A stretch of DNA of 64,000 bases. It comes from a virus. Below, piece after piece: positions 1 through 64,000 of the stretch (within the stretch, counting starts at the first letter, position 1; each line of letters opens with the position of its first letter). The DNA is taken from IMG/VR virus record IMGVR_UViG_3300042526_000595, positions 1 to 64,000 of that record; one strand, written 5' to 3'. The notes beneath the pieces were generated by a model. The model did not search any database. It saw nothing but the letters and a program-made list of their open reading frames with translations, and was not told the DNA's origin. Position numbers and translations under genes: made by a program.

Positions 1-1
1 A

Positions 2-1564
2 GACCCCTACTTCGCCAAAAAAATTGCCGATGAAAAACTATTGACAAATATTCCCGAACAAGTATGGGTGGAAAAGTTATTAGTTGAGAAAGAAAAATCG
101 TATCATATTTGGGGTAAAGTTCTATCCGGTGAAACTATTAACGAATTTTGGTTACCGAAGGGTGCTTTAATTAAAACACACACAATTAAAGATGTTGTGG
201 TTGATTATGAAAAATATTCTAATCGTCCCCCACTTGAACATCAAAAACTTGCAATTGAGAAACTTGCCGGTTCAAAAAGATTTATTTTAGCCGACGATAT
301 GGGACTAGGTAAGACAACTTCCACCATTATTGCCGCATTAGAAACGGGAGCGAAGAAAATACTAATTGTTTGTCCGGCATCCCTAAAGATTAACTGGCAA
401 AGAGAGATTGAGAACTATACCGATAGAAGTGTTTATATTTCTGAAGGTAAGAATTTCTCAATAGAACACGATTTTGTGATTGTGAATTACGATATCCTTA
501 AAAATTTTTACGACCTTAAAGGTAAAACAGAATCTTTAATCACTCAAGGAAATTTTGATTTAATTATTTTGGACGAAGCTCATTATGTGAGTAATGGACA
601 AGCGGCAAGAACTAAACTTGTTAATAGTTTTGCTAAAAATTGTGAAAGAGTGTGGTTGTTAACGGGGACACCTATGACAAATCGTCCGATGAATTACTTT
701 AACCTATTATCTCTTATTGAGAGTCCGGTTTCCCAAAATTGGATGGCTTACGCAATACGATATTGTCAAGGTTATCAATTTATGGCAGGAAAAAGAAAAA
801 TATGGAATGTTTCGGGAGCATCAAATTTGGAAGAATTAAGAGACAGAACATCAAGACAAGTTTTAAGAAGATTAAAAACCGAAGTTTTAGATTTACCTGA
901 AAAAATTATCACACCAATTTATTTAAGATTAAAATCAAAACTTTACGAAGGGTTGATGGGTGAATATTATGATTGGTATAATAAAAACCCTGATGAATCA
1001 ACATCACTTACCGTTCAGTTCAGTAAGTTAATGAAAGTTCGTCAAGTCATTGCGGAAGAAAAAATTAAAGACACAATAGAGTTGGCTGAAAACATTTTAG
1101 AACAGGATAAAAAAGTTATTATCTTCACCAATTTTACGGACACATTAAATCAGATTGCCGAACATTTTGGAAAAATTGCGGTTAAATTAGATGGTTCAAC
1201 ATCAAAACCTCAACGACAATACGCTGTTGACCAATTTCAAGATAATGAAAAGATTAAAGTGTTTGTTGGTAATGTGAAGGCAGCCGGAGTTGGTATAACT
1301 TTAACCGCCGCTGAAGCTGTAATCATCAATGACTTATCTTTTGTTCCTGGTGACCTAGCACAAGCTGAGGATAGAGCATATAGATATGGACAAAAAAATT
1401 CGGTATCAGTTTATTACCCAATATTCTATAATAGTATAGAAGGAATCATTTATGATATGGTGAATCATAAGAAACAAAATATTAATACCGTAATGGGCGA
1501 TAATATAGAAGAGAAGGGTGATTTCATCGGAGAACTTATGAATAAAATTAACAACCGAGGTTAA
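2..1564 (+). CDS. SNF2/UvsW-like DNA helicase (5' end outside window)
   Basis: Superfamily 2 ATP-dependent DNA translocase of the SNF2 type, probably acting in replication-fork remodelling or recombination like T4 UvsW. Motif I (LADDMGLGKT) is encoded near nt 290-315 and motif II DEAH near 572-583. Motif III (LLTGTP) and motif VI (QAEDRAYRYGQ) follow, the last near 1360-1395; this QxxDRxxRxGQ form is typical of SNF2 and SMARCAL1-like proteins. A TTG at 41 could be taken as a start, but the frame is open back to nt 2 with no stop, so the gene most likely begins left of the window. It is followed after 37 nt by the SOD fusion gene on the same strand. Confidence 0.85.
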   Translation, partial: DPYFAKKIADEKLLTNIPEQVWVEKLLVEKEKSYHIWGKVLSGETINEFWLPKGALIKTHTIKDVVVDYEKYSNRPPLEHQKLAIEKLAGSKRFILADDMGLGKTTSTIIAALETGAKKILIVCPASLKINWQREIENYTDRSVYISEGKNFSIEHDFVIVNYDILKNFYDLKGKTESLITQGNFDLIILDEAHYVSNGQAARTKLVNSFAKNCERVWLLTGTPMTNRPMNYFNLLSLIESPVSQNWMAYAIRYCQGYQFMAGKRKIWNVSGASNLEELRDRTSRQVLRRLKTEVLDLPEKIITPIYLRLKSKLYEGLMGEYYDWYNKNPDESTSLTVQFSKLMKVRQVIAEEKIKDTIELAENILEQDKKVIIFTNFTDTLNQIAEHFGKIAVKLDGSTSKPQRQYAVDQFQDNEKIKVFVGNVKAAGVGITLTAAEAVIINDLSFVPGDLAQAEDRAYRYGQKNSVSVYYPIFYNSIEGIIYDMVNHKKQNINTVMGDNIEEKGDFIGELMNKINNRG

Positions 1565-1578
1565 TTCGGTTGTTAAGA

Positions 1579-1586
1579 TATTTATA
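1579..1586 (+). promoter_or_regulatory. putative late promoter octamer TATTTATA
   Basis: The octamer lies 15 nt before the ATG at 1602, in the 37-nt gap after the helicase. It belongs to the recurrent TATTTATA class found in front of many genes in this window. Confidence 0.4.
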
Positions 1587-1601
1587 TAACAAATAAGCCA
1601 A

Positions 1602-3140
1602 ATGAAAAAGATTGAAGAAAAAATCAATCTCATAACAGAAGAACTAAAAAAAGTTGAAACCTACGAAAATCAACAAATGTTCATTAATGAGATGAAAAAA
1701 ATAGGGATAGAGAAATTACCCTACGCCTATTCAGCATTAAAACAATTTATTGATGCTGAAACAATGAATTACCATTATAATAAACACTATAAAGGATATG
1801 TTGATAAATTAAATTCAGCCCTTAAAAAGAAAGATTATGGTGATTTAGAATTAGAAGAAATTATTAAATCAATAAGTAGATTTGATAAGACAATTAGGAA
1901 CAATGCCGGAGGAGCTTTTAACCACGCATTGTTTTGGAAAATGTTAACCCCAAAAAAACAAACACCAAATGGTGAAATTATTAGGCAAATTAAAAAAGAT
2001 TTCACTACCTTTGTCAAGTTTAAAAATAAGTTTGAGGAAATTGCTCAAGAAAAATTTGGTTCAGGTTGGGTTTGGTTAGTTTTAACAAAACGAAATACCC
2101 TAAAAATCGTAACCACAGAAAATCAAGACAACCCTCTTATGAATGTTATAGACGACGGAGGTTATCCAATATTAGGATTAGATTTATGGGAACACGCATA
2201 TTATTTAAAATATAGAAATAAAAAAAATGACTATATTAAGAATTTTTGGAAATGTGTTAATTGGGAATTTGTTAATAAACTATATACAATGAGAATTGAG
2301 ACTAAACTAAATGAATCATTAAATTTTAAATCTGTAATTTCTGAAGGTAAATCAGAAAGATGTAGTAGAGAAGAAAACGAAGCTATTCGTATGGTTTTTA
2401 ATATCAACCCGAAAATTAAACAAATTTTTATGGAAGGTATTAATCACATCCTTAAAGAAGTTTTTCCGGATAACTATTATGGATATGGTGAATACGCTAA
2501 AGGTGAAATGTCGGGGGTCTATGATTTAGAAAGAGATGGTCGTTCTGTCTTAAATAAATTAAACACAAACTATAGTTGTTTCTGTGTTCTTCTTAACGAC
2601 ACAAATCAAGTTTTAAAATCCGCAAATTTACCTGAAATTAAAATTGTTGGTTTAAAACCTGCTGAACAAATTGAGGAAACTAAAAAATTCCTTATTTTCT
2701 TACACGAATATAAATTTAGAATATTTAAACAAACTTCAGCAACATTTCAAAACATTATGAAAGTTTTAACCCAAACCGATACTTGGGGACAAGCTCGTGA
2801 AGATAAAACAGTTGAGATTTTAAAGAAAAAATTTGGGAAAGATAATGTTAACGCCATTGGTAAATTAGGGAGTAAAGCCGATATGATTGGTGGTGTAGAT
2901 TGTGAAGTCATCATTAACGGTAGAAAATTAAGTAGTCAAATAAAGCCATTTGGAAGTATTGAAGCTACCGGTGAAGAAATTACCGTTATTGGTTCAGGTG
3001 CCGTTAAAAAATACTACACAGATTGGTTAATTTTTACTAGAAATAATAAAGATGTTTTAATTTTCAGAAATAAAAATTCAAAAATCGTTAATGGACAATA
3101 TGTTTTTCCTAAAGGAGATTTAATTTATTCATTAAATTGA
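1602..3140 (+). CDS. Mn-type superoxide dismutase fused to PD-(D/E)XK-like C-terminal domain
   Basis: Residues ~38-230 are an iron/manganese superoxide dismutase. All four metal ligands are present: His58 in NYHYNKHY, His108 in NNAGGAFNH, and Asp194 and His198 in LGLDLWEHAYY. The GG at 103-104 and the Gln in ENQDNPLM match the Mn-type rather than the Fe-type position of the active-site Gln, so Mn or cambialistic use is inferred. Residues ~255-512 are not part of any SOD (normal SODs are about 200 aa). They include a helix with E400/E405, then KAD427 and QIK446-448, which looks like a PD-(D/E)XK nuclease core. Function of the fusion is unknown: superoxide detoxification, or a SOD fold reused in a DNA-processing or virion protein. 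No frameshift joins the halves. Confidence 0.8.
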   Translation: MKKIEEKINLITEELKKVETYENQQMFINEMKKIGIEKLPYAYSALKQFIDAETMNYHYNKHYKGYVDKLNSALKKKDYGDLELEEIIKSISRFDKTIRNNAGGAFNHALFWKMLTPKKQTPNGEIIRQIKKDFTTFVKFKNKFEEIAQEKFGSGWVWLVLTKRNTLKIVTTENQDNPLMNVIDDGGYPILGLDLWEHAYYLKYRNKKNDYIKNFWKCVNWEFVNKLYTMRIETKLNESLNFKSVISEGKSERCSREENEAIRMVFNINPKIKQIFMEGINHILKEVFPDNYYGYGEYAKGEMSGVYDLERDGRSVLNKLNTNYSCFCVLLNDTNQVLKSANLPEIKIVGLKPAEQIEETKKFLIFLHEYKFRIFKQTSATFQNIMKVLTQTDTWGQAREDKTVEILKKKFGKDNVNAIGKLGSKADMIGGVDCEVIINGRKLSSQIKPFGSIEATGEEITVIGSGAVKKYYTDWLIFTRNNKDVLIFRNKNSKIVNGQYVFPKGDLIYSLN

Positions 3141-3148
3141 TATTTATA
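3141..3148 (+). promoter_or_regulatory. putative late promoter octamer TATTTATA
   Basis: GATATTTATAAATA directly follows the SOD-fusion stop codon, and the octamer ends 13 nt before the ATG at 3162. The same block precedes the structural genes at 61448 and 62948. Confidence 0.45.
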
Positions 3149-3161
3149 AATAAAAAGAACT

Positions 3162-4274
3162 ATGTCAATAATCCCAGAACCTCAAAGAACCGCGTTATAC
3201 ACGAGAATTAAACATTTACTTGGTGCACCACTTCGCTCAATAGAAATTGAGGACGAAATGATGGATAGTTTGTTAGAATTATCTATCGGTGATTATTCCC
3301 AATATGTCCAAGATTGGTTAATAGAATCCCAATGGACATCCTTATATAATCTTAATCTTGATACACAATCATTATCAAAAGCTTTTATAACAAAAAGTTT
3401 AGATTTTGAAACAAGATACACCTATGCGTATTCTAAAATTGTTGGATTACAGGCTGGTGGTGATTGGGAACTTAAAAAAGATTATATACAACTTGAACGG
3501 AATCAACAAATATATGAAATTCCTGCAAATAGAGAAATTAATGAGGTTTTATGGTTTACCCCCGCAGAACTTAATAATTTATTATTTGACCCTTGGACTT
3601 TCGGAGCTTTAGGTGCCGGTGGTTTAGGTGGACCTGGTGGTTTTTCACAAATGGGTATGTCAGGTTCGTTTTTTATGATGCCGGCCTTTGATATGTTATT
3701 GAGAATGCAAGAAATTAATATTCAAAGAAGAATAATCGCAGGTGAATTAACATATAGAATAACCGCACTTCCTGATGGTAAAAAAGCATTACACTTAATG
3801 AATACACCAGGTGGTAAATTTGACTTTGGTAATTCAACATTAACAAGAGGTAAGGTATGGTATTGGTACTACGATGTTGGTCCGGCGGATAGAGATAAAT
3901 GTTTAAAAGCAAATCCGGATATTATTACACTCCCTTCTGATGTTCCATTTGAAGAAATTTCTTGGGTTGATTTAAATAACCCTGCTCAACAATGGGTTAG
4001 AAGATGGTTTACTGCATATGTAAAACAAACATTGGCAAGAGTTAGAGGTAAATTTAGTGGGAATGTTAAAACACCGGATAGTGAATTAACTATGGATTAC
4101 GCATCATTAGCAACAGAAGGTGCAGACGAAAAATCAAAACTTGAAGAAGAATTAAAATTAAGGTTGGAGAGATTACGACCAGATAAAATGATGGAAAGAG
4201 AAGCTTTATTAGCAGAGAATTTAAATAAATCTTTGAAATTTAGAGCAATGCCAAGACAAATTTATGTGATTTAA
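3162..4274 (+). CDS. putative neck protein, T4 gp13-like
   Basis: A 370-residue soluble protein. The N-terminus is helical (TRIKHLLGAP, then acidic DE-rich helices with SIGDYSQYVQDW). A beta segment follows that reads like the YIxL..Q.IYEIP pattern of phage neck/connector proteins of the gp13 kind. Residues ~145-170 form a Gly/Met-rich flexible insert (GALGAGGLGGPGG), and the C-terminal third is rich in charged helices. Position after a late-promoter-like block and before a small beta protein suits a virion gene. I recognise the overall architecture but not a decisive motif, so a different head-tail connector role is possible. Confidence 0.5.
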   Translation: MSIIPEPQRTALYTRIKHLLGAPLRSIEIEDEMMDSLLELSIGDYSQYVQDWLIESQWTSLYNLNLDTQSLSKAFITKSLDFETRYTYAYSKIVGLQAGGDWELKKDYIQLERNQQIYEIPANREINEVLWFTPAELNNLLFDPWTFGALGAGGLGGPGGFSQMGMSGSFFMMPAFDMLLRMQEINIQRRIIAGELTYRITALPDGKKALHLMNTPGGKFDFGNSTLTRGKVWYWYYDVGPADRDKCLKANPDIITLPSDVPFEEISWVDLNNPAQQWVRRWFTAYVKQTLARVRGKFSGNVKTPDSELTMDYASLATEGADEKSKLEEELKLRLERLRPDKMMEREALLAENLNKSLKFRAMPRQIYVI

Positions 4275-4279
4275 AAAAT

Positions 4280-4639
4280 ATGTTAAATTTAAATAGACAA
4301 ACAGAAAAAAAAGTAGTTGGGGATAAAAGATTTTATAATGAAGTTTATGAAGTTAATGTCCAAGATATAAAAAAAGTTATCACGGACGAAGTTTATAATA
4401 CTAAAGGTGAGGTTTTAATATTGGCCAAAGGTGTTAATGAATGTAGGATAGTTTTAGATTCGGAGACTACAGAACATATAATCATCAAAGCATTAACAAA
4501 AGTTTATATCACCCCAAGCTCAAACAAAATTGATGAGTATTATGATGAAATTTTTATTGATAAAGGAGCTTGTGTCGAATTTTATTTAATAGAAAATAAT
4601 TGGTATATCGTCTCAAGTGATGGTTTAAAATTAGAATAA
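4280..4639 (+). CDS. small beta-rich phage protein, possible virion component
   Basis: 119 residues, almost all predicted beta strand. It ends in ACVEFYLIENNWYIVSSDG, a hydrophobic strand-turn-strand ending like those closing trimeric phage fibre or decoration domains (xxWYVxSSDG). It starts 5 nt after the neck-like gene and its stop abuts a strong terminator, so it is the last gene of the left plus-strand unit. Function unassigned. Confidence 0.55.
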   Translation: MLNLNRQTEKKVVGDKRFYNEVYEVNVQDIKKVITDEVYNTKGEVLILAKGVNECRIVLDSETTEHIIIKALTKVYITPSSNKIDEYYDEIFIDKGACVEFYLIENNWYIVSSDGLKLE

Positions 4640-4640
4640 A

Positions 4641-4666
4641 AAAAGGTGTCGTATTCGACACCTTTT
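4641..4666. terminator. bidirectional intrinsic terminator
   Basis: A perfect 11-bp stem (AAAAGGTGTCG / CGACACCTTTT) with a TATT loop lies between convergent genes ending at 4639 and 4672. The A/T ends provide a U-tract in both directions. Confidence 0.85.
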
Positions 4667-4671
4667 CTGTT

Positions 4672-7461
4672 TTAACTAATATGTTCTTCCCATCCTGGTT
4701 CAGCTAAGTCATAAATGTATTCAGAACTAACACCAACTCTCTCCCAAAATTTTAATTCTAAATCGGTGATAGTTAATAAATCCTCAATCGTATCTTGGTC
4801 ACCCTCTTTATTCGGAACACCCCCAATTAATTCACATTGTGTTTTAGTAAAAAACCCTCTGTCTTCCGGATTGGTAATTAACAAACTTTCCCTCAATTCT
4901 TTATTAAAAACAATTAATAAAGGTTCAACCTTTTTATTAAATGTTGAGATTGCTCTCGGAACATTATAATCACCGGTTAAATCGGGATTATTCTCAATCT
5001 CGGTTTGGTCTAATAGATAACAATTAAGTTGTATTGTTGAGCTTGTTTTGTTTTCTGGTTCCATACCATTAACAGATGTAAATAAATCTAATTCTTTTTT
5101 AGTATAATTGTTTTTTGTTATTTTTTGAACGTCTCCGTGAGAAGCTTTAGTTCCGTTATTAACATAACTAATAACATCACCCAACGATACTTTTAAATCG
5201 TGTTTGATAACCAGTTCAAGGTGAGCCATTCTACTCATAAGCGAACCCGCTTTTGTTTTTTGAGTACATCGTTTTTTATAATCGTCAACTGACAATTTAA
5301 CCCTTGCTCTTTGAGCGATTTGTTTTAATGGAATTTGTTGGTCAAAGATTCTTTGGTGATATTCAAAATACCACTCAATAAATTCTTGTCCTTTCCCTTC
5401 CAATAACAATTTAACCCCTTTATCCAAAAATACTTCTATGTATAATGGTAATTTTTTAGATTTAATTGAGTTCCCCGTTAATTTAATTTTACCATTGGAT
5501 TCCATCGTGGCGTAATTCTTTCTACTTAAATTAATACAAGAATCCCAAGTTCCGTCACAATCTAATCCCATCTCACCTTTCATAAACAAATCATTATACT
5601 CGGCAGTGTCGGCATAATATCCTCTATATTCTTTACCCTCTTTAACCAACCAATTTAATCCTTTCCCGATATAAACTCTATCATCAACACCACCTTCAGG
5701 TAAACTAAAGTTAACACCATCGGTATCAAGTACCAAAGGAGTATAACCTCGTTTAACGAAGTATTTTACCATCTGACGAAGATATTGTCGTCCCGTACAA
5801 GTAATTCGTTCTCCACTATTCATTTCACCCCATTCGTAAACATGGGGAGCTGATAATCCACCGAACATTGAGTTAATAAAGATTTTTAAAGGTAATTGTT
5901 TTCTATCGTATGATAATGATTTTTTAGAATCAATTGATTTATATTCGGACGCTAAGTTTTTATACATAATACGAGCATTACGGAAATAAGTTAACATACC
6001 TTTCATTCCCCCCATTACATCACACTCGGGAAACACATCGTGTACCAACTGAATGGATGGGTATAATGAAGAGTAGTCAAGTTTTAATACATTGGTAGAG
6101 TATCCCACTTTAAGTAGTCTAGAAAGTCCTCCTACGAAATCCGTCTTCTCTTCTTTAGCGGGGATAGCCAATTTATTCTTATAAGACCAAGCCAACATAA
6201 TCATTCTCCATAGAGTTGCGGTTCCCATTGTGGAAACTCTTTCATATGTTGTTGGTACCATCGATGCGAGTAGAAACGTTCCTTGGTTGAATTCATCATC
6301 CACTGTCAACGTCTCCTCTAAATCGTCGTCAAGATATCTCTCCACAATATTATCACCTGTCACCTTTAAGTATTTACCGGGGAATCTTGTGTCTAAATTA
6401 TTGAAGTCCGGATTATCGGCTCTTTTATATTTTCCATTCTCAACATTTAACCAATATTCTTCTTTTTTGGCATACATCGGACCAATCTCTAAATGGTCAA
6501 TATAAACTCGGTCAGGCGCTTCGGCTTTAATATATTGAGTTATGTATTTAAGACCGGCTGACTTAATACTTGAATTGATTGCTTGTGCTCTACGAACAGA
6601 GTGGATAATATCTATCACATTATAACCCCATAATTGAGTTTGTGAGAATCTCTCTACCTCATTAGCAAGTTTTAACATACCATCTTTTTGTCCGATAGGT
6701 CTTGCAGGATTTAAAGATTTAGCAATCTTTTTGATATCTAAATGAAGAGCTTTACATCTCTCAAATATCCAAAACCAGTCAAAGTTTGCCGAATTGTATC
6801 CACCAATAATTGATGGTTTAAGTTCATCGATAATATTAAAGAATTCCACTAAACCTTTTCTTTCTTGGTCTTCATCGGCACACTCAATAACTTTTTGATA
6901 ACCTTTATTTGTTTTGATTCCAATCATAAATATACGACCATCTTTAGGTTCTAAAGCAGTCGTCTCCAAGTCAAATCCGAGTCGGGTGATGTCGTTGTAT
7001 TCCTCATACCCTTTGAATAACCTTTTCTCTCTTGAAATAAGGAATTGTTCTACCGGTGGAAGTACCGTTAATTTTCCTTTTGTTTTTTCACCCCACGGGT
7101 CAACACCACCATCCCTAAAGAATTGGATAAGAGAACGATAACCCTTCATTGATTTAACCATATATTTGAGACCTTTTTCTAATCTCTCATTACCTTTGGT
7201 TTCTAACTTCTCAATGATGATTCCGTGTTTTTTCATTGCGTCTCGTTGTTGGTCTTTGGACTTTGAATAAAAATTCAAATCTCTTAAATCACCAACCCAA
7301 GCAAATGCCGTAAATGTGTCTTTTTTGATTATTTTTCCCTGACCAGGGATTTCTTTAATTTTGTAGATTGAGTCCGATGCGTAATCATACTCAATAGCAA
7401 CGATGTGCTCTTCCGGGTCATTCCCTTCTAGGAACGCCTTAATCTCTTCTTGTGTAACCAT
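4672..7461 (-). CDS. 43: family B replicative DNA polymerase, T4 gp43-like
   Basis: 929 residues, close to T4 gp43 (898). The proofreading 3'-5' exonuclease motifs are intact: Exo I FDLETT (D164, E166), Exo II GGYNSANFD (N223-D228) and Exo III YLDDD (Y376-D380). The polymerase motifs are also present: A LDYSSLYPS (D462), B KIFINSMFGG (K526-N530, with Phe where many have Tyr) and C LVLDTDG (D579, D581). It should be the phage replicase, working with clamp and helicase genes encoded outside the window. It is convergent with the left unit and has its own upstream promoter-like sequence. No intein or frameshift is seen. Confidence 0.97.
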   Translation of the reverse strand: MVTQEEIKAFLEGNDPEEHIVAIEYDYASDSIYKIKEIPGQGKIIKKDTFTAFAWVGDLRDLNFYSKSKDQQRDAMKKHGIIIEKLETKGNERLEKGLKYMVKSMKGYRSLIQFFRDGGVDPWGEKTKGKLTVLPPVEQFLISREKRLFKGYEEYNDITRLGFDLETTALEPKDGRIFMIGIKTNKGYQKVIECADEDQERKGLVEFFNIIDELKPSIIGGYNSANFDWFWIFERCKALHLDIKKIAKSLNPARPIGQKDGMLKLANEVERFSQTQLWGYNVIDIIHSVRRAQAINSSIKSAGLKYITQYIKAEAPDRVYIDHLEIGPMYAKKEEYWLNVENGKYKRADNPDFNNLDTRFPGKYLKVTGDNIVERYLDDDLEETLTVDDEFNQGTFLLASMVPTTYERVSTMGTATLWRMIMLAWSYKNKLAIPAKEEKTDFVGGLSRLLKVGYSTNVLKLDYSSLYPSIQLVHDVFPECDVMGGMKGMLTYFRNARIMYKNLASEYKSIDSKKSLSYDRKQLPLKIFINSMFGGLSAPHVYEWGEMNSGERITCTGRQYLRQMVKYFVKRGYTPLVLDTDGVNFSLPEGGVDDRVYIGKGLNWLVKEGKEYRGYYADTAEYNDLFMKGEMGLDCDGTWDSCINLSRKNYATMESNGKIKLTGNSIKSKKLPLYIEVFLDKGVKLLLEGKGQEFIEWYFEYHQRIFDQQIPLKQIAQRARVKLSVDDYKKRCTQKTKAGSLMSRMAHLELVIKHDLKVSLGDVISYVNNGTKASHGDVQKITKNNYTKKELDLFTSVNGMEPENKTSSTIQLNCYLLDQTEIENNPDLTGDYNVPRAISTFNKKVEPLLIVFNKELRESLLITNPEDRGFFTKTQCELIGGVPNKEGDQDTIEDLLTITDLELKFWERVGVSSEYIYDLAEPGWEEHIS

Positions 7462-7519
7462 AAATATATTTTTTAGAATGACATATTAGCACTGATTAAT
7501 TTCAGGTTTGTCTTGTTTC

Positions 7520-7552
7520 TATAAATATAATTATTTAAAATAAAGAAGTCAA
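7520..7552 (-). promoter_or_regulatory. putative promoter of the DNA polymerase gene
   Basis: On the minus strand TTGACT (7552-7547) is followed after 19 nt by TATTTATA (7527-7520), 58 nt before the polymerase ATG. The spacing suits a Bacteroidota-type -33/-7 promoter. A second TATTTATG touches the start codon itself. Confidence 0.45.
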
Positions 7553-8482
7553 TTAGGACCTAATTTCTGTGGCAAAACAAATCTCGCCTCGTTCTCTTAT
7601 TAATCTTTGCATGTCAGTAAATGAAATGTATGCGTGACCAGATTGTCCCCAAGATTGACCCCAACTATTTTTTATTCTGAAAAGTTTAGTCACCGTATTA
7701 ACACCATTAATAACATATGCGTGTCCACCAGCAATACGACCACTAATTTTAATTAAACCATTTCTATTAGGGTAAAACATTCCGTTATACCAATTAGTTC
7801 CAACAACAACAGGTCCCAAATTTAAAACGGAATTTATTAAGGTTGTTAAATTAAAACCCCAGTAATATGATGAAACTTTACCAACACTCTGCAAATATTT
7901 AACACCACCTCTAACTGAAGTACCATCATAATTCTCACCAGCCCATTCATCAACTCTTTGAGCATTTTCATAAATTACTTTAGGTGGTATTATTGGACCA
8001 ATCCCACTTTGAGGAACCGGACCATCTTCTAACCAATGAGCCCAAGCATATCCAACACATTGGGGTGTATTACCTTGATTACCCCACCATCCATTAGCGT
8101 CCCAATATTTATTGGTAATTCTAACAGGGGCAACACTTAAAAGGTTGTTGATTGGATATTTATTGTCTCTTTCATCAGGAACATATTGTCTACCTAATTG
8201 ATATGTTTGATTAATATTCTCATCTAAAACATTAGGTGTTGGTATTGGTCTTTTAAACATTTTCTCTGTTGCAATAGCAACAACATCAATAGATTCTAAT
8301 TCATTCGTATGACCTTTGTGTAGTTCTAAAAGAGCTGAAAGTCTCACTTTTTCTGCACCTTGGGCAGCATCTACTCTTTGTGTAATTTTAGCAATGTTTT
8401 CTGCATTCTTAACAAGTCTGCTAATTTTAGCTTCTTGTTGTTTAGTAATAAGTTCTTCTAATGTAAATTCTTTGTTTGTCAT
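7553..8482 (-). CDS. papain-like (C1A) cysteine protease
   Basis: 309 residues with a complete papain active site: Gln136 (oxyanion hole) in WWGNQGNTPQCVGYAW with nucleophile Cys142, His254 in AGGHAYVING, and Asn272 in RIKNSWGQSWG. The first ~75 residues are a charged helical extension without a signal peptide or membrane segment, possibly a propeptide or virion-anchoring part. It is 4 nt downstream of an LRR adhesin gene and likely co-transcribed with it. The neighbour suggests a role in processing fibres or degrading host surface proteins; lysis is less likely because no peptidoglycan-binding domain is visible. Confidence 0.85.
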   Translation of the reverse strand: MTNKEFTLEELITKQQEAKISRLVKNAENIAKITQRVDAAQGAEKVRLSALLELHKGHTNELESIDVVAIATEKMFKRPIPTPNVLDENINQTYQLGRQYVPDERDNKYPINNLLSVAPVRITNKYWDANGWWGNQGNTPQCVGYAWAHWLEDGPVPQSGIGPIIPPKVIYENAQRVDEWAGENYDGTSVRGGVKYLQSVGKVSSYYWGFNLTTLINSVLNLGPVVVGTNWYNGMFYPNRNGLIKISGRIAGGHAYVINGVNTVTKLFRIKNSWGQSWGQSGHAYISFTDMQRLIRERGEICFATEIRS

Positions 8483-8486
8483 AATT

Positions 8487-9968
8487 TTATATTGTTATTA
8501 TCGTTACTGTATTATTAACTTGTAGATATTGTATATCACCATCAGGGCTTCCGCTGTTGCAAGTCATAAGAGTTGATGGTACAGTTAGTGTGATTGTGTT
8601 AGCCATAATACTATTAAATACGTCATTATCTAAAACTGTTCCTCCTAGGTCAGTACAAGCTGGTAGGCTAATTGTTGTTAATGATGTGCAAGCATAGAAA
8701 CAATAATAACCTGCTGTTGTTAATAGTGGTAAATCTATTGTTGTTAGTGATGTACAATCGTAGAAACAATAATCACCTGCTGTTGTTAATAGTGGTAAAT
8801 CTATTGTTGTTAGTGATGTACAATCGTAGAAACAATAATAACCTGCTGTTGTTAATAGTGGTAAATCAACTGTTGTTAGTGATGTACAATATGCAAAACA
8901 ATAATCACCTGCTGTTGTTAATAATGGTAAATCTATTGCTGTTAGTGATGTACAATATGCAAAACAACTATAACCTGCTGTTGTTAGTAATGGTAAGTTT
9001 AAATTAATTAAATTTACACATTCGCCAAAAGCACCGTAATCATTTTGTGGACTATCCTGCCATCCATAAGCAATTGTACAAGCAGGTAAATCAACTGTTG
9101 TTAAACCATAGCAATAAGTAAAAGCATCACCACCAACTGATGTTATACAATTTGCTGTATCTACAACACTAATCAAAAAAGTATTATAGTTGTAATCATA
9201 CATTAAAGCTGGCTTCACTTTAATATTACTACCACCTATTAAACTAACTTCATTCCCAACCACTTCTACACTTGTAAATGGATTACCATATGTAGGCAAA
9301 TCAAAGAACGTATTCCAATCTTCTACACTACTAGAATCTCCTACTAATAAATCTGCATTTGCTATATCATCAAATGTTAGTCTTAATCCAAGAGTTGATG
9401 GTGGTGTAGGTGTAGGTGTCATTGTCGGTGTTTGAGTTGGCGTAGGCGTTGGAGTTTCAGTATTTGTCGGAGTAGGAGTAGGTGTTTCTGTATTTGTAGG
9501 CGTAGGAGTAGGTGTTTCTGTATTTGTAGGCGTAGGAGTAGGTGTTAATTCATTAACACAGCAAGGAAATTCTGAAACATAACAACTATCATAAGCTAAA
9601 TCGTCAGCAATGAAGGATTCCTGAATATTAATATTAAGTTTTTCTCTAATTGGTAAAATAAGAACACCATCAGAATTTCTTAACATAAATTCACCCTCAT
9701 ATCTACCAACACGATTGGTGTCTTTTGATGTGAATTGGTAATATATGTAATATTCTGGTTCGGCATTGGGGTCCATTGAGGTTTTCTCAACAAATCCGCC
9801 CGGTCTTGAAGTGATTTTTGGTATCCCCGTTTCAACATCCACCATTGAGAAGAAAATGGAAGATACCTCTATCATATCCATAAAATTATTATAATCGTTT
9901 CTTCCGTTTTTTACGACTTCTAATTTAATTACCGGTAATGTAGAATTTTTTTTGATATAGAAATTCAT
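8487..9968 (-). CDS. adhesin: phage N-terminal domain, Thr-Pro linker, BspA-type LRR
   Basis: Residues 1-~140 form a beta-rich domain resembling N-terminal attachment domains of phage receptor-binding proteins. Residues ~143-190 are a Thr-Pro linker made of repeated TPTPTNTE. Then comes a module beginning [15 protein letters not shown], shared with the giant gene at 37570-42366. Five to six near-identical 22-residue leucine-rich repeats ([16 protein letters not shown] + YCF) follow, of the BspA/LRR_5 kind. The closing segment [11 protein letters not shown] recurs in the paralogue. It is probably a tail fibre or surface-binding protein. The ATG at 9968 has a TATTTATA block 13 nt upstream. Confidence 0.8.
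8680..9000. repeat. 66-bp tandem repeats encoding 22-residue LRRs
   Basis: About five copies of a 66-bp unit (gatgtacaat ... ttgttgttagt), nearly identical at the DNA level apart from a few third-base and YC/YS changes. The period equals one 22-residue LRR, so copy number can change without shifting frame. Confidence 0.85.
9400..9545. repeat. Thr-Pro linker repeats (24-30 bp units)
   Basis: Tandem units of ggtgtaggagtaggtgtttc type, encoding TPTPTNTE on the minus strand, separate the N-terminal domain from the LRR module. Confidence 0.7.
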
Positions 9969-9981
9969 TTAAAGTTTTTAT

Positions 9982-9989
9982 TATAAATA
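9982..9989 (-). promoter_or_regulatory. putative late promoter octamer TATTTATA
   Basis: The octamer lies on the minus strand 13 nt before the ATG at 9968 of the LRR adhesin, in a 45-nt gap after the glycosyltransferase gene. Confidence 0.4.
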
Positions 9990-10013
9990 GTTGGGTTTTT
10001 AAAAATAAATGAT

Positions 10014-11690
10014 TTAACTCTCTTTTCTTAATGAACCATCGTAATGTTCAAATCTATCGTGTTCTGTTGGTGTTAGTAATAGTAATCCTGGTTTAACGTT
10101 ACCTTTAATTGTTTCTTGATAAGAGTACGACATAAGAGTTTGTTCGTGAGGATGAGCCCATTTTGTTTCCAAATAACATTTATAATTACCTTCTTTTGTT
10201 AATACAATCGGCCAATTCGATAAATGGGATTCACCTGTTATATATGGTAACCCTTTATGAATATGTATTTCATCAAATTTTGTTTTAGGTGAATTGGGGT
10301 CTAAACCTTGAACCGGTAATTTAGGGTTGTTTGGCCAATGTTTTTGTCTAAAATCTTGTGGGACGTTATACCAACTCCACTGCACACTATGGTCACCAAA
10401 AAACTCACTAAAATTTAACTTTAAAAAATCAAAATTCTCTTTTTGAATAATTCCTAAAGATTTTTGATATAAATTGTCGACAAATCTTGGGAATCCATTT
10501 CTACACACCTCACCTTTTTTAGGGTAAAACGCCATGTCATCTTCAAAAAAGTAATAAAAATCCAAATCAGTTTCATCGAAATGTTCAGCAACAAATACCC
10601 TACCACCAACAATTCCAATATTATCTTTTTTAATATGTTCAAAACCATATTGTTCACATAGTTCAATATATCTCGGTGTTGTGGTTAAATCAGTTGAATT
10701 ATCTAATAAGAATTTCTTTGGTTTCTCCACAAAATCTTTATCGTAGTCCAACATAGATTGGATAAGAACCTCTAATTGTTTTGGTGAGTTAAATGTGATT
10801 ACATAAAGAGCTACTTTTGAAGTGTCCAAATTATTCACAACAACATCTTTAGACACTTCCGATTTAACCTCAACCGTCATATCTTTTAAATCCTCAAAGA
10901 ATTTACCCATTAACCCATTACCCTCAATTTCCGAGTAAGTAATTAAGTTTGGGTATTTGTATGTCATAATTGTAAATAATGACTCTTCAGTACCCATTAA
11001 CCCATTTGAAAGTGTTTCATTCATTAATCCGTAATAAATGGTATTAATTTCCGATATAACATCTTTTTTTCCACCAAAGAAACCTGCTCTAGCAACCATA
11101 TTAACAGGTTTACCGGCTAAATCACATAATTCTTGATACTTGAATCCGTGAATTTCGTTATTGGTTTCATAAGGAAAACAAACAAAGTGAAAGTTCTTAA
11201 CTAACTGGGGTAATTTATCTAAAACTTTATCATGGGTAAAGTACCCAGGGTGGATTGTGTTGGTTAACCCAGCATCAATCCAAAACATATATTCTGACTC
11301 AAACTTATCTAAAATTTTTGCATCGTGTAATAAATAAACTTTTGACATAACCAAAGGGTTATACATTTCTAATTTGGCTTGTGTCGAATCTGTTAACCAA
11401 CCAACTTGGTTATACCAATCAGGGTTGGTTCTTATTTTTTGAATTTTATCGTAAAATTCACTATTTTTAAACCAAGATAAACTTCTACGAACAAATTGAG
11501 TGTTTTCGGAGCGTCTATTATCTAACACAAATTTTTCTAATTCTTCATCACCAAAAATTATCATATTTACATCAACTTGTAATAGTTGTTGGAATTTATC
11601 TAAATAATGTTGGAATGAGCGAGACCACCCTTCTTGAAGGTCACCTCTTCCAATATCCCATAATCCTGTTACTAATGTTACTTTATTCAT
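10014..11690 (-). CDS. two-domain glycosyltransferase (HtrL/WlaTC-like + GT-A)
   Basis: 558 residues. The first ~280 resemble the HtrL/WlaTC family of bacterial glycosyltransferases: VTGLWDIGRGDL at the N-terminus, then FWIDAGLTN as the acidic metal-binding strand. Residues ~290-558 form a GT-A-like domain: VALYVITFNSPKQLEVLI, an LLDNST motif, and YFFEDDMAF as the DxD-like metal site. It likely transfers one or two sugars to phage fibres or host glycans. It follows the next gene (start 12619) by 5 nt, in an all-glycosyltransferase operon. Donor and acceptor cannot be read from sequence. Confidence 0.7.
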   Translation of the reverse strand: MNKVTLVTGLWDIGRGDLQEGWSRSFQHYLDKFQQLLQVDVNMIIFGDEELEKFVLDNRRSENTQFVRRSLSWFKNSEFYDKIQKIRTNPDWYNQVGWLTDSTQAKLEMYNPLVMSKVYLLHDAKILDKFESEYMFWIDAGLTNTIHPGYFTHDKVLDKLPQLVKNFHFVCFPYETNNEIHGFKYQELCDLAGKPVNMVARAGFFGGKKDVISEINTIYYGLMNETLSNGLMGTEESLFTIMTYKYPNLITYSEIEGNGLMGKFFEDLKDMTVEVKSEVSKDVVVNNLDTSKVALYVITFNSPKQLEVLIQSMLDYDKDFVEKPKKFLLDNSTDLTTTPRYIELCEQYGFEHIKKDNIGIVGGRVFVAEHFDETDLDFYYFFEDDMAFYPKKGEVCRNGFPRFVDNLYQKSLGIIQKENFDFLKLNFSEFFGDHSVQWSWYNVPQDFRQKHWPNNPKLPVQGLDPNSPKTKFDEIHIHKGLPYITGESHLSNWPIVLTKEGNYKCYLETKWAHPHEQTLMSYSYQETIKGNVKPGLLLLTPTEHDRFEHYDGSLRKES

Positions 11691-11695
11691 TGTTT

Positions 11696-12619
11696 TTATA
11701 TTTTAAAATTTTTTATATCATGCCACATCATATAGAAAGGTTTTAATGGATTTTTTTCTTTATCCCACATTTTATAGTGATAATCATCGTGTTCTCCGGA
11801 TGCAAATGTGTTAAAAATAAATGTAATTTTTTCGTCTTCACTGATTAAATCATAAGATGGTTTCATAATTACTTCTTCTGTACAAAGTATATTTTTTTCT
11901 AATATTTTTTCAGTAAATTCCCAAAATAAATTTATGTATTTTTTTAATATTTGAGTATCACCCCCAAACATACCACCGACCGGATAGGGTGATTCAAAAG
12001 GTTTGTCTAATATTCCGTGTTGTAAAAAAGGATAACTTATTTGAGGACCATATGAACAAACAAACATTATTTTATTTTCACATATTTTATTTAATTTATT
12101 ATATATTTCGCTATCAATTATTTTTGAAAAATTAAACACATCTAAATGAGCCCACCAATCTGTTGGTACGCCTAAATTTTCATAATCCGTATTATAAACT
12201 TTAGAGTACATCCAAGGGAATATTCCCGGGTGTTGCAAACCAACATCAACCCAATAAACTTTATCAAACCCATCAAGTTCTCTTTCCATAACATCAAATT
12301 TTCCCCACATTATTTCAGGACCTCTTCCATCTAAATCGGTATCAAAATTATTATTTCTAATTTTTTTAATTTCATTATGGTATTTTACATCAGATAGTTC
12401 TAATATTTTTAACTCTAAATTAGTTAAATCATATCTTACTTTAATATCGTTAAGTTCGTCGTAATTTTTACTATGAGTATAGCAGATAACCGGTAAACTA
12501 CTACCAATACAATGAGAAATTAATGACCCTTGATATCTTATTTTTCTAATTGGGGAGACTCCTTGATATGGATATCCTTCAACATCCATCCAATATGTGG
12601 TAACAATTTTAGTTTTCAT
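11696..12619 (-). CDS. HtrL/WlaTC-like glycosyltransferase
   Basis: 307 residues resembling the N-terminal half of the gene just downstream: it opens KIVTTYWMDVEGYPYQG and has KVYWVDVGLQHPG, matching the FWIDAGLTN acidic motif of its neighbour, then VGGMFGGD like the partner's AGFFGGK. The two may derive from a duplication. There is no signal peptide or membrane helix, so it should act in the cytoplasm on nucleotide sugars. TATAAATA lies 9 nt before its ATG on the minus strand. Confidence 0.6.
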   Translation of the reverse strand: MKTKIVTTYWMDVEGYPYQGVSPIRKIRYQGSLISHCIGSSLPVICYTHSKNYDELNDIKVRYDLTNLELKILELSDVKYHNEIKKIRNNNFDTDLDGRGPEIMWGKFDVMERELDGFDKVYWVDVGLQHPGIFPWMYSKVYNTDYENLGVPTDWWAHLDVFNFSKIIDSEIYNKLNKICENKIMFVCSYGPQISYPFLQHGILDKPFESPYPVGGMFGGDTQILKKYINLFWEFTEKILEKNILCTEEVIMKPSYDLISEDEKITFIFNTFASGEHDDYHYKMWDKEKNPLKPFYMMWHDIKNFKI

Positions 12620-12628
12620 AATTTTTTT

Positions 12629-12636
12629 TATTTATA
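12629..12636 (-). promoter_or_regulatory. putative late promoter octamer TATAAATA
   Basis: An exact T4-late-type TATAAATA on the minus strand, 9 nt upstream of the ATG at 12619. Confidence 0.35.
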
Positions 12637-12646
12637 TTTTTTTATT

Positions 12647-13399
12647 TTAAAATCTAATATACAATTGTTCTGATTTATTGTAAAATTGGAAACATTGTTG
12701 TAGGAAATGATTAAAAGCGTTATCAAAATGCCATTTCATTCCGGCCTCTAAAGCTGATATACCAATTTCAAATCCTTCGGCATAATTTCTAATTTTATTT
12801 TCAATACTGTACCATAAAAATTGTTCCCATCTTTGGACAAAAAATCTAAATTTATATGAATTTTTAAATATCATAAATTGTTCATTAACACAATGAGCTT
12901 CATCCCATTTATCGTATTCTAACATATCATAATCTATTAATTTTTGCATAAAAAAACTACCTTCAGGATGGGCTCTACTATCACCAATTCTTGCTGGTCT
13001 CTCAAATACAAAATCATAATCGTTTTCTTTAGTCCAATTTAACATATTTAAAACTTTTTTTTCTGAAAAATGTTCAAACATTGTCCAATCACCATCTGAA
13101 AAAATTATAAATTCATATCCTTCAGAATTAGGGTTATTTTTTTCATACTCTAAAATATGTTTTAGAGATAATACTTTTAAATTATAATGAAAACTTGTTG
13201 TACCAACCGCTTCGTGATGTAATGATGGAGGGTTAATTACTTTAATTTTAAATCTATCACCTAAATCGGGGAAATTTTCATTTGTTGTTGTTATGAAAAA
13301 ATCGCAGTTAGATGTTCTTGACGCTAAATCAGAATAAAATTGAATTGTTTTCTTTTCGTATTCTTCACCAATCGATAATGTTGTAAAACAATATTTCAT
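12647..13399 (-). CDS. putative GT-A glycosyltransferase
   Basis: 250 residues. It opens with a Rossmann-like KYCFTTLSIG segment. FIIFSDGDWTMF at residues ~90-105 is a good DxD metal-binding strand, and an aromatic, acidic C-terminal half includes DEAHCVNEQF. The layout suits a GT8- or GT2-like transferase. It lies 1 nt from the upstream neighbour gene (end 13401), within a tightly packed operon. Substrate unknown. Confidence 0.5.
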   Translation of the reverse strand: MKYCFTTLSIGEEYEKKTIQFYSDLASRTSNCDFFITTTNENFPDLGDRFKIKVINPPSLHHEAVGTTSFHYNLKVLSLKHILEYEKNNPNSEGYEFIIFSDGDWTMFEHFSEKKVLNMLNWTKENDYDFVFERPARIGDSRAHPEGSFFMQKLIDYDMLEYDKWDEAHCVNEQFMIFKNSYKFRFFVQRWEQFLWYSIENKIRNYAEGFEIGISALEAGMKWHFDNAFNHFLQQCFQFYNKSEQLYIRF

Positions 13400-13400
13400 A

Positions 13401-14081
13401 TTATAAGTTAAGGTCTTTTAAATAATTCAAAGCTTGTATTGCACTTGGAACTAATGGTTTATCATTCTCGTCAATTTGCATTCCTATAAAAAAATCTTTA
13501 TTATCTCTATGGATATAGTTTTCTTCACTATCATATCCACAATAGAAGATATTGTTTTTATCAATATTTTCCATATATAATTGTAGTATTGTTTGGTCGG
13601 AACCCCAAACTAATTCATTGTTTTTAATAAATTCATTGAAGTGTTCCTCAAATAAATTTATTTTACGTTTAATTCCAAATAGCCCACTTGGTACTGGTGA
13701 ATGCCAAGGATGGTCTCTTATTATAAAATAATCATTATCTGTTTTTAACCAACTATTAATATAACTAACTTCTCGATGACTAAATCTACTATCTAAATCT
13801 CTAACAATTGATGGAGTATCCTCTAAAAAACTCAAGAATCTCCAAAAATATGGGAAATGAATTGATTCTAACCCACCTATAGTTAAATCTTTAACATTAA
13901 TTAAGTTGGCACCTAATTCAGATAAAATTTTAATGTATTCTGTTAGGATAAAGTCACTATGATAATAAATTCTAATTTCCCAATCAGGTAATAAAGAATT
14001 AACCTCGACGGTATTTTTAACTGCACCAATATAATATTTCATATTGGTTCCAAATAATGTGAATGATACGATTGGTCTCAT
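13401..14081 (-). CDS. putative small glycosyltransferase
   Basis: 226 residues. IVRDLDSRFSHRE supplies a DxD-type site near residue 95. PSGLFGIK and WGSDQTILQLY further on resemble the acceptor-side motifs of GT-A enzymes acting on lipopolysaccharide or capsule. It overlaps the upstream gene by 4 nt (ATGA), indicating translational coupling. Family assignment is tentative. Confidence 0.5.
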   Translation of the reverse strand: MRPIVSFTLFGTNMKYYIGAVKNTVEVNSLLPDWEIRIYYHSDFILTEYIKILSELGANLINVKDLTIGGLESIHFPYFWRFLSFLEDTPSIVRDLDSRFSHREVSYINSWLKTDNDYFIIRDHPWHSPVPSGLFGIKRKINLFEEHFNEFIKNNELVWGSDQTILQLYMENIDKNNIFYCGYDSEENYIHRDNKDFFIGMQIDENDKPLVPSAIQALNYLKDLNL

Positions 14082-14929
14082 TTTTCATAAATATTTTTTA
14101 CGTTTATATTTGAATATCTTTCTTCGTCATCAACAATTAAATTAACGTAAGTGTTGTAAACAGGGTTATCTGAATTCATTCCCGAGTTTGGGCCGTCATT
14201 GGTTAAAGGCCAATATATTTTTTCAGCATTTGATAAAAAACAAGCCCAAAAAGAAAAAGTTCCTTGTGCCGCAATTATTTTATTAAAAGACGTGATTTCT
14301 GAAAAAACATCAAGTATATCACCATCAATTAATTTAGGGTTATATTTTTCTAATTTATTAATTAATGATTGATGTTTATTTATGTGGTCAAATGAAATAT
14401 ATAAATTATCAAAAGTTTCTTGAGATATTATATTAAGGTAATAACTATCCGGTAAAACAAAACTCCCATCGTGATTACTACTCCTTAACATAATCACTAA
14501 ATCATTACTACCCCTTTTATCTTTAACAATACTTTTAAAATATTCTTTAACTTTAATTTTATATGGTTTGATGTAATCATATTTTGAAAAATATGATTGG
14601 TTTATAAATCCGTGATTTGGGTAGGATTGTATTAAATTTTCAATACTACCTAATTGTATAATATCACCATCTTGAATAACTTTAATTGGGTTATCCACAA
14701 TATTTCCTTTAACACCTTTAAATGGAAACATAATTTCATTGTATTGTCCGTTTTTAGTGTCTTCTCTTCTTATTAAGGCATTTTCCGGAGATATTAACTC
14801 GTACCCTAGTAGTTCGCTAATTATTCTACAAGCGGAATATATAAACAATTTATTACCCAAATTTTTTCTTGGAGATGAAAAATAACCACCCTCTAAATAT
14901 GAATCGTATTCATCATAAATTTTAACCAT
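14078..14929 (-). CDS. GT11-like (fucosyltransferase-like) glycosyltransferase
   Basis: 283 residues with features of alpha-1,2-fucosyltransferase-type GT-B enzymes: KNLGNKLFIYSACRI near the N-terminus, and a C-terminal AAQGTFSFWACFLSNAEKIYW block. That block corresponds to the conserved NSTFSWW-type nucleotide-sugar site. A fucose or related deoxy sugar is therefore plausible but inferred. It overlaps the next gene downstream by 4 nt and starts 3 nt after the stop of the upstream GlcNAc-transferase gene. Confidence 0.6.
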   Translation of the reverse strand: MVKIYDEYDSYLEGGYFSSPRKNLGNKLFIYSACRIISELLGYELISPENALIRREDTKNGQYNEIMFPFKGVKGNIVDNPIKVIQDGDIIQLGSIENLIQSYPNHGFINQSYFSKYDYIKPYKIKVKEYFKSIVKDKRGSNDLVIMLRSSNHDGSFVLPDSYYLNIISQETFDNLYISFDHINKHQSLINKLEKYNPKLIDGDILDVFSEITSFNKIIAAQGTFSFWACFLSNAEKIYWPLTNDGPNSGMNSDNPVYNTYVNLIVDDEERYSNINVKNIYEK

Positions 14930-14932
14930 TTT

Positions 14933-16180
14933 TTATAAATTACCCGTTATTCTTTCACACCAACCTTTTGACGTACTAAACGGCCAAACAACCCAGTATT
15001 TTGGTTTATGAACTGTTTGAAATTCTCTCCAAACTTTACAATACCCATCAGGGTCTCTCATCATATTATTAATTTCATTAATGTCAGCGTCTCTTCTATT
15101 TAAAGTTTCATCATTCTCGTCGTGGAAAGCAACTACCCAAAACTCATAATCCTTCTCCGGTACTTGAGTAAATCCAATATCAATACAATGTTTGAAGATG
15201 CTAGCATAACTCGCCAACCATTCTTCTTCTGTTTCATAAATTGTTGGATTGGGGGCGTAATGTTTGTCTAATGTATATTGTTGAACCGCTCTATTTGAAA
15301 ATTTAAGACCTGAATAAATTTCATAATCCCTTAAAGTTCTTTCAGTTCCAAAACCATAATAACTAAAATCCATAGTGACCTCTTCACCATCCATACCAAA
15401 TAATTGACGATTTTTTAAATGAGATAATTCGTTTTTCTTACCCCACTCTTTATCATCATCCCATTGTTTGGTTCTACCCTTACGAGTATATTCGTGCCAA
15501 ATAACGGTTTTATGTGGGTGGAATAAATCATATCCGTGAGTATATGCTCTAACGGCAATTGATATTTCTTCACCGTGAAAATAGAACTCAGGGTCGTGTT
15601 GAACCTCGACACTAAATTGTCCTACTGTAAATGCCATATGGGCGGAGTAAAATCTTGAGGTAACGGGTTCTTTAAGGTTTTCCCACCCCGGAATTGTTTC
15701 AGGTAAGAAGAAGACGGCACCTTCTGGTATAAATCTATCAAACGACATTCTCCATGGGTCTCTAACTCTCCCTGCCGGGTCATTGTCAGGGTCAAATGAA
15801 GAAACATACCCTGTCAATAAAGGTTTCTTAAATCCTTTCTTTTGAAGTTGTTTAACCATTTTGATTAAGGTGTCATCCCAATCTTTCTCAAATCTCATGT
15901 GAGAGTCAATTTGTAGGGTATATTCTTCACCTTTATATAATTGTTGTACTTGGTTTCTTGCCCAACAAACACCTTTGGATTCGGTGTATAAAACGTCAAC
16001 AACTCTAAATCTTTTATCTTTTGCGTATTCAGATAAATCATCAAACCCGTCTTCCGGGTGATATTGACGACATATTCCAATTACCAAATTTTTAGGTTTT
16101 TTCGCATTCTCCAACATTGACTTAATTGTTGGAATAAGTTGGGGGTCACGATAGGACGCGATTTGTACAAAAATTTTCAT
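14933..16180 (-). CDS. Skp1-type GlcNAc-transferase family glycosyltransferase
   Basis: 415 residues matching the family of polypeptide/Skp1 N-acetylglucosaminyltransferases (Pfam GlcNAc, PF11397, from memory). The N-terminal VQIASYRDPQLIPTI is followed by VIGICRQYHPED, SKGVCWARNQVQQLY and then LQIDSHMRFEKDWD, where DSH is the family's DxD-type metal site. Family members in protists modify hydroxyproline on protein, and phage and bacterial versions occur in glycan clusters. It is the first gene of the five-gene minus-strand glycosyltransferase run. Confidence 0.8.
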   Translation of the reverse strand: MKIFVQIASYRDPQLIPTIKSMLENAKKPKNLVIGICRQYHPEDGFDDLSEYAKDKRFRVVDVLYTESKGVCWARNQVQQLYKGEEYTLQIDSHMRFEKDWDDTLIKMVKQLQKKGFKKPLLTGYVSSFDPDNDPAGRVRDPWRMSFDRFIPEGAVFFLPETIPGWENLKEPVTSRFYSAHMAFTVGQFSVEVQHDPEFYFHGEEISIAVRAYTHGYDLFHPHKTVIWHEYTRKGRTKQWDDDKEWGKKNELSHLKNRQLFGMDGEEVTMDFSYYGFGTERTLRDYEIYSGLKFSNRAVQQYTLDKHYAPNPTIYETEEEWLASYASIFKHCIDIGFTQVPEKDYEFWVVAFHDENDETLNRRDADINEINNMMRDPDGYCKVWREFQTVHKPKYWVVWPFSTSKGWCERITGNL

Positions 16181-16255
16181 ATTTACCTTAATTTATTTAA
16201 AAAATAATATTTAAACGAAAAAGATAAATATGAAAATAATTTATTGTGGATTAAT

Positions 16256-18838
16256 TTATGGGTAAATCATAATTAGTTCTAAATAACCGGTAGATTGTTG
16301 TCCGTATAATTTATTACCAATTGCAAATATTAAATTATATTCCGTTGTAAATGATTGGAAGACCGTCCCATCGGAATTTAAAATTATCCAATTTAATGAT
16401 GGTGTACCATTATATGAAGTAAAAGTACCCCAAAGTAATAATTTATTTGTCCATATTATTGTACAGTAAGAACTAAGGTCTGCTGTTCCACCTGATAATC
16501 CGGTACCACTATTAAAACTAGGGTCAATAGTTCCATCAGACATTAATTTAAGAATTCTGTTGACAGGTGTTCCATTGTACATAGTAAATCCTCCACCATT
16601 GTAATTAGTACCAACAACATAAAAGGATGTTTCTCCGGATATTCGAAAAGTATTAATTGCTTCCTCTCCGTAACTATTAAACCCTGTACCATAATTAAAA
16701 CTATCGTCTTTATATCCATTAGATTGTAATTTAATAATATGGTTTGCAGAAATACCACTAAACGACGTGAAATACCCCGTAACATACATAGAATCATCAG
16801 GATTAACTAACACACCTTGAGGGATAGTAGGTGCTCCGGCAAATCCTGTTGTTGCTGAGAAAGTCATATCCATAGTACCACCACTACTTAGTTTTGCTAA
16901 ACCATAGATAGGGGTAGTAACTCCATTATATGTCGAAAAATATCCCGGAACTATAATATTACCCAATGAATCAATTCCCGGTACCGCCGTATAAAAACCG
17001 TTAAATCCTGAACCCATAACAAAAGTGTTATCAATACTACCATCAACATTTAATCTAACGATTCTATTTTTGGATACACCACTATATGATGTTAAAAATC
17101 CTGTCGCAATTATCTTACCGTCAGGTTGTTGTATGATTGATTCACCATTGTAAAAATAGTCATATGGACCAGCAAATCCTGTACCACCAGTAAATGAATA
17201 ATCAATTGTTAAATCTTGATTTAATTTTATTATACCTCCAGCAGGAACCACATTATTTTCACTATAACCTGTATATGCACCATAGAAATATCCGCTAGTG
17301 GAATTATCAATAAAATCAATTAAATAGGCTGAGTCGTTAGGTTCAAATCTATATTGAGGTGTTGGTGACGGTGTCATTGTTTGAGTTGGAGTTATTGTTG
17401 GTGTCAAAGTCGGAGTTTGTGTTGGTGTTTGACTCGGTATGGGTAACGAACCACTAATGTCAAAAGGACAAGTAAGATTAAAAGCCGATATAGTGTGAGG
17501 AGTATTTGCATAATAACTACTAATATATCCTTTATATCCGTCTTTAAACAGTATTCTAGGCCCACTACCCATATTAATACTTCCACTAAGGTTGAGTGTT
17601 TGAGTTGAGGTTATACCCGTTATATTATAAGGACTTGATAAAGTATATCTAATTAGATTATTACCACTATTAAACGTAAATAGATACAAACCGTTATTTT
17701 GAAAATTAAAATCAGAGACAAATCCGGTCGCAGAGGTAGAGGTTAACGTACCACCAATTATATCCCAAGCACTTGTTAATGTGTATTTCTTTAAACCTCC
17801 GGTCCCTAATAATACCATAGTTAACCCATCAGGAGTAAATTTAACAACACTTAAACTTGTGCCATATGTTGTAGCTGACGCACTAAGACTCATTGTGGTT
17901 ATATCCCAAGGAGTACTTACCGTAAATTTTCTTAAAACACCTGAACTAGCATTACAAACAAATATTTTTGTACCATCAGGTGAAAAACAGTGTCCTTGAG
18001 CACTACTTACAATAGTGTCGGTATTTATAGATACCGCTGCCGGTATTGCATATACTCCAGATGCAGCCGATTGAAAACCATTTGCAATTATAGTCGATAC
18101 ATCCCAAGGGGTACCTAAATTATACATTATAATTGGGTCATATCCTGTACTTGAACCTACTCCAGTATTATGTCGTGTGAAATATACTTTTGTACCATCC
18201 GGATAAAAAGATGAATAACTATTTTGCATCAAAACAGTATACTTTTCATTATTGTAAATTGTTTGTGGAATACATGCAGATACATCAGTCGGAGTTACCG
18301 TTGGTGTCAGAGTATTTGTTGGCGTAATTGTTGGTGTTTGAGTATTAGTCGGAGTTGGAGTTATTTCGGATGTTGGACAACTATTATCAACACAGACACC
18401 ATTAATTGAGATTATTACATTTTCATCTGCAAACGGTAATTTACCACAAACATAAAAAGTTGTTGATTGAGGGATAACACCTGTAAATATAGTTTCGTCA
18501 CATAGAATATAACCAAAATTTAAATTTCCGGTTCCAACATTAATAAAGGCGATGCAACTACAAGAAAGATTTGTTGGTGTTATTGTTGGTGTTGGTGTTA
18601 GTGTTGGGGTGGGTGTAGGTGTAAAACAGTTAATGTAATTTATTGTTTCACATCCTTTACTGTCGGTAATAACTACTAATAATTGGTTAACCCCATTTAG
18701 TTGTGTAGGTGGCGTTATTGTTATGGGTGCTGAAGTCACACCACTAATCGCAAAATAACAATAAGTATATGTAATATCACATATTGTGATACTAAATGGT
18801 GGATGCCCTACTAAACTAGTTATTTCTATTGATTGCAT
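16256..18838 (-). CDS. adhesin with Thr-Pro linkers and beta-propeller repeats (delta-60)
   Basis: 860 residues. Residues 1-~70 and ~95-155 are Cys-containing Ig-like domains. They are joined by Thr-Pro linkers at ~72-92, ~157-180 and ~462-490. Residues ~190-460 hold propeller-like repeats (FSPDGTKIFVC, FTPDGLTMVLLG, with STPWDI and TSAWDI strands). Residues ~500-860 hold delta-60-type repeats (IIQQPDGKIIATG, RLNVDGSIDNTF and variants, each followed by GTGF or GSGF). No enzyme motif is visible. It is probably a virion surface protein binding a host or environmental ligand, and it is separated from the LRR adhesin by five glycosyltransferase genes plus the two-domain one. Confidence 0.7.
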   Translation of the reverse strand: MQSIEITSLVGHPPFSITICDITYTYCYFAISGVTSAPITITPPTQLNGVNQLLVVITDSKGCETINYINCFTPTPTPTLTPTPTITPTNLSCSCIAFINVGTGNLNFGYILCDETIFTGVIPQSTTFYVCGKLPFADENVIISINGVCVDNSCPTSEITPTPTNTQTPTITPTNTLTPTVTPTDVSACIPQTIYNNEKYTVLMQNSYSSFYPDGTKVYFTRHNTGVGSSTGYDPIIMYNLGTPWDVSTIIANGFQSAASGVYAIPAAVSINTDTIVSSAQGHCFSPDGTKIFVCNASSGVLRKFTVSTPWDITTMSLSASATTYGTSLSVVKFTPDGLTMVLLGTGGLKKYTLTSAWDIIGGTLTSTSATGFVSDFNFQNNGLYLFTFNSGNNLIRYTLSSPYNITGITSTQTLNLSGSINMGSGPRILFKDGYKGYISSYYANTPHTISAFNLTCPFDISGSLPIPSQTPTQTPTLTPTITPTQTMTPSPTPQYRFEPNDSAYLIDFIDNSTSGYFYGAYTGYSENNVVPAGGIIKLNQDLTIDYSFTGGTGFAGPYDYFYNGESIIQQPDGKIIATGFLTSYSGVSKNRIVRLNVDGSIDNTFVMGSGFNGFYTAVPGIDSLGNIIVPGYFSTYNGVTTPIYGLAKLSSGGTMDMTFSATTGFAGAPTIPQGVLVNPDDSMYVTGYFTSFSGISANHIIKLQSNGYKDDSFNYGTGFNSYGEEAINTFRISGETSFYVVGTNYNGGGFTMYNGTPVNRILKLMSDGTIDPSFNSGTGLSGGTADLSSYCTIIWTNKLLLWGTFTSYNGTPSLNWIILNSDGTVFQSFTTEYNLIFAIGNKLYGQQSTGYLELIMIYP

Positions 18839-18841
18839 ATT

Positions 18842-18849
18842 GATAAATA
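18842..18849 (-). promoter_or_regulatory. putative late promoter octamer TATTTATC
   Basis: The octamer lies on the minus strand 3 nt before the ATG at 18838, in the 79-nt divergent gap shared with the plus-strand gene at 18918. Confidence 0.3.
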
Positions 18850-18882
18850 TAATTATAACCCATTTTAATTAAATTGTTTTTC

Positions 18883-18917
18883 TTGACAAACATATTCATT
18901 TTGTTATTTTTATATCT
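18883..18917 (+). promoter_or_regulatory. putative promoter of the plus-strand glycosyltransferase operon
   Basis: TTGACA at 18883-18888 is followed after about 17 nt by ATTTTTATAT, ending just before the ATG at 18918. It is the only sigma70-like -35 visible in this divergent gap. Confidence 0.35.
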
Positions 18918-21635
18918 ATGAAAAAAGTTTTAATTATAACCCCCCATTTAAGTACTGGTGGAGCACCACAAGTAACACTTAATAAGATAAAGTTATTAAA
19001 GAACGATTATATTATTAAATGTGTTGAATATTCTTTGGTTGCGTGGAACTATGTGGTTCAACGAAATCAAATTGAAAATATGTTATTAGATAATTTCCAC
19101 CCATTAGGAGATAATAAATCTGAACTTATTAATATTTTAAAAGATTTTAATCCTGATGTTGTTAGTATGGAAGAATTCCCTGAATTCTTTATGGACGATG
19201 AAATAACAAAAGAAATATATAAGCAAGACCGTAGATACACTATTTTTGAAACTACCCACGATTCTAGCTTTCCTGTTACATCAAAAAGATTTTTTCCTGA
19301 TAAATTCATATTTGTAAGTGCGTTTAACGCCTTTAGATATTCTATCTTTGATATTCCATATGAAATAATAGAATATCCTGTAGATGTCAAAATAAAAAAC
19401 CAAAAAGAGAATCAAGAGAAATTAGATTTAAACCCTAATTGGAAACATGTGGTTAATGTTGGTTTATTTACCGCTAGAAAAAACCAAAAATATCTTTTTG
19501 AGATTGCCGAATACTTAAAGAATTATAAAATTAAATTTCATTTTATTGGGAATCAAGCGGACAACTTTAAAGATTATTGGGGACCATTGATAACTAACAA
19601 ACCAAAGAATGCCATTATATGGGGTGAAAGAAATGATGTGGGTAGTTTTATTCAAGCATCCGATGTATTTTTCTTTTCATCAAAAGGTGACCGAAATAAT
19701 AAGGAATTAAACCCTATCGCCATTAAAGAGGCTTTAGAGTATAAGATACCGATGATGATGTATAATTTGGAGGTTTATTGTGATAAATACAATGATAAAG
19801 AATCAATAATCTTTTTAACCGGAGATATAAAACAAGATTCCGAAAACTTATTAAACATATTAGGTCTTGAGATTGACAATAATTTAATCTCATCCATAAA
19901 TGATGATGAAGTAATTATTATCAGTACTTACCCCGACACCATTAAACGCAAAAATCTAACGATTGAGTGTATAGAAAGTTTCAAAAAATTAGGTAGAAAA
20001 ATTATATTAGTTTCTCATTATCCGGTACCAAATGAAATACAGGAGATGGCGGATTATTATATATTTGACTCAAATAATTTAATGATACCTCATTCATATT
20101 ATACTCACTTCTATAATAATACAGACCAATATAATACTCAAATAAACATCAATGGGTTATCAAATTCAAATCAATCTTTGGCGGTACACATGAATTTTAT
20201 GAATGGTGCTAAATTGGCTAAAGATATTGGTGCAACCAAATTTATGATAATCACTTATGATGTTATTCTAAATGATTTAGACATACCATTAATTGAAGAA
20301 TATTTTAATAAATTAACAACTTGGAACTGTTGTTTATCCTATATGGATAATGGTATTGAAACGACATCAATGGTGTTTAAAACCAGTTATTTTCTAAATA
20401 CTTTTTTAGATATTAATGATGAAGTTACCTTTAATAATCATTGTTTAGAATTAAAATGTCACAATTTTTTAGAAAATTACTATATGAAAATTTTAGAAGG
20501 TAAAGAAAATATTTGGATTGAATATAATAATAAAAAAACAATATTACCGAATTCAGGTTTGGGGGTATCATCTAATTCTGAATATTATTCAATTTTACCA
20601 GTTAATGATACTAAAAATAGGTGGGTGTTTTATTTTTATACATATAATATTGATAATCGTAGATTGGAATTATCAATTAATAAATCGGGTAAAAACATCT
20701 TTAATGATTCTATAATTATTTCCGAACATAAGTTAGATTTAGTAACCAATAGAGCAAAATATTTTAAACATATCGATTATGATGGAGAACCTATTGAAAT
20801 TATCATTTCATTTTATGATGGAAATAATTTACATAAAACAGAAACTTACGAATTAAATGATGTAACAATTCACGAATATCGTAATAACGGGTTCTTTAAA
20901 GAAATTAATATTAACCAATCTTTAAAATATAATGTTAAAGTATTACATTTACAAACAACCATAGACGACAGTAGAGAGCAACTATCAAGAGAATCTGTTA
21001 AAAGAGTTTGTGATTTTGGGTTTAATTATGTATTACATCAAAATGAGGTGTTTTCATCATTACCACCATCACATAATTGTTTAAGACCTCATAATGTTAG
21101 ATTAGAAAAATATACTAATATTAACGACCCTGAATACGGGAATGCTTTAACCCCAACTCATTATGGATGTTTTGAATCATTCAAATTGGGGATTATGTCT
21201 GAATTTGATAAAGATTTAGATTTTCTAATTGTGTGTGAAGGAGATTGTATAATTGAGGTCCCTATGGAGGAATTTGTAAATAAAGTCAATCAAGTTTGTG
21301 AAATCATTAATAATGAAGATATATCTTATTTCTCATTTGGAGATACTAAAACATTAGATTTTGGGTGGCATCAATCTGATGTGGTTAGAGAAATACCTAA
21401 TCAAGATTTACTTTTTATTACTGATAAAATAATTGGTTTGCAATGTATCATGTTTCCAATAAAAACTAAAGAATACCTTATCAATAAATTAAGAACCGAA
21501 AAATGGGATTGTATGGACACATTTTTTAATATAATTTTTTCAGGTAAAAATATGGGGATACTAAAAAATAGAATAACAACTCAATCAGACGGATATTCTT
21601 TAATTGATAAAGAATTAAAAACATTTATAAAATAA
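18918..21635 (+). CDS. multidomain glycosyltransferase (GT4-like + GT-A-like domains)
   Basis: 905 residues. Residues 1-~315 are a GT-B domain: KVLIITPHLSTGGAPQ at the N-terminus, VNVGLFTARKNQ, and a C-terminal AIKEALEYKIPMMMYNLE corresponding to the EALA-type donor site. Residues ~330-480 begin a second transferase-like fold (EVIIISTYPDTIKRKN). The middle (~540-690) is beta-rich. The C-terminal ~220 residues form a GT-A or GT25-like domain with FLIVCEGDCII. It could add several sugars in sequence. The next gene starts 4 nt downstream. The gene is very AT-rich, like its neighbours. Confidence 0.7.
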   Translation: MKKVLIITPHLSTGGAPQVTLNKIKLLKNDYIIKCVEYSLVAWNYVVQRNQIENMLLDNFHPLGDNKSELINILKDFNPDVVSMEEFPEFFMDDEITKEIYKQDRRYTIFETTHDSSFPVTSKRFFPDKFIFVSAFNAFRYSIFDIPYEIIEYPVDVKIKNQKENQEKLDLNPNWKHVVNVGLFTARKNQKYLFEIAEYLKNYKIKFHFIGNQADNFKDYWGPLITNKPKNAIIWGERNDVGSFIQASDVFFFSSKGDRNNKELNPIAIKEALEYKIPMMMYNLEVYCDKYNDKESIIFLTGDIKQDSENLLNILGLEIDNNLISSINDDEVIIISTYPDTIKRKNLTIECIESFKKLGRKIILVSHYPVPNEIQEMADYYIFDSNNLMIPHSYYTHFYNNTDQYNTQININGLSNSNQSLAVHMNFMNGAKLAKDIGATKFMIITYDVILNDLDIPLIEEYFNKLTTWNCCLSYMDNGIETTSMVFKTSYFLNTFLDINDEVTFNNHCLELKCHNFLENYYMKILEGKENIWIEYNNKKTILPNSGLGVSSNSEYYSILPVNDTKNRWVFYFYTYNIDNRRLELSINKSGKNIFNDSIIISEHKLDLVTNRAKYFKHIDYDGEPIEIIISFYDGNNLHKTETYELNDVTIHEYRNNGFFKEININQSLKYNVKVLHLQTTIDDSREQLSRESVKRVCDFGFNYVLHQNEVFSSLPPSHNCLRPHNVRLEKYTNINDPEYGNALTPTHYGCFESFKLGIMSEFDKDLDFLIVCEGDCIIEVPMEEFVNKVNQVCEIINNEDISYFSFGDTKTLDFGWHQSDVVREIPNQDLLFITDKIIGLQCIMFPIKTKEYLINKLRTEKWDCMDTFFNIIFSGKNMGILKNRITTQSDGYSLIDKELKTFIK

Positions 21636-21639
21636 TAAA

Positions 21640-22803
21640 ATGGAAATAACTGGAAGTCATATTTATAAAAATTTAAAAATATCCCAACATGATTCAATAT
21701 CGGAAAGTTTTGAAGAACTAATCATTTCTCTCAAACCTAGTCAAATTTTAGAAATAGGTACTTTTGGGGGTGGATTAACTTTATTAATTAGAGATTTATT
21801 AGATAATAACGGATTAAAAAATACTAGATTAATAACCTACGATATTAACACACCTTCCCATCTTATGGATTATGTGAGAGAAGGTTCAAAGATAGATGTT
21901 AGAGTTAAAAATATTTTCAATTCCGATTATAATGGTTTAATTGATGAACAGGAGATAATAGATATTATACAATCAAATGGGACAACATTAGTTTTATGTG
22001 ATGGGGGTAATAAAATAAATGAATTTAAAATATTGTCAAATTATTTAAAAGTTGGTGATGTAATTATGGCACATGATTACTCCCCAAATGAAGAACATTT
22101 TCAAAAACATATTAATAATCAAATATGGAATTGGTTTGAAATACAAGATTCAGATATTATTGACTCTTGTATTAAAAATAGTTTAATCTCTTATATGGAA
22201 GAAAAATTTAGAAATGTTGTTTGGGTTTGTAAAATCAAATCACAAGTTTTGTTATCTATTTTAGTATGTTCTTTACTTGAGAGAAATAATACATTTTTAA
22301 ATAAATTAATTAATTCGGTTGAATCTCAAATCGGTGATAATCCGGTAGAATTTTTAGTATTTTCGGATAACGCGAAAAGGTCTATTGGTGCAAAAAGAAA
22401 TGATTTATTAAGATTATCAAAAGGAAAGTATGTTTCATTCATTGATGATGATGACCGAATTTCCGATACATACATTAAAGATATTCTTAACGAAATTGTT
22501 AATTGGTCACCAGATGTTATCGTTTTTGATGCGGAAATTTCATTTAATGGTTCTAACAATAAATTAGTTAAATATGGTAGGGAATACGATTATTGTGAAA
22601 AATCCGATGCGTATTATAGACACCCAAATCATTTAATGGTTCATAAAAAAGAAAATATTACCGAATTTTTTAACAACATTAATTTTGGTGAAGACGATGA
22701 ATGGGCGTCGAGAATGTTACCAAGAATCGTAACACAGTCAAGAATAAATAAAATTTTATATTTTTACGATTACAACACCTCAACTAAAAAAATAATTAAA
22801 TGA
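21640..22803 (+). CDS. methyltransferase-glycosyltransferase fusion
   Basis: 387 residues. Residues ~1-195 are a class I SAM-dependent methyltransferase of the CmcI/rhamnosyl O-methyltransferase kind, with ILEIGTFGGGLTLLIRD as the SAM loop and DYSPNEEHF after the VIMAHD strand. Residues ~205-387 are a GT2 domain with RSIGAKRNDLL and VSFIDDDDRIS (DxD-type site). Coupling sugar transfer with O-methylation of the chain end is a reasonable inference. Its stop overlaps the next ATG (ATGA at 22800-22803). Confidence 0.75.
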   Translation: MEITGSHIYKNLKISQHDSISESFEELIISLKPSQILEIGTFGGGLTLLIRDLLDNNGLKNTRLITYDINTPSHLMDYVREGSKIDVRVKNIFNSDYNGLIDEQEIIDIIQSNGTTLVLCDGGNKINEFKILSNYLKVGDVIMAHDYSPNEEHFQKHINNQIWNWFEIQDSDIIDSCIKNSLISYMEEKFRNVVWVCKIKSQVLLSILVCSLLERNNTFLNKLINSVESQIGDNPVEFLVFSDNAKRSIGAKRNDLLRLSKGKYVSFIDDDDRISDTYIKDILNEIVNWSPDVIVFDAEISFNGSNNKLVKYGREYDYCEKSDAYYRHPNHLMVHKKENITEFFNNINFGEDDEWASRMLPRIVTQSRINKILYFYDYNTSTKKIIK

Positions 22804-23429
22804 TGGAAAGATTTAATATTATAAATTACTTGATAGAAAACAATAATTATAAAAGTTTTTTGGAAATTGGGACTCAGGATCGTATCAATTTATCCAAAAT
22901 AATTATTGATAAAAAAATTAGTGTTGACCCAGACCCAAATGTTAATAGTGATTTTAATATATCTTCCGATGATTTTTTTAAACAAAATATGGATAAATTT
23001 GATATTATTTTTATAGATGGACTACATCATGCCGATTTTGCGTATAGAGATATAATAAATTCATTAAAAATATTAAATAAAGACGGTTGCATTGTTGTTC
23101 ACGATGTTATACCACATTCATATGAAAGCCAACTAATCCCGTTAGAAAAAACATTGTTAAACGGTACATCAATATGGAATGGTGATGTTTGGAAAACATG
23201 GATTAAATTAAGAACTGAAAGAAAAGATTTAATGATGAAAGTTGTGAATACCGACCACGGATGTGGTATCATACATTTAACAAACTATAATAACGGAGAT
23301 TTTTTAGAATCTTACAATAATGGCTATTATGAATATAATAAAGAACTTATATTATCATCATTAAATCTAATTTCTTCTGACAAATTTTTAACATTATTTA
23401 AAACCCCAATTTCTAAACAATATGATTAA
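22800..23429 (+). CDS. class I SAM-dependent methyltransferase
   Basis: 209 residues. The SAM-binding loop is FLEIGTQDR near residue 20. The VDPDPN acidic loop follows, then FDIIFIDGLHHADFAYRDI and GCIVVHDVIPH, typical of the Methyltransf_24 group. It is translationally coupled at both ends: ATGA with the gene before, and 8 nt overlap with the gene after. The target is probably a sugar or peptide made by the flanking glycosyltransferases. Confidence 0.75.
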   Translation: MMERFNIINYLIENNNYKSFLEIGTQDRINLSKIIIDKKISVDPDPNVNSDFNISSDDFFKQNMDKFDIIFIDGLHHADFAYRDIINSLKILNKDGCIVVHDVIPHSYESQLIPLEKTLLNGTSIWNGDVWKTWIKLRTERKDLMMKVVNTDHGCGIIHLTNYNNGDFLESYNNGYYEYNKELILSSLNLISSDKFLTLFKTPISKQYD

Positions 23430-26283
23430 TAATATTTTTAACATAGATAAAAATACCATATCTATTGATGTGATTTGTTTATCAAACACTAAAGATAAAA
23501 GTTTTTATAATTTAACAAAACAGACATTAGACACCCTTTTACTAACCAAAGGGGGGTATGTTTTTAACATAAAATTAATAGAATCTAATATTGAATCTAA
23601 ATTTATTTATGATTATCCGAATTTAAATGTTATCACACCAAATGAAAAATTTAATTATAATAAATTCTTAAATATTGGGTTGTCATATTGTGAAAGTGAA
23701 TGGATATTAATTATCAATAATGATTTAATATTTACTGAAGATTGGTTAAATAACATATTAATTGAATATTCTTTAAATCCTAACATAAAATCTTTTTCAC
23801 CCTTTGAACCTGAATGGGTTCAAAATTATTATAATGGTTCATTTAAAGAGGGTAATGTTTTTTTAGGTTATAATCCTTGTGTTGAGTTATACGGGTGGTG
23901 TATATTAGTTAAGAAAGAAGTAATAGATTTAATAGGCGGGTTTGATGAACAATTTGAATTTTATTATCAAGATAATGATTATGGTTTAACTTTACAAAAG
24001 CACAATATTCCACATGCTTTAATTAAAAATTCTATAGTTTATCATTTAGTATCTAAAAGCCATGAATTAATACCGAATGATAAACACAAGTCAAACACAA
24101 GAATAATGGAAAAATTATTTAGAAATAAATGGGAAAAATGGGAAAAAATAAATAACTATATGAGAATAACACAAGTAACTCCGGGAGTAATCCCAATACC
24201 CCCTAATGGATGGGGAGCCGTCGAAAAAATATTATGGTGCTACCATAACGAATTTAATTCTTTGGGTCACGAATGTACTATAAAATATTTAAATGAGGCG
24301 TCTACCGATAATTCGGATATTATACATATCCATATTGCCAATTTAGCATTAGATGCTGCGGAAAGAGGTGTCCCTTACATCTTTTCATTACACGACCATC
24401 ATGTTGTTCATTATGGAAAAGATTCATTTAACTATCGTCAAAATTTAGAAGCAATACAAAAATCCGTAATTTCATTTTGTCACGCAGAATATTTAGTTGA
24501 TTACTTTGAAGGGACTGATAAATTATTCTATCTATCTCATGGAGTGGAAGTTGATTATTTTAAAGTCGATAATTTATATAGAGAAGAACATAAATTACTT
24601 TGTATTGCTAATAATGGTATTGGAGGTGACTCCTCGTTTGATAGAAAAGGGTTTAGATACGCAATAGAATCTGCAAAAAAATTAAATCTTCCAATAACAA
24701 TTGCCGGACCGGAAAACAATAAATTATTTTTTCAACACCACCCTGACTTATTAGAATACGAAAAATTAACGCTATTATTAACCAATTTAAGTGAAGATGA
24801 AATTTTAGAGTTATATAAATCACACTCAATATTTTTACACCCATCCATATTGGAAGCTGGTCACCCAAATTTAACATTATTAGAGGCTGTCTCTTGTGGA
24901 CTTCCTGTTGTTGGAACTTACGAGGGGTCTCAAAAGATTGACGGTATGATTATATCCGAAAGAAATTCTGATTTAGTTGCGAATGCTATCTCGGAAATAA
25001 TAAATCAATATAAACATTATGTTGATTTAACCCAAAACAATAGAACTAAATTTGATTGGACAACTATTTGTAAAAGAATGGTTAAAATGTATGAGGTGGT
25101 TACCTCAATAAAAAAGGAATACTCATCTGAAGAAACCAAAAATTTATTTATAAAAAATTTTAACAATATAACGAAAACAATGGGATTAATAAACTCAAAT
25201 AACCAAAATGTAAAACCAGATGTAAAATATAATTTTCATTTTGTTAATCAACCTTTTTTTGAAATATTAGGTGATAGTGATAAAAAATTTAATGTTGAAT
25301 TTTATGATAGTAGTGGATTGCATCATCACACAGAATTATCGTCAAATATGTGGACTAAAGTAAGTCGAGAATACTTTACAAATTGGTATATCAAAGTTTC
25401 TTGTGATAATGATATTGTTTTTGAATATAACCTTGATTTAACAAATAGAAGAGTTTTCATTTCTTTTGAATCTAGTTCATTGGGAGATAGTATTGCTTGG
25501 ATACCTTATGTTTTAGAATTTAAAAAACAACATAATTGTATTGTAATTGTCTCAACTTTTTGGAATAAATTATTTAAAAAATCCTATCCTGAATTAGAGT
25601 TTATTGAACCGGGTTCAACGGTACATAATTTATTTGCCTTATACAGAATTGGGTGGTTTGAAAACGAAACAAAAGAACCGTTTTACCCTAATACAATACC
25701 ATTACAAAAAACAATCACAAATCTTTTAAAATTAGAACATTCCGAAATTAAAGCAACACTTGATTTTACACCTAAAGTAAAACCTATGGTTGAGAAGTAT
25801 ATAACAATTGCCGATGAATCAACCGCAGGATTAAAACTATGGAATAACCCAAAAGGGTGGCAAGAACTTATTGATTATTTAACTGGATTAGGTTATAAAA
25901 TTATTAATATATCTAAACACGGTGGAAATTATAAAAATGTTACAAAATTAAAAGACACATCAATAGAGAATACAATGAACTATATTCACCATAGTGAATT
26001 CTTTATTGGGTTATCAAGTGGATTGTCTTGGCTTTCATGGGCGTTAGGAAAACATGTTGTTATGATTTCTAATTTTACCGAATCTAACCATGAATTTACC
26101 ACAAACTGTACTAGAATTACAAATGATTCTGTATGTAATGGATGTTGGAATAAGTCAGAATTTAGATTTGACCGTGGTGATTGGAATTGGTGTCCCGAAA
26201 ATAAAGGAACACCTCGTCAGTTTGAGTGTCACAAATCAATAACCTCTGAAATGGTGATAAAACAGATACAACATTTATTATAA
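23422..26283 (+). CDS. three-domain glycosyltransferase: GT2, GT4 and TibC/Aah-like heptosyltransferase
   Basis: 953 residues. Residues ~1-240 are GT2 (LIINNDLIFTEDW, YGWCILVKKEV, GGFDEQFEFYYQDNDYG). Residues ~245-570 are GT4 (VTPGVIPIPPNGWGAVEK, then HPSILEAGHPNLTLLEAVSCG, the EX7E-type donor site). Residues ~670-953 resemble autotransporter O-heptosyltransferases: ADESTAGLKLWN, GWQELIDYL, and FIGLSSGLSWLSWALGK. Cys905, Cys908, Cys924 and Cys936 (spacing x2, x15, x11) sit where TibC has its iron-binding cysteines. BAHT enzymes of this type glycosylate repeat-rich passenger domains, so a phage fibre may be the acceptor; this is inference. Confidence 0.75.
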   Translation: MINNIFNIDKNTISIDVICLSNTKDKSFYNLTKQTLDTLLLTKGGYVFNIKLIESNIESKFIYDYPNLNVITPNEKFNYNKFLNIGLSYCESEWILIINNDLIFTEDWLNNILIEYSLNPNIKSFSPFEPEWVQNYYNGSFKEGNVFLGYNPCVELYGWCILVKKEVIDLIGGFDEQFEFYYQDNDYGLTLQKHNIPHALIKNSIVYHLVSKSHELIPNDKHKSNTRIMEKLFRNKWEKWEKINNYMRITQVTPGVIPIPPNGWGAVEKILWCYHNEFNSLGHECTIKYLNEASTDNSDIIHIHIANLALDAAERGVPYIFSLHDHHVVHYGKDSFNYRQNLEAIQKSVISFCHAEYLVDYFEGTDKLFYLSHGVEVDYFKVDNLYREEHKLLCIANNGIGGDSSFDRKGFRYAIESAKKLNLPITIAGPENNKLFFQHHPDLLEYEKLTLLLTNLSEDEILELYKSHSIFLHPSILEAGHPNLTLLEAVSCGLPVVGTYEGSQKIDGMIISERNSDLVANAISEIINQYKHYVDLTQNNRTKFDWTTICKRMVKMYEVVTSIKKEYSSEETKNLFIKNFNNITKTMGLINSNNQNVKPDVKYNFHFVNQPFFEILGDSDKKFNVEFYDSSGLHHHTELSSNMWTKVSREYFTNWYIKVSCDNDIVFEYNLDLTNRRVFISFESSSLGDSIAWIPYVLEFKKQHNCIVIVSTFWNKLFKKSYPELEFIEPGSTVHNLFALYRIGWFENETKEPFYPNTIPLQKTITNLLKLEHSEIKATLDFTPKVKPMVEKYITIADESTAGLKLWNNPKGWQELIDYLTGLGYKIINISKHGGNYKNVTKLKDTSIENTMNYIHHSEFFIGLSSGLSWLSWALGKHVVMISNFTESNHEFTTNCTRITNDSVCNGCWNKSEFRFDRGDWNWCPENKGTPRQFECHKSITSEMVIKQIQHLL

Positions 26284-26284
26284 C

Positions 26285-26310
26285 AAAAAACCCCAATTAA
26301 GGGGTTTTTT
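26285..26310. terminator. bidirectional intrinsic terminator
   Basis: The AAAAAACCCC / GGGGTTTTTT stem has an AATTAA loop and lies between convergent genes ending at 26283 and 26310. Poly-U is available on both strands. Confidence 0.85.
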
Positions 26311-27185
26311 TATTGTTTTCTAATTGAATCTATAATTTGATTTACATCAAAAATTTCATTTAAATCATTATACGGAATACTTGTCATATCTTGGAATAAT
26401 AAATATTTAGAATAATGACTATGGTCTAACATAATCTCTTTTGTTGGGGTATTTGCCGTTATATTTGTATTGGTGTGATATCCGAAAACATTGGGGTTAG
26501 TTCCAACCCAAGTAACAACCGATGGTAAATTTAATGCCATCGCAATGTGCATAACGCTTGAATCTATTAACAATCGTTTTTTAGATAAACTTAATAGAAT
26601 TGCTATACTCCTAAAATCGTCTAACGCTTGTAATGTATCTTCATAAACAAATTGGTCTTCCCTTTTAATGTGGAGAATTGCGTAATCATTTTTAAAATAT
26701 CTAATCACTTCCTCTATTGTTGGTTGAGGTATATCACGAGTCCAACTATATTTTAATGGTTGTCCAGCCGCTCCACCGTTTGGTTGGATAACCATAATTG
26801 GTTTATCCACTTTATAGAATTGCGTGAAGTATTGTTTTTCAGCTTCAGATATAAAAATTTCAGGTAATTCTCCTCTATATTCAACCTTGAACATTTCACA
26901 CCAAATTTGAATTAAATGTTTGGATTCTGTAATGTAATCTGATGTTTGATATGGTTCACCAACAAACACTTTAGATTCTTGGTTCATAATGTATTTAGCG
27001 TAAATACCCGATAATTGACCGTGATTTAATACCTTGTTCATATTTGGATTGTTAATAAAAATATCCGGAAAACCAGTTACTACAATTATATAATCGTCAG
27101 GGTATTGTCTTCTAATGGCTTTTAATACGGCGGTTCCCATTACACTTTTTCCGAGACCACCTTCTATTGAAAATATTATATTCAT
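26310..27185 (-). CDS. GT9-like (heptosyltransferase-like) glycosyltransferase
   Basis: 291 residues of GT-B type. It opens NIIFSIEGGLGKSVMGTAVLKAI, the usual first strand and glycine loop of the heptosyltransferase family. QPNGGAAGQPLKYSW follows in the interdomain region, and LLIDSSVMHIAMALNLPSV is the donor-side motif, matching the family's DSGxMHxA-type signature. It is a standalone counterpart of the heptosyltransferase-like domain in the convergent gene. ADP-heptose use is family inference. Confidence 0.7.
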   Translation of the reverse strand: MNIIFSIEGGLGKSVMGTAVLKAIRRQYPDDYIIVVTGFPDIFINNPNMNKVLNHGQLSGIYAKYIMNQESKVFVGEPYQTSDYITESKHLIQIWCEMFKVEYRGELPEIFISEAEKQYFTQFYKVDKPIMVIQPNGGAAGQPLKYSWTRDIPQPTIEEVIRYFKNDYAILHIKREDQFVYEDTLQALDDFRSIAILLSLSKKRLLIDSSVMHIAMALNLPSVVTWVGTNPNVFGYHTNTNITANTPTKEIMLDHSHYSKYLLFQDMTSIPYNDLNEIFDVNQIIDSIRKQ

Positions 27186-27195
27186 CTTTGTTTTT

Positions 27196-27642
27196 TTAAT
27201 TGTTTAATATTTTTTTTATACATTCATTAACCCCAATGTTTGTGGTGTCAATATTAATAAAGTTTTCTGTAGGTGATTCATAATCATCAACAAACAAATT
27301 CTCTCTACCTCTAATTTCTGATGTGTGAACATAAATCTCTGTGATTTTTCTACCCATCTTTTTCTTAAATTCTTCTCTTTGGTCTTTATAAGGTGATACT
27401 AATGAAACAACGACATGAACACTTTTAGAATTAAGGTATTGAGACATTTGTTGAGCGAGTTGTATATTTTTTCTTCTACCCTCTTCAGAATAATCTTTAT
27501 TATCAAATAAATCTCTAATATCATCACCATCAATATGGAAACATAATTCTCTTTTAGAATCAACAATTGATGAACATAATTCTTTCGCCATTGTTGTTTT
27601 ACCGGCTCCCGGCTGACCTGTTATCCAAAATATATTAGACAT
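27196..27642 (-). CDS. adenylylsulfate (APS) kinase-like P-loop kinase
   Basis: 148 residues from the ATG at 27642. The frame stays open further up to 27723, but that extension lies inside the sulfotransferase gene and the P-loop fold begins at MSNIFWITGQ. The Walker A is GQPGAGKT (K15). FHIDGDDIRD, DYSEEGRRKNI and SLVSPYKDQREEFKK match CysC-type APS kinases, which make PAPS from APS and ATP. The start overlaps the stop of the sulfotransferase by 8 nt, so the two are coupled. Short for CysC (about 200 aa), so a related phage nucleotide or sugar kinase is possible. Confidence 0.7.
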   Translation of the reverse strand: MSNIFWITGQPGAGKTTMAKELCSSIVDSKRELCFHIDGDDIRDLFDNKDYSEEGRRKNIQLAQQMSQYLNSKSVHVVVSLVSPYKDQREEFKKKMGRKITEIYVHTSEIRGRENLFVDDYESPTENFINIDTTNIGVNECIKKILNN

Positions 27643-28456
27643 ACCCAAAATAATCATAAAACCATTTATAGTGATTCTTAATATTGGTGGATAATTCATA
27701 ACCCAATATATCCAAATAATCATCCGGTAATTTTCTAAATTCTTTTCTCAATACATGGTCACCATATATACCGTGAACAACATCATTTTCGTTTGTCACC
27801 TGTTCGATATATTCAAAATTGTGTCCTTGATACATTGGTTGTCCAACATAGTCGTAAAATCGTTTTAATTCTCTTTCAGGGTTATCCATTAAATCCTCAT
27901 ATCTAATAAATAAAATTTTAGTATGAAGTCCTTGTTGGAAGATATCTTGTAGTCGGTCTAATGTGACACCAACCGGTGGTCCACTAGCCCAAATATCAAT
28001 TCGTTTATTTACAGTTGTTCCAACCAATTCGTTTGGGTTCTGTACATGACTTTCTTTGTGGGGGTTTTTTCTAAAGTTCTTTTCCATTGAGGAATAGACA
28101 CATCTGATGTCTCTAACCATACAAACAATCTTTGGGTCTTCTTTGAATAAACTCAATAGATTGTAATTAATACCCCACCCTCGACTCTTATCTAACACAT
28201 AGGGTTTATCTGTTAATTCCTCAAAGAATCCTTGAATCCCTTTTCTACAAAAATTAATGAATGCTTTTTCCATTAATTTAGGGTCTTGTGCTCTAATTTC
28301 TTGAGAACCATTATAATGATTTTTTGCTCCTGACACCAACTCAATTAATCCTGATGTTGGGGTTACGTAAAATTGGGGGTTTTGTCCGATTAAATTTTGA
28401 AATAGGGTTGAACCTGCTCTAGGTAGAGAAGAGTTAAAAAAGATTATCTTATCCAT
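27635..28456 (-). CDS. PAPS-dependent sulfotransferase family protein
   Basis: 273 residues. The 5'-phosphosulfate loop is SSLPRAGSTLFQNLIG at residues ~9-24. CMVRDIRCVYSSMEKNFR corresponds to the 3'-phosphate motif (R...S). Then IRYEDLMDNPERELKRFYDY matches the conserved RYEDL block of the family. Soluble, no signal peptide. With the overlapping APS kinase it makes a minimal sulfation pair: the host would supply APS, the kinase PAPS, and this enzyme would sulfate a glycan, tyrosine or small molecule. It is the first gene of the minus-strand unit that ends at 26310. Confidence 0.8.
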   Translation of the reverse strand: MDKIIFFNSSLPRAGSTLFQNLIGQNPQFYVTPTSGLIELVSGAKNHYNGSQEIRAQDPKLMEKAFINFCRKGIQGFFEELTDKPYVLDKSRGWGINYNLLSLFKEDPKIVCMVRDIRCVYSSMEKNFRKNPHKESHVQNPNELVGTTVNKRIDIWASGPPVGVTLDRLQDIFQQGLHTKILFIRYEDLMDNPERELKRFYDYVGQPMYQGHNFEYIEQVTNENDVVHGIYGDHVLRKEFRKLPDDYLDILGYELSTNIKNHYKWFYDYFGYV

Positions 28457-28506
28457 AAATTATAACATATATTTGTGTTAATAATAAACGGATATTGAAT
28501 TGTTGT

Positions 28507-28538
28507 AAACCCTATTGAAGTAATTTTTAATAGGGTTT
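28507..28538. terminator. hairpin, possible terminator
   Basis: A 10-bp perfect stem AAACCCTATT / AATAGGGTTT with a 12-nt loop sits in the 141-nt gap between the sulfotransferase start and the next minus-strand gene. Confidence 0.5.
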
Positions 28539-28539
28539 A

Positions 28540-28597
28540 TTCGAAAAAATAAAGTGGTCTTGTCCTCTCCGACCAGCTAATTCCCGTAGCAACCACC
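28540..28597 (-). terminator. GC-richer hairpin region after the fibre block
   Basis: On the minus strand, TGGTC (28575-28571) pairs with GACCA (28559-28555), followed by CTTTATTTTTT. An alternative outer pairing GGTGGT/ACCACT is also possible. It most likely terminates the long minus-strand fibre unit. The stretch is more GC-rich than its surroundings, so a small structured RNA cannot be excluded. Confidence 0.4.
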
Positions 28598-28861
28598 TTA
28601 TAGCAATATCGTTCCGATGATAGCTCCTAAGGTTGTGAAGGCGATGTCATAGTAATCAAAAGGGGCTTCGTGATATTTTCCATGGTACCATTCCCAAACA
28701 AATCCTATTACATATCCAAATAGACCTGCCACTATAAGTTGACCTATTTTCCCTATATCAAAGGAGGGGTCAAATTTGATTAGTAGCCAAATAATCGGCG
28801 TTACTGTTAAAATACCACCAAGTATGTGTAAGTGATATCGTTGTTTAAAAAAATTATTCAT
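28598..28861 (-). CDS. small three-helix membrane protein
   Basis: 87 residues with three hydrophobic segments (~12-29, ~40-56 and ~72-87) and a charged loop (WEWYHGKYHEAPFDYYD) between the second and third. Size and topology fit a holin or another small phage inner-membrane protein. No lysis partner is adjacent (the nearest hydrolase, a papain-like protease, is 20 kb away), so holin is only a possibility. It begins 4 nt after the stop of the 57-codon gene upstream. Confidence 0.6.
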   Translation of the reverse strand: MNNFFKQRYHLHILGGILTVTPIIWLLIKFDPSFDIGKIGQLIVAGLFGYVIGFVWEWYHGKYHEAPFDYYDIAFTTLGAIIGTILL

Positions 28862-28865
28862 AATT

Positions 28866-29039
28866 TTAATTATTATTGTTTATATAAGGTTGTTCATTAT
28901 ACCAAGTCCATCCTTCAACGGGGTAGGTGTAAGTATCTTTTAATTCTTTTACTAATGTGAAATCGGGGGCGTATACAAAGTTAGGTGCGTATAGCCAATA
29001 ATTGTCTTCAAATTTATAAAATCCTGATGTATCTTCCAT
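28866..29039 (-). CDS. small hypothetical protein (57 aa)
   Basis: Begins MEDTSGFYKFEDNYWLYAP and ends in Asn-rich NNNN. It is rich in Tyr/Trp, with two NF/DF-type YAPxF motifs (LYAPNFVYAPDF). It fills the gap between the small membrane protein and the LRR fibre gene, with 15 nt to the latter, so it belongs to the fibre operon. It could be a short fibre-associated or chaperone-like protein; no family is recognised. Confidence 0.6.
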   Translation of the reverse strand: MEDTSGFYKFEDNYWLYAPNFVYAPDFTLVKELKDTYTYPVEGWTWYNEQPYINNNN

Positions 29040-29054
29040 ATTTTTTTATTTATT

Positions 29055-31229
29055 TTATCCTGTTACCGTCCAACCTTTTCCGGTTGCGATACTTCTTGTA
29101 CAAGTTGATGCTCCTGAACATCCTGTTATATTAATTGTTTTTGTTGTTACTGTTGTTAAATCACCAAATAAAGTGTTTAATGCTGCTGCAGATAAATCAG
29201 TGTACGATACGTTTATTTGTGGTGAAGTTCCTGTCCATTGTCCGGCACCTGTATTAAGAAGTCTTAAACCACTTAATTTACTAAAGTTTGTTGCACTGGA
29301 ACCATTAATCGCTAATGCCGAGAAGGGACAACTAAAACTTAACGATGGTAATTTGTTAGATTGAGTAATGGCTGTAGCACCTACTAACGGTGTCGCAGTT
29401 AGACTACCTAATTTATCTAAATTATTTATTGTTGTTAAATTAGGGCATTGGGCAAAAACCGATGTTAATACAGTTAATAGTGATGTTTGAGTTGTTGGTA
29501 ATGTCAATGTTTGTAAATTAACACATTGTAAGAATGCCGATGAAAAGGTTGTTAAAGATGTAGAAACTGTTACTGGCATTGTTATGGAAGTTAATAACCA
29601 ACAACCATTAAAGGTACTAGCAAAAGTTGTACAAGCGTTCATACTAGTTGGCATTGTAACTGAGGTTAGAGATTCACAAGTATTAAAGCAGTTAGTGGCG
29701 GTAGTTACCAAATTCATTGTTGATGGAAAAGTTACACCAGTGAGTGATAAACAATTCTGAAATGTTCCTGATAATGAAGTGGCTGCGGTCATACTAGTCG
29801 GTAGAGTTATTGATTCTAATTTAGTACATCCATTACACATTGATGTCATTAAAGTAATGCTGTTTTGAGTGTTATTTGGAAGAACTATCGTTTTTAAATT
29901 AACACAATCTACAAAAGCACTATTCAAACTAGTTATTGTCCATCCAGATGGTATTGTTATTGATTCAAGAGAAATACAACTATCAAACATTAACACCATT
30001 GTTATTGTTGCACCAACTGTTGTTGGTAAAGTAAGTGATGTTAATCTATAACAATTAACGAAACAACTGGTTAAAACAGTTAAATTCGGCATCGCCGATT
30101 GAAAAGTAACATTTGTTAATGAATAACACCCACTAAAGGCTGTTGACATTGTTGAAGCATTAAAACTTGTCGGAAAAGTTATGTTTTTTAAATTATTACA
30201 TCCCTGAAATGAGGTTGTTCCATTATATACCGCATTACCAGAACAAGTGGGTGGAAAATATACGTTTTGTAAACTGTAACTAGAAGCAAAACAGTTAGTA
30301 ATATCAACAGCTACACTACTCACTGGTGATGGTAATGCTGTGAATTTAACCCACTGCAGTGAGCGACAAGACTCAAATGCGCTCTCTAAACTTGTTAATA
30401 AGTTAATACTAGGTAAGGTAATATTTTTTAAACTATCACAGTTTTGAAATGCTGTTAGTAGGGTTGTACAACTATTCAATGTTGTTGGGAAGGATATTGT
30501 CCTAAGATTTTTACAATTATTAAATGTTAGAGTTAAGTTGGTTATGGTAGTGGCGTTTGATGGTAGTACTATATCTCGTAGATTAGTACAACCATTACAC
30601 ATGCTTGTTAAATTAGTTAATGAATTGGCGGATGTTGGCATCACAATTTTGTATAAACCACCACAATTCATAAACATAGCAGTCATTTGAGTTGTCCAAG
30701 CAACTGAAGAAGGAAGTTTTACATATTCCAATAATTCAAAAGTGGAAACTGAAGTTGTACCACCAGCAGAAGAAAAATAAGTACCGGTTAATTCTGTTGT
30801 ATTACAAGTGTTATCCCCAAAATACACCTCTAACAATCCAACATTATAGTAAACACCACCTCCGGTAACTGTAAAATTAGATAGATGTTTGGTATTAGTT
30901 ATGACACAGGTTGCGTCTCCATATATTCTTATTTTAAATGTGTTATACCCTCTAGAACAAGGTGTACCTCCGGTTGAATAGACATGTTCGGTTGTTACAG
31001 AAGTAGTGGTTGATATTGTATCTACAGTACCATCACCCCAATCTATATAAATATTTCCTGATGTTCTTGTGAATGTTGTTTGAATGGCGAACGCCTTTGC
31101 CCCTGTATCGGCAACTAAAAACTGAACCTCATTTGCGGTGTCAGTAATTGTTATCCAATCAGGTGGTCTTACCCAATCAGAAGGTGTGTCAATTGGTGCT
31201 ATTGAATTTATTGGTACGTTAAAAGCCAT
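29055..31229 (-). CDS. large LRR adhesin (BspA-like) with PKD-like N-terminus
   Basis: 724 residues. Residues ~30-110 contain IYIDWGDGTVDTI, the WGDG turn of PKD-like beta-sandwich domains. Residues ~140-650 are about twenty leucine-rich repeats of ~24 residues, with pattern F.NC..L..I.LPT....T.L..AF, related to but distinct from the 22-residue repeats at 8680-9000. A C-terminal cap ends LSAAALNTLFGDL. It is likely a virion-exposed binding protein. No signal peptide, as expected for a phage fibre. Part of the minus-strand fibre block. Confidence 0.75.
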   Translation of the reverse strand: MAFNVPINSIAPIDTPSDWVRPPDWITITDTANEVQFLVADTGAKAFAIQTTFTRTSGNIYIDWGDGTVDTISTTTSVTTEHVYSTGGTPCSRGYNTFKIRIYGDATCVITNTKHLSNFTVTGGGVYYNVGLLEVYFGDNTCNTTELTGTYFSSAGGTTSVSTFELLEYVKLPSSVAWTTQMTAMFMNCGGLYKIVMPTSANSLTNLTSMCNGCTNLRDIVLPSNATTITNLTLTFNNCKNLRTISFPTTLNSCTTLLTAFQNCDSLKNITLPSINLLTSLESAFESCRSLQWVKFTALPSPVSSVAVDITNCFASSYSLQNVYFPPTCSGNAVYNGTTSFQGCNNLKNITFPTSFNASTMSTAFSGCYSLTNVTFQSAMPNLTVLTSCFVNCYRLTSLTLPTTVGATITMVLMFDSCISLESITIPSGWTITSLNSAFVDCVNLKTIVLPNNTQNSITLMTSMCNGCTKLESITLPTSMTAATSLSGTFQNCLSLTGVTFPSTMNLVTTATNCFNTCESLTSVTMPTSMNACTTFASTFNGCWLLTSITMPVTVSTSLTTFSSAFLQCVNLQTLTLPTTQTSLLTVLTSVFAQCPNLTTINNLDKLGSLTATPLVGATAITQSNKLPSLSFSCPFSALAINGSSATNFSKLSGLRLLNTGAGQWTGTSPQINVSYTDLSAAALNTLFGDLTTVTTKTINITGCSGASTCTRSIATGKGWTVTG

Positions 31230-31306
31230 TTAATTACGTTGTTTGTGTTGTTAATGATTTGTCAGTTATTGTTAAATATTTTTTAATATAAATTATATCG
31301 TTTAAT

Positions 31307-34300
31307 TTAGTCACAAATAGTTAAAATGTTTCCTATAACTCCTAGATTATTAATTGGATAACCACTCGTAATACTTGTTCCGATATTAATGACGTTATTA
31401 CCAACGTCCAATGGGGTAGTTAACGTAATATCGGAGTAAACGGTAATTCCTGGTTCAAAAACTGATGAGAGTGAATAACCTGTATAGATGTTACCACCAC
31501 AATTTGATAAAATAAGTGTAGTTGCTCCCAAATTTGTTGATGTTATTACTATATCTACCGTCATATTCGCGTCAGGCGGAAATTGAGAATAAAATGTTGC
31601 CACTCCTGACGCTACTCCCACATATGGTAATACTTGTGCGTTATACGCTGTTAGATAACTTGCGTTTTGTGGTGTAACAGATACATCACAATTTGCGGTA
31701 ATATTTACATTACTAAATGAATATGTGTAATATCCTGACACTAATGTCCACGATGCTGCGGTTAATGTTTGACCTGTAAGTTTAATTGGTGTTGAACCTC
31801 CACCACCTGAACTTGTTCCGCTAGTACCTGCCATTCCTGATGTTCCGCTAGAACCAGAACCTCCTGCAGTTGTTGTAACTAGTAAACCATTTGAACCAAC
31901 ACAGATTGAACATCCTGATGAACTTGCGAAACTACATACAGATAAGTCATTAACAAATGTTGTGCAAGCTCTATTTGCTGTTATATTACTACCTATGATA
32001 TTGGTACATGTAAAACTTGATGATATAGTGTTATTTCTACCACCAAGTATTGATGAATAAAGTGAACAAGCACTATTACATAAACCACCAGCAATCGTTG
32101 AAGAACTCCCTTGATTAATATTACAATACCCTCCACCAATTGATGAAAAGAAACCTTGAGCATTATTTTTAGACCCCCCACCAATTGTTGAACAAGCACC
32201 TGTTGCGCAGTTTCTATATCCACCACCAATGGTTGATAATCTACCCGAATCACAGCAAACAATTGTTCCGGTTAATAAACCTCCTGTTGAGAATGTTCCT
32301 CCTGATGTGTTGTGTCCAATACCTCCACCAATTGTCACCCCTAAAGAACAATATTCATTTGTTGGTGATTGGATAATATTTCTATGTCCCCCACCTATAG
32401 ATGCCATTCTAGTATTTGTTATATTACAATAACCACCATTAACGCTAATAAACGAACCACATGTGCAGTTACATTTTCCTCCACTAATGACTGAATTACA
32501 ACTTACAGTAGAACCATACGCACCTCTTACTTTATTTTGACTACCACCACCAATAGTTCCAAATATGTTATTACCAAAACTACAATTCAGACATCCACCA
32601 CCAATGAATATATATGATGTTTGACCATAATTTAATTTTCCGCCTACAACAGATGTGTAACAACTAGAAACACAGTTTCTACATCCTCCACCAATAAATG
32701 AACGAGTTCCTGACGATATATTACATTGACCACCAACAATTGTTGAAAAACATGTTGATACGGTATTTCCGCTACCCGCTAATGCCGCTGAGAAACACGA
32801 TGTTGCAGTATTACTGACACCACATCTAATAGTTGAATTAACACCTGTTCCGGTAATGATTATACCACCCCCTCCTGCAGTTGTTGTAACTAGTAAACCA
32901 TTTGAACCAACACAGATTGAACATCCTGATGAACTTGCGAAACTACATACAGATAAATCATTAACAAATGTGGTACATGCTCTGTTTGCGGTTATATTAC
33001 TACCAATAATATTGGTATTTGTAAACGCTGATGATATAGTATTAAGACAACCACCAAGGATTGATGAACAACTACCATTAACGGTATTTCTTGTACCACC
33101 ACCGATAAACGATGTTGTTCCTGATGCTATATTACCTATACCACCACCAATGGTGCTACCACAACCACCGGCAGTATTTCTAATAACAGAAATTGAATAA
33201 GAATCACTTAATACACACATTCCACCTCCACCAATTGTCGAATAATTACCTTTGGCGTAATTTCCTTGACCCCCACCAATTGTTGAGTAAAGTCCACAAG
33301 CAACATTATTACATATTACATAAGAACCTATATTAACTGTGTCTTCTATAACTCGACTTTTACCACCACCAATTGTCGAGCCATTTCCTAACGCTTTATT
33401 TCCACCACCACCACCAATAGTTGAAAAATCCCCTATGGCTTCATTAGTCGTTCTTCTTGTGTATCCATAACCACTGTTAATCCTTATCTCACCACCCCCA
33501 CCAATAGTGCTTAAATATCCAATAGCTTTATTACATCTACCACCACCAATTGTAGATGTATGTCCTGATGCAAAATTTATAATACCACCACCGATTGTTG
33601 AATGATTACCTTTAGCGTAATTTCCACCACCACCACCTATAGTTGATAAACACCCTATGGTTTTATTATTACACATTGTTAAGGTATTTGGTTGATAATC
33701 GTCGACTTGCCAAACAAATACACCACCACCACCAATTGTTGATGTATGTCCTGATGCATAATTTCCTCCACCTCCACCTATGGTTGAGAACTGTCCTGAA
33801 GCTATATTATATTTAACTATATTAGAACAATAAGAGTTTCCTGAACAAGAAAATCTTCCACCACCACCAATTACAGAATAACAACTGGTTATAGTATTTA
33901 AATAACCACCACCAATTGTTGAGTAAGTCGCATTAACACAAAGTTTATTACCATAACCACCCGATATAGTTCCTAGTCCAGATAAAACACGATTACAATA
34001 ACCACCACCAATGAATGACCTACTACCTGAAATTATATTATCAACACCACCACCAATAAATGAGATACTTCCAAACTCACAAATTACATTACCTATACCA
34101 CCAACAATTGATGATGTACTTCCTGATACACTATTAAGAGTACCACCAACAATTGATGAGGCACCTCCTGATACGGTATTATTTTTACCCCCAACAATTG
34201 ATGAACAACTACCACTTAAAGTGATTGTATTTCCACTACCACCTAATGCTGCCGAAAAATTTCCTGATGCGGTATTTCCAACACCACATCTAATAGTTGA

Positions 34301-35929
34301 ATTAACACCTGTTCCTGTAATGATTATACCACCCCCACCTATTGGACTTGTTCCACTTGTTCCAGCAATTCCGTTTGCTCCTGAGGTTCCTGAAGAACCG
34401 CTAGAGCCATAAACAGCTCCAAGAGTTGTTACCACATAAGAATAATACTGTATCCCTTCCGTATACCAAGTAACTGGATGATTACCACTTGATTGGTCAA
34501 CCACATATATTTTAACAATCATTCTATCGGTAGGAAGAATATAAAATGATGTTGGTATTACTAAATCTACATATACTTCAACAGGTAGGACAGAACTAAT
34601 CCAAGGAATTAACACTTGATTAGTTTGTAATGGACTACCACTATATGGTGTTCCTGTAGAATCGGCTAATTGTATTGTACAGAATGTGTCTGTATTAAAT
34701 CCTTGACCTCCCTTTAAGAAATGTAAATGAAATCTTTGTAGTCCAGGTGGAATAACAGTAACATCCAATCCTGACGCATTGGTGATAAATTCTTGAACTA
34801 ATACAGGTGTTGCCCCATTAGTTGTTCTTGTTATTGTTTCTCCGGTTGATGATGTTGGTAATATATCAATCTGTTTATACGATAAAGGTGTTTGGGTTAC
34901 AGATTCATTAAAATAGAATATTTGACCTGATGAAACTCCACTAACACCTGAAGAACCACTAGTACCTGAAGAACCACTAGTGCCTGAAGAACCGCTAGTA
35001 CCTGATGTTCCGTCAATACCGCTAGTACCTGATGAGCCTGATGTTCCATCTATACCGCTAGTACCTGATGAGCCTGATGTTCCTGAAGAACCGCTAGTAC
35101 CTGATGAGCCTGATGTTCCATCTATACCGCTAGTACCTGATGAGCCTGATGTTCCGTCTATACCGCTAGTGCCTGAAGAGCCTGATGTTCCATCTATACC
35201 ATTGGTACCGGATGTCCCACTAGACCCTGAAGAACCACTGGTTCCATCAACTCCGCTAGTTCCTGATGTACCATCAATTCCGGTCGCTTCGATAGATACT
35301 GTCGCCCCATCATTCCTATATAAATCTAAAGTAGATGTTGCTGAAAAATAAGTTCCTCCCGTAACATATACATCTTGTATTGCTGTTGCAAACTTTCTCC
35401 ATCTAGCATTAATTCTAATAACTCCATCAACACCCTCAATTGTTGACCCCGTCCAAGTATCAATAAATAATTGACCTTCTGTTGAGTTATTTTTAACTGT
35501 TGTACCAAAATCAGAAACAACAACAGTGTTACCACCAGGTCCTGAAGCTCCTAAAGCGTCAGACCATAATGTATTATAATTATCTATCGAAAATTGATAT
35601 ACTTGGTCTGTTTCATATACATAAACCAACATACCCAATCTTCTTCTACCTGATGAGATATTATCAGAATTTAATGTTATTGTGTCAAATGAAAATGAAG
35701 AATTAATTCCTTTATAAAATTGAATTGGTATGGTATTACCAGAAAATTCAATATCACCATTATCACCAAAAGGTATTGTGTAAATTAAATCATTTAAGGT
35801 GTAAACCTCCATAAAACCACCCGTATTTAAAACACTAAATGTTGTTCCAAATGTGCTAGTTCTTAATGAAGATTGACTCCCTAAGGCTATTATTGGTGAT
35901 AACGGATTTTTATAATTTAAGTTAGACAT
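31307..35929 (-). CDS. giant fibre with collagen-like stalk and YadA-head-like repeats
   Basis: 1540 residues. Residues 1-~210 form an N-terminal attachment region. Residues ~216-331 are about 38 Gly-X-Y triplets (GTSGSSGTSGIDG), a collagen-like trimeric stalk without Pro. A beta domain follows (~335-490), then a short GTSGANGIAG hinge. Residues ~530-1350 are a long array of STIGGGxxNxAxG repeats, resembling trimeric autotransporter (YadA) head coils. The array is split in two by a duplicated Cys-rich segment (CSFASSSGCSICVG), and each half starts GGGGIIITGTG. The end is a small beta domain. Almost certainly a trimeric long tail fibre or adhesin; receptor unknown. Confidence 0.8.
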   Translation of the reverse strand: MSNLNYKNPLSPIIALGSQSSLRTSTFGTTFSVLNTGGFMEVYTLNDLIYTIPFGDNGDIEFSGNTIPIQFYKGINSSFSFDTITLNSDNISSGRRRLGMLVYVYETDQVYQFSIDNYNTLWSDALGASGPGGNTVVVSDFGTTVKNNSTEGQLFIDTWTGSTIEGVDGVIRINARWRKFATAIQDVYVTGGTYFSATSTLDLYRNDGATVSIEATGIDGTSGTSGVDGTSGSSGSSGTSGTNGIDGTSGSSGTSGIDGTSGSSGTSGIDGTSGSSGTSGSSGTSGSSGTSGIDGTSGSSGTSGIDGTSGTSGSSGTSGSSGTSGSSGVSGVSSGQIFYFNESVTQTPLSYKQIDILPTSSTGETITRTTNGATPVLVQEFITNASGLDVTVIPPGLQRFHLHFLKGGQGFNTDTFCTIQLADSTGTPYSGSPLQTNQVLIPWISSVLPVEVYVDLVIPTSFYILPTDRMIVKIYVVDQSSGNHPVTWYTEGIQYYSYVVTTLGAVYGSSGSSGTSGANGIAGTSGTSPIGGGGIIITGTGVNSTIRCGVGNTASGNFSAALGGSGNTITLSGSCSSIVGGKNNTVSGGASSIVGGTLNSVSGSTSSIVGGIGNVICEFGSISFIGGGVDNIISGSRSFIGGGYCNRVLSGLGTISGGYGNKLCVNATYSTIGGGYLNTITSCYSVIGGGGRFSCSGNSYCSNIVKYNIASGQFSTIGGGGGNYASGHTSTIGGGGVFVWQVDDYQPNTLTMCNNKTIGCLSTIGGGGGNYAKGNHSTIGGGIINFASGHTSTIGGGRCNKAIGYLSTIGGGGEIRINSGYGYTRRTTNEAIGDFSTIGGGGGNKALGNGSTIGGGKSRVIEDTVNIGSYVICNNVACGLYSTIGGGQGNYAKGNYSTIGGGGMCVLSDSYSISVIRNTAGGCGSTIGGGIGNIASGTTSFIGGGTRNTVNGSCSSILGGCLNTISSAFTNTNIIGSNITANRACTTFVNDLSVCSFASSSGCSICVGSNGLLVTTTAGGGGIIITGTGVNSTIRCGVSNTATSCFSAALAGSGNTVSTCFSTIVGGQCNISSGTRSFIGGGCRNCVSSCYTSVVGGKLNYGQTSYIFIGGGCLNCSFGNNIFGTIGGGSQNKVRGAYGSTVSCNSVISGGKCNCTCGSFISVNGGYCNITNTRMASIGGGHRNIIQSPTNEYCSLGVTIGGGIGHNTSGGTFSTGGLLTGTIVCCDSGRLSTIGGGYRNCATGACSTIGGGSKNNAQGFFSSIGGGYCNINQGSSSTIAGGLCNSACSLYSSILGGRNNTISSSFTCTNIIGSNITANRACTTFVNDLSVCSFASSSGCSICVGSNGLLVTTTAGGSGSSGTSGMAGTSGTSSGGGGSTPIKLTGQTLTAASWTLVSGYYTYSFSNVNITANCDVSVTPQNASYLTAYNAQVLPYVGVASGVATFYSQFPPDANMTVDIVITSTNLGATTLILSNCGGNIYTGYSLSSVFEPGITVYSDITLTTPLDVGNNVINIGTSITSGYPINNLGVIGNILTICD
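31861..32057. repeat. direct repeat copy 1 within the giant fibre gene
   Basis: About 197 bp repeated at 32871-33067. The first ~85 bp are identical and the rest diverges slightly. It encodes the Cys-rich segment ending each head array. Confidence 0.85.
32871..33067. repeat. direct repeat copy 2 within the giant fibre gene
   Basis: Partner of 31861-32057 at an offset of 1010 bp. The segment just 3' of it on the plus strand (about 32780-32875) also matches 34240-34345, marking a whole-domain duplication. Confidence 0.85.
34935..35285. repeat. tandem repeats encoding the Gly-X-Y stalk
   Basis: Reiterated 9-27 bp units (tgatgttccatctataccg and related) encode GTSGSSGTSGID on the minus strand. 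They are prone to length change in multiples of 9 bp. Confidence 0.8.
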
Positions 35930-35946
35930 ATTTTGATAATTATTTG

Positions 35947-36948
35947 TTACGAAGAAACAGTATTTCCTCTGAAATAAATACTTTGGTTATTGTTTAATGC
36001 AAAGATTCTATTTGGAAAAGTTGTGTAAACTTTATATGTTGTTGGTGGAATTGTGCCACCACTATATGTGAAAGTATAAGTGTTAATTGCTCTTTCTGTA
36101 TTCACCGTAACTAATGAATTAGGGTCACCATCACTATTCACATCAATCGCCGTTTGTGTTTCATTATTTGTTAATGAAATTGGTATTATCCAAGTATACC
36201 AAGCCGATACCGGAATTGTCTGTTCAAATACTTCTGTTGTTAAGAAATTGTATCTAACAATTGGATTACCAAAAGTGTCGAATCCACCACTTTGTTGTGG
36301 AACTGATTGTCTAATAACTGACGGGAATAAACCGCTAGTCCAACCACTAAAATCAACATAACGATTCATATCAATGTTGAATTGTGTTTGGTTTTGATTT
36401 GGCTGACTATTATTTGTGAAACCAAAGAAATTAGAACCACCATCAAACATCCATTGACCTATATTAGTTGCTCCCGATATTGGCTCAATAAATAAATGAG
36501 CAAAATAAACAGGTGTTGGTGTTGGTGTTGGTGTTTGAGTCGGAGTTTGAGTTGGTGTTCTTGTTGGTGACGCTCCTGGCGTATGTGTAATTGTTGGTGT
36601 TGGTGTTCTTGTCGGTGTTTGAGATGGAACCGGACAAGGGTCGTAAGTTGGTGTAACCGTTGGTGTTGCTGTGGGTGTTGGAGTTTGAGTTTTTGTGGTT
36701 GTAGGTGTAGGTGTTACCGTAGGTGTTGGCATTGGAACATTTAAAATGTTTGGGCAATCACTATCCAATACTAATATAGTATAAGTTCCATATACACCTC
36801 TAGGTGGTGTTAATAATCCGGGAACAAATAAATAAGGTAACTCTTGATTACCCAAATTAATAACAACAATTTCGTTATAAGGTTTGAATAAAATATTTGC
36901 TACTTCTCCATCGTAATTAACACTTTTTATCGTTATTGATTGTGACAT
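35947..36948 (-). CDS. virion protein with long Thr-Pro linker
   Basis: 333 residues. A ~70-residue N-terminal domain is followed by an 85-residue Thr-Pro linker (~72-155) that contains one CPVP break. The C-terminal beta-rich domain (~155-333) has paired Trp and many Asn/Gln. No catalytic motif. It is 17 nt upstream of the giant fibre gene in transcription order and is probably another fibre or adhesin subunit. Confidence 0.65.
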   Translation of the reverse strand: MSQSITIKSVNYDGEVANILFKPYNEIVVINLGNQELPYLFVPGLLTPPRGVYGTYTILVLDSDCPNILNVPMPTPTVTPTPTTTKTQTPTPTATPTVTPTYDPCPVPSQTPTRTPTPTITHTPGASPTRTPTQTPTQTPTPTPTPVYFAHLFIEPISGATNIGQWMFDGGSNFFGFTNNSQPNQNQTQFNIDMNRYVDFSGWTSGLFPSVIRQSVPQQSGGFDTFGNPIVRYNFLTTEVFEQTIPVSAWYTWIIPISLTNNETQTAIDVNSDGDPNSLVTVNTERAINTYTFTYSGGTIPPTTYKVYTTFPNRIFALNNNQSIYFRGNTVSS

Positions 36949-36959
36949 TTATAATATGT

Positions 36960-37538
36960 TTACGAAATTGTACTGATTGTTATTGCAACTCCAGGTGTTA
37001 CGGGTCTATTATATGGGGATGTAATGGATGGAACAGATTTGATAAATACGGTATCATCTGATGATGCAAAAACAAATTCAACATATTGACCAGCAGTTAA
37101 AACATATGAGTATGGTATAAAGGGTAATTGTTCGTTATTGTTATTAAGTAAAACTAACTCACCAGTAGTTCTATCTGCATCAACACCATCAACTCTAGTC
37201 CAAAAATATACCGTTGCGTTTGCTGGAGATAATGTGTTTTTATCCAATTGGAATGACACCCCAAATAAGTATGTTCCATCCTGTAATGCCGTGAATTTTG
37301 AATTATCAACAAGGTCAAACCCCACTTGACCTTCTATGGTATCAACCAATATAACAGTTGGAGTATTTGAACCTGACACTGTTTGACTTATTGTTGATGT
37401 GTATGAAGCATTTGGTTTTGATAAAATTTGAGAGTAGTTAATATGGTAAGTTACACCACTTAATTCCACTGGAGCAACCATATTTGGATTTGGTGTTGAT
37501 AATAATGGTAATTCGCTAATTGTTTTTCCTGTTAACAT
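36960..37538 (-). CDS. fibre-tip protein with C1q-like beta sandwich
   Basis: 192 residues. It opens with GKTISELPLL, a short attachment peptide often seen at the start of T4-like phage fibre proteins. Residues ~55-192 look like a C1q/TNF-type jelly roll: DGTYLFGVSFQLDK, YFWTRVDG, and YVLTAGQYVEFVFASSDD near the end. Such domains trimerise at fibre tips. A TATTTATAAATA block lies 14 nt before its ATG. Confidence 0.65.
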   Translation of the reverse strand: MLTGKTISELPLLSTPNPNMVAPVELSGVTYHINYSQILSKPNASYTSTISQTVSGSNTPTVILVDTIEGQVGFDLVDNSKFTALQDGTYLFGVSFQLDKNTLSPANATVYFWTRVDGVDADRTTGELVLLNNNNEQLPFIPYSYVLTAGQYVEFVFASSDDTVFIKSVPSITSPYNRPVTPGVAITISTIS

Positions 37539-37552
37539 AATTTTGTTTTATT

Positions 37553-37560
37553 TATAAATA
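37553..37560 (-). promoter_or_regulatory. putative late promoter octamer TATTTATA
   Basis: ATATTTATAAATAAAA on the minus strand is the same extended block found before 3162 and 62948. It lies 14 nt before the ATG at 37538. Confidence 0.45.
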
Positions 37561-37569
37561 TTGTTATTT

Positions 37570-40500
37570 TTAATTAAATTTTAAATATTCCTGATTACCT
37601 ACCGATAAATATTCGTTATCGTTAATTAAAAGAACATCATTAATAATTTGTTCGGGGATTGTCGGTGTGGGAGTAGGTGTTTGAGTTATTGTTGGGGTAA
37701 GTGTGATTGTAGGTGTTATTGTAGGGGTTATTGTAGGAGTAGGTGTGGGAGTTGCGGTATATTCAGTGATTTCATATTCAAAATCATCAACTAAACAAAC
37801 ATTAGTATTACAATCCGGACAATCCGGATTAAACATTTTGAAAGTATCTTTTAATAATTTAAAGTTATGTTTTATTTCAGGTGCTGATAATGGTGAAACA
37901 TACATTCTAAATTGAGAGATTCCCCCATCAAAAGTTCCAGCAAAATTCTGTTCTATTAATATATTGGTATTTAAACCTGAAAATGTTGTTCCACTTAAAT
38001 CATTAATTGGAAGACATTCTGGGTCTTGAATATATGGGCCTAATGGAGATGTAGATGAAGAGAATGTTAAATTTTCTCTTAAACCTTGAGTACCTCCACC
38101 CCACGAAACATTAAAGGGAACACCAACTTGTTTTTCTTTATCTGTATTTAATCCCCTTGGGATAATCTCTTCAAAATCCTCAATAGTATAAAATAACTTA
38201 CCATTAATATAAATTTTTAATCTACCTTTTCTGTAGTCTTTATCTAATAACCATTTTTCGTTTAAATTAACTAATTCTATTTGTTCTGGCGTACGACCAT
38301 TTGTATGTGTGTAAGGTATTGTGATTAACGATACCGTATTATTGGCTAATGATTCTAAATATTTTCTTTCTGTAATATCACCAAGTCCCCCGCGATACCA
38401 TAAATCACAAGTGTCTAACCAAGTATATCTTTCCCAAACAGCATTTAACTGAAACCAATGTTCCTCTTCTAAATAAGCTGGATTAATTAATTCACAATCC
38501 GGATATATTCCACCAGGTGAACAATATTCGGTAATGGTATATCCTGTTGTATAAGTGATTCCGGTTGTTTCACAACTACCTGTTGTTTCACATCCTCCGG
38601 TGAATCGTAATACTTTTACACCAATTTGGGGATTCTTTGGGTCACCACAAAGTTTAAATGATAATGCGTTGGACATTGAATCATATAATGGGTCAACCTC
38701 ACAAGTATTTTCTATTGATGTAAATCCTGTGGTAGCACAAGTGTCGCAAGTATCACAAGTGGTACAATTACTACAAGTTGGAGTACATACTGGAGTTGAT
38801 AAACAATTAGATTGGGTGGATGTTAGTGTAGAAGTTGGTATTTCTATTATTACCGCATCATTATTAGCTTGTAAATACTGAATATCTCCATCTGGAGAGC
38901 CAACATCACAAGTCATAAGAGCCGCTGGTATTGTTAGTGTTATTATGTTTCCTGTAATATTATAAAACACAATATCATCTCCAACTGTTCCACCTAAATC
39001 TGTACAAGCAGGTAAACTTATTGTTGTTAAGGATGTACAATTATAGAAAAAACTATCACCCGCACTTATTAATTGAGGTAAATCTATTGTTGTTAGTGAA
39101 TAACAATTTGTAAAACAATAACTACCAGCGTTAATCAACTGAGGTAAATTAATTGTTGTTAATGATACGCAATTAGAAAAAGAATGGTTTCCGGCAGTGG
39201 TTAAATTAGGTAAATCAATTGTTGTGAGTGATGTACAATTACTAAAACATTGATTATCTATCGCAATTAACTTTGGAAAATACATTGATGTTAATGATAA
39301 TAATCCGTAAAAAGCTCCCCCATCAAAATAACCACCTCCTGTTATATCAAGACATTCAGGAAATGAAATTTCGGTAATATTTTCACAATAACTAAATGAA
39401 TCAGTATAGATTGAAGTTACACACCCTACTGAATCAATTACTTTTATAATATTATTATTGGATATAAAAGTATTCTCCTTTATAGTTATATCACTACCAC
39501 CAATTAATCTCACTTCATTCCCAACAATATCAACACTTGTAAATGGATTACCATAAGTAGGTAAATCAAAAAATGTATTCCAATCTATTACTGATGATGC
39601 ATCTCCTACAAGAGCATTAGCATTAGCTATATCATCAAATGTTAATTTTAATGATGATGGTAATTGTGTTGGGGTTGGTGTTGGTGTCGGTGTTTTTGTA
39701 GGTGTTGGTGTTGATGTTGGTATTTCTATTATTGTTACTGTATTGTTTGCTTGTAAGTATTGAATGTCTCCATCAGGTGAACCTACATTACAAGTCATAA
39801 GTGCGGCTGGTATTGTTAGTGTTATTGTCTTACCTATTATATTATAAAATACATTATTATTACCTGTTGTTAATCCTAGATTAGTACATGATGGTAAACT
39901 TACACTTGTTAATGAAGTACATAGAAAAAAACATGAATCCCCTATAGTAATTGCTGATGGTAGGTCAATATTTACTAATACTCCAGACTGTTTAAAACAC
40001 GCAACACCTATGTTTATAGATGATGGTAAATAAACTGTAGTTAATGAATTACAGTAAGAAAAACACCCATTTCCTTTAATACCTACTGTAATAAGATTAG
40101 GTAAACTAACACTAATTAAAGATGTACAAGCAAAAAAACATTCGTCTATAATATAGGCAATACATGAACCACTAAATGATAATATATTATTATTATTTAA
40201 AAATATATCTCTCACGGCAATGTTCTCACCACCTATTAATGTAACTTCATTAATGTTAACAACTACACTTGTAAATTGGGTTGACCAATTTGGTAAATTA
40301 AAAAATAAATTCCAATCCAAAACTGAACTTGAATCACCTACTAATAAATTAGCATTAGTTATATCATCAAAATCAATAACTAAATTACCTGAATATCCAA
40401 TAAATGGTTGATAAGGTGAATTATTAATAATTAAATCATTATCAAATGATAAACGAATAATATCATCATCTAATATAATAGATTCATCAATAGTTAATGT

Positions 40501-42366
40501 TATATTGTTTCCTACTATACCAACAAATACATAATCATATCCTATTGTTCCACCTAAATCTGTACAAACTGGAATATTTATTGTTGTTAATGAAGTACAA
40601 ACACCAAAACAACCACTTCCTGCAATAGTTAAGTTAGGTAAATTTATTGTTGTTAATGAATTACAATTATCGAAACAATAATCACCTGCAGTAGCTAATA
40701 AAGGCAATTCTAATATTGTTAATTCAGAATAACCATAAAAACAATAATTACCTGCCGTAGTTAAGTTAGGTAAAGATAAATTAGTTAATTGGCTAGCACC
40801 ATAACTACCTGTAGTATCATCACCAAAACACTGTACTCCAGCAGTTTCCAAAAGAGGTAAATTAAATAATGTGACTTTTGGTGTAATATCAAAACAATAG
40901 TCACCCGCAGTAACTAATGATGGTAAATTTACCGTTGTTAAATTTAATGCAAATACAAAAGTAAATCCTTCTAATGATATTATACTATTGGCATTATCAA
41001 TAATGCTTATTAAATTTATATTATCACTAAATAACCTATCTTTTATAGTTATATTACTACCACCAAATAATTGTACTTCGTTTCCAATAACTATAACTGA
41101 TGTAAATGGATTACCATAAGCAGGTAAATCAAAGAATGTATTCCAATCATTAACATCTGATGAATCTCCTACAAGAGCATTAGCATTAGCTATATCATCA
41201 AATGTTAATTTTAATGATGATGGTAATTGTGTTGGGGTTGGTGTTGGTGTCGGTGTTTGAGTGGGTGTTTTAGTAGGTGTTGGTGTAGGTGTTACATTAA
41301 TAATTGTTTCACAGATGTGGTTTTGACATTCCCACCCACAAGTTGCGCAAGAACTTTCATTACAACCACAACCACAACTAGTTTTAGTTTCGGGATTCCC
41401 CCCACATAAATCACAACCATAACTAACACGAGTATCGTGTTGATTATTAACGGACCTAGGTGGATAAACATATATACAACGACTATTAGTTATTGTATTA
41501 TCACAACAAGCGCAAGTTGTAACACCGGTTAATTCAGATGTTATTCTCGTATATCCTGTAAAACAATTTGGAGTACCATTTGCGTGATGATAAAATTTAT
41601 TTTCCGCCCTTGTACCTAAATAAAAGAATGTGTTCTTATTTTGGGGATATATCTCGTTAAGAGTTGTTTCACCTGAACTTGGTGTGTATTCATCAATTAA
41701 ACGAGGTTTTAAAACCATCTCAACGCTCCACCCTTTATTTACTCGTTCAGGGAAAATTTCATAATCATATCCAAATAATTTATAAAACCCTTGATAAAAT
41801 CCACCATATAATTCGTGGTATTTACCTTCCGATAATCCTTCTTTACTTACAACCTCATATAGTATGGTTTTATCAAACCCTGAAAATCTAACATTAGGTG
41901 ATTGGGTGTTACCAGTAACTTGGAACAATTTTAATCTTCTATCAAACGATAATCTATCAAATTTAATAAAATCTGAATATATTCCTTTTGTAAAATTAAT
42001 GGTTTCTCCACTCATTTTATCAACCAAACCATTATCAATCCCTGTTAATCCAATATCACAAGATGTTGATGATGAAAAACAAGAAAAATCTTCGTTATTT
42101 GGGTTATAATAATTTTGAGAAACAAAAATATTGTTAACATTATAATTTTTATAAGTTAATGTTTGGTCTTGAGCTGTGAGAGGATTATTTATGTCAAAAT
42201 AGAATGGTAATCTATTGCCATATGTTTGAGCAATCAAATATGGTGAGAAAATTACTTCCTCATTATAGTCTCGTTCATCGTTGGTTAACGACATATCTTG
42301 TGAGTCTAAACTCAACTTTAGAGACCAATTTGACTTATAATATTGATTTATATTTTGACTCGCCAT
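37570..42366 (-). CDS. giant adhesin: lectin-like fold interrupted by LRR modules
   Basis: 1598 residues. The N-terminal ~345 residues and the segment ~1230-1510 look like two halves of one concanavalin/LamG-like virion protein (WSVEMVLKPRL early; LKIYINGKLFYTIEDF and ISQFRMYVSPLSAPEI late). Between them lie a Cys-rich stretch (CGCGCNESSCATCGWEC), Thr-Pro linkers, three LTFDDIANA-type modules each carrying BspA-like LRRs, and a second Cys cluster (CSNCTTCDTCDTC). The C-terminus adds another Thr-Pro tail (~1537-1570). The modules are paralogous to the one in the gene at 8487-9968. Role: probably host or surface binding, with exchangeable LRR cargo. Confidence 0.75.
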   Translation of the reverse strand: MASQNINQYYKSNWSLKLSLDSQDMSLTNDERDYNEEVIFSPYLIAQTYGNRLPFYFDINNPLTAQDQTLTYKNYNVNNIFVSQNYYNPNNEDFSCFSSSTSCDIGLTGIDNGLVDKMSGETINFTKGIYSDFIKFDRLSFDRRLKLFQVTGNTQSPNVRFSGFDKTILYEVVSKEGLSEGKYHELYGGFYQGFYKLFGYDYEIFPERVNKGWSVEMVLKPRLIDEYTPSSGETTLNEIYPQNKNTFFYLGTRAENKFYHHANGTPNCFTGYTRITSELTGVTTCACCDNTITNSRCIYVYPPRSVNNQHDTRVSYGCDLCGGNPETKTSCGCGCNESSCATCGWECQNHICETIINVTPTPTPTKTPTQTPTPTPTPTQLPSSLKLTFDDIANANALVGDSSDVNDWNTFFDLPAYGNPFTSVIVIGNEVQLFGGSNITIKDRLFSDNINLISIIDNANSIISLEGFTFVFALNLTTVNLPSLVTAGDYCFDITPKVTLFNLPLLETAGVQCFGDDTTGSYGASQLTNLSLPNLTTAGNYCFYGYSELTILELPLLATAGDYCFDNCNSLTTINLPNLTIAGSGCFGVCTSLTTINIPVCTDLGGTIGYDYVFVGIVGNNITLTIDESIILDDDIIRLSFDNDLIINNSPYQPFIGYSGNLVIDFDDITNANLLVGDSSSVLDWNLFFNLPNWSTQFTSVVVNINEVTLIGGENIAVRDIFLNNNNILSFSGSCIAYIIDECFFACTSLISVSLPNLITVGIKGNGCFSYCNSLTTVYLPSSINIGVACFKQSGVLVNIDLPSAITIGDSCFFLCTSLTSVSLPSCTNLGLTTGNNNVFYNIIGKTITLTIPAALMTCNVGSPDGDIQYLQANNTVTIIEIPTSTPTPTKTPTPTPTPTQLPSSLKLTFDDIANANALVGDASSVIDWNTFFDLPTYGNPFTSVDIVGNEVRLIGGSDITIKENTFISNNNIIKVIDSVGCVTSIYTDSFSYCENITEISFPECLDITGGGYFDGGAFYGLLSLTSMYFPKLIAIDNQCFSNCTSLTTIDLPNLTTAGNHSFSNCVSLTTINLPQLINAGSYCFTNCYSLTTIDLPQLISAGDSFFYNCTSLTTISLPACTDLGGTVGDDIVFYNITGNIITLTIPAALMTCDVGSPDGDIQYLQANNDAVIIEIPTSTLTSTQSNCLSTPVCTPTCSNCTTCDTCDTCATTGFTSIENTCEVDPLYDSMSNALSFKLCGDPKNPQIGVKVLRFTGGCETTGSCETTGITYTTGYTITEYCSPGGIYPDCELINPAYLEEEHWFQLNAVWERYTWLDTCDLWYRGGLGDITERKYLESLANNTVSLITIPYTHTNGRTPEQIELVNLNEKWLLDKDYRKGRLKIYINGKLFYTIEDFEEIIPRGLNTDKEKQVGVPFNVSWGGGTQGLRENLTFSSSTSPLGPYIQDPECLPINDLSGTTFSGLNTNILIEQNFAGTFDGGISQFRMYVSPLSAPEIKHNFKLLKDTFKMFNPDCPDCNTNVCLVDDFEYEITEYTATPTPTPTITPTITPTITLTPTITQTPTPTPTIPEQIINDVLLINDNEYLSVGNQEYLKFN
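39601..39695. repeat. 95-bp identical direct repeat, copy 1
   Basis: Identical to 41164-41258 (offset 1563 bp). It encodes the [15 protein letters not shown] module start and the beginning of its Thr-Pro linker. A diverged third copy lies near 9330-9420 in the other LRR adhesin gene. Confidence 0.85.
41164..41258. repeat. 95-bp identical direct repeat, copy 2
   Basis: Partner of 39601-39695. The perfect identity inside otherwise diverged modules points to a recent duplication or gene conversion. Confidence 0.85.
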
Positions 42367-42376
42367 CTTTTTTAAT

Positions 42377-42384
42377 GATAAATA
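42377..42384 (-). promoter_or_regulatory. putative late promoter octamer TATTTATC (minus)
   Basis: On the minus strand TATTTATC lies 10 nt before the ATG at 42366, in the 51-nt divergent gap. Confidence 0.35.
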
Positions 42385-42397
42385 CTCTAAAACGAAG

Positions 42398-42405
42398 TAT
42401 TTATA
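42398..42405 (+). promoter_or_regulatory. putative late promoter octamer TATTTATA (plus)
   Basis: In the same 51-nt gap as the minus-strand copy, 12 nt before the ATG at 42418. The pair makes a compact divergent promoter. Confidence 0.4.
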
Positions 42406-42417
42406 TGAAAAAGTTAT

Positions 42418-43248
42418 ATGATAAATTTTAACACGGAGTACTTCAGTAATAATTATTACTTCTTTTTAAAAGATAGAGGAGATAAAATATCCCTATATTA
42501 TTCTGTTGCGGATACTTTAACCGAATCAAGAAAAAAAGATGACAAGATTGACTTTGATAAAAAAGATACAAAAAAAATTAAAGATGTTATGTCTAAAGTT
42601 TTAAAGTCAAAGAAAAAGGTGTCAAAAGACGATTTAACTAAAACTTTAAAAAATGTTAAATCCAAAACAGAAATAGAAGAATTTGTTGATGAGGATGGAA
42701 CAATGTTAACATCTAGAATACCATATATTAATACCGCCTTATCTCCACGAAAAACGATGGACCAGACCGTTCCTATGGCAAGAACAACTAACGACCCTGT
42801 TACTAGAGGTTATAGAGTTTATTATGGTGAGAGTGAAGAAAAGGGTGATGAGATGATAAATGAAGTTGATTATTCAGAAGCATTTGGATATGCTGAAACT
42901 GAAAATATGGATTACGATAATACGGTTAAAACTCTCGCTAAAATGGGTGTTGAGAATCCGGAAGAAAGAGCTCAAGAATTTGGAAAACTTCCAAAACAAA
43001 AAAAACACGACGGTAAGTTAAAACAAAGATTATCTGAAAAAGATACAATAGAAGAACAACAGAAACAACAAATGACCAAAATGGTTGAGGATATTTTAAC
43101 CAAAAAATCAAAAGACGATTCTGGTGTTATCAAAAATAATGGTATCAGTAAAATATTAATGAAAAATCTTCAATCTATTAAAAAAATTGCTGAAAAAGAA
43201 GGTATTAGTATTAATATGTTAATTAAATCACTAAAATCAAATGAATAA
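42418..43248 (+). CDS. hypothetical charged protein, first gene of a small assembly operon
   Basis: 276 residues, strongly charged, with Lys/Asp/Glu-rich helical stretches (~35-75 and ~190-276). A less charged middle contains GYRVYYGESEEKGDEMI. No membrane segment, signal or enzyme motif. The composition resembles scaffold or prohead-core-type phage proteins but nothing specific is recognised. An earlier in-gap ATG (42404) opens only a nine-codon frame, so 42418 is taken as start. It overlaps the next gene by 8 nt. Confidence 0.6.
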   Translation: MINFNTEYFSNNYYFFLKDRGDKISLYYSVADTLTESRKKDDKIDFDKKDTKKIKDVMSKVLKSKKKVSKDDLTKTLKNVKSKTEIEEFVDEDGTMLTSRIPYINTALSPRKTMDQTVPMARTTNDPVTRGYRVYYGESEEKGDEMINEVDYSEAFGYAETENMDYDNTVKTLAKMGVENPEERAQEFGKLPKQKKHDGKLKQRLSEKDTIEEQQKQQMTKMVEDILTKKSKDDSGVIKNNGISKILMKNLQSIKKIAEKEGISINMLIKSLKSNE

Positions 43249-43711
43249 GGATTTATACGGAAAATCTTTTGCTATCCCCCAAGATGTCATTGAATATTTA
43301 CATCAATGCAATCAAGCTGTTGGTGAAGTGGATGAAACAACCGAAGGGTTTAAAAGAAATAAAGATTTAAGAGATAAGAAAGAAATTACATACCAACAAT
43401 TAAAACGAATGAAAAATTGGTTTGATAATTTTGATGGTCACGAAAATGATACCACACATATTTTAAATGGTGGACATTATGTGAAAAATTGGGTCAATGA
43501 CACATTAAATTCTATGAGAGATAATGTTGAGAATACTAAACAGAATAAGTCTGAAGTATTACCAAATCAATTCATCCAACCTCACGAAAAAAATGATATG
43601 ACAAAGATGAATAGACCAACTCAATCACATAAATCAGCCGTGAATAGATATGATTCAGCAATTGTTGAGAATTTACAAAGAATAAACGATTTAATAAAAA
43701 AAATAATTTAA
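43241..43711 (+). CDS. hypothetical phage protein
   Basis: 156 residues, mainly helical. It has IPQDVIEYLHQCNQAVG near the N-terminus, a central KNWFDNFDGHENDTTHILNGG, and a C-terminal helix ending IKKII. The layout is that of a small conserved virion or assembly protein. It overlaps the previous gene by 8 nt and precedes the next by 3 nt, so it is translationally linked. Function unknown. Confidence 0.6.
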   Translation: MNKDLYGKSFAIPQDVIEYLHQCNQAVGEVDETTEGFKRNKDLRDKKEITYQQLKRMKNWFDNFDGHENDTTHILNGGHYVKNWVNDTLNSMRDNVENTKQNKSEVLPNQFIQPHEKNDMTKMNRPTQSHKSAVNRYDSAIVENLQRINDLIKKII

Positions 43712-43714
43712 GTT

Positions 43715-44008
43715 ATGGCAAATTTAGACCCAATAGACTTGGCTCAACCAGAAAATAAGTTGTCGTCTATCGCGACAGCACAAAGAGCAATATTATTCCC
43801 AAAAAACGATTATAAAACAACTAACCAATATTCTTCGGTTAATCCTGACGCATTGGCGGATGGAGATACTAAAGGTAAAGGGACTGGTGGTGATTTAGAT
43901 GTTTATAATCAAGGTGCCGGAGCAATCCAAGACATTTTAGAAAGAAAATCTGAAATAGTTGTGAATACCTTTAAACCAAACGCACCTTACACCACACCAA
44001 GCGCTTAA
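43715..44008 (+). CDS. hypothetical phage protein
   Basis: 97 residues, soluble, Asn/Asp/Gly-rich, with ATAQRAILFPKNDYKTTNQY followed by a Gly-rich turn (TKGKGTGGDLD). Its stop overlaps the next ATG (TAATG). No family recognised; probably a minor structural or assembly protein by context. Confidence 0.55.
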   Translation: MANLDPIDLAQPENKLSSIATAQRAILFPKNDYKTTNQYSSVNPDALADGDTKGKGTGGDLDVYNQGAGAIQDILERKSEIVVNTFKPNAPYTTPSA

Positions 44009-44424
44009 TGAAACTTTACAATACATTTAAGTCCCTTATTTTAGAAGTAGCGTCAGTTGACTCAATAGTCAATGCTATAAAAAATAAAGACAAGATAATA
44101 ATTTACTACGATGGTGATGAACCTGGTGGTCGTGGATTAAGGGAGATAGAACCTGTATGTTTTGGATACAGTAAAGCCGATAACCCTGTTCTACGAGCTT
44201 GGGATACTCAAGGAGCGTCTCACACCGGTTATAAAGGAGAACAACCTCTACCAGGATGGAGACTTTTTAGAGCAGATAAAATTCTCTCTTTTAAACCATC
44301 CGGAGAAAAGTTTGACACACCAAAACCCGGCTATAATACAGCCGGAGATAAAAGTATGACAAGAGTTATCATAAATGCGGTTTTTAATGAGCAACCAACT
44401 CAAACAGAACCAACACAATATTAA
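44008..44424 (+). CDS. WYL-domain-like protein
   Basis: 138 residues. The core reads as a WYL-type SH3-like beta barrel: SIVNAIKNKDKIIIYYDGD, then REIEPVCFGYSK, VLRAWDTQG and GWRLFRADKI, matching the I..AI....I.I.Y...R.I.P.......L.A.......R.FR.D.I pattern. WYL domains bind nucleic-acid or nucleotide ligands in bacterial regulators (PafC, CRISPR and defence regulators). Here no HTH is attached, so it may sense or bind a ligand on its own. Confidence 0.65.
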   Translation: MKLYNTFKSLILEVASVDSIVNAIKNKDKIIIYYDGDEPGGRGLREIEPVCFGYSKADNPVLRAWDTQGASHTGYKGEQPLPGWRLFRADKILSFKPSGEKFDTPKPGYNTAGDKSMTRVIINAVFNEQPTQTEPTQY

Positions 44425-44430
44425 AACATT

Positions 44431-45042
44431 ATGACAAACGAAAATAGTTTAATGGAAAAATTAATGGTGTCTAAAAAAATGATAGACATTCATAACCAAA
44501 CACCAAGAGGGGGATTACCTTCTATGAATTCATATAATTCACCTGAAGTAGAATCATACGATGCTCCACAAGCAAAGTATTCATTACCTCAAGAGTTTTT
44601 ACAAGAAAATTCAACAACAAATGAACCTTATTTATCGTCAATACCTAAAACACCAACGATGCCACAACCTCTTACAAGTGATAGAGTTATGTCATCTAAA
44701 TTACCTGACGAAATAAAACGATTAATGATAGAACACCCAATTAACCAACCAAGTTCTATGGGTGGTGGTTCAGTTTTATCTGATGAATTAGTTGAAAAAG
44801 CGTCAAAATTAATGAATTTAAAAGGTAATCAACAACCAACCCAAGTTGTTAAAGAACAATCATCTCAACCAAATTTTAATAACAAACAATTAAAGGAAAT
44901 GTTAAAAGAAGTTGTTGAGGAAGTTTTATTAGAAAATGGTGTGATTGCCGAATCAACACAAAAATCAAACGAACTCTTCTCTTTTAAAGTTGGAAAACAT
45001 GTTTTTGAAGGTAAGGTAACCAAGATTAAAAAATTATCTTAA
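44431..45042 (+). CDS. hypothetical phage protein, disordered N-terminus
   Basis: 203 residues. The first ~140 are low-complexity (Pro, Ser, Gln, Asn) and probably disordered. Residues ~145-175 form an acidic helix (KQLKEMLKEVVEEVLLENG), and the last ~25 fold as strands (FSFKVGKHVFEGKVTKIKKL). Last gene of the operon before a terminator. Function unknown. Confidence 0.55.
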   Translation: MTNENSLMEKLMVSKKMIDIHNQTPRGGLPSMNSYNSPEVESYDAPQAKYSLPQEFLQENSTTNEPYLSSIPKTPTMPQPLTSDRVMSSKLPDEIKRLMIEHPINQPSSMGGGSVLSDELVEKASKLMNLKGNQQPTQVVKEQSSQPNFNNKQLKEMLKEVVEEVLLENGVIAESTQKSNELFSFKVGKHVFEGKVTKIKKLS

Positions 45043-45062
45043 CTTTATTTACTCTCAAGATT

Positions 45063-45095
45063 AACCCTCATCTACCAAGTTGGGGGTTTTTTTAT
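45063..45095 (+). terminator. intrinsic terminator
   Basis: The AACCCTCA / TGGGGGTT stem (one G-T wobble, 10-nt loop) is followed by TTTTTTT and closes the operon that starts at 42418. Confidence 0.75.
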
Positions 45096-45126
45096 TTAAA
45101 AAACTTTCCTTTTGATTAAACCGGTA

Positions 45127-45134
45127 TATTTATA
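45127..45134 (+). promoter_or_regulatory. putative late promoter octamer TATTTATA
   Basis: The octamer lies 16 nt before the ATG at 45151. It sits inside the longer frame that could begin at TTG 45112, which argues for the later start. Confidence 0.4.
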
Positions 45135-45150
45135 TAATAAAGATAAAGTT

Positions 45151-46065
45151 ATGGATATTAAAACTGAAAAAAAAATTATCTCCGAATATAAAAAGGGGAA
45201 AAGTAGTTTAGAAATTGTTAAAATTGTTGGATTATCAAAACCAACAATTCTTAAAGTACTACACAAACATAATTTAGTTAGAAAAAGAGATAGATGTTCT
45301 TCTTTAAATATTAAAAAAGATGGGGAAAAATACTATATTATTCGTAAATGTCCAAAATGTGGTCAAGACATAAAAACTACATCAAAAGATAGAACAATTG
45401 CTTGTCGGAATTATTTTAATTCCATAAATAAAAATAGTAATTGTGTTAAATGTATGTCAGAATCTTTTATTGGTGAGGGAAATCATTTTTTTGGTAAAAC
45501 TCACAAAAAAGAAAGTTTAGAAAAAATATCCAAAAGTAAAAAAGGTCAAAATTCAGGGGATAAAAATCATATGAAACAAGAAAAATATCGTCAAATGAGT
45601 AGAGATATTATGAGGTCAAATTGGGATAACGGTATATTAGATAGGGGTGTAATTTCTGAGCAAATGAAACAAACTCAACGAAGTGGTAAAATTAAATCAA
45701 CTATTGTTTCAAAAAAAGAAAAAGAGATTGTTAAAGAATTGAGAAAATTAGGTTATAAAATAATTCATTCATATCGGGTTGATAGTAAAGTGTGTGATGT
45801 ATATATCCCATCATTAAATTTAATTATAGAGTATTTTGGAGATTATTGGCATTGTAATCCAAAAAAATATGAACCAAATTATTTTAATCAGAAAAAAAAT
45901 AAATTTGCTTGGGAATTATGGGATTATGATAAAAAGAAACTTGAATTAATTAAAAGTTATGGTTATAATTTAGAAGTTGTGTGGGAGGGAGACCTAAAAC
46001 TCAACAATAAATTAATAGAAATCATAATAGAATCCTATGTCACAAAACTCACTTCAACGCCCTAA
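45151..46065 (+). CDS. homing endonuclease (HTH + Vsr/EDxHD-like nuclease)
   Basis: 304 residues from ATG 45151. Residues ~5-45 are a helix-turn-helix (EYKKGKSSLEIVKIVGLSKP). A zinc-ribbon-like pair of CxxC motifs follows (RKCPKCGQD and NCVKCMSE). A NUMOD-type DNA-binding stretch comes next (GEGNHFFGKTHKKESLEKIS). The last third is a very-short-patch-repair-like nuclease: KVCDVYIPSLNLIIEYFGDYWH. That is the free-standing homing endonuclease architecture of large phages. Its 3' end overlaps, in another frame, the first nine codons of the glycosyltransferase that starts at 46037. Confidence 0.8.
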   Translation: MDIKTEKKIISEYKKGKSSLEIVKIVGLSKPTILKVLHKHNLVRKRDRCSSLNIKKDGEKYYIIRKCPKCGQDIKTTSKDRTIACRNYFNSINKNSNCVKCMSESFIGEGNHFFGKTHKKESLEKISKSKKGQNSGDKNHMKQEKYRQMSRDIMRSNWDNGILDRGVISEQMKQTQRSGKIKSTIVSKKEKEIVKELRKLGYKIIHSYRVDSKVCDVYIPSLNLIIEYFGDYWHCNPKKYEPNYFNQKKNKFAWELWDYDKKKLELIKSYGYNLEVVWEGDLKLNNKLIEIIIESYVTKLTSTP

Positions 46066-47296
46066 CGGTCAAGAAAAGATTAGCGTACTCGTACTGCCAT
46101 CTGACCGCTCGGGCGTTGGTTAACAAAACGGTAAATTTCGCTCAGTCGACCCCCATGTATTCCTACAAAATCAATATCCCGATGATTTTCATGTGGATAT
46201 TGATTACGACCCAAAGATAGATGATATTAATTATTGGAAAAAATATCAGATAATTCACGCACATAGAACTATTGGTAATAACTACGATGTGTCGGCACAA
46301 ATAATTAAAGGGTTAAAAGAATTAGGGATTATTGTTATTGTTGATATTGATGATTATTGGTTACCAACAGTAGACCACCCAATCCATAGTATTATTGTAA
46401 AACATAAAATCCACGAAAAAATAGTTGCAAATTTAAAAGAAGCCAGTTATGTTACAACAACAACTGATTTATTTGCAAACGAAATTCGTAAGCTTAATAA
46501 AAATGTACTAGTTTTACCAAACGCTATAAATCCAAAAGAGGGTCAATTTAATCAACCAACACCACCATCAGAAAAAATTAGAGTCGGATGGCTTGGAGGT
46601 AGTTCTCACATTGAGGATTTAAATTTGTTGGGGAATTTTGTTCAAAAAAATCAAGACATAAATGATAAATTACAATATGTTATTTGTGGTTTTGATATTA
46701 GAGGTACCGTAACGGAAATGAATCCACAAACAGGTGAAGAAAGAAAAAGAGATATATTACCTCACGAAACTGTTTGGACTAAATATGAAGATATTTTCAC
46801 TAACAAGTATAAAACCATAGATGAGAACTATAAAAAACATTTATTAGAGTTCAAAGAAAGAGAATTTTTATCAACAAGTGATTTACCATATGTTAGAGTT
46901 TGGACAAAACCTGTTACAACTTACGCTATGAATTATTCAAAATTTGATATATCTTTGGCACCAATTAAAAATCATATATTCAATAGGATGAAATCTCAAT
47001 TAAAGGTGATTGAGGCTGGGTTTTATAAAAAAGCGTTAATTGCTTCAGAAATCGGACCTTACACCATTGATTTAAAACATTGTTTGAAAAATGGTAATTT
47101 TACAGATGGTAACGCAATTTTAATACCCGAGAATAGAAATCATAGTGATTGGTCTAAATCAATTAAAAAATTGGTTCAAAACCCTGAAATGATTACTGAA
47201 TTAGGCGAGAGATTATTTGAAACTGTTAAAGACAAATATGATTTAAAAAATGTGACCGTTACAAGAGCAGAATTTTACAAATCTTTAATTAAATAA
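46037..47296 (+). CDS. GT4-like glycosyltransferase interrupted by in-frame TAA (possible ribosome bypass)
   Basis: From ATG 46037 the frame reads 28 codons ending SVLVLPSDRSGVG, then TAA at 46121, then CAA AAC GGT, and continues in the same frame as KFRSVDPHVFLQNQYPDDF. It runs through HAHRTIG, VDIDDYW and RVGWLGGSSH to 47296. Removing 12 nt (TAACAAAACGGT) gives SGVGKFR, the expected continuous GT-B N-terminal loop; total 415 residues. After the stop the only in-frame start is GTG 46193, which would lose that loop. TAA is a normal stop elsewhere here. Either translation bypasses the gap (matched GGT take-off and landing codons), or the stop is read through, or the gene is broken. Confidence 0.7.
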
Positions 47297-47299
47297 AAA

Positions 47300-48001
47300 A
47301 TGATAAACATACCTTTAACCAAAATATTGTTTCTTGATATTGAAACAGTTGGTGGATGTAAAAACTATACCGAGTGTAAAGTTAACAATCCTAATGTGGC
47401 AAAACAATTTGAAAAATATTTTGATTGGTTTCAAAAAAGATTTCCGGAAGATGTTGGTCGGTCATTTGACTATGTCTTTGAAAAACGAGCGGCATTAGTT
47501 CCCGAGTTTGCAAAAATTGTTTGTGTTAGTGTTGCTTTCGTTATGGATAATGGAGATATTAAAAAACAATCATTCTCCGGAGATGATGAAAAAAAATTAC
47601 TAAAAGATTGCCAAACATTACTTAATCGTTGTGGTAAATTAGATTTTTATCTATGTGGACATAATCTTAAAAATTTTGACATCCCAATGTTGGCAAAAAG
47701 AATGATAATTAACGGATTAAAACCATCCTCAATACTACCGTCTTACAATACAAAACCGTGGGAGATTAAAGCCATTGACACCAAAGAAATTTGGCAATAC
47801 GGAGCTTACACCGCAATTGGTTCATTGGACTTAATGTGTTCTTGTATGGATGTTCCATCACCAAAGGAAGGTGATGTTACTGGAGATAAAGTTCACGACG
47901 CGTATTGGAATAAAAATATGTTATCAGAAATCACTGCTTATTGTGAGCGTGATGTGTTAGTATTAATTGATGTAATAAAAAAATTAAAAGAATTAGAATA
48001 A
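47300..48001 (+). CDS. DEDDy 3'-5' exonuclease (PolB proofreading-like)
   Basis: 233 residues. Exo I is FLDIET (D13, E15), Exo II GHNLKNFDIP (D127) and Exo III YCERD (Y214, D218), the DEDDy set. It resembles standalone PolB-type exonucleases found in Bacteroidota and phages. Probably a single-strand DNA or RNA exonuclease for repair or nucleotide salvage; not part of the polymerase, which has its own Exo domain. Stop and next start overlap by 1 nt (TAATG). Confidence 0.85.
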   Translation: MINIPLTKILFLDIETVGGCKNYTECKVNNPNVAKQFEKYFDWFQKRFPEDVGRSFDYVFEKRAALVPEFAKIVCVSVAFVMDNGDIKKQSFSGDDEKKLLKDCQTLLNRCGKLDFYLCGHNLKNFDIPMLAKRMIINGLKPSSILPSYNTKPWEIKAIDTKEIWQYGAYTAIGSLDLMCSCMDVPSPKEGDVTGDKVHDAYWNKNMLSEITAYCERDVLVLIDVIKKLKELE

Positions 48002-48597
48002 TGGAATATAATAATTTAGATTTTTTAGAGGAAAAGGCTAAAGAATTAAGACAAAGATTAGAGGGTGATTTTGAAGATTTAGATATGACCGAAATGATGA
48101 ATGAATTGGGTGTTGATATTAAAGATTTAGAGGATAAAATGTTAAATCATAGAACTAAATTACCTTTACAATTTAATAAATTACATCCCGATGCCGTAAC
48201 ACCTAAATACAATTACGAAGGTGATTCGGGATTTGATTTACATTCTATTGATGAGATAATTATACCCCCATTTGGAAGAGCTTTAGTCCCAACAGGATTA
48301 TCCTTTGACATTAAAGATGGTTATGAAATTCAAGTTAGAACCAAAAGTGGGTTAGCCATTAATCAGGGTCTTATGATATTAAATTCTCCCGGAACAGTAG
48401 ATTCCTCATACACAGGAGAAATAAAAGGAATTATTTTTAACACTAACCCTTTTGAGTTTACAATACCTAAAGGTATGAAAATAGGACAAGCTGTTCTATG
48501 TCCTGTTGTAAATGGGGGGTGGGTTGACTTAATTGAGGTTAACAAAATAAACGAAAAAGATAGAGGTGAGAATGGATTTGGAAGTACAGGAATATAA
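48001..48597 (+). CDS. dut: dUTP diphosphatase
   Basis: 198 residues: a ~50-residue acidic helical N-terminal extension followed by a trimeric dUTPase. All five motifs are present: I DSGFDLHS (75-82), II RTKSGLA (113-119), III NSPGTVDSSYTGEIKG (128-143), IV GMKIGQAVLCPV (158-169) and V RGENGFGSTG (188-197). It hydrolyses dUTP to dUMP, keeping uracil out of phage DNA and feeding dTMP synthesis. The extension is absent from ordinary cellular enzymes. Coupled to the exonuclease gene by TAATG. Confidence 0.95.
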   Translation: MEYNNLDFLEEKAKELRQRLEGDFEDLDMTEMMNELGVDIKDLEDKMLNHRTKLPLQFNKLHPDAVTPKYNYEGDSGFDLHSIDEIIIPPFGRALVPTGLSFDIKDGYEIQVRTKSGLAINQGLMILNSPGTVDSSYTGEIKGIIFNTNPFEFTIPKGMKIGQAVLCPVVNGGWVDLIEVNKINEKDRGENGFGSTGI

Positions 48598-49147
48598 CTC
48601 AACAAATTTAAAAGTGGTCATGAGACCTTATGAATCAGAACACGAATTAAGATTGTTTTGTCAAGAATTAAGAGAAACTTTAGGAGATTCTCCTACAATT
48701 GTTGAGCTTGGTTCATACATGGGAGAAAGTAGTTTAATTTTTTCACAAGAATTTCCGAATGGAAAAATTATATGTATTGACTCGTGGGAAGGAGGTTTTG
48801 ATGATTCTGATTCTGCTAGCCACGCTGATTATATTGATGTTGAAGAACAATTTGATTTAAGATTATCGTCTGTAAATAACATTACAAAATTAAAAGGGTA
48901 TTCAACAGACTTTACAATAGAATGTGATATGGTTTATATTGACGCTTGTCATAAATATGAGTGTGTTATGAACGATATTAAACATTGGAACCCATTGACT
49001 AAAAAAGTTATCTCTGGTCATGATTATAATACAGATGAATTTATTGTGGTTCATTCACATATAGCCGGAGTTAAAGTGGCAATAAACGAATCATTAGGAG
49101 TTCCGGATAAAACATTCGGAGATGGCTCTTGGTTTAAATTAAAATAA
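48572..49147 (+). CDS. class I SAM-dependent methyltransferase
   Basis: About 191 residues from ATG 48572, which overlaps the dUTPase 3' end. GTG 48566 and ATG 48620 are alternative starts. The SAM loop is IVELGSYMGESSLIF, followed by IICIDSWEGG and CDMVYIDACHKYECVMNDI, the Methyltransf_24 pattern. The D-H-K region after it (GHDYN) is intact. It is followed by a second, related methyltransferase 1 nt later. The target is likely a sugar or protein in the surface-modification pathway, but could be a nucleotide. Confidence 0.7.
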   Translation: MDLEVQEYNSTNLKVVMRPYESEHELRLFCQELRETLGDSPTIVELGSYMGESSLIFSQEFPNGKIICIDSWEGGFDDSDSASHADYIDVEEQFDLRLSSVNNITKLKGYSTDFTIECDMVYIDACHKYECVMNDIKHWNPLTKKVISGHDYNTDEFIVVHSHIAGVKVAINESLGVPDKTFGDGSWFKLK

Positions 49148-49148
49148 T

Positions 49149-49697
49149 ATGAAACATTTTTATATAGAGATTGATGGGTTTGCCGCGGATGAGGAACAAG
49201 GAGAATTACTTAGAACGATATTAACTAAAATTGATACCAAAACAAGTATAAATATTGCTGAAATTGGTGTTTATAAAGGAAGAGGAACCTCATTATGGAA
49301 TATAGAATTAATGAACCATAATGTTGAATACACTTATTACGCGATAGACCATTTCATGGGGTCTAATGAACATGATAAATCGGTAGATTATTATAATATA
49401 ACATTAAATAATTTACGACCAATACTTAATAAAATACATTTAATAAAAAATGATTCAGTTTCTGAATCGCAAAATTACCCTGATAATTTTTTTGATATTG
49501 TCTATATTGATGCGTCTCATGAATATGAATATGTCCTTGAAGATATTAAAAAATGGTTACCAAAAGTTAAAGATGGTGGTATAATTTGCGGAGATGATTA
49601 CATTAGTGGATGGGACGGGGTAATAATAGGGGTAAATGAAGTATTCCAAGATAAAGTGAATATTGTTGGGAAACAACAATGGTGGGTTAAAAAATAA
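49149..49697 (+). CDS. class I SAM-dependent methyltransferase
   Basis: 182 residues. The SAM loop is IAEIGVYKGRGTSLW, with YYAIDHFMGS as the acidic strand, FFDIVYIDASHEYEYVLED, and GGIICGDDY. It is a paralogue of the gene just upstream, and the tandem pair suggests two methylations of one product. The next gene starts 4 nt downstream. Confidence 0.7.
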   Translation: MKHFYIEIDGFAADEEQGELLRTILTKIDTKTSINIAEIGVYKGRGTSLWNIELMNHNVEYTYYAIDHFMGSNEHDKSVDYYNITLNNLRPILNKIHLIKNDSVSESQNYPDNFFDIVYIDASHEYEYVLEDIKKWLPKVKDGGIICGDDYISGWDGVIIGVNEVFQDKVNIVGKQQWWVKK

Positions 49698-49701
49698 TAA
49701 T

Positions 49702-50433
49702 ATGAGAGTAGCATTAGTTTGTATTGCAAAAAATGAAGATAATTACATCCAAGAATGGGTTGATTATAATAAAAAATTGGGGTTTGACGACATTTTTATT
49801 TATCAAAACAATTGGAGATGTTCTATTGATGAACCAAATGTAATTAAAATAGAATACGATGGGACAACAAGACAAGTACCCTGTTATAATGAATTTATTA
49901 AAAATTATAAAAAAGATTATGATTGGGCAGCATTTTTTGATGTTGATGAGTTTTTGGTCTTAAAAAAACATAAGAATATTAAAGAATTCATTTATGACTA
50001 TAAAGACCATAATGGTATTGGTGTTAATTGGGTTCTGTTCGGGGATAATGGTTTATCTGAAATTAACAACGAATATAGTATGGTTAAAAGATTCACAAAA
50101 TGTCAATCAAAACCAAATGAACACATTAAAACAATTCTTAATTTAAAAGAACCTAATTTTATGAATGTTCACTCTCCAGACAGAGAAATTGTTGACACTA
50201 ATCATGTAAAATTTAGAGGACCCTTTAACTATAAAGGGTTAACAGACATTGCACAACTCAATCATTACTTTTGTAAAACGAAAGAAGAGTTCATTCTTAA
50301 ATGTAGTAGGGGGAGAGCAGATTACACTATTAGTAGGTCAATTAAAGAGTTTGATTCACATAATTTTAATGAAATTACAGATTTAACAGCATACAATTTT
50401 TTCTATGGTAACAATAATATACTCAACACATAA
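49702..50433 (+). CDS. GT92-like glycosyltransferase
   Basis: 243 residues from ATG 49702. The frame runs open to 49663, but the extra residues lie within the methyltransferase gene and the fold begins MRVALVCIAKNEDNYIQEW. FFDVDEFLVL is the DxD site, and TNHVKFRGP with LNHYFCKTKEEF completes the GT92/Glyco_tranf_2_4 pattern. Such enzymes extend surface glycans (galactose in known cases). It overlaps the following gene by 29 nt. Confidence 0.75.
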   Translation: MRVALVCIAKNEDNYIQEWVDYNKKLGFDDIFIYQNNWRCSIDEPNVIKIEYDGTTRQVPCYNEFIKNYKKDYDWAAFFDVDEFLVLKKHKNIKEFIYDYKDHNGIGVNWVLFGDNGLSEINNEYSMVKRFTKCQSKPNEHIKTILNLKEPNFMNVHSPDREIVDTNHVKFRGPFNYKGLTDIAQLNHYFCKTKEEFILKCSRGRADYTISRSIKEFDSHNFNEITDLTAYNFFYGNNNILNT

Positions 50434-51928
50434 AGACGAAACATGCAATAACAAATTTAGACAACATTTGTTACAAAGTTCAGGTTTAAAAGATATTCAA
50501 ATATTAGAATATATTAACCACAATCAATATAGTTTATCCGAATTATACAATAGAGGTATTTCTGAATCAGAGAATGATATTATTGTATGTTGTCATAACG
50601 ATATTAAACTTGAAAATGGTTGGGGTAAGAAATTATTAAAAGATTTTGACGAAAACCCTGATTATGGTATTATAGGTAAAGCAGGTTCTTGTTATTTTCC
50701 GGAATCAGGGGTTTACTGGGAAAAAATGAATGAAACAATGGTTGGGCAAGTTTATCACCACCCTAAAGGACAGAATAAGTGGTTAAGTACTTATTCATCA
50801 AAATTACCTTATTTAATACCTGTCGTGACTATTGACGGGTTATTCATATCATTTAATAAGTTAAAAGTTAAACATCAATTTGATGAGACAATAGGTAAAT
50901 TTCATTTTTATGACCATTTATTTTGTGTCCCAAATTACTTAGATGGTATTAAAATTGGTGTTACCTCATCTTTTGAAATTACTCACGAATCCGTTGGTAA
51001 ACCTAATATAGAATTTTATCAATCAAAAGATATGTTCATTAAAAAATGGGGTAATAAATTACCTTTGGATTTAAAACCTTTGGAGGTTCATATACCAATT
51101 ATAAAAGAAAAACAATTAAAAAATATTGGTAGAGTCGCTGTAATTATACCAACAAAAGGTAAGACAGACTTATTATTTTCCTGTGTAAACTCTTTTATAA
51201 AAAATTGTAATCCCCAATTATTTGATGTATTTATTGCCGACACTGGGTCGTCAGATTTTGAAAAAAAAGAAATTAAAGAATTTATATTAGATAACCAAAC
51301 TAATATTAGGATAACCTTAATTGAGTATGATTATTATAATTTTGCAAAAATTAATAATGATGTGGTTAAAAATCATATAACCGATGAATACGAATTTTTA
51401 TTATTTTGCAATAACGATATTAAAATCCTTAACAACGTTATTTACGGGATGTTAAAACATTTTAAAGAAAATCCAAAAATTGGGACTGTTGGATGTAGAT
51501 TACATTACGGAAATAACACAATACAACATAATGGTATTGTCGCCAATTTTGATTCTGTTGGTAATTTTGGAGTAGGTCATATAGACTTAAATAAATACTA
51601 TTCTAAAACATATAAAGTTAATGATGTTATCGGTTCAACGGGTGGACTACTGATGATTAAAAAAATTATTTTTGAAAAATTAGGTTATTTTAACGAAAAT
51701 TACATTTCTTGTTTCGAGGATGTTGAATTAAATTTAAAATCCACTTTATTATGTTATCGGAATATTTGCGACACTAGCTTAGTGGCGTATCATTTTGAAA
51801 GTCAAACTCGAAATGATGACCCTGAAAATTTAAAAAAATTACAACTTGATTTTAAGAACACTTTATTCCCATTTGTTTCTAATAATATAGAAAGACTACA
51901 CAAACATATTTTAATGATTAAAACATAG
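50405..51928 (+). CDS. two-domain GT2 glycosyltransferase
   Basis: 507 residues. The N-terminal ~230 are a GT-A domain with VTIIYSTHKDE and IVCCHNDIKLENGW as its HxD-type site. The C-terminal ~240 are a classical GT2: VAVIIPTKGKTDLLFSCV, FLLFCNNDIKILNN, GSTGGLLMIKK and GYFNENYISCFEDVELNL. It could alternate two sugars in a chain. Last gene of the cluster before PhoH; a 46-nt AT-rich gap follows. Confidence 0.75.
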   Translation: MVTIIYSTHKDETCNNKFRQHLLQSSGLKDIQILEYINHNQYSLSELYNRGISESENDIIVCCHNDIKLENGWGKKLLKDFDENPDYGIIGKAGSCYFPESGVYWEKMNETMVGQVYHHPKGQNKWLSTYSSKLPYLIPVVTIDGLFISFNKLKVKHQFDETIGKFHFYDHLFCVPNYLDGIKIGVTSSFEITHESVGKPNIEFYQSKDMFIKKWGNKLPLDLKPLEVHIPIIKEKQLKNIGRVAVIIPTKGKTDLLFSCVNSFIKNCNPQLFDVFIADTGSSDFEKKEIKEFILDNQTNIRITLIEYDYYNFAKINNDVVKNHITDEYEFLLFCNNDIKILNNVIYGMLKHFKENPKIGTVGCRLHYGNNTIQHNGIVANFDSVGNFGVGHIDLNKYYSKTYKVNDVIGSTGGLLMIKKIIFEKLGYFNENYISCFEDVELNLKSTLLCYRNICDTSLVAYHFESQTRNDDPENLKKLQLDFKNTLFPFVSNNIERLHKHILMIKT

Positions 51929-51974
51929 ACATTTAAATTAAAAGAAGTATTCTTATAAAATAAAAAACAATCAT

Positions 51975-52718
51975 ATGATGGCTGAACAACGAAAAAAAAA
52001 ACCAACCACCACCCCTATCCCTGAACCAACAGGTAAACCGGTAAGTAAAAAAGAGTTAATTGGGCAAATAATTAAGAGAAAAACTAAAGAAAAGTTTTTA
52101 ACTTTAAATCAAAAAAAGTATTACGACACCTTAATTGAAAGTGAGATTACTGTTTGTTCCGGTCCCGCCGGAACAGGCAAAAGTTACATCTCAATGAAAG
52201 CCGCTATTGATTTATTATCCGACCCCGAAACACCATATGAAAAGATTATGATTGTTCGTCCTGCGGTTGAAAGTAGTTCATCTACGTTAGGGAGTCTTCC
52301 CGGTGATTTACGAGAAAAAATGGGACCATATGTTTATTCATCACTATCGTTATTACATAAAATAATCGGTAAAGAAACTACAGAGAAATTGGAACAGTCG
52401 GGTGTTTTGGAAATAATGTCTTTATCATTTCTTAGAGGGTTTAACGCCGACAATATGATTTTAATTTTAGAAGAAAGTCAAAATTCTACACCGTCTGAAA
52501 TGAAAATGTTGTTAACAAGGATTGGGTTTAACGCTAAATTTTTCATAAGTGGAGATATTGAACAATCAGACAAATTTAAAAAAAAGGAGTTATCGGGTTT
52601 ATACGACGCAATCAAAAGATTATCCGATGTTAAAAATATTGGGATATTTGAATTTAATAATGATGATGTCGTTAGAAACCCTATTATTAAAATAATCTTA
52701 CAAAGATATGAGGATTAA
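51975..52718 (+). CDS. phoH: PhoH-like ATPase
   Basis: 247 residues: a Pro/Lys-rich ~35-residue tail, then a PhoH P-loop domain. The Walker A is GPAGTGKS (63-70), IMIVRPAVES follows, the Walker B is LILEESQN (163-170), and FISGDIEQSD is the sensor-like segment. PhoH genes are common in large marine and freshwater phages; the role is unclear, with RNA metabolism or phosphate stress proposed. The stop overlaps the end of a convergent endonuclease gene by 4 nt. Confidence 0.9.
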   Translation: MMAEQRKKKPTTTPIPEPTGKPVSKKELIGQIIKRKTKEKFLTLNQKKYYDTLIESEITVCSGPAGTGKSYISMKAAIDLLSDPETPYEKIMIVRPAVESSSSTLGSLPGDLREKMGPYVYSSLSLLHKIIGKETTEKLEQSGVLEIMSLSFLRGFNADNMILILEESQNSTPSEMKMLLTRIGFNAKFFISGDIEQSDKFKKKELSGLYDAIKRLSDVKNIGIFEFNNDDVVRNPIIKIILQRYED

Positions 52719-53713
52719 TTTTTAATTCTTTGTAAATTAACCAATAGATGGTTTAGTTTATTTTTTTTAACATAAGAATAAGTACCAAAATCATTAGTGA
52801 TTAATTCATTAAGGTATTGGTACTTATTTATTTTTTCAATAACTTCACCCAATTCTCGTTTTTTTCTTCTACAACACATATGTTTAGTTAATTCATCAAT
52901 TAAACCTAATTTTGATATTTTAACATAAATTGGACGCTCATTTTTATAAAACTCAGCAAATGAATTATATGTGTTAGTAATCTTAATTAAATCGTCAATA
53001 TCATATACTTCAGAATAAGGGTTACCAATAATAACATTATTAATTTCATTAACCGATATGTTAATTTTTAAATCTTCAAGTTTTAATATTAATTGATTTT
53101 TTATATCTGTTTCATAATCTCTATTATTTTCGTTAAGAGTTATTAATGTGATGTTTTTTAATAATGATAAATTATTTTTTAACTTATCCCGTTCGTTATC
53201 AATATGCCATCCCTTACCGTTATATTCAAACCCAAGATTATAGTCTGGTAAATATACATCAATTTCATATGGTTTTAATGTTCTTCTATCATTATAGACT
53301 ATATTATCAGTGTTATATAATTTAGAAATAATATCTTTAAGAATTAATTGTGGAATACTAAACGACTTTGAAATCATATGGGAACAGATATCATTTAAAA
53401 CACCATTTCGTCTTGAAGAAGAGTATGCTGACGGGTCATTCTTTTGAAATTCCGATTTTGTTTTATATTTTTTTGCAATTAATGATAATGTTTCGTAATT
53501 CAAATCCCTACCAACCATTTTATTTCTTTTAGAGATACATTTTGATTTATGAGAGTTTGATTTATGTAACCCTAATTTATTTGCTTTAACATAAATAGAT
53601 AGTTTAGTTCTATCCAGAATTTTACACAATTCAGAATTAAACATATTTGAATAATTTTTCACTAAATAATTAATTTCGTCTTCCGACCAAACTTTTCTTT
53701 TATTTTCTTCCAT
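52715..53713 (-). CDS. putative homing-type endonuclease (Vsr/EDxHD-like)
   Basis: 332 residues on the strand opposite to its neighbours. A Myb/SANT-like or HTH N-terminus (KVWSEDEINYLVKNYSN) may bind DNA. The centre holds YEIDVYLPDYNLGFEYNGKGWH, the D...E-x-N-G...H core seen in free-standing Vsr-like homing endonucleases and similar to the IIEYFGDYWH block of the endonuclease at 45151. It lies between PhoH and the next plus-strand gene, a typical intergenic homing insertion. Very AT-rich. TATTTATA lies 6 nt before its ATG. Confidence 0.7.
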   Translation of the reverse strand: MEENKRKVWSEDEINYLVKNYSNMFNSELCKILDRTKLSIYVKANKLGLHKSNSHKSKCISKRNKMVGRDLNYETLSLIAKKYKTKSEFQKNDPSAYSSSRRNGVLNDICSHMISKSFSIPQLILKDIISKLYNTDNIVYNDRRTLKPYEIDVYLPDYNLGFEYNGKGWHIDNERDKLKNNLSLLKNITLITLNENNRDYETDIKNQLILKLEDLKINISVNEINNVIIGNPYSEVYDIDDLIKITNTYNSFAEFYKNERPIYVKISKLGLIDELTKHMCCRRKKRELGEVIEKINKYQYLNELITNDFGTYSYVKKNKLNHLLVNLQRIKN

Positions 53714-53719
53714 ATATTA

Positions 53720-53727
53720 TATAAATA
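53720..53727 (-). promoter_or_regulatory. putative late promoter octamer TATTTATA
   Basis: The octamer lies on the minus strand 6 nt before the ATG at 53713. Confidence 0.35.
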
Positions 53728-53797
53728 CCCTAATTTTTCTTAAAAGTCAAATATTTACAAAAAAAAATATATAATTATTTTAATATAAAACAAATAA

Positions 53798-54400
53798 ATG
53801 AGAATAGCAATTGAGATTAATGGAGTATTAAGAAATACGATAGATAAAATAGTACAGACATATCAAAAATATATGATAGATAAGACGGAGGGTTTAGAGG
53901 ATGAAGAATCTTTTAAATATGAGATATCATTACCGGTTGATAGTTTAAACCTTAGAAACCATTTTAAATTTCAAAATGATGATGAATTATTTTCATTTTT
54001 ATATGAAGAATTTCCAATGGAAATATTTGGTCATTCACAATCTTCGGAATATTCAACTTTCACCGATTTAAATGAAGTGTATGTAAATTTGAGAGACAAC
54101 CACGAATTATTAATTGTGTCTGACGAAATTGGTAGGTCTAAACCAGCATCATTATTTTTCTTATCAAAATTTGGTTGTTTATTAGAAAAAGTGAAATTTT
54201 ATAGTAATTCCACAATAAATTCTATGTGGAACGAAATTGATGTTTTACTTACATCAAATCCTACCTTATTATTAGAACATCCTTCAGATAAAATATTAAT
54301 AAAATTTGAGACGGAGTACAATAAAGAGATTAACACAATCCATTCAATAACATCAATTAAAGAATTGGACGATAAATTAAAAAAAATTATAGAATGTTAA
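53798..54400 (+). CDS. HAD-like protein with degenerate active site
   Basis: 200 residues with a HAD-phosphatase-like layout. MRIAIEINGVLRNTID stands where active HADs have DxDGT/V, so the nucleophile Asp is Glu and the second Asp is Asn. ELLIVSDEIGRSKPASLFFLSKFG follows in the motif II/III region. Loss of the acidic pair suggests a binding or structural rather than catalytic role. It overlaps the next gene by 7 nt and starts the run of genes leading to the sigma factor. Confidence 0.5.
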   Translation: MRIAIEINGVLRNTIDKIVQTYQKYMIDKTEGLEDEESFKYEISLPVDSLNLRNHFKFQNDDELFSFLYEEFPMEIFGHSQSSEYSTFTDLNEVYVNLRDNHELLIVSDEIGRSKPASLFFLSKFGCLLEKVKFYSNSTINSMWNEIDVLLTSNPTLLLEHPSDKILIKFETEYNKEINTIHSITSIKELDDKLKKIIEC

Positions 54401-54669
54401 AAGTATTAGGTGAAAATTATTATTTGGATTTAGATAAAATTGATGCTTATGTTCAAATAGAAGAGAAAGTATCGTCATCCGGAGAAACAGAGGGCACGGC
54501 AATTAGTATTATAAAATACGAAACAATTAAATTAATGTTAGAAATTATAATGGACGAGCAGGAAGAAATTGATGATAAATTAGGTATTAAAGGTATTAGT
54601 CAATTATCAATTCCGTTTAAATTAGCCTTTAACACTTTATTATATAAAAATTTACTAAATAAATTATAA
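54394..54669 (+). CDS. small hypothetical protein
   Basis: 91 residues: a short beta N-terminus (LGENYYLDLDKIDAYVQIEE) and a long helical C-terminus with ETIKLMLEIIMDEQEEID. It overlaps the HAD-like gene by 7 nt and is 4 nt before the next. No family recognised. Confidence 0.55.
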   Translation: MLKVLGENYYLDLDKIDAYVQIEEKVSSSGETEGTAISIIKYETIKLMLEIIMDEQEEIDDKLGIKGISQLSIPFKLAFNTLLYKNLLNKL

Positions 54670-54673
54670 CACA

Positions 54674-55735
54674 ATGACACAAGAACAAATTTCAAAAATA
54701 GAGAAATCTATAGAGAACATGAAAGATAAGAAATCAAGAATTTATCTTTTGGTTCAAGACACTAAAGGTAATGCAAAAGCTTCCTTATCTTATATCTATA
54801 ATTTAGGTATATCATTATTAAACGAAGGTTATAATGTAATTATGTTACACGAAAAATCTGACTACACAGGAGTTCAAAGTTGGTTAGGTCAAGAGTACAT
54901 GGATTTATTACCTCATAAACCAATTGAAGGTGAAAATTTAGAAGTTTCTCCTGAAGACTTTATTATTTTACCAGAACTTTACGGATTTGTAATGAGTCAA
55001 ATCTCCAAGTTACCTTGTGGTAAAATAGTATTATGTCAAGCATATGACCACATATTAGAAACTTTACAACCAGGTCAAACTTGGTCACAATTAGGGTTTT
55101 TTAAATGTATAACAACATCAGAGATTCAAAAAGAATATTTAGAAAATATTATGAGAAATGTATCATTTGATATATTAAAACCTTTTATCTCCGATGAATT
55201 TACTCCAAACACATTACCATCAAAACCAATAATTGCAATACATGCGAGAGACCAAAGAGATTCCACTAACATAATAAAATCTTTTTATATTAAATTCCCC
55301 CAATATAGATGGGTAACATTTAGAGATATGAGAGGGTTATCAGAAACTGAATTTGCTAAAGCATTAAAAGAATGTTTCCTTTCTGTGTGGATTGATGAAA
55401 CAAGTTCATACGGTACTTTCCCTTTAGAATCTATGAAATGTAATGTTCCGGTTTTAGGGTTAGCACCTAATTTAGTACCTGAATGGATGAATGAAGATAA
55501 TGGTGTTTGGATTAATAATAAAATACAAATTGTTGATTATATTTCTGACTTTTTACAAAATTGGTTAGAAGATAGTATTAACGAAAATTTAGAAGGTGAA
55601 ATGTTAAAAACCGTTGGAACTCTATCTACCAAAGAAACTTTCAACTCTGAAGTTATAAACCTTTTTGAAAGATACTTGTCTGTTAGATTAGAATCATTTG
55701 AAGAACAATTATCTAAACTAGAAACAATAGAATAA
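54674..55735 (+). CDS. GT-B glycosyltransferase-like protein
   Basis: 353 residues. A helical ~20-residue N-terminus precedes RIYLLVQDTKGNAKASLSYI, the N-terminal GT-B strand and loop. FKCITTSEIQKEYL, IIAIHARDQRD and LSVWIDETSSYGTFPLESM follow, the last corresponding to the acidic donor-binding helix (E of the EX7E-type motif). The acceptor is unknown. It is 1 nt before another glycosyltransferase and shares an operon with the late sigma factor. Confidence 0.6.
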   Translation: MTQEQISKIEKSIENMKDKKSRIYLLVQDTKGNAKASLSYIYNLGISLLNEGYNVIMLHEKSDYTGVQSWLGQEYMDLLPHKPIEGENLEVSPEDFIILPELYGFVMSQISKLPCGKIVLCQAYDHILETLQPGQTWSQLGFFKCITTSEIQKEYLENIMRNVSFDILKPFISDEFTPNTLPSKPIIAIHARDQRDSTNIIKSFYIKFPQYRWVTFRDMRGLSETEFAKALKECFLSVWIDETSSYGTFPLESMKCNVPVLGLAPNLVPEWMNEDNGVWINNKIQIVDYISDFLQNWLEDSINENLEGEMLKTVGTLSTKETFNSEVINLFERYLSVRLESFEEQLSKLETIE

Positions 55736-55736
55736 T

Positions 55737-56549
55737 ATGGAAGAAACTAAAACATTTGATGTATCCGTAATATTACCAATAAAATCAGGTAAAACATTAG
55801 GATTTGCAGAGTATTTTGAAAAATGTATACTATCATTACAAAATCAAAAAGTAGAAATAAATGAACTAATAATTGTTCATACTAACGAAAGTTATTTGAC
55901 CGATTATTTAAATGAGTTTGACTTTGGAAGTTTAACGGTTAAAAAATATGAATGGACTAAAGACCCTAACTACGCCGACCAAATAAACTATGGTGTTAGA
56001 AATTCAAATTCAGAATGGGTCTCATTGTTTGAATTTGATGATGAGTATTCCAGTATTTGGTTTAAAAATGTTAACCTTTACAGTGAGGTGTATCCCGATG
56101 TAAATGCGTTTTTACCAATCGTTGTAGATACTGACGAATCAGGTAAATTTGCCGGATTCACAAATGAAGCAACTTTTGCGGCCAATTTTACTGAAGAAAT
56201 GGGTGTATTAACTAATGAAACATTACTTGACTATCAAAATTTCCAAACATCAGGTATGGTGATTAAAAAATCATCATTTATTGATTTTGGATTAATTAAG
56301 TCATCATTTAAATTAACCTTTGGTTATGAATTCTTTTTAAGAATGACACATAACTCGGTAAAAATTATATCAATCCCAAAAATAGGTTATAAACATACAA
56401 ATTTAAGACAAGGGTCTATTTTTTGGAATTATAAAAATGGTGAAAATGTGTTAACCGATGATGAGATTAAGTTTTGGATTGATTCAGCAAAAAAAGAATA
56501 TTTCTTTATTAATGATAGAAACATAAAATACGAACCTCAAGAAGTTTAA
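55737..56549 (+). CDS. GT2-like glycosyltransferase
   Basis: 270 residues with a GT2 core: VSVILPIKSGKTLGFAEYF, INELIIVHTNES, WVSLFEFDDEYSSIW (acidic metal-site strand), and a late GYEFFLRMTHNSV helix. The last codon overlaps the sigma-factor ATG (TAATG), so the two are translated together. This is an unusual coupling of surface modification with the late transcription factor. Confidence 0.65.
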   Translation: MEETKTFDVSVILPIKSGKTLGFAEYFEKCILSLQNQKVEINELIIVHTNESYLTDYLNEFDFGSLTVKKYEWTKDPNYADQINYGVRNSNSEWVSLFEFDDEYSSIWFKNVNLYSEVYPDVNAFLPIVVDTDESGKFAGFTNEATFAANFTEEMGVLTNETLLDYQNFQTSGMVIKKSSFIDFGLIKSSFKLTFGYEFFLRMTHNSVKIISIPKIGYKHTNLRQGSIFWNYKNGENVLTDDEIKFWIDSAKKEYFFINDRNIKYEPQEV

Positions 56550-57298
56550 TGAGTGAAATAGTTAATTTAACAGGAGATACCGTTGTTGAGTTAAAAAAGA
56601 AAGGTAGAAAACCAACTCAATTAAATTACTTTGATGTTCGGGAAGAATTAGCGGTTGTTAGATTTCTAGCAACCGATAATTATGAAGAAAGAAATAAAAT
56701 TTATAATGAGTTTTTAAAACAACCTTTAGATAAGATGATATCCTCGATTATTCGTAGATATAAATTATATAGAAAAGATATGGATTTCACAGAAATTCAT
56801 GTAGATACTCATTCATTTTTAATGACCAAGATTGAAAAATTTAAACCTTCCAGAGAAAAGAAGGCGTATTCTTATTTTGGTACCATATGTAAAAATTATT
56901 TAATGGGTCAAATCATTAAAGACCAAAAAGAAACAAATAGAAAAATATCATACGAGGATATTTCAACAAGTATTGAAAATAATGAAATGTTTTCATATAG
57001 CATAGAAAACGATGGATTAGACCCCGAAAGAATTATCAGACATTTTTTGTTAGATTTAGAAAAATTTATTAAAGATGGTAACCTGTCAGAAAATGAAGTT
57101 AAACTAGGTCATGCATTATACGAAATATTTGAGAATTACGATAAAATTTTTGTAGGAAATGATAATAATAAATTTAACAAAAACATTATTTTATTATCGT
57201 TGAGAGAGATGACAAACTTAACAACAAAAGAAATTAGAGGGTCTATGAAAAAATTTAAAAATATGTATTTGGTGTTAATTCAAAATATGGTTAAATAA
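56549..57298 (+). CDS. 55: late-transcription sigma factor, T4 gp55-like
   Basis: 249 residues. The centre (~95-150) reads IEKFKPSREKKAYSYFGTICKNYLMGQIIKDQKE, comparable in order and spacing to the region 2 core of T4 gp55 and other sigma70-type factors (fork between helices, aromatic YSYF, then a basic stretch). A C-terminal domain ~160-249 is extra compared with T4 gp55 (185 aa). It should direct host RNA polymerase to late promoters, possibly the TATTTATA blocks. Start coupled to the preceding gene by TAATG. Confidence 0.75.
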   Translation: MSEIVNLTGDTVVELKKKGRKPTQLNYFDVREELAVVRFLATDNYEERNKIYNEFLKQPLDKMISSIIRRYKLYRKDMDFTEIHVDTHSFLMTKIEKFKPSREKKAYSYFGTICKNYLMGQIIKDQKETNRKISYEDISTSIENNEMFSYSIENDGLDPERIIRHFLLDLEKFIKDGNLSENEVKLGHALYEIFENYDKIFVGNDNNKFNKNIILLSLREMTNLTTKEIRGSMKKFKNMYLVLIQNMVK

Positions 57299-57312
57299 AT
57301 TACACACCTAAA

Positions 57313-57320
57313 TATTTATC
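57313..57320 (+). promoter_or_regulatory. putative late promoter octamer TATTTATC
   Basis: It sits 3 nt before the ATG at 57324. TATTTATCATTA also occurs before 42366 on the minus strand. Confidence 0.35.
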
Positions 57321-57323
57321 ATT

Positions 57324-57704
57324 ATGGGAAGACCGAAAAAAAACGAAATTAATTTATCAAAAGAATCAATGTTATCATTGATGCAAGAAATCTATAATGA
57401 ATTAGTTGAACAGAGAAATACCGCAATTAGAATTCAAAATAAAATGTTAACAATGATGAAGGAACCGGAAGATATGACTATCATAGGGCCTGTGATTGAG
57501 AAACAACAAAAAATAATTAATGATTGTGTTGAGAAAAAATTAACTCTTTCTAAACTCCAATCCGGTATGTGGGAAAAATCTAATAACAATAATAATAACG
57601 AAAGTTTTTCTATTACTGATTTAGGTGATGACGACGATTTATTAAAAACCTTAATTGAAAAAGACATATCCAAAAGTTCTGATTCTTATAAAATGAAAAA
57701 ATAA
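57324..57704 (+). CDS. hypothetical helical protein with AT-hook-like N-terminus
   Basis: 126 residues. MGRPKKNEIN at the start resembles an AT-hook (GRPKK). A long helix (~14-85) and an Asn-rich linker (NNNNNNES) precede an acidic tail (DDDDLLKTL). No enzyme motif. It is 6 nt before the large virion gene. Confidence 0.5.
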   Translation: MGRPKKNEINLSKESMLSLMQEIYNELVEQRNTAIRIQNKMLTMMKEPEDMTIIGPVIEKQQKIINDCVEKKLTLSKLQSGMWEKSNNNNNNESFSITDLGDDDDLLKTLIEKDISKSSDSYKMKK

Positions 57705-57710
57705 TTTAAA

Positions 57711-59633
57711 ATGGGATTAGATTTAAACTTTGACTATAATTCTGTTCAAAATAAAATAAATGCAACAAAATCATATACCGATTTAAAAGGTCAGTATGAT
57801 GATACTACTAAAAAAGCGGGTGAATCATTTGAGAAAGCAAAATCAGACGTTACCGGTCAAATCCAAAATTTAAAAAATCAATCTAAAAGATATCAAAAAG
57901 AGATTAAAACTCAACTTGAACAACTATTAGATATTAACAAAATCACTGGTGGTAAGGGAGGGAATTCAACTAAATATGTTAAAAGATTATTTTTAACAGC
58001 CCTTAAAAATATTGAACCTAAAATCGCTAAAATTTTATCTGAAGAGGCTTTAAATGCTGTTGGATGTGACCAACAGCAATCTTTTAGTGCTCAAACTATC
58101 TATATTAAAGTTAAGTCCATTGATTTAATCAATCTTTTAAAATTATCACCAACTGAAGATGATGGAAAACCATTGTACGAAAAACAACCAATATCTGTAC
58201 AAAATTATCCATTTGCAATGAATAAAGAATTATACGAATTAATTCAAAATGGTAATCCATATTCAACTACTAATGGTCAATTATATAAAGGACAATCGGG
58301 TAAAGATTTATTTGATATTCAATATGTTGAACAAAACAATTTAGGTCTTACTGGACCTTGGTACAAAGTAACTTTAAAAGACCGTATTGGGATTGGGGGC
58401 GGAACACCAAATAAAGTCGGTGAATTTATGGTAGATTATTTCAAAACAATTAGAGTTGTTGATACCACAAATATAATGGCAAATATTATGGAAGCCTTAT
58501 CAGGGGCGGTTTCAATAAAAGCCAACGCTGGTATTGGTCAAATTGGTGACCAAACTAAATTTGGAGCAATTGTTCAAAGAATATTAGGGTTATGTTTTGA
58601 TAATAGAAAAGAAATTGATGTTAGTGGAATTGCCAAATTAGCCGATTTAGATGGTGTTGATGAATCATTTTTTGAATTTAATGAAATTGATTTAAGAAAA
58701 ATAGAACAGACAATCACAAATATAAAAAATGGGGTTATAGAATTTGAAGGATGTGATAACATTAAAGTTCCTGTGAATGCAAATGCAATTTTTGAAGATT
58801 TAAATAATTTAAATTTTGTATCCGATAATGATTTGGTTGATGCGATGGATAATTTAACCAATTCGTTAATTAATGACCCTGTTTGGGGTTTATCACCTCA
58901 AATAGATGTGCAAGCGGCGGTTGATTTTAATTTTATAAAATTAATGTGTCAAGGAATTGCGTCATCATTATTATCTCCAAAAATATTATTGCCAATTTAC
59001 ATTATGTTAAAATCTTTAGGTCAATCAGCGGTTGATTTAATTAATTCTTTTATGACTTTTATTAAAGAATTTAAAAAATTTGCAATTAATGTTATCTCAA
59101 AAGTTGGTGCGATTTTTATTGAAGAATTATTTGAATTGATTAAAAGAGACATTATGGTATTAATTCAGAAAGTAGTTACTGATTTAATAAAAGAAAAAAT
59201 TAATAAAAGATTAACGATGATTTTAAAATTAGTACAATTATTATTAATTGTGTCAAGTTTTATTAGTGATTGGAGACGATGTAAAAGCGTTGTTGATGAA
59301 ATATTATCAATGTTATCGTTAATAACATCATCAATACCTGGTCTTGGTGGTGGAATACCATTACCATTATTATTCGCCTCACAATTATTGGACGGGTATT
59401 CAGCATCAAGAGCTTTTATTGGTTCTATTGAGGAATTCCAAAAAATTGGGGTCCCAACAGGTGCATTACCAGATGGGAGTCCAAATTTAGACATATTATC
59501 AAAATTTGGACAAATGAAAGCTATGGCAAATGAAGAAGATTCAAATGGTAAATTAGAGATAGCTATAGGACCATTAACAATGACACCAGCAGGTTTAACT
59601 ATCCCATCTAAAGCCTCCGGAAAAAAAATATAA
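57711..59633 (+). CDS. large virion protein, probable baseplate or tail component
   Basis: 640 residues. The first ~75 residues are coiled-coil-like (YDDTTKKAGESFEKAKSD). A folded middle (~80-400) follows. A long hydrophobic, amphipathic helical region (~415-560: ILLPIYIMLKSLGQSAVDL, LTMILKLVQLLLIVSSFI) then precedes a Gly/Pro-rich end. The hydrophobic region may insert in the host membrane or form a tape-like core. Its position just before the OB-fold baseplate protein suggests baseplate or injected protein. Not recognised further. Confidence 0.55.
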   Translation: MGLDLNFDYNSVQNKINATKSYTDLKGQYDDTTKKAGESFEKAKSDVTGQIQNLKNQSKRYQKEIKTQLEQLLDINKITGGKGGNSTKYVKRLFLTALKNIEPKIAKILSEEALNAVGCDQQQSFSAQTIYIKVKSIDLINLLKLSPTEDDGKPLYEKQPISVQNYPFAMNKELYELIQNGNPYSTTNGQLYKGQSGKDLFDIQYVEQNNLGLTGPWYKVTLKDRIGIGGGTPNKVGEFMVDYFKTIRVVDTTNIMANIMEALSGAVSIKANAGIGQIGDQTKFGAIVQRILGLCFDNRKEIDVSGIAKLADLDGVDESFFEFNEIDLRKIEQTITNIKNGVIEFEGCDNIKVPVNANAIFEDLNNLNFVSDNDLVDAMDNLTNSLINDPVWGLSPQIDVQAAVDFNFIKLMCQGIASSLLSPKILLPIYIMLKSLGQSAVDLINSFMTFIKEFKKFAINVISKVGAIFIEELFELIKRDIMVLIQKVVTDLIKEKINKRLTMILKLVQLLLIVSSFISDWRRCKSVVDEILSMLSLITSSIPGLGGGIPLPLLFASQLLDGYSASRAFIGSIEEFQKIGVPTGALPDGSPNLDILSKFGQMKAMANEEDSNGKLEIAIGPLTMTPAGLTIPSKASGKKI

Positions 59634-59635
59634 TT

Positions 59636-59851
59636 ATGACAAAAATAGAAGAATCAGAAAAGGCGTTAGATATTATAAAAAATTATAAATCTTCATCAAA
59701 CAAAGATTTAATTTTTGTTATGGATTTTATCCAAGAAGATTTTAAATTAACAAAAGAAACTATTATCAAATTAACAGAACATTTAGATAAGGTTGAGGTT
59801 ACCTATAACACAATTTTAAAAGAATATCAAAAAAGAACAAATACTAAATAA
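59636..59851 (+). CDS. small helical phage protein
   Basis: 71 residues, probably two or three helices (IEESEKALDIIKNYK and IIKLTEHLDKVEVTYNTIL). It lies 2 nt after the large virion gene and overlaps the next start by 1 nt. It could be a small chaperone or inhibitor within the baseplate operon. No family recognised. Confidence 0.6.
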   Translation: MTKIEESEKALDIIKNYKSSSNKDLIFVMDFIQEDFKLTKETIIKLTEHLDKVEVTYNTILKEYQKRTNTK

Positions 59852-61425
59852 TGCAAATAGATAGTCAAAATAAGTATCAAATATTATTTGCCGGTAGAGT
59901 ATATGATAACCAAGACCCCACTATGCTTGGTCGTTTACGTGTTTTACCTGAAAGTAAAGATTATTCGGCCATAATAGGAGCTGTCCCAAATTGGTCTGAA
60001 GAGACTGATAAATGGACAAGTAAAGACCCAATTGTTTTTATACCATTATTACCTTTCTACATTAGTCAAACACCTAAAATTGATGAATATGTTCATATCA
60101 TTTATATGAACAAACAATTCCCAAATCAAAATCAATTTTACATTCAAGGACCATTTTCTTCGCCAACAAAAACATCATTTGAGCAATTTAATGGTGCTCA
60201 AAAATTTTTAGCGTCAGGTGATAAAATAAAAGAGGGGATATCAATTAAAAATCAAAATGGTGAATATAGAAACCCAACTTTAAATAAGGGTATTTATCCT
60301 GAACCAGGAGATAACGCTTTATTGGGTAGAGGTTCAGCTGATGTCGTTGTAAAACAAAATGAGGTGTTAATTCGCGCTGGTAAATCAAAACCTCTTACCG
60401 GAGCATTACCTGAAGTTAACACAAAAAGAGGGTTTTTACAATTATCTAATTTCTCAACACAAGAAATTCCTGGTACACCAACAATGGACACTAGGTTTGA
60501 GGAAGTTGTTGATATGGTTAAAAAAATGATAATATGGGATGTGTCATCAACATTAGAAAGTAATTCTAATTTTACTGGAACCGTTAGTTTACATAATGTA
60601 ATACCAAGTATTTCTGTTAATACTAAAAATTTTAAACCGGAAAGTATTACATCTTTAAGTGTTGGTACTAACTATACAAATGCCGTTGAGAGTTATTCTT
60701 TTGTTGGTGATGACTTTGATACTTGTATCAATAAAATTAATAAATTTATTTCTTCCGTTTTTGATGGTCATATTGATATTCCGGGATATGCGGTTAAAAA
60801 CCCCCAAAATTTTGTAAAGGGGGCTAATTTACCTTTAATTGTTACTCCATCAAAATTATCCTATGAAATAGGTAATAACACTAACCCAAACACTACAAAT
60901 ATAACCGCTATCACAAATTACATTAAATTTTACTCTAAAATTAAATGTAATTCAACTCAAACAAAAACCGGTTTTTTCCTAATATCCACAACAAATTCAA
61001 AAGGAGCACCATTTATTGGTCCACAATTTGATAAAAAAGAAGAGATTTCAATATTAAATGATTTCAATAATTCTGATATAACTTATGGAATATTGGGTAG
61101 TCAAAGAGTTTATTTATTGTCTCACGATTCAACAGGACCAAAAGGTTTAATTGATTTATCTGACACTCTTTATGGTATTCCCCAAGATAGATTTGTTAGA
61201 GGTGAGGGAAGTATTCTTAATAAAACTTACCCTGTTGTTAGAGGAGACCAATTGATGATATTACTCCGAAAAATGTTTGCTTTTGTTACGGGTCACGTAC
61301 ACCCAACGGCGACAATGGCTCCGGTTCCGGTGGCATCTGGTAATGGACAAACTAGTTTTGAGGTAGAAAGTATTTTAGCCAATGCGGAAAATGACATACT
61401 AAATCAAAATATTCGAATTAATTGA
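59851..61425 (+). CDS. baseplate hub/spike protein with gp5-like OB fold
   Basis: 524 residues. The N-terminus FAGRVYDNQDPTMLGRLRVL matches the OB-fold start of T4 gp5/VgrG-type hub proteins (GxVxdnxDPxxlGRvrV). It is followed by an oligonucleotide-fold-like beta region to ~120. There is no lysozyme domain; instead a long beta-rich and coil region leads to a C-terminal PVVRGDQLMILLRKMFAF segment and FVTGHVHPTATMAPVP. It likely caps the tail tube and contacts the cell-piercing spike. Confidence 0.7.
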   Translation: MQIDSQNKYQILFAGRVYDNQDPTMLGRLRVLPESKDYSAIIGAVPNWSEETDKWTSKDPIVFIPLLPFYISQTPKIDEYVHIIYMNKQFPNQNQFYIQGPFSSPTKTSFEQFNGAQKFLASGDKIKEGISIKNQNGEYRNPTLNKGIYPEPGDNALLGRGSADVVVKQNEVLIRAGKSKPLTGALPEVNTKRGFLQLSNFSTQEIPGTPTMDTRFEEVVDMVKKMIIWDVSSTLESNSNFTGTVSLHNVIPSISVNTKNFKPESITSLSVGTNYTNAVESYSFVGDDFDTCINKINKFISSVFDGHIDIPGYAVKNPQNFVKGANLPLIVTPSKLSYEIGNNTNPNTTNITAITNYIKFYSKIKCNSTQTKTGFFLISTTNSKGAPFIGPQFDKKEEISILNDFNNSDITYGILGSQRVYLLSHDSTGPKGLIDLSDTLYGIPQDRFVRGEGSILNKTYPVVRGDQLMILLRKMFAFVTGHVHPTATMAPVPVASGNGQTSFEVESILANAENDILNQNIRIN

Positions 61426-61433
61426 TATTTATA
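61426..61433 (+). promoter_or_regulatory. putative late promoter octamer TATTTATA
   Basis: GATATTTATAAGTAAAA lies 14 nt before the ATG at 61448, right after the baseplate gene stop. Confidence 0.45.
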
Positions 61434-61447
61434 AGTAAAACACTTAA

Positions 61448-62923
61448 ATGTCAATTAATAACTCATATTTTAGCAAGAACAATACCCTTACTTCAAATAG
61501 CTTTGTAAATACTGGAAGAAATCCGGTTACCGAGCTTTTTTATGGTTCAGTTATTAGTTCTCAATACCCAAACGGGTATAGTAGATTTATCTTTGATTTA
61601 GATTTAACCTTATTAACTCAAAAAGTTTCTGATGGTACAATAAGTTTAAATTGTGGTGAACTTCCAACACATACTTTAAGAATGGTGAATACCTCATCAT
61701 TTAATGAAGAACTATTAAATACTACCACATCTCAAGGTAGAATGAGAGCCACTTCATTTGATTTAATTTTATTTAGAATACCATATATTGATAATGACCC
61801 TGACCAACCCCAAGTTTGGGATGAAGGTGTTGGGTATGATTTTGCCGATTTAATTTACGATTATAGTCCATCAGATAAAAACTTTTCTGATAGAGCATCA
61901 AATTGGTTTCAAACAACCACTATTGGTACTTGGGAAGAAGAAGGTATATATAATAATCAAAACATTGGTAATGTTCCTTATAGTGGGTTAACCATTGTTG
62001 ATACCCAACATTTTGAATTTGGTAATGAAAATGTTAGTTTTAATATGTCGGACGAAATTAATGCTATATTAACCGGTCAATTAACTAATGTTTCAGGATG
62101 GGGAATTGCTTACAAACCACAAGTTGAGAACATAACAGGTATTACCGATAACTACGAAGTTCAATTTTTTACTCGTCATACACAAACATTTTACGAACCA
62201 TTTTTAGAAACATCTTACGATGATTTAATTCAAGATGATAGAAATTTATTTAGTTTGGGAAAAGTAAATAAATTATACCTATATCTTTTTGATAATGGTA
62301 ATCCGATTAATTTAGATAATAATCCAATGGTGGATATTTTAGATTCGACAGGTACTGAAATATCTGGTCTAATTGGTCTTAGTACTTGTCAAAAAACTAA
62401 AGGTGTGTATGAAGTTATTATCCCTCCTCTTTTAGGTTATAAAACACCTTGCACATTTTCTGATAGATGGTATAATTTAAATTTAAACGGATTTGGATTA
62501 CCTCAAATGACTAACGATTTTGTTATATACCCATTAAAAAATTCAATTCAAATGGGGGTTGTTTCATCTGAACCTAAATTATATGGTTTTGACTTTTATG
62601 GTTTAAAACAAGATGAAAAAATATATAATACCGACATGAGAAAAGTTGGTGTGGTTATTAAACAAGCATATTCTACACAAAAATTATTGCAAAATGTTAG
62701 TGCGTATTATAGAATTTATGTTAGAGAAGGTCAAACAGAAGTTCAAGTACAAGATTGGACAAAAATTAATCGAACACCAAATGAATATTATTTTATGTTC
62801 GACACAAGAGATAAAATACCAAATGAATATTACATAGATATAAAAGTCGAAAGTAGTGGGGAAATAAACACTTACAAAAAACAAATCAAATTTCAGATTG
62901 TTAATGTAAAATATTCAGAATAA
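61448..62923 (+). CDS. virion structural protein
   Basis: 491 residues. Mostly beta, with Asn-rich loops and repeated aromatic clusters; no signal or membrane segment. It carries a late-promoter-like block upstream and sits between baseplate and small structural genes, so a tail, sheath-associated or fibre-connecting role is likely. The C-terminal quarter (AYYRIYVREGQTEVQ and so on) looks like an Ig-type sandwich. Confidence 0.6.
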   Translation: MSINNSYFSKNNTLTSNSFVNTGRNPVTELFYGSVISSQYPNGYSRFIFDLDLTLLTQKVSDGTISLNCGELPTHTLRMVNTSSFNEELLNTTTSQGRMRATSFDLILFRIPYIDNDPDQPQVWDEGVGYDFADLIYDYSPSDKNFSDRASNWFQTTTIGTWEEEGIYNNQNIGNVPYSGLTIVDTQHFEFGNENVSFNMSDEINAILTGQLTNVSGWGIAYKPQVENITGITDNYEVQFFTRHTQTFYEPFLETSYDDLIQDDRNLFSLGKVNKLYLYLFDNGNPINLDNNPMVDILDSTGTEISGLIGLSTCQKTKGVYEVIIPPLLGYKTPCTFSDRWYNLNLNGFGLPQMTNDFVIYPLKNSIQMGVVSSEPKLYGFDFYGLKQDEKIYNTDMRKVGVVIKQAYSTQKLLQNVSAYYRIYVREGQTEVQVQDWTKINRTPNEYYFMFDTRDKIPNEYYIDIKVESSGEINTYKKQIKFQIVNVKYSE

Positions 62924-62928
62924 ATGGA

Positions 62929-62936
62929 TATTTATA
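62929..62936 (+). promoter_or_regulatory. putative late promoter octamer TATTTATA
   Basis: GATATTTATAAATAAAA lies 11 nt before the ATG at 62948. The extended block is nearly identical to the one before 3162. Confidence 0.45.
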
Positions 62937-62947
62937 AATAAAAAATT

Positions 62948-63313
62948 ATGGCAAATATATATTACTCAGGGACATCTTGTATTGATGATTCACCAATTGA
63001 ACTTATTTCGGTTGAGGGTCTTTTAACCGGAAAAACATATCAAGATACTAATTTAAATTGTATTTCATTGGATTTTAGCGCGTCTACAACCGGAGAAACT
63101 AATACAACATTCGTATATGGTCCGTTCGACGATTGTACCGAGTGTAATGCTCCACTATCAGCAGGAACTGAATATAATGTATGTGTATTAGATTGTAGTG
63201 GTAACACTATATCTATAATACCCCCTCATCCGACTTATACAAATGGATTAGGTAAAGCGGTAGTTCAATTAAACGCAATTGCGTTAGGAGGAATAAACGG
63301 ATTAAACAATTAA
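62948..63313 (+). CDS. small Cys-containing virion protein
   Basis: 121 residues, all-beta, with several Cys (SGTSCIDD, DDCTECNAP, NVCVLDCSG) in an Ig-like arrangement, and a Gly-rich end (LGGINGLN). Similar Cys-bearing beta domains form the N-termini of the adhesins in this window. Probably a tail or decoration protein. Confidence 0.55.
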   Translation: MANIYYSGTSCIDDSPIELISVEGLLTGKTYQDTNLNCISLDFSASTTGETNTTFVYGPFDDCTECNAPLSAGTEYNVCVLDCSGNTISIIPPHPTYTNGLGKAVVQLNAIALGGINGLNN

Positions 63314-63328
63314 AAATAAATAAAAATT

Positions 63329-63670
63329 ATGTTATACGCACAAATTACACCGGCAGCTGAAAAAACAACACAAGTAACCCCTTTCTCAGCAATTACTGAA
63401 TCCGCAGACTTAATGTTTGCTGTGGCAAGACCATACACATTAGGAGCTTCAAGAGTTAACTTCCAAGTAACTTTCGGAAATGGAACTATCGCCGACGGTT
63501 TAGTTTCTAACTTTCAAGAATTATTATCGTCAAATGTTACTCTAACGAGTGATGAACTTTCAAATTGGGGTACTGATGATTCCGTTGTATTAGGAACTAT
63601 CGCAACCAAATTAGGAACAACATCTTTAGGTGTTTATACCTCAGCTCCACAACAAGGAAACAATTTTTAA
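63329..63670 (+). CDS. small structural protein, likely abundant
   Basis: 113 residues, soluble, Thr/Ala-rich (ITPAAEKTTQVTPFSAI, then VNFQVTFGNG and LSNWGTDDSVVLG). Its codons use more C-ending and GCA/ACA-type choices than its neighbours, a sign of strong expression. The role could be tail tube, decoration or a neck component; not recognised. It is followed by a 69-nt AT-rich gap with a host-like promoter. Confidence 0.55.
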   Translation: MLYAQITPAAEKTTQVTPFSAITESADLMFAVARPYTLGASRVNFQVTFGNGTIADGLVSNFQELLSSNVTLTSDELSNWGTDDSVVLGTIATKLGTTSLGVYTSAPQQGNNF

Positions 63671-63710
63671 TTAAAAGTTTAATTTTTCTTTTTTATATCA
63701 TTTTTATTAT

Positions 63711-63718
63711 TATCTTTG
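63711..63718 (+). promoter_or_regulatory. Bacteroidota-type -7 element TATCTTTG
   Basis: It matches the TAnnTTTG consensus of Bacteroidota housekeeping promoters, 21 nt before the ATG at 63740. No convincing TTTG -33 element is seen upstream. Confidence 0.4.
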
Positions 63719-63739
63719 TAGAATAATCTAAAAATAAAA

Positions 63740-64000
63740 ATGATGAAAATTTTAAGGAGATTAAGGAAAAAAATTAATTATAAGATTGTTAAATTCTTCA
63801 GAAATCTAACAAGTAATGATAGACCAATACTTGAGGATAATGAAAGAATATGTACATCTGTATGTAGAAAATTAATTAATCACCCAAATTCTAAATTTTT
63901 AATCGCCCCCCTTTCAATGAAGAGGTACATTAAGAATAGCGAATTAGAATTATTTATTGTTTTACAAGATAGACAAATTAGTATCACTAACCATGTATAT
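63740..64000 (+). CDS. hypothetical protein, cut by right edge
   Basis: 87 codons visible from ATG 63740, open at the window end. The start is very basic (MMKILRRLRKKINYK), followed by ICTSVCRKLINHPNSKFLIAPL and a beta strand ELELFIVLQDRQISITN. No family recognised from the visible part. It is preceded by a TATCTTTG element rather than the TATTTATA block, so it may be an early or host-promoter gene. Confidence 0.55.
   Translation, partial: MMKILRRLRKKINYKIVKFFRNLTSNDRPILEDNERICTSVCRKLINHPNSKFLIAPLSMKRYIKNSELELFIVLQDRQISITNHVY

Follow-up and report, generated by a model that had tools for sequence, protein, structure and literature searches.

The start of a glycosyltransferase gene in the 64,000 nucleotides of viral DNA analysed here (the window, part of a 73,869-base virus record) is very probably interrupted by a mobile homing cassette that contains its own short translational bypass element, as read from sequence comparison. 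Forty distinct gapped alleles of common anatomy were found, the window included. With somewhat less assurance, we think it likely that they belong to a widespread phage family of self-contained mobile bypass elements, in which an upstream hairpin and a stop codon would suffice for a hop of 5-13 nt, in any frame, to the first matching codon, with no special nascent peptide. Such an element would be the cassette's way into a conserved active-site codon, leaving its own target destroyed and the gene alive. The proposed family would include the first natural 'stop hops', and L179 (another endonuclease, another glycosyltransferase family, TCT-TAAAT-ACC, -31 kcal/mol hairpin) would stand as a second, independent type.

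Programmed bypassing has so far, to our knowledge, comprised one well-studied bacterial-virus gene (T4 gene 60) and yeast mitochondria. Forty natural alleles with varied gaps, codons and frames would make it a comparative and easily tested problem, bearing on ribosome release, on landing-codon choice and on whether an upstream RNA zipper alone can drive a hop. They would also show how a homing endonuclease can occupy a conserved codon while the gene stays in use. Annotated 'truncated' phage genes may be hopped, and automatic gene prediction overlooks the true start in the case of this enzyme.

The window locus

The features of the locus, all on the plus strand, are as follows.

45096-46129, plus strand: complete mobile cassette, comprising the endonuclease gene, the substitute N-terminal codons with the take-off codon, and the stop and gap, from blastn breakpoints
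45151-46065, plus strand: homing endonuclease (NUMOD3; Vsr-like EYFGDYWHCNP catalytic region), from Pfam, overlapping the glycosyltransferase start
46037-46120, plus strand: ORF1, 28 codons that stand in for the native N-terminal part of the glycosyltransferase, the take-off Gly last
46054-46119, plus strand: predicted RNA hairpin on the 5' side of the take-off codon and in contact with it, MFE -26.3 kcal/mol (window), from folding and covariation
46118-46120, plus strand: take-off codon GGT, codon 28, from the sequence
46121-46129, plus strand: putative untranslated gap TAACAAAAC, TAA first (46121-46123), from the sequence
46130-46132, plus strand: landing codon GGT, exact 3' border of the cassette, from the sequence and blastn
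46130-47296, plus strand: ORF2, GT-B glycosyltransferase body, 388 codons from landing to stop, from the reading frame and the fold predicted for a gapless allele (L001)

The gene reads ATG 46037...GGT-TAACAAAAC-GGT-AAATTTCGC. ORF1 translates from ATG 46037 as MSQNSLQRPNGQEKISVLVLPSDRSGVG and ends at codon 28, GGT; after the landing GGT, ORF2 continues with KFRSVDPHV... and is open to its stop at 47294-47296. An earlier note on this DNA had described the same ATG, GGT, TAA, GGT and open frame, in exact agreement with the sequence. It gave the gap as 12 nt, which is the length of the proposed hop, only 9 nt lying between the two GGT codons. The adjoining homing endonuclease that it placed upstream, overlapping the first glycosyltransferase codons, is the ORF at 45151-46065, assigned to NUMOD3 by Pfam. 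The RNA hairpin and an N-terminal extension of 8-12 codons are additions to that description.

Cassette borders

Against L001, the closest gapless allele, the blastn match of the window ends at 45095 and restarts exactly at 46130, with 98% DNA identity on either flank; 1034 bp in the window replace 110 bp of L001. With L001-L004 and L062 the breakpoints are nearly uniform, homology ending at 45095-45097 and restarting at 46130, where the landing codon begins. Homologues on viral contigs are mostly uninterrupted (...LPSDxxGVGKFRS), and all 34 gapless alleles have 17-18 codons at the position of ORF1. The earlier note's expected loop, SGVGKFR without a gap, is the rule outside the cassette. The absence of the gap from homologues, which it proposed to check, is seen in L001 and the other gapless alleles, and the insertion travels with the endonuclease.

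By these breakpoints, the endonuclease and a substitute 5' end appear to have replaced the native glycosyltransferase start, the exchange reaching precisely to the codon of the final GVG (or GVS) residue. From the cassette borders we infer a putative endonuclease cut site at GVG|K. Four gapless alleles (L014, L048, L054, L055) have altered loop residues (GVS, GCG) exactly at this presumed target and could be homing-resistant.

The gapped alleles

Alleles were sought with a glycosyltransferase query, two endonuclease alignments and a DNA pattern. The allele finders demanded a stop codon; searches that started from the endonuclease or from the RNA model did not, and recovered the same loci.

The 40 alleles share a substitute N-terminal segment, a strong hairpin up to the take-off codon, a stop, a short gap, a landing codon and an intact ORF. 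Wherever tabulated, ORF1 starts 26-30 codons ahead of take-off. The stop stands directly behind the take-off codon in 40/40, and that codon specifies Gly (GGT, GGC) or Ser (AGC, AGT). In 39/40, Ser versions (AGC..AGC) included, the landing codon agrees with the take-off codon in its first two bases and no earlier triplet does, L155 (AGT to GGC) being the exception; since the landing residue is the native one, this matching is partly inherited and not independent proof. A jump from take-off to landing would always yield the native loop with no added residues.

Gap lengths are 2 nt (3 alleles), 3 nt (24), 4 nt (1), 5 nt (1), 6 nt (1), 8 nt (7), 9 nt (2) and 10 nt (1), so that 27 of the 40 are multiples of three and 13 change the frame. 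The earlier note had proposed a smaller, frame-preserving analogue of T4 gene 60. The analogy is supported, but only some members of the family, the window among them, preserve the frame.

Some features of codon choice and gene context were also observed. Although rare among the codons of the window, GGC and AGC serve as take-off in 17/40 alleles; in 17/17 of these TGA comes next, while GGT is mostly followed by TAA. In L156, L160, L164, L169 and L176 the same element heads a far larger protein, with 770-778 codons beyond the landing site; Ser codons predominate there, with gaps of 2-6. At L088:3360-3480 (also L179 and L286) another glycosyltransferase, behind another Vsr-like endonuclease, likewise has a start that runs into a stop. 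The junction reads ...DHPLAPS(TCT)-TAAAT-ACC-GGAGTTGGT, with a -31.1 kcal/mol hairpin ahead of the stop, and the gapless homologue L180 has LAPSGVGIQ. This may be an independent second type of hop, with codons that match imperfectly; a search for close relatives of its endonuclease found none, leaving the type as a single case.

The RNA hairpin

In the window the outer helix is predicted to pair 46054-46062 (TCAACGCCC) with 46111-46119 (GGGCGTTGG); across alleles the helix reaches the take-off codon or ends just before it. Minimum free energies for the last 69 nt of ORF1 run from -25.1 to -35.4 kcal/mol in 32 distinct gapped alleles and from -2.3 to -10.5 in 34 gapless ones, with no overlap, and the hairpin is missing from 34/34 gapless alleles. 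Base changes are compensatory: position -7 is C-G, G-C or T-A, and position -10 takes six pair types. Over the 32 sense rows, 84.0% of cells are paired (75.2% in shuffled alignments) and 71 have both sides changed (26 shuffled; maximum of 1000 shuffles, 38), figures that are indicative because the shuffles, like the E-values, treat related sequences as independent. A larger alignment, A4, which includes antisense copies, was left out of them.

RNAalifold returned no structure from the ungapped 32-sequence alignment, because the 5' arm shifts register between subfamilies, and a covariance model was used instead. Built from ten similar sequences, it recovers all the other hairpins, and it also found an unforeseen element on the opposite strand in L167/L168.

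These data bear on hairpin-stimulated readthrough, in which ribosomes would decode the stop, translate the gap and lengthen the glycine loop by 2-4 residues. Readthrough would keep the frame in the 27 alleles with gaps divisible by three, the window included. It is impossible in the other 13 (gaps 2, 4, 5, 8 and 10), where the hairpin and the ORF1 length are no different and ORF2 is likewise intact. Moreover, the hairpin stands 5' of the stop and not 3' of it: the 60 nt past take-off fold at a mean of -5.1 kcal/mol, against -5.9 in gapless alleles, and none rises above background. The added residues would also fall within the beta1-alpha1 loop. We consider readthrough very unlikely overall, although for the 27 multiple-of-three alleles it would be out only by analogy with the 13 others.

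The enzyme and its selection

ORF2 stays open for 378-778 codons past landing in all alleles but one, which runs off its contig. Pairwise dN/dS is 0.06-0.34 for ORF2 and mostly 0.05-0.43 for ORF1 (0.82 in one pair, from few sites). ORF2 is under purifying selection, as mostly is ORF1. The gapless enzyme L001 is predicted to adopt a GT-B fold (pLDDT 79), with GlgM, sucrose-phosphate synthase, BshA and MshA as best PDB matches. The GVG residues form the loop between strand 1 and helix 1 of this fold, so that both the loop and the first strand would be missing from a protein made by restart.

A broken gene, with an enzyme cut short by the cassette and an ORF2 that is either idle or entered at an internal start, is less likely still than readthrough. 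An early stop is normally inactivating, and some ATG, GTG or TTG lies within 15 codons in 23/40 alleles. Against this, ORF2 is undecayed, with dN/dS well below 1 even where the endonuclease is gone, and native amino acids are kept in ORF1 while codons and hairpin co-vary. Restart would drop beta1 and the glycine loop from the GT-B fold, and the gapped alleles have no conserved internal start. GTG 46193, which the earlier note had offered as a restart site, falls away, the position being GTA, GTT, ATT or TTA elsewhere; five alleles (L072, L049, L108, L125, L169) lack ATG, GTG and TTG throughout the 60 codons that follow landing.

More improbable again is removal of the gap from the RNA by a mini-intron or by editing. 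It would be compatible with the DNA sequence, and T4 gene 60 too was first suspected of splicing. The excised pieces would be 5-13 nt long with no conserved boundary past the Gly/Ser codons, the hairpin sequence is free to vary provided that pairing holds, and we know of no bacterial mini-intron or editing system of such a kind. An assembly or sequencing artefact, conceivable for records derived from metagenomes, is refuted by recurrence and deserves almost no weight: the 40 alleles are distinct, their changes are consistent with base pairing, and identical gapped alleles recur in independent metagenome assemblies (e.g. L011-L013, L108-L110, L295/L296).

The homing endonuclease and cassette mobility

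The window endonuclease has 304 aa from ATG 45151. It matches homing-endonuclease PHROGs, and PF07460 (NUMOD3) above cut-off. Similarity to Vsr is weak, the TIGR00632 match (E 0.005) lying below that model's cut-off; relatives of the protein match MTES_1575 and annotated VSR endonucleases. A PDB sequence search with the endonuclease gave no match, and bacterial and archaeal genomes and named phages held distant relatives only. No isolate phage with the cassette was found, phage relatives of the glycosyltransferase being at most about 35% identical.

Most gapped copies have a NUMOD3/Vsr-like homing endonuclease directly upstream. Five full-length copies (L063, L279, L280, L283, L284) have none in the upstream sequence examined (only 673 bases for L279), and that of L033 is internally deleted; all six nevertheless retain the hairpin, the stop with its gap, and ORF2. 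Next to this gene, endonucleases of about 300 aa accompany the hop site, and a few of in-between sizes go either way. Related endonucleases, mostly of about 253 aa, occupy the same place before the same gene in L132-L141, L148, L153, L163, L177 and L084, where the native start is intact and there is neither stop nor hairpin. Hop-site cassettes and the ~253-aa endonucleases are two competing solutions at one site.

On the ORF2 tree the gapped or gapless state changes at least 18 times, 13 of the changes being forced by well-supported branches, and sister pairs of unlike state include window/L003, L073/L018, L126/L132, L111/L139 and L130/L177. In close pairwise comparisons, divergence is much lower in ORF1 than in ORF2: between L280 and L283 the last 17 codons of ORF1 are identical at an ORF2 pS of 0.70. 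The low divergence suggests recent cassette transfer, hairpin constraint or both. A distant glycosyltransferase family likewise has members free of the cassette (L289, L290, L293, MSKIKMLVTTIDGAGVGAYRMRW) and members that carry it with a gap of 8 (L288, L295, L296). At L168:2226-3314 the endonuclease lies inverted inside the gene start, with a hop-bearing substitute start on one side and a leftover native N-terminus, MSKIKMLVTTIDGAGVGA, beyond it; GGTGCTTA is found at both junctions. The hallmarks of a mobile cassette are present, namely an endonuclease beside the gap, close relatives without the cassette and a patchy distribution.

Proposed mechanism

The anatomy fits hopping with a stop in the A site, and the steps below are modelled on it.

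Pause. After translating ORF1 (26-30 codons), ribosomes would pause, the A site holding the stop and the take-off codon still paired with peptidyl-tRNA-Gly or -Ser.

Release. The inner hairpin would refold behind the ribosome. The outer helix would then complete while its 3' arm is still in the mRNA exit channel, pulling the mRNA and helping the peptidyl-tRNA off its codon. Because the outer helix ends 1-5 nt before the stop, it could presumably close only if the ribosome advances by about the observed hop length.

Landing. The tRNA would re-pair with the first matching triplet 5-13 nt on, and translation would restart to give a native-like LPSDxxGVG-KFR.

Persistence. The cassette would break the endonuclease's own DNA target at GVG|K at no cost to the protein, and could survive even after loss of the endonuclease.

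A Shine-Dalgarno (SD)-like signal was considered as a landing aid and dropped, such motifs being rare in this genome (2/49 ORFs). They are rarer before window ORF starts than in random coding stretches (2/49 against 7%), a scarcity that weakly suggests a host without SD pairing and would suit Bacteroidota. No tRNA genes were found in the window (1-64000).

Comparison with known systems

A search of the open literature, subscription papers and preprints lying outside its scope, found no earlier report of these elements. In T4 gene 60 a Gly take-off codon is followed by a stop, with a matched landing codon, a 5' stem-loop, an endonuclease upstream and gapless relatives (PMC5009743, PMC11194080, PMC3014915), and the cassettes resemble gene 60/mobA in each of these respects, the stop being immediate and the endonuclease a homing endonuclease. 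Refolding of the T4 5' stem-loop outside the exit channel has been proposed to pull the mRNA and start movement (PMC5009743, PMC11194080).

The differences are also many. T4 gene 60 has a 50-nt hop, an ORF1 of 46 codons and a KKYK nascent-peptide motif about 30 residues before take-off; the phage cassettes have gaps of 2-10 nt (putative hops of 5-13), ORF1 of 26-30 codons and no such motif, ORF1 being short and its extension variable. The take-off and 3' stem-loops of T4 are both lacking here, the gap being too short for the one and the 3' side at background for the other. The T4 mobA endonuclease is HNH, and that of the cassettes is of NUMOD3/Vsr type. Unlike T4 gene 60, the cassettes target a GT-B glycosyltransferase, use Gly or Ser codons and come as many independent alleles of varied gap length. 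By analogy the cassette would work like T4 gene 60; since the KKYK peptide and the take-off and 3' stem-loops are absent, it is not a strict member of the T4 element family.

The Byp elements of Magnusiomyces capitatus mitochondria occupy 81 sites in mitochondrial genes, apparently independently of mRNA context (PMC5009743, PMC8211752). Like them, the cassettes are mobile, have many copies and place short skipped blocks in coding genes; unlike them, they use one site per gene family, lie in bacterial-virus genes and have a conserved hairpin and an immediate stop. Synthetic 'stop hops' in E. coli reporters, with matched codons around a stop, decode 9 nt as one amino acid, and natural ones were not known to a 2016 review (PMC5009743). 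The gap-3 class here (GGC TGA GGT) has the layout of these 'stop hops', which are constructs. In domain content and in position beside the target gene, the cassette endonuclease is like free-standing phage NUMOD3/Vsr-like homing endonucleases. Unlike these, the cassette adds a substitute gene start and a hop site, additions that most ~253-aa relatives at this locus lack.
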